Source: a virus. From it: 24,476 bases of DNA. The stretch covers positions 1-24,476 of IMG/VR virus record IMGVR_UViG_3300045738_000341. One strand, 5' to 3'. The notes under the pieces are model-generated. The model did not search any database. It was given only the letters and a program-made list of their open reading frames with translations, and was not told the origin of the DNA. Both the position numbers and the translations under genes were made by a program. Below, piece after piece: positions 1 through 24,476 of this stretch (the first letter of the stretch is position 1; each line of letters starts with the position of its first letter).

Positions 1-139
1 ACGGAATGACTCATGGGAAGATACACCGATGCTCCTCTCCTGCGGCTGTGTGATGTCCACGCTAGACAAAGCCGACAGAACGGCAGGCGTGGAAAAAAGA
101 AGGAACCATCACACAAGAGCATTGAACTGGGGTAATTGA
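1..139 (+). CDS. possible 3' end of an upstream gene (partial)
   Basis: One + frame is open from the window edge (first full codon at 2) to a TGA at 137-139, about 45 codons. A second overlapping frame has a 40-codon ORF from ATG 13 to TAA 133-135. Neither product is recognisable. The TGA lies inside the hairpin at 121-156, as expected if a gene ends here and the hairpin is its 3' structure. The stretch is too short to decide whether either frame is translated. Confidence 0.25.
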   Translation, partial: RNDSWEDTPMLLSCGCVMSTLDKADRTAGVEKRRNHHTRALNWGN

Positions 140-156
140 CACCCCAAATGTTCAAT
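121..156 (+). promoter_or_regulatory. hairpin A of the leader
   Basis: ATTGAAC (121-127) pairs with GTTCAAT (150-156), and TGGGGT (128-133) pairs with ACCCCA (141-146), around an AATTGAC loop. It has no U-tract. Its 3' arm (150-156) overlaps the 5' arm of the next hairpin (153-199), so the two cannot form fully at the same time. Confidence 0.55.
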
Positions 157-167
157 GTCTCTTTCGT

Positions 168-184
168 TATACTGTGACAGTATA
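168..184. promoter_or_regulatory. 17-bp palindrome, copy 1
   Basis: Perfect copy TATACTGTGACAGTATA. It is the core of an imperfect stem covering 153-199 (centre 176), with one mismatch (167/185) and two T-G pairs (163/189, 158/194) outside the core. It lies 72 bp before the start at 256. Confidence 0.85.
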
Positions 185-187
185 CCG

Positions 188-226
188 AGAGAGGCATTGC
201 ACTGCTGCAATGCTCTCTGTTGTTTT
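188..226 (+). terminator. terminator-like hairpin C before the first gene
   Basis: AGAGAGGCATTGCA (188-201) pairs with TGCAATGCTCTCT (206-218) with one bulged G and a CTGC loop. GTTGTTTT follows (219-226). This looks like an intrinsic terminator, but it sits just upstream of a gene and shares 188-199 with the stem at 153-199. It could therefore act as an attenuator rather than a simple end of transcription. Confidence 0.55.
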
Positions 227-255
227 AACCCTAATTGAAAGGATATTTAATTATT

Positions 256-774
256 ATGGCTAAGAAGTCTAAAGCTAGTTTTTTGAAAGCAATCTTCACC
301 TCTGCGGAAACATCCAAAGAGACTTCCGAGAAGTTTGACGCCGCCAATGATGCACTACATGAAGTGGTGTGGGCTACGTTCAAGGGCTTGGTCGGTGCGG
401 ACAGCATGACTACTGAAAAGTATCATGGCGACTCCGGTGTGAAGACGCAGATTGACGAACTCGGCAAAGAGATTGTCGGGCAAATCATAGAGGGTGGCTA
501 CAGTGAGCAGCACGCCAAAAATGAATTGGCAAAAGCACTCCGCGCCAACGGTTTAGAGCGCCGCAAGGTAGCTGACAAACCGGAACCGTCATCTGACAAC
601 GCAGATTCGGACGGTGCGGATGAAGTGGAGACTCTTGAAGTCAACACTGCTGCAACCAATGAAGAGAAGCTTGCCAATCTGGCAATCTCCATCACTGGCG
701 GCAACGTGAAAGAGGCGGCCAACCTTGCCAACCGGGCATACAAGATGCTCAAAAAGCAGGCGGACGCAGTCTAA
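256..774 (+). CDS. unknown small phage protein, helical
   Basis: 172 aa, no family recognised. The ATG at 256 is preferred over an in-frame TTG at 235 because GAAAGGA at 237-243 is a good Shine-Dalgarno about 12 nt upstream. The protein is rich in Ala, Lys and Glu. The N-terminus is lysine-rich (MAKKSK), residues about 105-130 are an acidic Ser/Asp/Glu linker, and the C-terminal 40 residues are predicted helical. There are no cysteines and no catalytic motif. It is the first gene after the structured leader at 121-226 and is followed by another hairpin and palindrome, so it appears to be its own transcription unit. That would suit an early, tightly controlled protein. The function is unknown. 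Confidence 0.8.
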   Translation: MAKKSKASFLKAIFTSAETSKETSEKFDAANDALHEVVWATFKGLVGADSMTTEKYHGDSGVKTQIDELGKEIVGQIIEGGYSEQHAKNELAKALRANGLERRKVADKPEPSSDNADSDGADEVETLEVNTAATNEEKLANLAISITGGNVKEAANLANRAYKMLKKQADAV

Positions 775-779
775 GGTTT

Positions 780-809
780 CGGGGCGACTCCTTCGGGAGT
801 CTTTCCCCG
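780..809 (+). promoter_or_regulatory. hairpin after first gene
   Basis: CGGGG (780-784) pairs with CCCCG (805-809) and GACTCC (786-791) pairs with GGAGTC (796-801), closed by a stable TTCG tetraloop. No U-tract follows. It starts 5 nt after the stop at 774. Its 3' half is reused by the alternative stem at 797-850, so the two are mutually exclusive. Confidence 0.6.
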
Positions 810-810
810 C

Positions 811-827
811 TATACTGTCACAGTATT
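811..827. promoter_or_regulatory. 17-bp palindrome, copy 2
   Basis: TATACTGTCACAGTATT, one base off the consensus. Its left arm can also pair with CAGTGTAGCG (830-839) in a longer stem, 797-817 with 830-850, in which 20 of 21 positions pair if G-U is allowed. It is the only copy with no gene within 200 bp downstream. Confidence 0.8.
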
Positions 828-850
828 GGCAGTGTAGCGTGGAGAGACTT

Positions 851-1046
851 ACATCCCTGCCACAACCAAGGTTAGCGCCTTGTTAGTGGTAGCACCACGC
901 AAAATGTAGCAGTGGAACGGTCTCACCATACCCCCTGTCGTGCCGTGTTAGGTTGGGCGGCAAATAGGCGCATTGAGCGGCTACGTCTAGCCTACTACAC
1001 CGGGGGGGTAGAATTTCCAGTGTTTTTACCGTTTTCTCTAACCAGT
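851..1046 (+). ncRNA. possible structured non-coding RNA
   Basis: This gene-free stretch carries a series of short local hairpins. They are AACCAAGG/CCTTGTT (864-871 with 878-884, one bulge), GTGGT/ACCAC (886-890 with 894-898, AGC loop), TGCCG/CGGCA (941-945 with 958-962) and GGCTA/TAGCC (979-983 with 988-992, CGTC loop). There is no credible ORF, tRNA or known riboswitch core that I can recognise. It follows palindrome copy 2, the only copy without a nearby gene, which would fit a separate small transcript. The RNA call is inference from structure and position only. Confidence 0.35.
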
Positions 1047-1063
1047 TATACTGTCACAGTATA
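1047..1063. promoter_or_regulatory. 17-bp palindrome, copy 3
   Basis: Perfect copy TATACTGTCACAGTATA, 22 bp before the ATG at 1085. Its left TATACT could serve as a -10 hexamer, with TTTACC (1025-1030) as a weak -35 at 16 bp spacing. Between it and the start lies a good Shine-Dalgarno (AAAGAAAGGA). Confidence 0.88.
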
Positions 1064-1084
1064 GCACAACAAAGAAAGGAACCA

Positions 1085-1834
1085 ATGAAGAAGTCAAACG
1101 GGTACATCCTATATGAAGACAGCGTCCGCGTTGTCATTGCCACTGGATTTGTTCGCAAGTCTGACAACATAAAGACTGGCGACATGGTTCAGATATGGAT
1201 TCTTGTTAAGGCGGAGAATCCAGTAGCAGCAGTAGCATCAGGCTCTGACGTTCTGGTATGTGGATATTGTCCCCTACGTGGGGAAGTCTGCTACGTAAAC
1301 ACAGGGCAAGCGCCCTTGTCGGTATGGAAATGCTGGATGCGGGGAGGCTACCCAATGGCAGGCTCGACATCTAGTGAAGGGGGATTCATCAGCAGTAAGA
1401 TAGCATTGCGCCATCTATTCACAGGGCGTAAGGCTAGATTCGGTGCATACGGTGACCCAACCCACATCCCTTTGCCGATTGTCAAAAGGATTGCCATGTA
1501 CTCTGACAATTGGACTGGGTACACCCATCAGTGGCGCAACCCTGTACTGTCACAGTATAAGGAATTCCTGATGGCAAGCGCCGACACTGAGGCTGACGTT
1601 GCAGTGGCTCATGGCATGGGCTGGCGGACGTTTCGGGTGATGGCAGATGGTGAAGAGCCACAATCTGGGGAGATTGACTGCCCCAACTACACCAAGGGCG
1701 TGCGCTGTGAAGACTGTGCGCTTTGTGCCGGGGCATCAAGGCCCGCCAAGTCCATCGTGATCAAGGTGCACGGTGCAAAGAAGAAGAATTTCGCCAACGC
1801 AAGGCGCAACCGCAACTATACTGTAACAGTATAA
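1085..1834 (+). CDS. conserved phage protein, cysteine-rich, unknown function
   Basis: 249 aa, preceded by the strong ribosome site AAAGAAAGGA 5 nt before ATG. Cysteines are clustered: CGYCPLRGEVCY near residues 58-69 and CPNY..C..C..C near 200-215, which suggests a bound metal or cluster. Conserved-looking motifs between them include a GAYGDP-type loop (about 120), a WTGYTHQW stretch (about 143) and GWRTFRV (about 180). From memory this is a widespread phage family of unknown function. A further palindrome lies inside the gene (1543-1559), and another forms its last codons and stop (1817-1833), so the C-terminal residues YTVTV are encoded by the regulatory element. Confidence 0.85.
   Translation: MKKSNGYILYEDSVRVVIATGFVRKSDNIKTGDMVQIWILVKAENPVAAVASGSDVLVCGYCPLRGEVCYVNTGQAPLSVWKCWMRGGYPMAGSTSSEGGFISSKIALRHLFTGRKARFGAYGDPTHIPLPIVKRIAMYSDNWTGYTHQWRNPVLSQYKEFLMASADTEADVAVAHGMGWRTFRVMADGEEPQSGEIDCPNYTKGVRCEDCALCAGASRPAKSIVIKVHGAKKKNFANARRNRNYTVTV
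1543..1559. promoter_or_regulatory. 17-bp palindrome, copy 4 (inside a gene)
   Basis: TGTACTGTCACAGTATA, one base off consensus, within the codons for VLSQY of the gene at 1085. It is the only good copy in the middle of a + strand gene. It may be a real secondary site or a chance match. Confidence 0.55.
1817..1833. promoter_or_regulatory. 17-bp palindrome, copy 5
   Basis: Perfect copy TATACTGTAACAGTATA. It overlaps the end of the gene at 1085; the TAA stop (1832-1834) begins inside its right arm. It is followed by ACAACAAAGAAGGG and the start at 1858, 25 bp downstream. Confidence 0.87.
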
Positions 1835-1857
1835 CAACAAAGAAGGGAAACGCTACT

Positions 1858-2331
1858 ATGTACACCGCAATCGTGCTGGATGAGAGCCAGCGTCAGATGT
1901 TGCTTCGGCAACTGTTTAAGAACTACCTTTACCCGTTGTCTGGATGGGTGATAAAGGCTGACCACATCACCATCAACATGGGGAGACTGGATGAAGAGTT
2001 GAACCCGGACATTGCCCTTGATGAAAGGTGTACTGCCACAGTGAGAGATGTCTTGTACCGTAGGTATGACGGCCTCTTTGCAGTTGGTGTCCATGAGATT
2101 ACCAACCAAAACTGGAAGAGCATCAACAGCATCAACGCTCACCCACATATCACCATTGCCCACAAGCAGGACGTAAAGCCAAAGGCAGTGAACAAGTACA
2201 GTGATGAGAGGGAGTGGCAGATAATACCCAAGCTGAACGGACTGAAGGTACACGGCACGCTAATGGAACCGTTGCCATCAGCTATACAGTGGCATCCTTT
2301 GGACAACGGACGGCATGACTTTAAACTGTAA
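1858..2331 (+). CDS. 2H phosphoesterase-like protein; possible anti-CBASS (Acb1-like) nuclease
   Basis: 157 aa. ATG 1858 is chosen because it follows GAAGGG and AAACGCTAC; an upstream in-frame ATG would run through the previous gene and the palindrome. Two H-x-T motifs are visible: HIT at residues 36-38 (KADHITINMG) and HIT at 97-99 (HPHITIAH), 61 residues apart. This is the signature of 2H phosphoesterases, which cleave or ligate 2',5' or cyclic phosphodiester bonds in RNA and nucleotides. T4 Acb1, which degrades the cyclic oligonucleotide signals of CBASS defence, belongs to this superfamily and is of similar size. Placement among early accessory genes suits a counter-defence or RNA-repair role. 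Acb1 identity is inference; an RNA-ligase-like or cyclic phosphodiesterase role is equally open. Confidence 0.65.
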   Translation: MYTAIVLDESQRQMLLRQLFKNYLYPLSGWVIKADHITINMGRLDEELNPDIALDERCTATVRDVLYRRYDGLFAVGVHEITNQNWKSINSINAHPHITIAHKQDVKPKAVNKYSDEREWQIIPKLNGLKVHGTLMEPLPSAIQWHPLDNGRHDFKL

Positions 2332-2338
2332 CAGTATA
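2322..2338. promoter_or_regulatory. 17-bp palindrome, copy 6
   Basis: TAAACTGTAACAGTATA, identical to copy 12. The stop codon TAA of the upstream gene (2329-2331) sits exactly at its centre. The next ATG is only 7 nt after its right end, with no Shine-Dalgarno between. Confidence 0.85.
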
Positions 2339-2344
2339 ACAATT

Positions 2345-2713
2345 ATGAAGCAGAACAAACCAAGGGCGCACGTTCCCTTTAATACTGGAACACGTGTACA
2401 CCCTGCCAGTAAGGGCAAGGGATCATATGACCGCAAAGTCATACACCATGAAGATAAAGTCATGGATGAGGAGACCTACTACACAGTGCGGCATGGTATG
2501 CACAAAGGAACAGCAACAACCATCCGCCTTGAGCATAAGGTAGCCAACTTCACGCAACTGGCAGAAGAGTTGGCACAGTTTGGGGAGATGTGTCCGCAAG
2601 CCTTGCCTCTGGTTGGCATAGGCTACGGCCCAAGGCCATCAGCCACTAACAACGCCCCCGATCTGGGTGATGCTGACCTGATGGCACAATACAGGGAGTT
2701 AGAAAAATTATGA
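2345..2713 (+). CDS. unknown phage protein with an ArfA-like KGKGSYDRK motif
   Basis: 122 aa. ATG 2345 lies 7 nt after the palindrome and has no Shine-Dalgarno. The N-terminal 40 residues are basic and contain FNTGTRVH..KGKGSYDRK. The KGKGSY-x-RK stretch resembles the conserved tail of the ribosome-rescue factor ArfA (KKGKGSYMRK in E. coli), but the remaining length and sequence do not match ArfA. Similar short basic motifs occur in other small phage proteins of unknown function. The rest is mixed alpha/beta with no catalytic signature. It overlaps the next gene by ATGA (2710-2713), so the two are probably translationally coupled. Confidence 0.78.
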   Translation: MKQNKPRAHVPFNTGTRVHPASKGKGSYDRKVIHHEDKVMDEETYYTVRHGMHKGTATTIRLEHKVANFTQLAEELAQFGEMCPQALPLVGIGYGPRPSATNNAPDLGDADLMAQYRELEKL

Positions 2714-3066
2714 GCAAACCAAAGACAAGTGGACTAGCAGCCCTGAGAGGGAGCCTCGCTGAACAGACACACCAACAAGCGGCCAAGGAACTAAAGCACG
2801 CCACTGATGGGGCGGCCAAGGAACTAAAGCGCGGCCAAGAGGTAGCCCGTGAACGTGAGCAGGATAAGGACTGCAACATTAAGTTTGTGTGCAGTAACTG
2901 TGGCTCCAGTAATGTTGGCACTGTGGGGATCATTGGCTGGTACGCTGATGAACAAAAATGGGGGGTGCTTGATACCTATGATGATGAGACTCACGCTTAT
3001 TGTAGTGACTGTGAAGCAGACAACAGTAAGGGCAGCAGCATCAGACTCCTGCCAGTGGAGGCTTGA
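2710..3066 (+). CDS. zinc-ribbon protein with helical repeat
   Basis: 118 aa, starting at the ATGA overlap with the upstream gene. Residues 1-55 are helical and charged, with an 11-residue repeat (AAKELK...AAKELK). At DNA level GCGGCCAAGGAACTAAAGC occurs twice, at 2779-2797 and 2812-2830. The C-terminal half has two CxxC pairs (Cys61/64 and Cys98/101) spaced like a zinc ribbon, with WYADEQKWGV between them. A nucleic-acid-binding or adaptor role is plausible but not shown. No specific family is recognised. Confidence 0.8.
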   Translation: MSKPKTSGLAALRGSLAEQTHQQAAKELKHATDGAAKELKRGQEVAREREQDKDCNIKFVCSNCGSSNVGTVGIIGWYADEQKWGVLDTYDDETHAYCSDCEADNSKGSSIRLLPVEA

Positions 3067-3074
3067 TATAATTT

Positions 3075-3260
3075 ATGATGTTCTACATCACAGTGAGGAG
3101 TGGGTCTCACGTACAAACCCACGAAGTGGAAGGTGAAGGCAGCAATAAGCTGCAAGCCTTCAATCATGCGGTCAAGGAGATCGCAACGGCATTCCCGCCA
3201 GATGGTGGGCATGAGATCATTGGAGTGAAGTCTAAGGACGGAGTTTCAATACAGTTATAA
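3075..3260 (+). CDS. small unknown phage protein
   Basis: 61 aa, 8 nt after the previous stop, starting ATGATG with only weak upstream purines. It is a compact alpha/beta protein: strand MFYITVRSG, helix NKLQAFNHAVKEIATAF, then strand EIIGVKSKDGVSI. There are no cysteines and no motif. Its final codons (ATA CAG TTA TAA) resemble a decayed right arm of the 17-bp palindrome. It is probably co-transcribed with the two genes before it. Confidence 0.65.
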   Translation: MMFYITVRSGSHVQTHEVEGEGSNKLQAFNHAVKEIATAFPPDGGHEIIGVKSKDGVSIQL

Positions 3261-3266
3261 CAACCC

Positions 3267-3309
3267 AACTCTCCCCGCTTATACTGTCACAGTATAGGCG
3301 GTGGGAGTT
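3267..3309 (+). promoter_or_regulatory. long imperfect palindrome around palindrome copy 7
   Basis: Symmetry around base 3288 extends to 43 bp. The core is 3280-3296. Outside it CCGC/GCGG, CTC/GGG and AACTC/GAGTT pair in register, with one C/T mismatch (3274/3302) and T-G pairs at 3279/3297 and 3272/3304. The G-U-type pairs favour an RNA hairpin over a purely protein-read DNA palindrome. There is no U-tract, so it is not a standard terminator. Confidence 0.65.
3280..3296. promoter_or_regulatory. 17-bp palindrome, copy 7
   Basis: Perfect copy TATACTGTCACAGTATA in the gap between the genes ending at 3260 and starting at 3332. It is 36 bp before that ATG, the second longest such spacing here. 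Confidence 0.87.
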
Positions 3310-3331
3310 ACAAAGAGAAAGCAGACAGGTT

Positions 3332-3736
3332 ATGGGACATTCAGTTGGTTACACTAGGTTCAGTTACGGCGGCCCAAGAAAAATAGAAACTTCATGGGTC
3401 ATGGTTCCGGGTAACACATACCCGATCAAGGACAAGCTCAAGGATTTGGGCTGCAAGTTCGGTGAGAAGGAAGGAAGGAAGGGCTGGTATCATGCCCCCG
3501 ATACTCCTCATGCCGATGAGATACAGGAGCAGGTGGCCTCGCTGCCACCAGCACCGGACTACTCAAAGTGGATTCTTATTAGAGGCAAGACCTTTGCCGT
3601 GAAGGAAGCACTGAAGAGCGGGTACGGCGCACGCTGGAGCCAAGACCATAAGACATGGTTGGTGGCCCCGGATCAGGCCGAGGCAGCGCAAGCCTTGGTG
3701 GATGCAGTCAACGCACCAAAGGAAGAGGTTGCGTAA
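3332..3736 (+). CDS. protein with two DUF5710-like repeats
   Basis: 134 aa. The start lies just after GACAGG, a weak Shine-Dalgarno. Two copies of one module are visible. Residues about 26-56 read GNTYPIKDKLKDLGCKF..GWYHAP, and residues about 84-112 read GKTFAVKEALK..GARW..TWLVAP. This matches the DUF5710 pattern of K-x-x-L/A-K-x-x-G-A/C-x-W/F...W-Y/L, a small domain often attached to DNA-processing or primase-like proteins. Its function is unsettled. A standalone tandem form is a little unusual. The module preceding it is separated by the long palindrome at 3267-3309. Confidence 0.75.
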   Translation: MGHSVGYTRFSYGGPRKIETSWVMVPGNTYPIKDKLKDLGCKFGEKEGRKGWYHAPDTPHADEIQEQVASLPPAPDYSKWILIRGKTFAVKEALKSGYGARWSQDHKTWLVAPDQAEAAQALVDAVNAPKEEVA

Positions 3737-3776
3737 TAAGATTTAACAGGCCACCAGATGCCACCTAAAAACAATT

Positions 3777-3817
3777 GTCTAAAATAGCTTGACAAGTATT
3801 TAGACTAGTGATAGGGT
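3777..3817 (+). promoter_or_regulatory. sigma70-type promoter with its own inverted repeat
   Basis: A perfect -35 TTGACA (3789-3794) is 17 bp from TAGGGT (3812-3817), a 3/6 -10 match. GTCTAAA (3777-3783) and TTTAGAC (3799-3805) form a perfect 7-bp inverted repeat flanking the -35, a natural repressor site unlike the 17-bp palindrome. It is the only major gene boundary in the first 8 kb without a palindrome copy, so the AAA+ module downstream seems to be under separate control. A short hairpin (3820-3825 with 3831-3836) follows in the leader. Confidence 0.6.
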
Positions 3818-3886
3818 GTGTCTCGCCGTTCGGGACAGGACGCATGATGATGGTCATCGCAAGATAAGAACGCTAATAAACGCTAC

Positions 3887-5020
3887 ATGAAAAAACCTAC
3901 CAAAGCATACACATCCTCACTGGATGTAATCCGCTTGGCAATCCTCATTTGTTTTGAGATGACCAAGCAAGGCATCCCGTTGGTTCCTATAGTATGGGGC
4001 CGAGTGGGTTGCGGAAAGTCACAGATGTTTCACCAGATCGCCCGATACCTTGGGTATGAGCTTGTTGATCTGAGAACATCAGACAAAGACCCCACTGATA
4101 TTGGAGGTCTTCCATGCCCTGACACTGACAGGGGTGAGGTTAAATACCTACAGTCATCACTGATGGAGAGAGTACTCAAGCAGTATGACAAGGACGGGAA
4201 CTACATCCCCAAGAAACGCAAGGGATGTCTCTTCCTTATGGATGAGAAGGATCGGTCTACCACTGAGGTGCAGAATGCCACCCTTCAGCTAGACCTAGAC
4301 CGCTGCATCAATGGGCGTGAGCTAGACCCTGATGTCTATGTCTGCGGTGCAGGCAATGCCGACTCAGACATGGGTACTACACCACTGTCATCGGCGGCAG
4401 CTACTCGTCTCATCCACTTCTTTGTGGACACTACGTCCTCCAAGGCGGTGGAGGGATGGCAAGTATGGGCAACCCAAGCTGGGCTACCTGACTGGGCCAT
4501 CGCCTTTGCTGAGGTGCGTAAGGAAATCTTCTGCGGTGAAGAGGTGGAGTACACCGAGGTCACTGAGTGTACGCCCCGCACATTTGAGTGGGCCGTCCGC
4601 ATACAGGAGAAGTGTGAAGAGATTGGCAAGCACGCTGCCCGGAAGGATGTGGTCAAGGCGCTGGTATACGGTGCTATCGGCCAGACTGCTGGTCAGGAGT
4701 CAATAGCCTTTCGCAAGCTGAGGAAGAATGTGCCTGACATTGAGGCTATCATTGCAGATCCAGAAGGCACGCCAGTGCCAAGCATAGACGCCAATGGTAA
4801 GGATGCCTTGGGCATCCTTTACATCACCAAGCAGTTCCTCATTGAGAGGGCTTGGAATGATGGCAGTGAGGACAGGGAGGCAACACGTGCCTTCACCATC
4901 TACGCCAGCCGTTGGCCTGAGGAAATTAAGTCTGCCTTTATGAGAGGCGCTTCCAAGCGCGGACTCACAGTGGCAGGGTTGAAGGAGTATAAAGACTGGG
5001 ACGCAAGCAAGGCTGCTTAA
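3887..5020 (+). CDS. MoxR-type AAA+ ATPase
   Basis: 377 aa. Walker A is GRVGCGKS (38-45), Walker B is CLFLMDE (114-120), sensor 1 is AGNAD (155-159), and an arginine-finger candidate is R174 in AAATRLIHF. This order is typical of MoxR/CobS-like AAA+ chaperones, which use ATP to remodel partners carrying a von Willebrand A domain. The VWA partner is two genes downstream (5969), so the three genes form a module. Phage N4 also encodes a neighbouring AAA ATPase and VWA protein. The start follows AAACGCTAC rather than a Shine-Dalgarno. The substrate is unknown. Confidence 0.9.
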   Translation: MKKPTKAYTSSLDVIRLAILICFEMTKQGIPLVPIVWGRVGCGKSQMFHQIARYLGYELVDLRTSDKDPTDIGGLPCPDTDRGEVKYLQSSLMERVLKQYDKDGNYIPKKRKGCLFLMDEKDRSTTEVQNATLQLDLDRCINGRELDPDVYVCGAGNADSDMGTTPLSSAAATRLIHFFVDTTSSKAVEGWQVWATQAGLPDWAIAFAEVRKEIFCGEEVEYTEVTECTPRTFEWAVRIQEKCEEIGKHAARKDVVKALVYGAIGQTAGQESIAFRKLRKNVPDIEAIIADPEGTPVPSIDANGKDALGILYITKQFLIERAWNDGSEDREATRAFTIYASRWPEEIKSAFMRGASKRGLTVAGLKEYKDWDASKAA

Positions 5021-5035
5021 TACTGTCACAGTATA
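5019..5035. promoter_or_regulatory. 17-bp palindrome, copy 8
   Basis: AATACTGTCACAGTATA, one base off. The stop TAA of the AAA+ gene (5018-5020) overlaps its left end. It is 27 bp before the ATG at 5062, so the second gene of the module could be transcribed separately from the first. Confidence 0.85.
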
Positions 5036-5061
5036 ACATTAAAGAGAAAGATAAACGCTAC

Positions 5062-5967
5062 ATGACTGATACTAATAGTTCACTGAAGAGGTTTAATGAG
5101 AATTGTTTGCTCGTTAAAATCGCCACTGGTCTTCCGGGCCAGACGTACACATCCAAGCAGGCATCAAATGATGCCGCTATGGTTAACCGTGCCGACAAGA
5201 GCAGGATCAAGACTAGCCTGCTCAAGTTCACCAACGCAGACCTCAAGCCTGTACGCTTTGAGAGGGACACCGCCAAGGCGTTGCTCTTTGCAGTGTCAGT
5301 GCCTTGGGATAAGGAAGGAAGGCGCATCATCCAAGTGACAACCTACCAGAACATAATCACCAGACTGCGTGATCATCGGGCTAGGTTCTTTGACGCAAGG
5401 GACAGGTTCATTGCGGGGTACACCAACAAGGTGAACCGTGCATCAAGGGACTTGACCCACTTGTTTGAAGCAAGCCGCTTCCCCTCTGCTGAGGAGGTAG
5501 GCAACCAGTTCTCCTTTGAGATAGAGACTGAGTCTATCACTGACCCGGAGGACATCCGCATCAAGGGCAGCCTTGAGTTGGTGGAAGAGGTGAAGCTTGA
5601 GATGGAACGTAAGCAGATTCGTAAGCTCAATGAATCCAAAGATGACATTGTCTCCCGGCTCACTGAGCGGATCAAGACTAGCATCGGCTCCATCAGGAAC
5701 TTCCATGAGAAGACAGCCAAGGGAGAGGACACTAAGTTCTTTGAGTCTGCACTGACAGGTATCACTGCACTGTGCAAGTGCCTGCCTGATCTCAACATCA
5801 CAGGTGATGCAGACATCGCCAACTTTGGCCAGAAGATTCAGAAGGAACTCGGATACATGGACGCCGAGTTGATCAAGGATTCTCCTGATGCCAGAGAGAT
5901 AGCCATCAACGCTGGAGACAGCATCCTTGATGCACTTGAAAACTACAGCCCCGATAAGTTCGCATAA
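5062..5967 (+). CDS. middle protein of the MoxR-VWA module, coiled-coil rich
   Basis: 301 aa. No motif is decisive. After a mixed N-terminal 60 residues the protein is mostly helical, with charged coiled-coil-like stretches at about 95-125 (NIITRLRDHRARFFDARD) and 175-225. There is one Cys cluster (CKC, about 236). Proteins encoded between a MoxR ATPase and a VWA protein in other phages and plasmids are often annotated DUF3150; I infer that relationship from position and helical character, not from a recognised motif. It is probably an adaptor joining ATPase and VWA partner. The leader shares ATAAACGCTACATGA with the AAA+ gene. It ends TAA-C-ATG, so the next gene is almost certainly coupled. 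Confidence 0.8.
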   Translation: MTDTNSSLKRFNENCLLVKIATGLPGQTYTSKQASNDAAMVNRADKSRIKTSLLKFTNADLKPVRFERDTAKALLFAVSVPWDKEGRRIIQVTTYQNIITRLRDHRARFFDARDRFIAGYTNKVNRASRDLTHLFEASRFPSAEEVGNQFSFEIETESITDPEDIRIKGSLELVEEVKLEMERKQIRKLNESKDDIVSRLTERIKTSIGSIRNFHEKTAKGEDTKFFESALTGITALCKCLPDLNITGDADIANFGQKIQKELGYMDAELIKDSPDAREIAINAGDSILDALENYSPDKFA

Positions 5968-5968
5968 C

Positions 5969-7384
5969 ATGAACAACATCATACAGTTCAACACTGGGCT
6001 ATCGCCCAAGGAAAAGATCAGTCATGCCCACGACTACCTGCATGAGGAACATCCCATTGGGATACCGTTCCTCTCCAAGTGGAAGGTTGTTGAGGATGAC
6101 GCCATACCTACAGCCTGCACCAATGGTGTGACGCTGAGGTACTCACCAGCATGGATAGGCAAGCTGCCTTCCAATGTTGTTAAGGCCGTCGTACTGCATG
6201 AGGTGGCCCACGTTTTGTTCGGCCATCAGTTGCGGCGTGGTTCCCGTGACCCAAAGTTGTGGAACATCGCAGCCGACCTCGCCATCAACTCTCACCTTGA
6301 GCCTTGGTATAAGGAGCTTGGGGTTCTGAGTGAACTAAAGAAGGATGGCATCGCCGCTGGTATCTTCCCGCTTGAGGGCAAGTACCTAGAGTTACCTCCC
6401 TGCAAGTCAGCCGAGTGGTACTATGAAAGGGTTGTTGGCCTCGTCAATGAACCTGACCAACCGGAAGAGGGTGAGGAAGGCGGCGGCAAGGGTGAGCAGG
6501 GTGAAGGCCAAGCTGATCCCCCGGATGGAGCCATCACCGATCCCGGCCCAACAGGTGAGGGTGGAGGCAAGGCCGACTCTAAATCTGAAGGAGAGGAAGA
6601 GTTCCAAGAGCGCATCAAGGATTTCCTTGGTGATGACTATGACAAGCCCGGATTCGGAGACATTGAGGATTCACCGGAAGCATCTGATGATCCCATTGAG
6701 GCTGAAGAAGACTGGAAAGAGATGGTATCTGATGCCGTTGTTCTCCAGAAGGCACAAGGCAAGGGACTCGGCAAGGGTATGGACATCCTTGAAGATCATG
6801 TCAACAAGCGTGCCAACAATGGCTGGGCCATACTCAGGCAGTGGGTTACCAAGCTCTCCATCGGAGGGTACACTTGGAAGCGTCCCTCCCGTAGGCATGG
6901 CTGGAGAAAAGGTATAGTCCTGCCCAACAACCGCACCAAGAACAAGACCTCTGGTGTGGTGATACTGGATACGTCAGGCTCTATGGGAAGGAGTGAATGC
7001 GACGAGGCCATGCGTCAGATAGATAGAATCTGTCGGGAGTACGGCAGCGCCGAGGTTACGCTTGTTCAGTGTGACACTATTGTCCATGAGGAAGCGGTGA
7101 AGAAGTTCACCAAGGCAGACTTCCCTCTGAAAGTTCCAGAGGTTTGGTTTGGGCGTGGAGGTACAGAGATGTACCCCGCCATCAACTGGGTAGCCAAGAG
7201 GGCAGCACAGTTTGACTGGTGCATACTTGTTTCGGATATGTATTGGGAAGTGATGTGGACTCCAGAGGATGTGCCTCACACTGGTGTACCTACGGTGTAC
7301 CTTGGTGTGAACACCGACCCTGAGCAGACAATCAAACCAGACAACCCGCAGACGCATTACATTGCGGTGCAAGTAGCCGCATAA
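5969..7384 (+). CDS. HExxH metallopeptidase-like plus von Willebrand A protein (DUF2201-like)
   Basis: 471 aa from ATG 5969, one base after the previous stop. An upstream in-frame ATG lies within the preceding gene and is unlikely. The N-terminal domain carries HEVAHVLFGH (77-86), a zinc-metallopeptidase type HExxH helix, as in DUF2201 proteins. An acidic, glycine-rich low-complexity linker spans about 165-230. The C-terminal VWA domain has the MIDAS motif DTSGSMG (about 334-340), a Gly-Gly-Thr loop (GRGGTEM) and a late Asp (LVSDMYW). The family usually works with a MoxR ATPase, here at 3887. Whether the peptidase site is active cannot be told from sequence alone. Confidence 0.87.
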   Translation: MNNIIQFNTGLSPKEKISHAHDYLHEEHPIGIPFLSKWKVVEDDAIPTACTNGVTLRYSPAWIGKLPSNVVKAVVLHEVAHVLFGHQLRRGSRDPKLWNIAADLAINSHLEPWYKELGVLSELKKDGIAAGIFPLEGKYLELPPCKSAEWYYERVVGLVNEPDQPEEGEEGGGKGEQGEGQADPPDGAITDPGPTGEGGGKADSKSEGEEEFQERIKDFLGDDYDKPGFGDIEDSPEASDDPIEAEEDWKEMVSDAVVLQKAQGKGLGKGMDILEDHVNKRANNGWAILRQWVTKLSIGGYTWKRPSRRHGWRKGIVLPNNRTKNKTSGVVILDTSGSMGRSECDEAMRQIDRICREYGSAEVTLVQCDTIVHEEAVKKFTKADFPLKVPEVWFGRGGTEMYPAINWVAKRAAQFDWCILVSDMYWEVMWTPEDVPHTGVPTVYLGVNTDPEQTIKPDNPQTHYIAVQVAA

Positions 7385-7391
7385 CAATCAA

Positions 7392-7467
7392 GGGAGCAGC
7401 AGTACGGATGCCTACTAAGATGGCACATGGTTAAGTTCTAAGACCATCATTGATCGCTGCTGTTCCC
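7392..7467 (+). ncRNA. three-way-junction RNA structure candidate
   Basis: A 12-bp outer stem, GGGAGCAGCAGT (7392-7403) with GCTGCTGTTCCC (7456-7467), includes two G-T pairs. It encloses two hairpins, TGCC/GGCA (7409-7412 with 7422-7425) and ATGGT/ACCAT (7427-7431 with 7443-7447). The sequence ends CCCCCA, which looks tRNA-like, but there is no T-arm, D-arm or anticodon arm in register. It fills the gap between the VWA gene and palindrome copy 9. It may be a leader structure or a small RNA. Confidence 0.45.
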
Positions 7468-7471
7468 CCAC

Positions 7472-7488
7472 TATACTGTAACCGTATA
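7472..7488. promoter_or_regulatory. 17-bp palindrome, copy 9
   Basis: TATACTGTAACCGTATA, one base off consensus in the right arm. It is 12 bp before ATG 7500. A possible -35 TTGATC (7450-7455) is 16 bp before its TATACT, as also seen loosely at copy 3. Confidence 0.8.
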
Positions 7489-7499
7489 ACATTATAACA

Positions 7500-7715
7500 A
7501 TGAATGAACCAAGAAGAGAGATACAAGTAGGGGAATGGCCGAGCTATGACTCGGAAGTTCCCATGAACACAAACAAACATCTGACCGAAAAGATTCGGCG
7601 CAAGGTTTTGGAGGGCAAGTTTTACGCCGAGACCCCTGCTGAAACTAAGATGATCAGAGAATACAAGGCATCCAAGTTGAGTGTGGATGCCTTCCTAAAA
7701 ACATACACGCAATGA
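7500..7715 (+). CDS. small unknown phage protein
   Basis: 71 aa. ATG 7500 is 12 nt after the palindrome with no Shine-Dalgarno; an internal ATG at 7563 (MNTNKH) is an alternative start. It is charged and helical in the C-terminal 45 residues (EKIRRKVLEGKF, then a KLSVDAFLKTY tail). No family is recognised. It overlaps the HD-domain gene by ATGA (7712-7715), so they are probably made together. Confidence 0.65.
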   Translation: MNEPRREIQVGEWPSYDSEVPMNTNKHLTEKIRRKVLEGKFYAETPAETKMIREYKASKLSVDAFLKTYTQ

Positions 7716-8245
7716 GTGAATTAAATAAATTAGTAATCAAAGCATACCATGTTGCAGAGCAGGCCCACCGTGGGCAGACCAGAAAGTATAGCGGTGATCC
7801 ATTCATCGTCCATCCTGTACGGGTATCGTACAGGGCAGTGGCCAATGTCGGTTGGTCTCCAAGGTACACTGACGTACAGGTTGTGGCTCTGCTGCATGAC
7901 ACCATTGAGGACACTGACACTACCGTTGAGTCTTTAAAGGAGGACGGCATGGGAGGTTGGGCTGATGTGGTGGATGTGCTGACGCACAAGCCTGATGTCA
8001 CTTACTTTGACTACATCAGAAGCATACGTAAGTACGCTGAAGACAATGACGGTGACCACTGGAAAGACAACACCGCCATCCTCGTCAAGGTGGCCGACAT
8101 CATGGACAACATGAATGATATGCCGCCGCTCGACAAGCGGACTAAGTCACACGCCCCGGCCACTCGACGATCCCCGGCACGCGGATGGCACTCATTAGAC
8201 AAGCGTTACCGAAAGGCGCTGGAGATATTGGGGGAAGAGCTATGA
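7712..8245 (+). CDS. HD-domain hydrolase, MESH1/SpoT-like ((p)ppGpp or related nucleotide)
   Basis: 177 aa, a single HD domain. The pattern AH-x-GQ-x-RK..GDPFI-x-HP (residues 18-35), LLHDTIEDT (60-68) and KVADIMDNM (126-134) matches the hydrolase domain of RelA/SpoT and the standalone MESH1 enzymes. The expected metal ligands are all present: His34, His62, Asp63 and Asp129. Members remove the 3' pyrophosphate of ppGpp or act on similar nucleotides. No synthetase or TGS/ACT domain is present. In a phage it could blunt the stringent response or an alarmone-type defence. Substrate is inferred from the family. The start is at the ATGA overlap; the stop overlaps the next gene in the same way. Confidence 0.83.
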   Translation: MSELNKLVIKAYHVAEQAHRGQTRKYSGDPFIVHPVRVSYRAVANVGWSPRYTDVQVVALLHDTIEDTDTTVESLKEDGMGGWADVVDVLTHKPDVTYFDYIRSIRKYAEDNDGDHWKDNTAILVKVADIMDNMNDMPPLDKRTKSHAPATRRSPARGWHSLDKRYRKALEILGEEL

Positions 8246-9291
8246 CTAAGTTAAACGACAAACAAAGATTAGAAAGAAGGAAGCTGAAGAAGAGGTGCAA
8301 CGTGTGTGGTAAGGATATGTTAGCTTACCACACCAAGAGGCTAAATAAAGTGATGAGTTATTGCAGTTACGGGGCTAAGAGTTGTGAGATGGAGGGAAGG
8401 GTTCAGCAACAAAAAGAAAGCCCTAAGTATGAAGCGCACCTAGAGAGGTGTAGACAGAGGACAAAAGAAAACCAAAAGAAAATACACGGCAGGGATTGCG
8501 TCCAGTGTGGTGAATGGTTTGAGTTTACCATCGGCGTGAGAACATACCGGCAGGTCAGCAAGTCAGAAGCAGTAGCCAAGACTGGCTCAAGGGATTGGGG
8601 TGGAAGGGTAGAGAAGTCCGTCCCGTTTATTTATTCATCACAGAAATACTGCAACAAAAAATGCTATGACATGGCCATGCGTATAGCTGCAAAGAAGTGG
8701 GCAAGGCCGCTTGCGGTTAAGGTAGAAGGGGTGTGCCATCGCCCCGGATGTTCAAACATTTTCACTACCACAAAAGGGAGGCTTGAGAGGAGTCACCGTC
8801 CAAAAAAATACTGCTCCCAAGATTGTTCCGTAAAGCACTACAGGGAACTACACCCGGAGATGGTAGAGAAGAACTACCTAAGACACCTCAACAGAATGAG
8901 GAACAACCGTGAGGCCCAACTAAAGAGAAACACCTATATGAGGCTGATCAGAAAAACCAATCCGTCTTACGCGGTAGCCTGCCGCTTGAGAGGCAGGGTA
9001 AGAGGCGCACTAATGGATGCTGGCCAGAAAAAGAGATTGTCCACTGCGGAATTAGTAGGCTGCTCCTTCAAAGACTTGGTGATTCACATTGAATCAAAGT
9101 TCACGGTGGGCATGGACTGGGATGTGTTCCTCAACTCTAGAGGCGGCATTCACATAGACCACATCACGCCGTGCGCTGCCTTTGATCTAACCAAGGAAGA
9201 GGAACAGCGTGAGTGTTTTCATTGGTCAAATTTACAGCCGCTATGGGCGGTTGACAACATGAAGAAGGGAAAGAAAATATACACACCATGA
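8242..9291 (+). CDS. HNH endonuclease with three zinc-finger pairs
   Basis: 349 aa from ATG 8242 (ATGA overlap; an earlier in-frame ATG lies within the upstream gene). Three Cys clusters suggest zinc fingers: Cys19/22 with 41/48, Cys86/89 with 137/141, and Cys165/170 with 191/195. After a basic helical region, the HNH nuclease site is HIDHITP (304-310) with Asn330 (HWSNLQPLW) and Asn339 (DNMKKGKK). This is the common phage free-standing HNH (homing-type) family. It sits inside a chain of ATGA overlaps, so it does not obviously interrupt anything. Its last codons share 18 identical bases with the leader of the gene at 10566. Confidence 0.9.
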   Translation: MTKLNDKQRLERRKLKKRCNVCGKDMLAYHTKRLNKVMSYCSYGAKSCEMEGRVQQQKESPKYEAHLERCRQRTKENQKKIHGRDCVQCGEWFEFTIGVRTYRQVSKSEAVAKTGSRDWGGRVEKSVPFIYSSQKYCNKKCYDMAMRIAAKKWARPLAVKVEGVCHRPGCSNIFTTTKGRLERSHRPKKYCSQDCSVKHYRELHPEMVEKNYLRHLNRMRNNREAQLKRNTYMRLIRKTNPSYAVACRLRGRVRGALMDAGQKKRLSTAELVGCSFKDLVIHIESKFTVGMDWDVFLNSRGGIHIDHITPCAAFDLTKEEEQRECFHWSNLQPLWAVDNMKKGKKIYTP

Positions 9292-10100
9292 ACAAAGCAA
9301 AAGTAAAGCTAGATAAGGACTTGCTCAAGGCGAGTTCAACAATGACAGATCACCAAGCTAGATTCTTGGTGGATACCTACTACCAGATGCAGGACGCAAG
9401 GATACGTAGTTCTGCACAGGTGCGTGGGCTTGAGGAAGAAGCCGAGCCATCCGAGGTGATGACATGGGTTGGGGAGATCAACCTGTCCTTGGAGGAGAAC
9501 ATCAAGAAAGCCTTGGGCAAGTATGCGCTTGGGCATCCCATAGGTAAATGGTCTATGGGCATCAAGGGCATTGGGCCTGTCATATCCTCTGGACTACTTG
9601 CCTATGTTGACATCACCAAGGCTCCAACCGTGGGACACATATGGCGGTTTGCTGGCCAAGACCCCACATCAGTATGGAACAAGGGCGAGAAGCGACCTTG
9701 GAATGCCAACCTCAAGACGTTGTGCTGGAAAATGGGCGAGTGCTTTGTGAAGACCAAGAACAAAGATGAGGATATTTACGGCAAGATTTACGAGGAACGT
9801 AAAGTCTATGAGGTTGAGAAGAACGAGCGGCTTGAGTACAAGGATCAAGCTGACGCCGGGGCCAAGCGCGTTGATAAGAAGACCAAGGCGTACAAGTCGT
9901 ACATCATAGGAAAGTTACCAGATGGTCACATTCATGCGAGGGCCAAGAGGTACGCGGTAAAGCTGTTCCTGTCACACTGGCATGATGTGGCTTACCGACA
10001 CCACTACAAGCAAGCACCGCCCCTGCCCTACCCCATTGCACACATGGGGCATACACACTTTAGGCCAGCACCTTTGGTGGCTCCAAAGAAGGTGGCCTAG
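9288..10100 (+). CDS. helix-hairpin-helix protein related to the IS110/IS116 transposase C-terminal domain
   Basis: 270 aa, ATGA overlap with the HNH gene. Residues 88-110 read MGIKGIGPVISSGLLAYVDI, a helix-hairpin-helix, followed by GHIWRFAGQDP. This order resembles the Transposase_20 domain of IS110-family recombinases (GIGP..A..L..iGd..F....A.aGL.P). No N-terminal DEDD catalytic domain is evident: residues 1-85 are helical. The C-terminal half is basic and ends with a His-rich stretch (KLFLSHWHDVAYRHHYK). The HhH points to DNA or RNA binding. It lies directly before the 36-bp array, so array binding is a fair guess, but nothing shows it. Confidence 0.7.
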   Translation: MNKAKVKLDKDLLKASSTMTDHQARFLVDTYYQMQDARIRSSAQVRGLEEEAEPSEVMTWVGEINLSLEENIKKALGKYALGHPIGKWSMGIKGIGPVISSGLLAYVDITKAPTVGHIWRFAGQDPTSVWNKGEKRPWNANLKTLCWKMGECFVKTKNKDEDIYGKIYEERKVYEVEKNERLEYKDQADAGAKRVDKKTKAYKSYIIGKLPDGHIHARAKRYAVKLFLSHWHDVAYRHHYKQAPPLPYPIAHMGHTHFRPAPLVAPKKVA

Positions 10101-10103
10101 CAA

Positions 10104-10535
10104 ATACGAGTCAATGACAAGAAGGGAACCAACGCTGTCGAACGAGTCATCACAAGTGAGAGAACCAAAGCTCCGAAACGAGTCATTTGACACGAGAGAA
10201 CCATCAGGGCCGAACGAGTCAATAGAAGAGAGAGAACCACTGAGTGCGAACGAGTCATACACCGAGAGAGAACCATGTATATGGAACGAGTCAATCTTAA
10301 CGAGAGAGCCAAAGTAGATGAACGAGTCATACACAGAGAGAGAACCAGATATATGGAACGAGTCATAAGTTCCGAGTGAACCAAACAGGACGAACGAGTC
10401 AGGCTGCCAGAGAGAACCACAATCCAAGAACGAGCCAATGATTAAGAGAACACCATTAGTTTTGAGCGAGTCAGCCAGCGAGAGAGAACCACGAAGAGAG
10501 AACGAGTCATTGAGAAAGAGAGTACCAATCCTCTT
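10104..10535. repeat. 36-bp periodic array: two 10-bp motifs alternating every 18 bp, 12 units
   Basis: Each 36-bp unit is GAACGAGTCA, 8 variable bases, GAGAGAACCA, 8 variable bases. The first motif starts at 10104 and every 36 bp to 10500; the second starts 18 bp later each time. The spacing is exact across all 432 bp while spacers differ almost fully (only the units at 10248 and 10320 are near-copies). Units 1, 10, 11 and 12 are degenerate, and a decayed half motif follows at 10536. The two motifs share GANNGANNCA, so an 18-bp ancestral repeat is likely. It begins 3 bases after the gene at 9288 ends and stops just before the ribosome site of the next gene. I know no element with this pattern. 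Confidence 0.92.
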
Positions 10536-10565
10536 GAGCGACATAAAGAAGGGAAAGAAAATAGC

Positions 10566-10910
10566 ATGAGTAATATGGATATGTATACAGTTAAGCTGCA
10601 TACTTCGGCGTCGGAGCTAGGAGAGTTGATCTCCTTGGCTGGAACAATGCGTAACACTACCGTAGTGTCCGCCAACAAAACCAATGGTGATGGAAACGGC
10701 ATCACCAAGGCATCACCTAAAAGGGAGTCAGCCCCTGACCCCCGGCTGGTGTACCGCGACATGGGTGACGGCACTAAGCGCATCAACGTGGATGAGTCCT
10801 TGCGTAATCTCGGCTTGGACATGGACTGGTTGCTGGCTAATAAGACCAAGCTAGGCACGCCTGAGCATTCAGTGAAGATGTCCTTGGCGCGGAGCAAGGA
10901 TAAGGAATGA
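10566..10910 (+). CDS. unknown phage protein
   Basis: 114 aa. The start follows AAGAAGGGAAAG, a purine-rich ribosome site. No family is recognised. Residues about 30-55 are Asn/Gly/Lys-rich and likely disordered. The C-terminal half contains DPRLVYRDMGDGTKRINVDESLRNLGLDMDWLL, which looks like a small folded alpha/beta unit. If transcription starts upstream of the 36-bp array, its mRNA would carry the whole array as leader. It overlaps the HTH gene by ATGA (10907-10910). Confidence 0.75.
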   Translation: MSNMDMYTVKLHTSASELGELISLAGTMRNTTVVSANKTNGDGNGITKASPKRESAPDPRLVYRDMGDGTKRINVDESLRNLGLDMDWLLANKTKLGTPEHSVKMSLARSKDKE

Positions 10911-11350
10911 GCAAGAGCCTTTACCCTGTTGAGGCTGTGGCCACATGGATCAAGCGGGTTAAGACCGCCCATGCTGGTGGCCTGCTCAGTGATAAAGAGA
11001 AGGTCGTCCTCCTTAAACGGGAGGACGGCTATACTCTCACCAGCATTGGAGTAGACATGGGGGTGTCCAAGCAAAGGGTTGCCCAACTGTTTGAGCGGGG
11101 TAACAAAATTGTAAGGACAGGTCATCGCCCAAAGAGAGGAAGGCCAGCGTTTATGCCAGAAGAATATGTAGTAAAACTCACACAGAGACAGAAGGAAGCA
11201 CTGCGTAGCAAGGGCATTAGGAGAATGATCTTGGAGGCAGAGACCAAAGACCATCCATACTGGACACATTGTCTGGTTGACCTGCTTGATCAGGTCGCGG
11301 AACAAAACAACACAGAAACAAACGTAAAGAAGGAAGGAGAACTACTGTAA
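10907..11350 (+). CDS. sigma region 4-like helix-turn-helix protein
   Basis: 147 aa. Residues about 27-66 read SDKEKVVLLKREDGYTLTSIGVDMGVSKQRVAQLFERG. This is the arrangement of a sigma70 region-4 HTH (DGYTL..IG..MGVS..RV.Q), used to contact -35 DNA. No sigma region 2 is present, so it is not a full sigma factor. It may be a regulator or a sigma-like adaptor for phage transcription. The basic segment KRGRPAF (about 76-82) is AT-hook-like. The C-terminal 50 residues are charged and lack a recognisable fold. It is ATGA-coupled to the gene before it. Confidence 0.72.
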   Translation: MSKSLYPVEAVATWIKRVKTAHAGGLLSDKEKVVLLKREDGYTLTSIGVDMGVSKQRVAQLFERGNKIVRTGHRPKRGRPAFMPEEYVVKLTQRQKEALRSKGIRRMILEAETKDHPYWTHCLVDLLDQVAEQNNTETNVKKEGELL

Positions 11351-11353
11351 ACT

Positions 11354-11551
11354 ATGAGTCTCATTAACCGTAAGAACGTCAAGCAGGCCATATTGGATAT
11401 GGCTCAGGCAAATGACTGCCGAACAACCAAGACATGGTCGCGGGTATCTGCGTCCAGTCTGGACAGGGTGGAGGATGAGGTGAAGAACTTCATTCGCCGC
11501 AAGGTCAGAAGAGAAAACCTGCCGCTTGTCGGGAAGACGGTTGAGTTCTAA
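11354..11551 (+). CDS. small unknown phage protein, basic
   Basis: 65 aa, 3 nt after the previous stop, with GAAGGAG (11333-11339) as Shine-Dalgarno. The pattern LINRKNVKQAILDMA...RVS..SLDRVEDEVKNFIRRKV...GKT is helix-loop-helix-like and basic, and resembles short conserved proteins I have seen in other phages without a function. Nucleic-acid binding is possible. No cysteines and no catalytic motif are present. Confidence 0.68.
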   Translation: MSLINRKNVKQAILDMAQANDCRTTKTWSRVSASSLDRVEDEVKNFIRRKVRRENLPLVGKTVEF

Positions 11552-11561
11552 TTGCACTATT

Positions 11562-11732
11562 ATGAATGATAAAAACAGACTGAAACAAGTGGACGAAGCA
11601 ACCCCGGAATCCTACGCTGGCCTCAAGAAGGCAGTGGACAAGGGGTACAAAAAGTTCCTCAAGAAGCACAACCTAGAAGCACGGGAACCCTTCCGCTTCG
11701 GAAGGTTTGACAAGGACATCCCTAAGCAGTAA
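11562..11732 (+). CDS. small unknown phage protein
   Basis: 56 aa from ATG 11562 (MNDKNRLKQ); an earlier in-frame start lies inside the previous gene. There is no clear Shine-Dalgarno. It is very basic and helical (GLKKAVDKGYKKFLKKHNLEA), ending with a conserved-looking REPFRFGRFDKD tail. No family is recognised. It is the last gene before the terminator at 11778. Confidence 0.6.
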   Translation: MNDKNRLKQVDEATPESYAGLKKAVDKGYKKFLKKHNLEAREPFRFGRFDKDIPKQ

Positions 11733-11777
11733 CCTGCTGGAGCGTTTAGGGTTTATGTAGCGTTCTCCCGAAACACA

Positions 11778-11823
11778 GGCCAGTTAGGGTACTGATCATG
11801 TCCTTAGCTGGCCCTTCTTTTTT
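11778..11823 (+). terminator. intrinsic terminator
   Basis: GGCCAGTTAGGG (11778-11789) pairs over 12 bp with CCTTAGCTGGCC (11802-11813), including two G-U pairs, with a 12-nt loop. CTTCTTTTTT follows (11814-11823). It closes the block from the array to 11732 and isolates the next gene, at 11842. Confidence 0.85.
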
Positions 11824-11841
11824 AACCCCCCCAATAACAAC

Positions 11842-12234
11842 ATGAAATATATTATATTAATCATAGCAAGCGTAGGCATTATTACTTACATATTAGCGCA
11901 GCCAATCTTTAGGCCGCGTTATACTACCGCCTCTTGGTATGGCGGCAAAACGGACGGGCTGGTCGGCAAGCTGACAGCTTCAGGTGAACCACTGGATGAC
12001 AAAGCCCTGACCTGCGCCCTGTGGGATGTTCCCTTCGGGACTAAGATCAAGGTCAGTCACAAGAACAAGTTCGTCGTAGTGCGAGTGAATGACCGTGGCC
12101 CAAACAGGAAGCGGTTCCCCGGCAGGGGGATAGACCTGACCAAGGCTGCATTCGCCCGCTTGGCTGACCCCAAGCAGGGGCTAATCAAAGGCGTAAAGCT
12201 GGAGGTTTTCTCCTTCCCAAAACAAAACAAATAG
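11842..12234 (+). CDS. RlpA-like double-psi beta-barrel protein with membrane anchor
   Basis: 130 aa. A hydrophobic segment at residues 3-19 is a signal anchor or signal peptide without a lipobox. The rest is one RlpA-like double-psi beta-barrel: TASWYGG (28-34), GKLTASGE (42-49), ALTCALWDVPFGTKIKV (55-71), VVVRVNDRGP (78-87) and GIDLTKAAFARL (96-107). RlpA proteins are septal lytic transglycosylases acting on denuded peptidoglycan. The short form without an SPOR domain suits a phage lysis or cell-wall-remodelling factor. It follows the terminator directly, with no good Shine-Dalgarno (CAATAACAAC before the ATG). Confidence 0.85.
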   Translation: MKYIILIIASVGIITYILAQPIFRPRYTTASWYGGKTDGLVGKLTASGEPLDDKALTCALWDVPFGTKIKVSHKNKFVVVRVNDRGPNRKRFPGRGIDLTKAAFARLADPKQGLIKGVKLEVFSFPKQNK

Positions 12235-12243
12235 AAACAAACA

Positions 12244-12272
12244 TTGACACACAGAAACAAACGCAGTAGCAT
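12244..12272 (+). promoter_or_regulatory. sigma70-type promoter just upstream of palindrome copy 10
   Basis: TTGACA (12244-12249) is separated by 17 bp from TAGCAT (12267-12272, 4/6 match to TATAAT). Transcription would start near 12279, so the palindrome at 12286-12302 would lie just downstream of the start site, where a bound repressor could block elongation or clearance. Confidence 0.5.
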
Positions 12273-12285
12273 AGCCGCTGCATTT

Positions 12286-12302
12286 AATACTGTAACAGTA
12301 TA
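12286..12302. promoter_or_regulatory. 17-bp palindrome, copy 10
   Basis: AATACTGTAACAGTATA, one base off. It is 9 bp before ATG 12311, with no Shine-Dalgarno between (ACAAGAAC). Confidence 0.85.
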
Positions 12303-12310
12303 ACAAGAAC

Positions 12311-12967
12311 ATGAGATACGATCCGAATAACTACGAAGACGTAGCCACTAGGCTACAGCGCATCCACACAGCCAACCCCAAGCTAAGGGTCTTAACAAAG
12401 ATTGCTTGGCATGATGACGAGTTCAACAAGGTATGCTTTAGGGCGTCCTTAATGGAGGGCGACACCGTGCTGGCCACGGGTTTCGCTATGGACTGGAAGG
12501 CAAAAGACAGGGGCGCTACTACTACCAACTGGGTTGAGACAGCCGAGACATCTGCCATAGGTAGGTGCATAGCTAACAGTAAGTATCAGGACAAGAACGC
12601 AGAGCGTCCGTCCAAGCAAGAGATGGAAGTTGCTGCCAGCAGGGCAGCCAAGCCTGAAGCCAAGCCTGAAGCCAAGCCTGAAGCCAAGCCTGAAGCCAAG
12701 CCTGAAGCCAAGCCTGAAGCCAAGCCTGAAGCCAAGCCTGAAGCCAAGCCTGAAGCCAAGCCTGAAGCCAAAGTATCCCCGCTCAAGGCCAAGCTGGCTC
12801 TGATAGTGGGGAAGAATTATTGGGCGGTGAACGGGTTCCTTACCGGACGGGGACACATCAAAGAAGGCCAGACATACATGGATGTGGCTGATGATTATGC
12901 TCAGTCTATTGTTAACTACCCGGCAAAGTTTCTTGCCATAGCCGTCTCTAACAATGCTAAAAGATAA
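12311..12967 (+). CDS. putative single-strand annealing or ssDNA-binding recombination protein with (KPEA)10 linker
   Basis: 218 aa. The N-terminal domain (1-110) contains NWVETAETSAIGRCIANSKYQ, matching the ETSA-x-GR-x-LA motif seen in phage ERF/annealing-type and ssDNA-binding proteins; the call rests mainly on this and on the neighbouring nucleases. Residues about 113-152 are ten copies of KPEA, a stiff charged linker, encoded by ten identical 12-bp repeats. A small C-terminal domain of about 65 residues follows. In phage recombination such a protein coats single strands produced by an exonuclease, here probably the next gene, and anneals them. It overlaps that gene by 14 bp. Confidence 0.65.
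   Translation: MRYDPNNYEDVATRLQRIHTANPKLRVLTKIAWHDDEFNKVCFRASLMEGDTVLATGFAMDWKAKDRGATTTNWVETAETSAIGRCIANSKYQDKNAERPSKQEMEVAASRAAKPEAKPEAKPEAKPEAKPEAKPEAKPEAKPEAKPEAKPEAKVSPLKAKLALIVGKNYWAVNGFLTGRGHIKEGQTYMDVADDYAQSIVNYPAKFLAIAVSNNAKR
12647..12766 (+). repeat. ten perfect 12-bp tandem repeats
   Basis: The unit GCCAAGCCTGAA is repeated ten times with no mismatch, encoding the (KPEA)10 linker. A decayed partial unit follows (GCCAAAGTATCC). Perfect identity implies recent expansion by slippage or recombination, so copy number probably varies between isolates. Confidence 0.97.
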
Positions 12968-14045
12968 GGAGAGGGGAGACCTCCCCAGTGCATCGGGAAT
13001 TTCCCGTGTTGTCGGATGCCCAGCATCACACAAGCTGGAGTCTTCCTGCCCTAAGCCGCCTGACAACCCTTGGGCAGCCAGAGGCACACGAATACACGGC
13101 TGCATGGATGGCAGTGTTAAACGCAGTGAGCTATCTGATGATGAACTCAGCGTAGTAAGTGAGCTTCAAGAGTATGACTCGCTCTTGTTCCACAAGGTGA
13201 CCAATGTTATCAGAGAGCATAGGTACTGGTATGAACACGAAGGGGAAAGGCTGTGGTCAGGGAAGCTGGACATAGCTGCAAGGTGTGAGGCCACCGGGAA
13301 CGGGATCGTTTGCAACTACAAGACAGGACGGGGGCAGGACAATGTCCGCTGGAATTGGCAGGCCAAGGCTGAGGCGGTTCTGTTCTGGCTGGAGTGGAGA
13401 GACCAAGGCATGGAAGAGGTGAGGTACTGCTTCGCCCAACCAGAATCCATATATGACCACGTACTGTGTCACACCTTTACCAAGGATGAGCTTGAGCGTG
13501 CAGAACGTGACATCAGGGAGGCGGTGCTTCTTGCTAAGTCTGACAAGGGGTGGCTTGACCCATCCGAAGATGCTTGCAGATGGTGTATCGCCAAGGCCGT
13601 ATGCCCTGCCCTCAAGTTCAAGATAGATTCCTACAAGGACATCCCTGTTAAACAGTTTGTTGACATGACCCCATCCGAGCGGGGCCATCAGTTGTCAAAG
13701 GCGCGAGAGGCCAAGGACGCATCGGCTAAGGTATATGAAATCTTGGCTGACACAACAAAGGAACTGTTTGCTGAAGACAAAGAGTCGGTGCGCGGATGGT
13801 ATATGTCCAGTGGCCGTGAGGTTAATTCCATTAGCTCAACCAAGGTTGCGCTGAAGCTGGCCACAAGCTACGGCATCCCGGCAGAGAAGTTCTATGAGCG
13901 TGCTTCCATTACTACGGCATCCATTGAAAGGCTGGTTGCCACACACCTAAAAGTCAAAGACCCCAAGCAGTGGGTCAAGGACAACTTCAACGCAGTCATC
14001 GTAAGCTCTAACGCCAGAGCATCATTGAAAGCTAGACGAAAATGA
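12954..14045 (+). CDS. RecB/Cas4-like PD-(D/E)XK exonuclease (DUF2800-like)
   Basis: 363 aa. The layout follows Cas4/AddB-type nucleases: early Cys22 (VVGCPAS), RGTRIHG (43-49), GKLDIA (103-108), the active-site strand IVCNYKTG (118-125) and a QAKAEA helix (136-141). Three later cysteines in CRWC..AVCPAL (about 211-220) could bind a 4Fe-4S cluster with Cys22. Such enzymes trim DNA ends for recombination. One oddity: the usual D/E two residues before Lys is Asn121 (N-Y-K). That may weaken metal binding unless another acid substitutes. It overlaps the annealing-protein gene by 14 bp and the next gene by ATGA. Confidence 0.82.
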   Translation: MLKDKERGDLPSASGISRVVGCPASHKLESSCPKPPDNPWAARGTRIHGCMDGSVKRSELSDDELSVVSELQEYDSLLFHKVTNVIREHRYWYEHEGERLWSGKLDIAARCEATGNGIVCNYKTGRGQDNVRWNWQAKAEAVLFWLEWRDQGMEEVRYCFAQPESIYDHVLCHTFTKDELERAERDIREAVLLAKSDKGWLDPSEDACRWCIAKAVCPALKFKIDSYKDIPVKQFVDMTPSERGHQLSKAREAKDASAKVYEILADTTKELFAEDKESVRGWYMSSGREVNSISSTKVALKLATSYGIPAEKFYERASITTASIERLVATHLKVKDPKQWVKDNFNAVIVSSNARASLKARRK

Positions 14046-14530
14046 ACGACAAAGACTGGGAGAAGTACCGGACACACATTAAAGACAGCGTGCCTGCTGT
14101 TTGGCGAGTGGTTAGGTTTCTTCTTTCACGCGGACACACCGTCCAAGTCCCCCCAACACACATTGCAACCAACAAGAATGACCGATTCAACATGAAGGAC
14201 AGCGGAGACTTCTTCCTTATCCAACGCTGTGAGGTTAAGCAGACAAGGCACACGTTCAACGGGCCTGATGACTGGCCCTACAGTGCTATCATAATCTGCA
14301 ACAAGAACTCCTTTGACAAAAGGACAGGGGCCAAACCTGCATACTATATCATACCATCATCCGACTTCCACTGCATGATTGTGCTAGATGTGGCAAAGAC
14401 AGAGAAGTATTGGTGGGCTGAGAAGAGAAGGGACAGCAGGTATGAGGATGTTGAGGAGATTTACTATATGATAGACAAGGGCAACCCAGATATTAGCTGG
14501 CAAACAATTCACGGAGACAGTCAAGCATGA
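14042..14530 (+). CDS. putative PD-(D/E)XK nuclease-like protein, unknown role
   Basis: 162 aa. SGDFFLIQRCEVKQ (54-67) has the spacing of a restriction-enzyme active site: Asp56 then Glu64-Val-Lys66. YIIPSSDFHCMIVLDV later fits a beta-strand of that fold. Nothing names a specific family. ATGA overlaps on both sides place it as the second of four consecutive genes with this kind of motif. It could be a nicking or repair nuclease, or a non-catalytic relative. Confidence 0.6.
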   Translation: MNDKDWEKYRTHIKDSVPAVWRVVRFLLSRGHTVQVPPTHIATNKNDRFNMKDSGDFFLIQRCEVKQTRHTFNGPDDWPYSAIIICNKNSFDKRTGAKPAYYIIPSSDFHCMIVLDVAKTEKYWWAEKRRDSRYEDVEEIYYMIDKGNPDISWQTIHGDSQA

Positions 14531-14994
14531 GACCACGATATGAAACAGCAACTGACCGCCTAGTGGAAGCCGAGGTGGCTGCCATGTTACGTGACCAGCA
14601 CCAGTTTGTATGCCACAAGCTGCCCATCTCATACAGGGTTGATTGGATAGTCTATGCACCGGGGTCGGTGGTGAACCCGAATAGGCTGCATGGATTCATT
14701 GAGCTAAAAGGGAGGAAGATTCCACGCAACCAATACCCCACACTGATTCTTTCCTTAGCCAAGTATGCAGCAGGCTGTGACCTTGCTCGCATTACCAACA
14801 CAGCATTCTGGGTGGCAGCAAGGTGGACAGATGGGGTTGGGTTCTGTCGTGTTGACGACCTTGTGGCGGACATACAGATGGGTGGACGCACAGACCGTGG
14901 GGATTCAGCAGACATTGAGCCTGTGATACACATCCCTATCAGTGAGTTTCAAGATGCACCGCTGCTGCCCACACAAGAGAAGGAATACCCATGA
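14527..14994 (+). CDS. putative PD-(D/E)XK nuclease-like protein, VRR-NUC or resolvase type
   Basis: 155 aa. The motif is Asp39 (YRVDWIVY), then Glu59-Leu-Lys61 (HGFIELKGR), preceded by a helix with Glu15. This is the order of small PD-(D/E)XK nucleases that act on branched or damaged DNA. A basic tract (KGRKIPRNQY) follows. It is ATGA-coupled to both neighbours. The specific family is not certain. Flanking genes suggest recombination or replication-fork processing. Confidence 0.62.
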   Translation: MRPRYETATDRLVEAEVAAMLRDQHQFVCHKLPISYRVDWIVYAPGSVVNPNRLHGFIELKGRKIPRNQYPTLILSLAKYAAGCDLARITNTAFWVAARWTDGVGFCRVDDLVADIQMGGRTDRGDSADIEPVIHIPISEFQDAPLLPTQEKEYP

Positions 14995-15344
14995 TCAATA
15001 GCAGAAGAAAGGGTGCGGCAGCAGAGCGTGCGTTTCGCGATGAGCTAAGGGCGGCTGGATATGCTGACGCCATACGTGGATGCCAGCACTCCGCCATTGG
15101 AGCGGACGGCGGAGCCGCACCTGATGTGAGGTGTGATAGCCTCAACAAGTTTCACTTTGAGGTGAAGCACAGGGAGCGCGGCGTGACCCGCAATGGGCTG
15201 GAGCAGGCAAGGCGTGACGCGAAGGATGAGCAGATACCAGTGTTTGCCTTCCGAAAGAACCATGCTGGCTGGCTTGTGGCTATGTCACTTGAGGATTTCT
15301 TTAAGATGGTGCGTGAACTACCAGATGAATTTCAAATACTGTAA
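14991..15344 (+). CDS. Holliday-junction-resolvase-like PD-(D/E)XK protein
   Basis: 117 aa. NSRRKGAAAERAF (3-15, Glu12), PDVRC (44-48, Asp45) and FHFEVKHRE (54-62, Glu57 and Lys59) reproduce the E...D...ExK arrangement of archaeal-type Hjc resolvases and related phage nucleases. VFAFRKN..WLVAMSLEDFF gives the last strand and helix of the fold. It would cut four-way junctions or similar branched DNA. The stop codon TAA (15342-15344) is the centre of palindrome copy 11. Confidence 0.75.
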   Translation: MINSRRKGAAAERAFRDELRAAGYADAIRGCQHSAIGADGGAAPDVRCDSLNKFHFEVKHRERGVTRNGLEQARRDAKDEQIPVFAFRKNHAGWLVAMSLEDFFKMVRELPDEFQIL

Positions 15345-15351
15345 CAGTATT
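15335..15351. promoter_or_regulatory. 17-bp palindrome, copy 11
   Basis: AATACTGTAACAGTATT, a fully symmetric variant in which both outer bases have changed together. The upstream stop TAA is its centre, and the next ATG (15359) is 8 nt beyond it, with no Shine-Dalgarno. Confidence 0.84.
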
Positions 15352-15358
15352 AAAAACA

Positions 15359-15730
15359 ATGAATGAACCTATAGATAAACCAGAAGGCGCAGCCGAAGGG
15401 GTCAAGTGTCCCGGCCCAACGGAGGCGTATTACATAGACCCTGAGCCAAGCTGGCCGGGGTTCATGTTCACGTTCCCTAATCAGTGGAGCGTATCAGTCC
15501 AGTGGGGGAGCGGCCACTACTGTGACCAAGGGAGAACCACGGCAGAGGTTGCCATATGGGACGCCGAAGGTGACTGGTACTACCATGATGCCCACAACAA
15601 TATGCTGAGGGTAGCAGACGAGGGGTCTACTGTGATCAATGAGGATGTGGATGCCCTTAGGCTGCTAAAGATTATGAACATCATGGCAGAGCAACCAAAT
15701 TTAAAAGGAGTAGACAATGGAGGAACTTAG
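15359..15730 (+). CDS. unknown phage protein
   Basis: 123 aa. There is an acidic N-terminus, then a beta-rich core with aromatic residues (FMFTFPNQWSVSVQWGSGHYC, about 33-53; WDAEGDWYY) and an acidic tail. The NQWSVSVQWG-x-G-x-YC pattern is familiar from small hypothetical proteins in other phages, but with no known function. It starts without a Shine-Dalgarno 8 nt after the palindrome and overlaps the helicase gene by 14 bp. It may be co-expressed with replication genes. Confidence 0.72.
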   Translation: MNEPIDKPEGAAEGVKCPGPTEAYYIDPEPSWPGFMFTFPNQWSVSVQWGSGHYCDQGRTTAEVAIWDAEGDWYYHDAHNNMLRVADEGSTVINEDVDALRLLKIMNIMAEQPNLKGVDNGGT

Positions 15731-17021
15731 ACTACCCCCCCACAACACTGACATGGAGGAAGGTCTGATCGGTTGCCTGATAGAAGACCCAAAGGAGGCG
15801 TTGTCATCCTTTGTTTCACAGCATCCGGGTAGCCGTGGTTATTTCTATGACATAAGGAACAAGATCGTCTACAACGCCATCCTTAAACTGCAAGATGACA
15901 GGCAGAACATAGATGTGCTTACGCTCACCAACCAGCTAAAGAAGGAGAACAATCTTGAGGATGCCGGGGGGGTCGCAAGGGTTTCCAACCTGCAAGACAT
16001 GACCCCTTCTCCAACCAACTGGCCGTACTATGCAGATGAGTTGCGTGCCTACTGGATCAAGAGGCAACTGATAGAGGCAGGGCATCGGGCTGTAAAGGAA
16101 GGCTATGAATCTGCTGATGCAAACAATGCGCTGGATGGTGTACAACGGGACATCCTACGCATTGCACAAGACAACGCAGGTTCCGGTGAGCGCAGCAACT
16201 CAGACCTAGTTAATGATTACATGGCGCGGGTAGAGGCTGGGCTGCTAGACCCAAGCTCCTTGCAGGGCATCTCATGTGGTTACGCTGACATAGACAGGCG
16301 CACATTAGGGATGCAACCAGCAAGCGTTACGATTGTTGCTGCCAGACCAAGCATGGGTAAGACATCCCTCGCCCTGTGCATGGCAAGAAACATGGCAGTA
16401 GACGCCAAGGAGCCAGTGGGCATCTTCAGTTTGGAGATGTCTGCTGAGTCCCTTATTGCTAGGCTTATCCACACAGAGGCTAAGGTTGGTAGGCTTGATG
16501 TTGCTGAGGCGATGGGGAAGATAGCATCAGCAGCAAGTACAATTGCCTCGGCTCCGGTACACATAGATGACCGCAGCGCCTTGTCGGTTCAGCAAATATC
16601 CGCTGCCGCCAGACGGATGAAGCAACAACACAACATCAAGGCGTTGTTCATAGATTACCTTCAGCTTATAAGGTCAACACGCGACAAGGGTTCACGCAAT
16701 GATGAGGTGGCAGAGATCAGCAACGGGCTGAAGTCTATAGCAAAGGAACTGCGTATCCCTGTGATTGTGTTGTCCCAACTCAGCCGACAGGTGGATAAGG
16801 ATTCCAGACCTCCCAAGCTTTCTGATCTTAGAGACAGCGGCGCGATTGAGCAGGATGCGGATGTTGTCCTCTTCATCTGGCGCGATCCGAACGTCACAGC
16901 AGTGGGCCGTGGAGTCCCAGTTGTTGTAAGCATAGATAAAAACAGAGAGGGGGAGAGCGGGGTAAAGGTTCCGCTTGTCTTCTTTAAGGATTACACAAGA
17001 TTTGAGAATGGAACTTTCTGA
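15717..17021 (+). CDS. dnaB: replicative DNA helicase, DnaB family
   Basis: 434 aa, close to the usual DnaB length. The N-terminal domain opens PPHNTDMEEGLIGCLIEDP. The C-terminal RecA-like domain has Walker A ARPSMGKTS (about 206-214), FSLEMSAESLIARLI, Walker B LFIDYLQLI, and VLSQLSRQVD...DLRDSGAIEQDADVVLFIWRD, all canonical. It forms the hexameric ring that unwinds DNA 5' to 3' at the fork. The ATG follows AAAAGGAG (15703-15710), a strong Shine-Dalgarno. No primase or loader is visible in the window. Confidence 0.95.
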   Translation: MEELRLPPHNTDMEEGLIGCLIEDPKEALSSFVSQHPGSRGYFYDIRNKIVYNAILKLQDDRQNIDVLTLTNQLKKENNLEDAGGVARVSNLQDMTPSPTNWPYYADELRAYWIKRQLIEAGHRAVKEGYESADANNALDGVQRDILRIAQDNAGSGERSNSDLVNDYMARVEAGLLDPSSLQGISCGYADIDRRTLGMQPASVTIVAARPSMGKTSLALCMARNMAVDAKEPVGIFSLEMSAESLIARLIHTEAKVGRLDVAEAMGKIASAASTIASAPVHIDDRSALSVQQISAAARRMKQQHNIKALFIDYLQLIRSTRDKGSRNDEVAEISNGLKSIAKELRIPVIVLSQLSRQVDKDSRPPKLSDLRDSGAIEQDADVVLFIWRDPNVTAVGRGVPVVVSIDKNREGESGVKVPLVFFKDYTRFENGTF

Positions 17022-17226
17022 AAAACCCCTTCTTGTTAACACGACACAGGCCGCCAAGCTGCTTGGAGTTAGTTTACCCTATGTCTCAGCACTTAAAAAA
17101 GCGGTGGGTTGTAGCGGCAGCCATAGGTTTAAGTTAGACTGGCTGACTGACTACCTAGACAAGCACCCTAACTTTAGGGTAAGGCAGAATGTCCCTGATA
17201 AAAAAACTAGACAAGCTCCCGCCTAA
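17008..17226 (+). CDS. excisionase-like winged HTH protein
   Basis: 72 aa from ATG 17008 (MELSEKPLL), overlapping the helicase stop by 14 bp; an earlier in-frame ATG at 16975 is less likely. VNTTQAAKLLGVSLPYVSALKKAVG..HRFKLDWLTDYLDKH has the layout of MerR/Xis-type helix-turn-helix domains (TTQAAKLLGVS..YV). Closeness to the integrase suggests a directionality factor, but it could be a transcription regulator. It overlaps the next gene by 38 bp. Confidence 0.7.
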   Translation: MELSEKPLLVNTTQAAKLLGVSLPYVSALKKAVGCSGSHRFKLDWLTDYLDKHPNFRVRQNVPDKKTRQAPA

Positions 17227-17503
17227 CCTTGTCCGTGTGATAGCACGGGACGGGGGGGTTGCTCTGTCCAACAAGGACATTGCGGACAGGTCTGGTATAG
17301 GCGTCAAGCGTGTTGGACAGATCAGCAAGATGACAACGTGGAGGAACCTCCAAATATCAGAGGCAGCCGCCTTTGCCTCAGCCTGTGGTGTAGACTTAGT
17401 GAACCAATCAAAGACTAGAAAGTATCTAATGCGTGGGCCTGCAATGGCTCACATAAAGAAGGCGGTCAACCGTGACTACCTTCTCTCACTCATTAAACTG
17501 TAA
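17189..17503 (+). CDS. HTH DNA-binding protein
   Basis: 104 aa. VALSNKDIADRSGIGVKRVGQISKMTTW (residues 24-51) is a helix-turn-helix (KDIADRSGIG..RV..I). LQISEAAAFASACGVDLVN follows. It may be a Cro/CI-like or recombination regulator; it is one of two HTH genes before the integrase and a candidate reader of the 17-bp palindrome. It overlaps the previous gene by 38 bp with a weak start context. Its stop TAA (17501-17503) is the centre of palindrome copy 12. Confidence 0.65.
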   Translation: MSLIKKLDKLPPNLVRVIARDGGVALSNKDIADRSGIGVKRVGQISKMTTWRNLQISEAAAFASACGVDLVNQSKTRKYLMRGPAMAHIKKAVNRDYLLSLIKL

Positions 17504-17510
17504 CAGTATA
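17494..17510. promoter_or_regulatory. 17-bp palindrome, copy 12
   Basis: TAAACTGTAACAGTATA, identical to copy 6, with the upstream stop TAA at its exact centre. It is 13 bp before the integrase ATG at 17523, without a Shine-Dalgarno. Confidence 0.85.
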
Positions 17511-17522
17511 ACCAACAAAAAC

Positions 17523-18410
17523 ATGGCTAGAAAAAAAACCAAAACGCTCCCCGAAATGATTAAGGAATACATGAACTGGAAGAAGTTGAACACATCGGAC
17601 AACACCATACGCACGTATGGAGTATACCTAAACAAGTTCAGCAATCATTGCTTCTCTCGGAAGCAGAACCCCACAAACCCGAAGTCGCTCCACTCATTCC
17701 TTGTGTGCTGCAAGGGTGCTGACGGCCAAGGCGGTGGCAAGGTTAAGGGAATAACCCTTAACGCCATACTCTCCTGTATAAAATCATTCTTCAAATACTT
17801 CGTGGAGTCCGGGCAGATGGACAGGAACCCTGCATCCATGATCCCACGGTTCAAGGAAGAGGCAGCTACAGTGGTTGGGTTCAACCCAACGGAAGCCAAG
17901 GCTCTGCTCAAGGCCAGTCACGACTCAGACAACTCCCACTACTGGACACCCATGATCTACTTGGGGTGGCATTATGGGATGAGGCTTGGTGACACTGCCT
18001 GCTTCCAAAGGCAGTGGGTGGACTGGGGCTTCAAACAAATCAAGTTCATCCCAATGAAACGTAAGCGCAGGGAGATCATACTCCCGCTTGTGTCGGACGT
18101 TGAGCTTGCGTTGTCAAAGGTTCCCTTTGATGACGGTAAATACTTCTTCCCTGTTGGGAGAGACCGCTATTACTTTCGCGGCACACTGGACAAGCAGTTC
18201 AAGGAGATAGTTATTGGTGCTGGGCTAAAGAAATCCCTGACGTTTCATTGCTTGAGGCATGGGGCAGCAACCCGTATGCTGAAGGCAGGCGTAAGGACAA
18301 CTACCATCACGGAAATTATAGGGTGGGAGAGTCCTGCAATGTTGCAACGCTACATAGACAGGGATGAGGCTGACATAAACAAAGCCCTGCAAGGCAGCAT
18401 AGCAGTTTAG
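17523..18410 (+). CDS. int: tyrosine recombinase / integrase
   Basis: 295 aa from ATG 17523; an upstream in-frame start would read through the palindrome and is rejected. Residues 8-105 are a core-binding (SAM-like) domain. The catalytic set is complete: Arg154 (GMRLGD), Lys about 180 (PMKRKRRE), His242..Arg245 (HCLRHG), Trp268 in the second-histidine position (IIGW) and nucleophile Tyr277 (LQRYIDRDE). Such enzymes integrate or excise phage DNA or resolve multimers. The N-terminal arm-binding domain is short, so a XerC-like resolution role is possible. No att core could be identified nearby. Confidence 0.92.
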   Translation: MARKKTKTLPEMIKEYMNWKKLNTSDNTIRTYGVYLNKFSNHCFSRKQNPTNPKSLHSFLVCCKGADGQGGGKVKGITLNAILSCIKSFFKYFVESGQMDRNPASMIPRFKEEAATVVGFNPTEAKALLKASHDSDNSHYWTPMIYLGWHYGMRLGDTACFQRQWVDWGFKQIKFIPMKRKRREIILPLVSDVELALSKVPFDDGKYFFPVGRDRYYFRGTLDKQFKEIVIGAGLKKSLTFHCLRHGAATRMLKAGVRTTTITEIIGWESPAMLQRYIDRDEADINKALQGSIAV

Positions 18411-18574
18411 TTGGATAGGTTGGGAACGTGGGCGCAGTGTCCGCTAAGGATGGGGCTTATTGTCTTTCTCCCTGTCCTGTTGTTAAAGCACTGACCGTCT
18501 TGGAAATTCCCGATAGGGTAAGCACGGAGTTTTAGCGGGTTTTCGCCACGCCTCTGCCCTAGCCTATCTTTACA
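18411..18574. other. convergent intergenic region; possible attachment or terminator site
   Basis: The + strand half ends here and meets the - strand giant gene tail to tail. CCGCTAA (18441-18447) can pair with TTAGCGG (18532-18538), the latter followed by GTTTT. With an 84-nt loop it is a poor terminator. No clear U-tract hairpin, tRNA fragment or direct repeat marks an att core. No 17-bp palindrome is present. Confidence 0.4.
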
Positions 18575-21500
18575 TCATTCGTCTGGGACAACTGGAATTG
18601 CTCCCCTCATCAGCCGCGACCCACCGTATCCCCTAGATGTGGGGCTTACCCCGCGCCTCATCTTCTCTGGCTTCACTTTATCTTCTTCACTGAAAACCCC
18701 GTTTTTTACCCCAGCGTCTTCGTAAAACTCCTCAAAGTTATCTATCACCTTCATTGCTTCCGTATGCCAATCGCGTACCCACGGCCACTTGTTGTTCTCC
18801 CAGTTGGCTGCCTTCCTGTGAAACTCCTCCCGCGTCAGCTTTTTGTCTAGTCCCCAGCCAGTTGGGGACATTCTTTTTATGTCGGCATTCACTGCCCGTT
18901 GGGCAGCGTCTTCGTCAAGTATCTCCGGGTACTCCGGGGATGTGTAAGTTTTAATAAGCTCCGAGTAATGATCCCACGCAGTGTCCATGTCACCGAGGGC
19001 AACAGCCCTCTGCCATTTCTTAATGCGGTCATACGCTGGGTCAATGTTGTCCAACTGTGCCTCCAGTGTCTGCCCCTTGTATCTTTTTACATCATCAAGC
19101 GGGAAGAAACTTCTAATGCCGTTCACGGCGTTATCAAACTTCACCCTTCCGGGGTCAATGAACTGGTCAACTACCTTGTAGACCGGAGCCATCTGCCTTA
19201 TGAACCTGTCCCCCCCGTATTCCAATGAGCCTGTCTGCCCTACCTCTATACCGAAGCGTACTATCGCCTCAGATTTTGACATGAGCCAACTGCCGGGGTG
19301 CATTGCGGCCCTCATCCTGCCCTCATTTAACATGGACTCAAACCAAGGGCCAAGCAGTGGGATGGAGCTAACACTCATGGAAACCCAAGCCTTAAACTTG
19401 TCTCCTTCTAGTTCCTTGTCCCAAGGATACCCCTTTGATGGCTGCCGCCCGTAGACAAAGTAGTTGTACAACCCTATCAGAAAAGCCGCTATCAGTGCAG
19501 ACGGTACGGTTGCCATCAGGAACGAAAGGAGAAGTATGAAGTCGGCCAGTATTGATACGCTTATATCACCCTTGGTTCCCTGCCTGCTCCTTGTAAGCAG
19601 GAAGGAGTGTCTTCCTACGTTTTGCAGCGCGTTCACACCCCAACCCATGAGGGTAAATATAAAATTGTAGAGCTGATCCAGCTTGATTCCAGCAGGTCGG
19701 TTGCTTGGGGTGGCTGCGTTGTGAAGGGTTACAATGCCCTCGGCAACACGGTTCCTTTGTTGGTCATTCAAGAACCTCACAGTAGACTTGTCTTCTGCCA
19801 AGTCCAGTTGTTGCAGGAAGCTCCTCGCCTCTGCTTGGAAGTTAACAACACCGCCCCTTGATAGCATACTAAGCCCCTCATTAAAGGAGGCTTTGTTTGC
19901 CCTCATTAATCCAAGGTACGCCCCCAACAACTCCTCCTCTGTTATCTCCTCTGATAAATCCTCCCCTGCATCCATCCTCCTTTTGTATACCGTTCTTAAC
20001 CTTTCCTCTATCCGCTTCAAGAAAGTGTCCCCTATTGCCATGAGGTGAAGGTTGCTTCCTATGTCCCCCATGCGCGGAAACACAGTGCGGCCAATCATCG
20101 CCTGCATTGCCTCTATCTCTCCCCATGCCGCCCTTATTGACCGTACAGATTCTTGGACTAGTGGCGTGGTGCTATCAAACTCTCTCACCCCACGGCCAGC
20201 AGTTGACAGGTCTCCTTGAAATGACCGCTCGGTTTCAGTTGGTGTGACTGGCATCCCAAGCCCAGCCTCATGCAACAGCCTGTACTCATGGATGCGTAGT
20301 GGCATATGGACAACCAACTCCTCCACCAGTGGGGCCATCATCCCACGAAACGGGGCTATGGCCTTGTCTATCCCTTTGGCGTTTCGGATACCCTCAACAA
20401 ACATGGGTAATGACTTCAAAATTGAATCAGGAGCAGACCAGTTCCACTTAACCTTCTTCACCTTCTTCCCCTCCACCGTCTCACTTGTCCTTATGTCCAA
20501 GCCGATGGAATATTTCAGAAGGGATGCCGCTGCTGCCCCCCCCATCTTGCTGACCATCATTGGAAATCTTTTAAGAAGGCCCATTGCAAAAGCCTGTGTT
20601 CCGCTCTGCCCTTGTGCAAACGCCAGTGACAGCCCCCCGATAACATTGGCATCAATTGCGTTCCTAACAAGTGGGCCACCAGTCAACAGCGTAAACCCTA
20701 TCAGTGACTTGCCGAACCTTATGATGATGTTGGGGGCAACCTCCTGTTGTTGTTCTGCGCTCTGTGTTCCATGCGCCTTCTCATAGGTGTTTACATAACT
20801 CCTTAGCTTGCGCCCCCAGTAGCTTAGTTGCGCGTGTGGTGGGTGGAAGGCTTCCCCTTCCTTCACCTCAAGCTTCATCTCCTTGGCCACCTGCCTTTGA
20901 ACCCTCCTGTGGGTGTGCTTTAGCCCCGGCTTTGTTTCGGTTGGGCCGAACTTCGCCCCCGGTTCTGTAAGCTGCCTAGCCCTCTCGTCTGCCTTGTCAC
21001 TTAGGGATTGCAACTCCTGCTCCATTGACTTGAGTCCAGAGATTACATTTTGCAAAGCTCTTCCGCTGCCAAGGATGGCAAATCTCCTGAGGTCAAACGT
21101 GCTGTTGAATCCATACTGGTAGAAAAAGTACGGGCCTATCTCTGCCCCTCTGGCCTTTGCAAACGGCCCCTCTGCGGCATAACTGTGGTATCCCGTGGTT
21201 GGGTCACCGTCTTTATTCGGCAACACGTTTCCCTCCAATGAGTTTAGTATCTTGCCATACTCTTCCAGTATATAGACCTTGATGTCGCCGGGGGGGTTGT
21301 CGGTTCGCGAGGCTATCAACTCTACAATCTGCTCGGTAGTTAAAGGCTCTTTGCTTTGTGAAACCTCTTCGGCCACTATGTTGTACACAGCTTCAAGCGG
21401 ACTCCGCGTAGTAAACAGTGGGTTCCTGTCCACCAGAAACGCATAGAGGGCTTCCGGTCTTGACAAAAACAAAGCATCAAAGTCTTTTGGTGTTAGCGTT

Positions 21501-24476
21501 GTTCTTTCGCCGTTCCTGTCCTTCAGATCTTTCCAAGCTTGGACAAGCTTTCTTCCCTCTTCACTGAACACACGCGGGAGGAATGTTTTTCCCTTGGACA
21601 GTGGCATCCTGACTATGGACTTGCTTTTGCCCGGACGCTTGATGATGTAATCAGGGGTCATTGAATTATCTATGCCCCCAAGGTTCTTGTTGTAGTCGTA
21701 AGCTTCTGTGGTTATGTCCCCTTCAAATTTCAAGAAGGCCATGTCTGCCTTTGTGACTTGCTGGCCACTGCCTGTAAATTCCCCTTCCCTTAGGTTCCGG
21801 CCCCCTTCTTGGTGTGATGCCCTGAGTTCATTTCCGATCACCTTGTTCCACTCCTCCAGTATCTTCTGCGTGGACTCGCCAGACAAACGGGACACTAAGC
21901 CGTGACTCTTTGCCGCAGCCACTGCCATGTTCTTCCACTTGTCCTCATACTTTGCAGCCCATGTTGCCATCCTGTTAAAGTACAGGTTGTGTTTACGCAC
22001 CAGTTGCTTGACCACTTCAGAGGATCGCAGTGGGAGGTTGAGCAACATCTGATCCATGACAGACCAGTATGTTTTCTGGAACAATGTCCTTACGTTCTGC
22101 GCCGGGTGCATCACCATCTCGGACAAGAATATATTATCAAGCGCAGACTTCCACGCAACGTAGTAGTCATAGTACAACGCGCTGGAGTCATTTATCCTGA
22201 GCCACTCTTCAATTGCCGTCATCGCTTCTGACATCTTGGCAAGTTCACCCCAGCCCTCTGTGCTGGACAGGAACCTGACCTTGATAAGCTTGCTTGGCTT
22301 GCCTTTAACGCCGGGGACGGGAACCTTCAACGTGTTCTGCTCATACTTGTCGGGCATCACAGCGTCTTCAACTTTCCTCTTGCCGTTCTCCATCCATACA
22401 AACGTCGGGGTTTCAATTGCGTTCGTGTGCTTGGTCAGCAACGCAAGGTGGTTCTTTATCTCCGGGTCATTGAGGAATTTTTCCACCACCTTTGCGGCAT
22501 CATAGTGGGCCTGCAATGAGAGCAACTTATCGTTAACTAATTTGTAATGCTTCTGGAAAATGAGGCGCTTCTGTTCTGCCTTCTTGGAGTAGTCCGTCAC
22601 CAGCCTGACCGCCTTGGCTATGGCCTTGTTCTTTACTTCTGTCTTCTGGTTCTCAACACCTGAGATAAGTTCCTGCGCCAACTTGCCAATGCCCTCTGTG
22701 CCTATCCTGTCGGCAAACACCAGAGCCAATGCGTTCTCCTTTAAGCTGTGGTTGGCGGCCAACAATCCTGCTGCCATTCTCCACTGCTTGTATCTCTTGT
22801 CCCCCTCTGGTGGCAGCGGCGGGATTGTAACCCCCTGTGTCGCAGCCATGTTGGCCTGCGTCCTCTCATATCTATACTGTTCCAGTATAGCGTCAGCCAG
22901 TGCAACCACATCTCTGGCAGTGGCGTTGACGTTTGTGTTCAGAAGTTTTGTACCTTTGGCAGTCCGCGTAATCATTCGCGCAATCTGTATTGCCTTGCCC
23001 TTTATGTTGGCCGGGTTTCCGTACTCCTCAACAGCCGTGTCCATGTCCTCCGCTATTGTTGCCAGCACACCGAGGCTTCTTATGTCTGTCTCTGTTGAAC
23101 TCAAGGCAAGCACGGCAACCCTTAGCTGTGTCTCTGCCTCTCTTTGGATGTGGGAATGTAGGGCTTCCTCGTCAAACTTCTCGGAAGCAAGGGCCATCAT
23201 CTTCCTGAATGACTCGCCCTCTATCTCCTTGGCCATGTCTTCTGCCCGCCATAAAACCCAATCAAGCTGGTAATGTAACTTCTTATAAAATTCCAATGAG
23301 ACTTCAGCCATTGCAGTTGCAAGGTCTGGCCTTTCCTCTGCCATGTATTTGTCGTGCAGCGCCTTGTAGTCCCTGATCTTTACTCCGTTCTCGTCAAGAA
23401 CCTCACCGATCTCCCTGACTAGCTTAGATTTTAACAGGTCATGTGCGTTTTTAGACAGGTCTTTCGGTATGTGTTTTTTTAGTATCCTGTCTACTTCATT
23501 AATGGCTGCCGCTGCTTGGTTAAGTAAAATCTCCTTCCTCCTAAACTTATCTGTCAGGACTACACCTTCTTTCTTACCCCTGCCCGCCAACCTTTCTATC
23601 TCTAAGTCTTTCCTTAGTTGGGCCGCGCTTCCAAGTGACCTGATGTGGCCTGAGTTAATTGCATCCCTTACCAGCAAGCCTCCCGGTCTGGCAGCCCTGT
23701 TGAAGTCCAGCCCCTTGCCAGTCTTCAGCATCTTGCTGACCTCCCGAAGGAACCTTCGGCGCTCGGCACGCTCACTCACTGATTGGGATACCTTTATGTA
23801 TTTGTTGTTTAGTATCGCCCCCAGTATATCCAACATGACATTCCCGAAGCGTTTCATAAGCGGGTCTGTCCTGTTCTTAACCAGTTCCCTAGCAAAAGAT
23901 TCATCCGGGTTGATCACCGGATAGACAAGGTCAATTAATTCATTGAGGTTCTTTGCCTCGCCTTCGGTTATGGAGCCTGAGATTGCACTGCTTGGGTCAA
24001 GGGAGAACTCACCGTTGTTGGCAACGGATGACTTGACTTGGTTGCTGTCAAACACCGCTATGTTTTTGCGGTTATGCTCATTGACAAAGTAGGAATCAAA
24101 CCCAGCATACTTAATGAAGCGCGTAAACTTCTCAACCACATCCCAGTTGTTGGCCTCCAGTGACTTCCCTTTAGTGTAGCCTTCTGTTTCTGCCAGTCTT
24201 GAGTCACTTGCAGCCTCAAGTATTTGGTCTAAGTGCTTCACCTTTTCCACAGCAAAGCTTCCCCCAAGTCTTTCAAGAGCCTCTGAAATTCTGGCAGACT
24301 GCTCTTTGTATGCGGCAACCTCCTCTGCTATCTCCTCCTTGGTTAGCCCCTCCTCCTCAAGCTGTTTTTCATCTGGCTTGGCTTGGTAGTTAAGTACGTC
24401 CTTTAACCTAGCATCAGAACTCCACGCCTTGCTTTGATCAACTTCGCCAAGCAAGTACTTTACGTCCGCTTCTGCT
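18575..24476 (-). CDS. giant virion-type / large polyvalent protein (partial, N-terminus beyond window)
   Basis: At least 1966 residues are visible. The frame stays open to the window edge, and the first possible start inside it is only a TTG at 24454, so the true start is outside. Most is helical and charged. Two hydrophobic regions stand out, at about 1245-1285 (LIGFTLLTGGPL..NVIGGLSLAFAQG) and 1630-1668 (DFILLLSFLMATVPSALIAAFLIGLYNYF). Motifs such as MHPAQNVRTLFQ (about 785) and the long helical C-terminus resemble large polyvalent or internal virion proteins ejected with DNA. I see no single-subunit RNA polymerase HDS motif in this part, nor any clear protease or methyltransferase site; such domains could be in the missing N-terminus. 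Confidence 0.85.
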   Translation of the reverse strand, partial: AEADVKYLLGEVDQSKAWSSDARLKDVLNYQAKPDEKQLEEEGLTKEEIAEEVAAYKEQSARISEALERLGGSFAVEKVKHLDQILEAASDSRLAETEGYTKGKSLEANNWDVVEKFTRFIKYAGFDSYFVNEHNRKNIAVFDSNQVKSSVANNGEFSLDPSSAISGSITEGEAKNLNELIDLVYPVINPDESFARELVKNRTDPLMKRFGNVMLDILGAILNNKYIKVSQSVSERAERRRFLREVSKMLKTGKGLDFNRAARPGGLLVRDAINSGHIRSLGSAAQLRKDLEIERLAGRGKKEGVVLTDKFRRKEILLNQAAAAINEVDRILKKHIPKDLSKNAHDLLKSKLVREIGEVLDENGVKIRDYKALHDKYMAEERPDLATAMAEVSLEFYKKLHYQLDWVLWRAEDMAKEIEGESFRKMMALASEKFDEEALHSHIQREAETQLRVAVLALSSTETDIRSLGVLATIAEDMDTAVEEYGNPANIKGKAIQIARMITRTAKGTKLLNTNVNATARDVVALADAILEQYRYERTQANMAATQGVTIPPLPPEGDKRYKQWRMAAGLLAANHSLKENALALVFADRIGTEGIGKLAQELISGVENQKTEVKNKAIAKAVRLVTDYSKKAEQKRLIFQKHYKLVNDKLLSLQAHYDAAKVVEKFLNDPEIKNHLALLTKHTNAIETPTFVWMENGKRKVEDAVMPDKYEQNTLKVPVPGVKGKPSKLIKVRFLSSTEGWGELAKMSEAMTAIEEWLRINDSSALYYDYYVAWKSALDNIFLSEMVMHPAQNVRTLFQKTYWSVMDQMLLNLPLRSSEVVKQLVRKHNLYFNRMATWAAKYEDKWKNMAVAAAKSHGLVSRLSGESTQKILEEWNKVIGNELRASHQEGGRNLREGEFTGSGQQVTKADMAFLKFEGDITTEAYDYNKNLGGIDNSMTPDYIIKRPGKSKSIVRMPLSKGKTFLPRVFSEEGRKLVQAWKDLKDRNGERTTLTPKDFDALFLSRPEALYAFLVDRNPLFTTRSPLEAVYNIVAEEVSQSKEPLTTEQIVELIASRTDNPPGDIKVYILEEYGKILNSLEGNVLPNKDGDPTTGYHSYAAEGPFAKARGAEIGPYFFYQYGFNSTFDLRRFAILGSGRALQNVISGLKSMEQELQSLSDKADERARQLTEPGAKFGPTETKPGLKHTHRRVQRQVAKEMKLEVKEGEAFHPPHAQLSYWGRKLRSYVNTYEKAHGTQSAEQQQEVAPNIIIRFGKSLIGFTLLTGGPLVRNAIDANVIGGLSLAFAQGQSGTQAFAMGLLKRFPMMVSKMGGAAAASLLKYSIGLDIRTSETVEGKKVKKVKWNWSAPDSILKSLPMFVEGIRNAKGIDKAIAPFRGMMAPLVEELVVHMPLRIHEYRLLHEAGLGMPVTPTETERSFQGDLSTAGRGVREFDSTTPLVQESVRSIRAAWGEIEAMQAMIGRTVFPRMGDIGSNLHLMAIGDTFLKRIEERLRTVYKRRMDAGEDLSEEITEEELLGAYLGLMRANKASFNEGLSMLSRGGVVNFQAEARSFLQQLDLAEDKSTVRFLNDQQRNRVAEGIVTLHNAATPSNRPAGIKLDQLYNFIFTLMGWGVNALQNVGRHSFLLTRSRQGTKGDISVSILADFILLLSFLMATVPSALIAAFLIGLYNYFVYGRQPSKGYPWDKELEGDKFKAWVSMSVSSIPLLGPWFESMLNEGRMRAAMHPGSWLMSKSEAIVRFGIEVGQTGSLEYGGDRFIRQMAPVYKVVDQFIDPGRVKFDNAVNGIRSFFPLDDVKRYKGQTLEAQLDNIDPAYDRIKKWQRAVALGDMDTAWDHYSELIKTYTSPEYPEILDEDAAQRAVNADIKRMSPTGWGLDKKLTREEFHRKAANWENNKWPWVRDWHTEAMKVIDNFEEFYEDAGVKNGVFSEEDKVKPEKMRRGVSPTSRGYGGSRLMRGAIPVVPDE
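22873..22889. promoter_or_regulatory. weak palindrome match inside the giant gene
   Basis: TATACTGTTCCAGTATA has perfect 7-bp outer arms but breaks the consensus near the centre. It is the only match in the - strand half and lies within codons for ILEQYRY. It is probably a coding coincidence. Confidence 0.25.

What the first reader, a model, noticed from the sequence alone, without database searches (positions are those of the whole stretch)
10104..10535. Strict 36-bp array with two alternating 10-bp motifs and variable 8-bp spacers
Twelve units and 24 motifs show no spacing error over 432 bp although the spacers have diverged. So either spacing is functional or units were laid down with new spacers. 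Unlike CRISPR, constant blocks are 10 bp and spacers 8 bp. Unlike iterons, 18 bp is not a whole number of helical turns, so successive motifs face different sides. 18 and 36 are multiples of three, and one - strand frame stays open as a hexapeptide repeat, xxx-(D/G)-S-(F/L). Options: a centromere or replication site for the adjacent HhH protein, an RNA decoy in the leader of the next gene, or an antisense solenoid protein.
Basis: partly seen in the sequence, partly recalled or inferred. Interest (0 to 1): 0.85.

Follow-up and report, generated by a model that had tools for sequence, protein, structure and literature searches.

The report
Phage-borne TIGR guide-RNA array with TasA
The regular 36-bp array is a TIGR array, a recently described phage-carried store of paired short guide sequences used by the protein encoded next door to find DNA; it is a new member of a known system, but comparing it with about a hundred relatives gives new hints about how such guides evolve and what they target.

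Summary
The array is real: 12 units and 24 motifs at 10104-10535, with no spacing error in the window. It is a TIGR (Tandem Interspaced Guide RNA) array, and the gene just upstream (9288-10100) encodes its Tas protein. That protein scores 203 bits against NCBIfam TIGR_Tas_endo (cut-off 100). Its predicted fold (pLDDT 90) matches TasH at Z 20 but lacks the HNH part, so it is the nuclease-less TasA type. The repeats are of the kind found in Salicola phage CGphi29 (SpTIGR, 8-nt spacers).

Comparison with 117 distinct arrays (about 3,500 motifs): (1) 28 of 28 clean indels are whole 36-bp units and 27 start at spacer A, so the A-loop-B guide is the inherited unit. (2) Homologous guides differ in a way that fits synonymous change in a protein-coding target read as A + reverse complement of B (P = 0.001; control pairing P = 0.6; suggestive only). 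(3) Here tasA plus array is a clean insert at the 3' end of an HNH gene, flanked by a 23-bp direct repeat; an uninserted HNH relative is known. An antisense protein is refuted. No target was found in 2.7 Mb of phage DNA; the target and function stay open.

The parts
10104..10535 (+). TIGR array: 12 units of edge repeat (GAACGAGTCA) - spacer A (8 nt) - loop repeat (GAGAGAACCA) - spacer B (8 nt); each predicted to give one 36-nt tigRNA (mid-edge to mid-edge)
   Evidence: architecture as defined in PMC12045711
10104..10113 (+). first edge repeat, 5' degenerate (ATACGAGTCA), as is typical of the start of TIGR arrays
   Evidence: PMC12045711
10536..10541 (+). 3' truncated terminal edge repeat (GAGCGA)
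   Evidence: PMC12045711
9288..10100 (+). tasA: solo Nop-domain Tas protein, 270 aa, no nuclease domain
   Evidence: NF052498.1 203 bits vs cut-off 100; TasR 9mty 1.3e-17 and TasH 21kl 6.8e-14; AlphaFold model pLDDT 90 aligns residues 18-266 to TasH 65-309, Z 20
9251..9278 (+). sigma-70-like promoter match (TTGACA-16-GAAAAT, 10 of 12) upstream of tasA; consensus match only, number found equals chance
9257..9279 (+). left copy of 23-bp direct repeat (ACATGAAGAAGGGAAAGAAAATA), 3' end of HNH gene
10541..10563 (+). right copy of 23-bp direct repeat (ACATAAAGAAGGGAAAGAAAATA), 22 of 23 identical, 1284 bp from the left copy
9280..10540 (+). inserted cassette (tasA + array) between the two direct repeats
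   Evidence: window 8254-9279 and 10541-10576 match one continuous stretch of L062; tasA homology to G042 starts at 9283
8185..9291 (+). HNH-type endonuclease gene (zinc-finger-rich, C-terminal HNH-like motif) into whose 3' end the cassette is inserted; not conserved next to other tas genes
   Evidence: HNH assignment by eye, no Pfam family reached its cut-off
10566..10910 (+). next gene (114 aa, unknown); homologues at 38% lie downstream of the array in G010 and G035

Best explanation
A TIGR-TasA system carried by a phage. Shown: the array has TIGR architecture, its neighbour is a Tas protein without a nuclease, and arrays of this repeat type sit with this protein in nearly every phage where the motif was found. 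Inferred from the published family: the array is transcribed, probably with tasA, and cut in the edge repeats into twelve 36-nt tigRNAs (GAGUCA - A - GAGAGAACCA - B - GAAC). A TasA dimer holds one tigRNA by the matching GA...YCA boxes of edge and loop. Spacer A pairs with one DNA strand and spacer B with the other over 16 contiguous bp, opening and bending the target. Inferred function: because TasA has no nuclease, it most likely blocks transcription or replication at its targets. The comparison of guides suggests the targets are conserved protein-coding sequences outside the carrier phages, in the host or a rival element, with guides kept matched as the targets drift at synonymous sites. The tasA-array pair moves between phages as a cassette. 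The confidence given is for the identity (TIGR-TasA system); the silencing role is about 0.5 and the coding-target reading about 0.45.
For: Tas identity: NF052498.1 equivalog at twice its cut-off, TasR/TasH by profile, fold Z 20 to TasH and 18 to TasR, then IS110-type recombinases at Z 13. Array: repeats close to those of SpTIGR (AAGCGAGYCA/AAGACAACCA, 8-nt spacers). Co-occurrence: 42 of 44 array-bearing records encode the Tas protein. Unit of inheritance: 28 of 28 clean indels even, 27 of 28 starting at A. Coding targets: synonymous test, 60 clusters of guides, observed 38 vs 13.5 +/- 7.4, P = 0.001, control B-A pairing P = 0.61; examples Y-T-D-I-Y (window and G042) and P-T-A-Y with variation at positions 1,4,7,10,13 only. 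Guide reuse: 5 of 12 window guides recur within 3 of 16 mismatches in other phages' arrays, 0.9 on average for shuffled pairs. Cassette: TasA 90% but DnaB 50% identical in G042, and TasA 68% but DnaB 56% in G010; insert flanked by a 23-bp repeat with an uninserted relative.
Against: No RNA, binding or processing data exist for this locus. No target was found: composite 16-mers are not enriched over shuffled pairs in 2.7 Mb of carrier and other phage DNA, and pattern scans of IMG/VR show no single target family. The synonymous signal depends on the cluster threshold: at most 3 differences gives P = 0.001, at most 2 gives P = 0.08, and the plain codon-phase test is weaker (P = 0.03 to 0.05). No + strand terminator follows the array, although TIGR arrays typically have one.
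Confidence: 0.95

Rival explanations
1. Split TasH: the overlapping upstream HNH gene (8185-9291, 4-bp ATGA overlap with tasA) supplies nuclease activity in trans, so the system cuts DNA.
For: The two genes overlap and are probably co-translated; TasH proteins carry an HNH domain fused to the same Nop domain.
Against: No HNH relative was found in any of the contigs carrying a tas relative, and HNH relatives at 79% occur without tas or array. The junction looks like a secondary insertion of tasA into the HNH 3' end.
Confidence: 0.05
2. DNA-binding array (centromere, iteron or origin) bound by the 9288 protein.
For: Regular spacing and an adjacent nucleic-acid-binding protein.
Against: The protein belongs to an RNA-guided family. 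Iterons do not explain paired inheritance of spacers A and B or reuse of spacers by other phages.
Confidence: 0.02
3. Antisense hexapeptide-repeat (solenoid) protein on the - strand.
For: A 209-aa - strand ORF spans the array in the window.
Against: The motifs contain no stop in that frame, so openness over 24 short spacers is not surprising. Of 71 distinct arrays of at least 400 bp, 63 have no open - frame, and 51 have spacers that are not 8 nt.
Confidence: 0.01
4. A rival only to the coding-target part: the variation between homologous guides is random mutation within arrays and says nothing about targets; the synonymous pattern is a statistical fluctuation.
For: No target found; the signal weakens at a tighter cluster threshold and several test variants were tried.
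Against: P = 0.001 against permuted columns, nothing with the control pairing, and several clusters are purely three-periodic.
Confidence: 0.35

Closest known systems
SpTIGR-TasH of Salicola phage CGphi29 (HQ634153)
   Same: Dual repeats of nearly the same sequence (AAGCGAGYCA/AAGACAACCA) and 8-nt spacers; same Nop-type protein; phage-borne
   Different: The Salicola protein is TasH with an N-terminal HNH domain; the window protein starts after it (aligns to TasH 65-309). Salicola's array ends in a terminator, the window's does not. Protein identity is only 29%
TIGR-TasA systems (e.g. FpTIGR of Flavonifractor plautii, PMC12045711)
   Same: Solo Nop-domain protein plus dual-repeat array
   Different: FpTIGR spacers are 9 nt by the paper; the window's are 8 nt
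TaTasR (PDB 9mty)
   Same: Nop fold, Z 18, sequence E 1e-17; tandem-spacer array
   Different: TasR has an N-terminal RuvC nuclease; window protein does not
IS110-family recombinases with bridge RNA (IS621, ISCro4)
   Same: Nop-like RNA-binding part, Z 13
   Different: No DEDD RuvC-like domain (alignment starts at IS621 residue 125) and an array instead of one bridge RNA
CRISPR arrays
   Same: Interspaced repeats that encode guide RNAs
   Different: Two alternating 10-bp repeats, 8-nt paired spacers, no Cas protein among the window proteins tested

Membership tests
TIGR-Tas | Nop-domain Tas protein encoded next to the array | tested here: met
   NF052498.1 203 bits, cut-off 100; TasH fold Z 20 over 221 residues
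TIGR-Tas | Two alternating 8-12-nt repeats with short spacers, about 36-nt unit | tested here: met
   10-bp edge and loop repeats, 8-nt spacers, 36-bp unit; 8-nt spacers (16 nt in all) are published for SpTIGR
TIGR-Tas | Box D and box C ends shared by edge and loop repeats | tested here: met
   Both repeats start GA and end YCA, nearly invariant in 12 units
TIGR-Tas | Truncated edge repeats at both ends of the array | tested here: met
   ATACGAGTCA at 10104 and GAGCGA at 10536
TIGR-Tas | Rho-independent terminator after the array (described as typical, not as defining) | tested here: not met
   Only - strand terminator-like sites in 8000-11000
TIGR-Tas | Array processed to 36-nt tigRNAs bound by Tas | not testable with these tools
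   needs RNA sequencing
TIGR-Tas | Spacers A and B of one unit act as a pair | tested here: met
   Evolutionary test only: 27 of 28 clean indels delete or add A-B units; biochemical pairing not tested
TasH or TasR subtype | N-terminal HNH or RuvC nuclease domain fused to Nop | tested here: not met
   Model residues 18-266 align to TasH 65-309 and TasR 110-322; only 17 residues lie before that
IS110 transposase | DEDD catalytic domain and IS110 family score | tested here: not met
   NF033542 12 bits vs cut-off 140; alignment to IS621 starts at residue 125
CRISPR-Cas | One repeat type and Cas genes | tested here: not met
   Two repeat types; no PADLOC hit in 9 window proteins

The most novel reading that the evidence does not exclude
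In this clade TIGR guides are kept matched to conserved protein-coding genes of the host or a rival element, following synonymous drift of the target; phages sharing little but the cassette carry guides against the same sites. A nuclease-less TasA would then be a mobile, multi-guide gene silencer that spreads between phages as a tasA-array cassette.
Probability: 0.45. Interest if true: 0.78.

Novelty: new member of a known kind. Interest (0 to 1): 0.5.

Why it matters
TIGR-Tas was described in 2025; its discoverers list the origin and natural targets of spacers, array growth and the role of nuclease-less TasA as open questions (PMC12045711). This window and its relatives bear on three of them. 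Arrays change by whole A-B guides plus point changes. Guide variation looks like that of coding DNA, which says where to look for targets. The window holds an insertion of a complete tasA-array cassette, and an uninserted counterpart of the site is known. If the coding-target signal holds, the natural target can be searched for by codon-aware comparison.

Tried and rejected
Target search in carriers: exact and near-exact composite targets (A + rcB, rcB + A, gaps -3 to 8, control pairings, shuffles) show no enrichment in 1.2 Mb and then 2.7 Mb. IMG/VR scans for three guides gave scattered, mostly unrelated contigs. One guide pattern was absent from the Propionivibrio, Halomonas and Acidobacteriaceae genomes that carry related arrays. 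Peptides implied by guide clusters are not over-represented in carrier proteins. A family-wide search was not run because a locus id is not accepted as a centre. A DnaB alignment search meant to bring in close array-free relatives returned mostly distant phages. The first structure model with 8 sequences was poor (pLDDT 51) and was replaced by one with 44. No Rfam family in the window. Antisense protein, iteron or centromere, and CRISPR readings were considered and rejected as stated.

Full report
OBSERVATION. From 10104 to 10535 there are 24 ten-base motifs at exact 18-bp steps, alternating GAACGAGTCA and GAGAGAACCA; 15 are perfect, 6 have one and 3 have two mismatches. Two repeat finders see the 36-bp period. 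The 28-bp motif pair matches five times forward and never in the reversed control. The window is an IMG/VR virus record of 24,476 bases.

IDENTITY. The exact motif pair occurs in 47 stretches of IMG/VR, and 42 of 44 such records also encode a relative of the 9288-10100 protein. That protein hits the solved TasR (9mty) and TasH (21kl) by sequence and scores 203 bits against NCBIfam NF052498.1 TIGR_Tas_endo, cut-off 100. A model from a 44-sequence alignment (pLDDT 90) finds TasH and TasR as its only strong matches, then IS110-type recombinases. It aligns from residue 18 to TasH residue 65, so the nuclease domain is missing: it is the TasA type. The paper that defined the family (PMC12045711) describes alternating 8-12-nt edge and loop repeats, short spacers A and B, 36-nt tigRNAs and truncated end repeats. 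The window has all the sequence features except a terminator. The closest characterised array, in Salicola phage CGphi29, has nearly the same repeats and 8-nt spacers.

WHAT RELATIVES SAY ABOUT THE ARRAY. A second scan with the loop-N8-edge pattern gave 107 stretches; all loci together hold 117 distinct arrays and 3,538 motifs, some with over 80 motifs. Most spacers are 8 nt, but 51 of 71 longer arrays have at least one of another length, and 63 of 71 have no open - strand frame. This rules out an antisense protein and shows that the strict spacing is a strong tendency, not a law. Between homologous arrays, 28 distinct gaps flanked by identical spacers were scored. All have an even number of spacers, and 27 begin at spacer A. 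The thing gained and lost is therefore edge-A-loop-B, the tigRNA, as the tandem-spacer model predicts.

DO GUIDES TRACK CODING TARGETS? In the published geometry a target reads A followed by the reverse complement of B (orientation worked out here from the 8-nt 3' overhangs and the C-5 rule in PMC12045711; inference). Clusters of guides within three differences were compared column by column. Their differences are more often synonymous in one frame than when columns are permuted (60 clusters, observed 38, null 13.5 +/- 7.4, P = 0.001), while control pairs (B with the next A) give P = 0.61. Clear cases are TACCAACC|GCATACAC, with changes only at positions 1, 4, 7, 10 and 13 counted from 0 (P-T-A-Y), and the window's units 5 and 7 with a unit of G042: TAC ACC GAC ATA TAC, TAC ACA GAC ATA TAT, TAT ACT GAC ATA TAT, all Y-T-D-I-Y. 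Caveats: the result depends on the cluster threshold (P = 0.08 at two differences), the plain phase test is weaker, and several variants were tried. I treat it as suggestive. Five of the twelve window guides recur within three mismatches in other phages' arrays, against 0.9 for shuffled pairings.

TARGETS NOT FOUND. Composite 16-mers are not enriched in carrier or other phage DNA, scans of IMG/VR for three guides show no common target family, and one guide tested against three bacterial carrier genomes had no match. So self-targeting and targeting of close carrier relatives are unlikely as the main use; host genes or other elements remain.

MOBILITY. Tas identity does not follow the rest of the genome: G042 shares 90% TasA but 50% DnaB with the window, G010 68% TasA but 56% DnaB, and many carriers share only TasA among the window proteins tested. 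At the DNA level the match to G042 starts 5 bp before the tasA start codon and covers tasA and array. In the window the cassette sits in the last codons of an HNH gene. The HNH relative L062 runs without interruption where the window has 9280-10540, and a 23-bp stretch (9257-9279, 10541-10563) is doubled around the insert. HNH relatives were not seen in the tas carriers, so a split TasH is unlikely. Related tas genes lie in four bacterial genomes; the Halomonas, Acidobacteriaceae and Propionivibrio ones have arrays of this kind beside them.

MECHANISM. Shown: TIGR architecture, TasA protein, paired inheritance of A and B, cassette insertion. Inferred from the family: transcription, 36-nt processing, dimer binding and two-strand pairing. 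Inferred here: silencing rather than cutting, and conserved coding targets outside the carriers.

VERDICT. A new member of a known kind, with comparative evidence that bears on open questions of that kind.

Noticed in passing
9257-9279 and 10541-10563: 23-bp direct repeat flanks tasA plus array; L062, an HNH gene relative, carries the uninserted version. The mechanism of insertion is unknown.
   Followed up: partly
12646-12771: Perfect 12-bp tandem repeat (10.5 copies) encoding (KPEA)n inside gene 12311-12967.
   Followed up: no
3887-7384: MoxR-like ATPase and VWA-type gene pair, conserved in order in several TIGR-carrying relatives (G007, G010, G028, G035, G042); names by eye, not by a family hit.
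   Followed up: no
18575-24454 (-): Single 1959-aa open reading frame on the - strand, not identified.
   Followed up: no
L075 12536-12830: In G007 an extra open reading frame lies between tasA and the array, while the close relative G028 has them adjacent.
   Followed up: no
L197, L209, L223, L233: Some loci carry two separate TIGR arrays.
   Followed up: no
L035 5839-7407: TIGR array of 87 motifs (about 43 guides), far longer than the 5 to 15 units described as usual.
   Followed up: partly
L194 9738-9953: Array next to tas in Candidatus Propionivibrio aalborgensis holds two guides differing by one base, separated by one unit, like units 5 and 7 of the window.
   Followed up: partly
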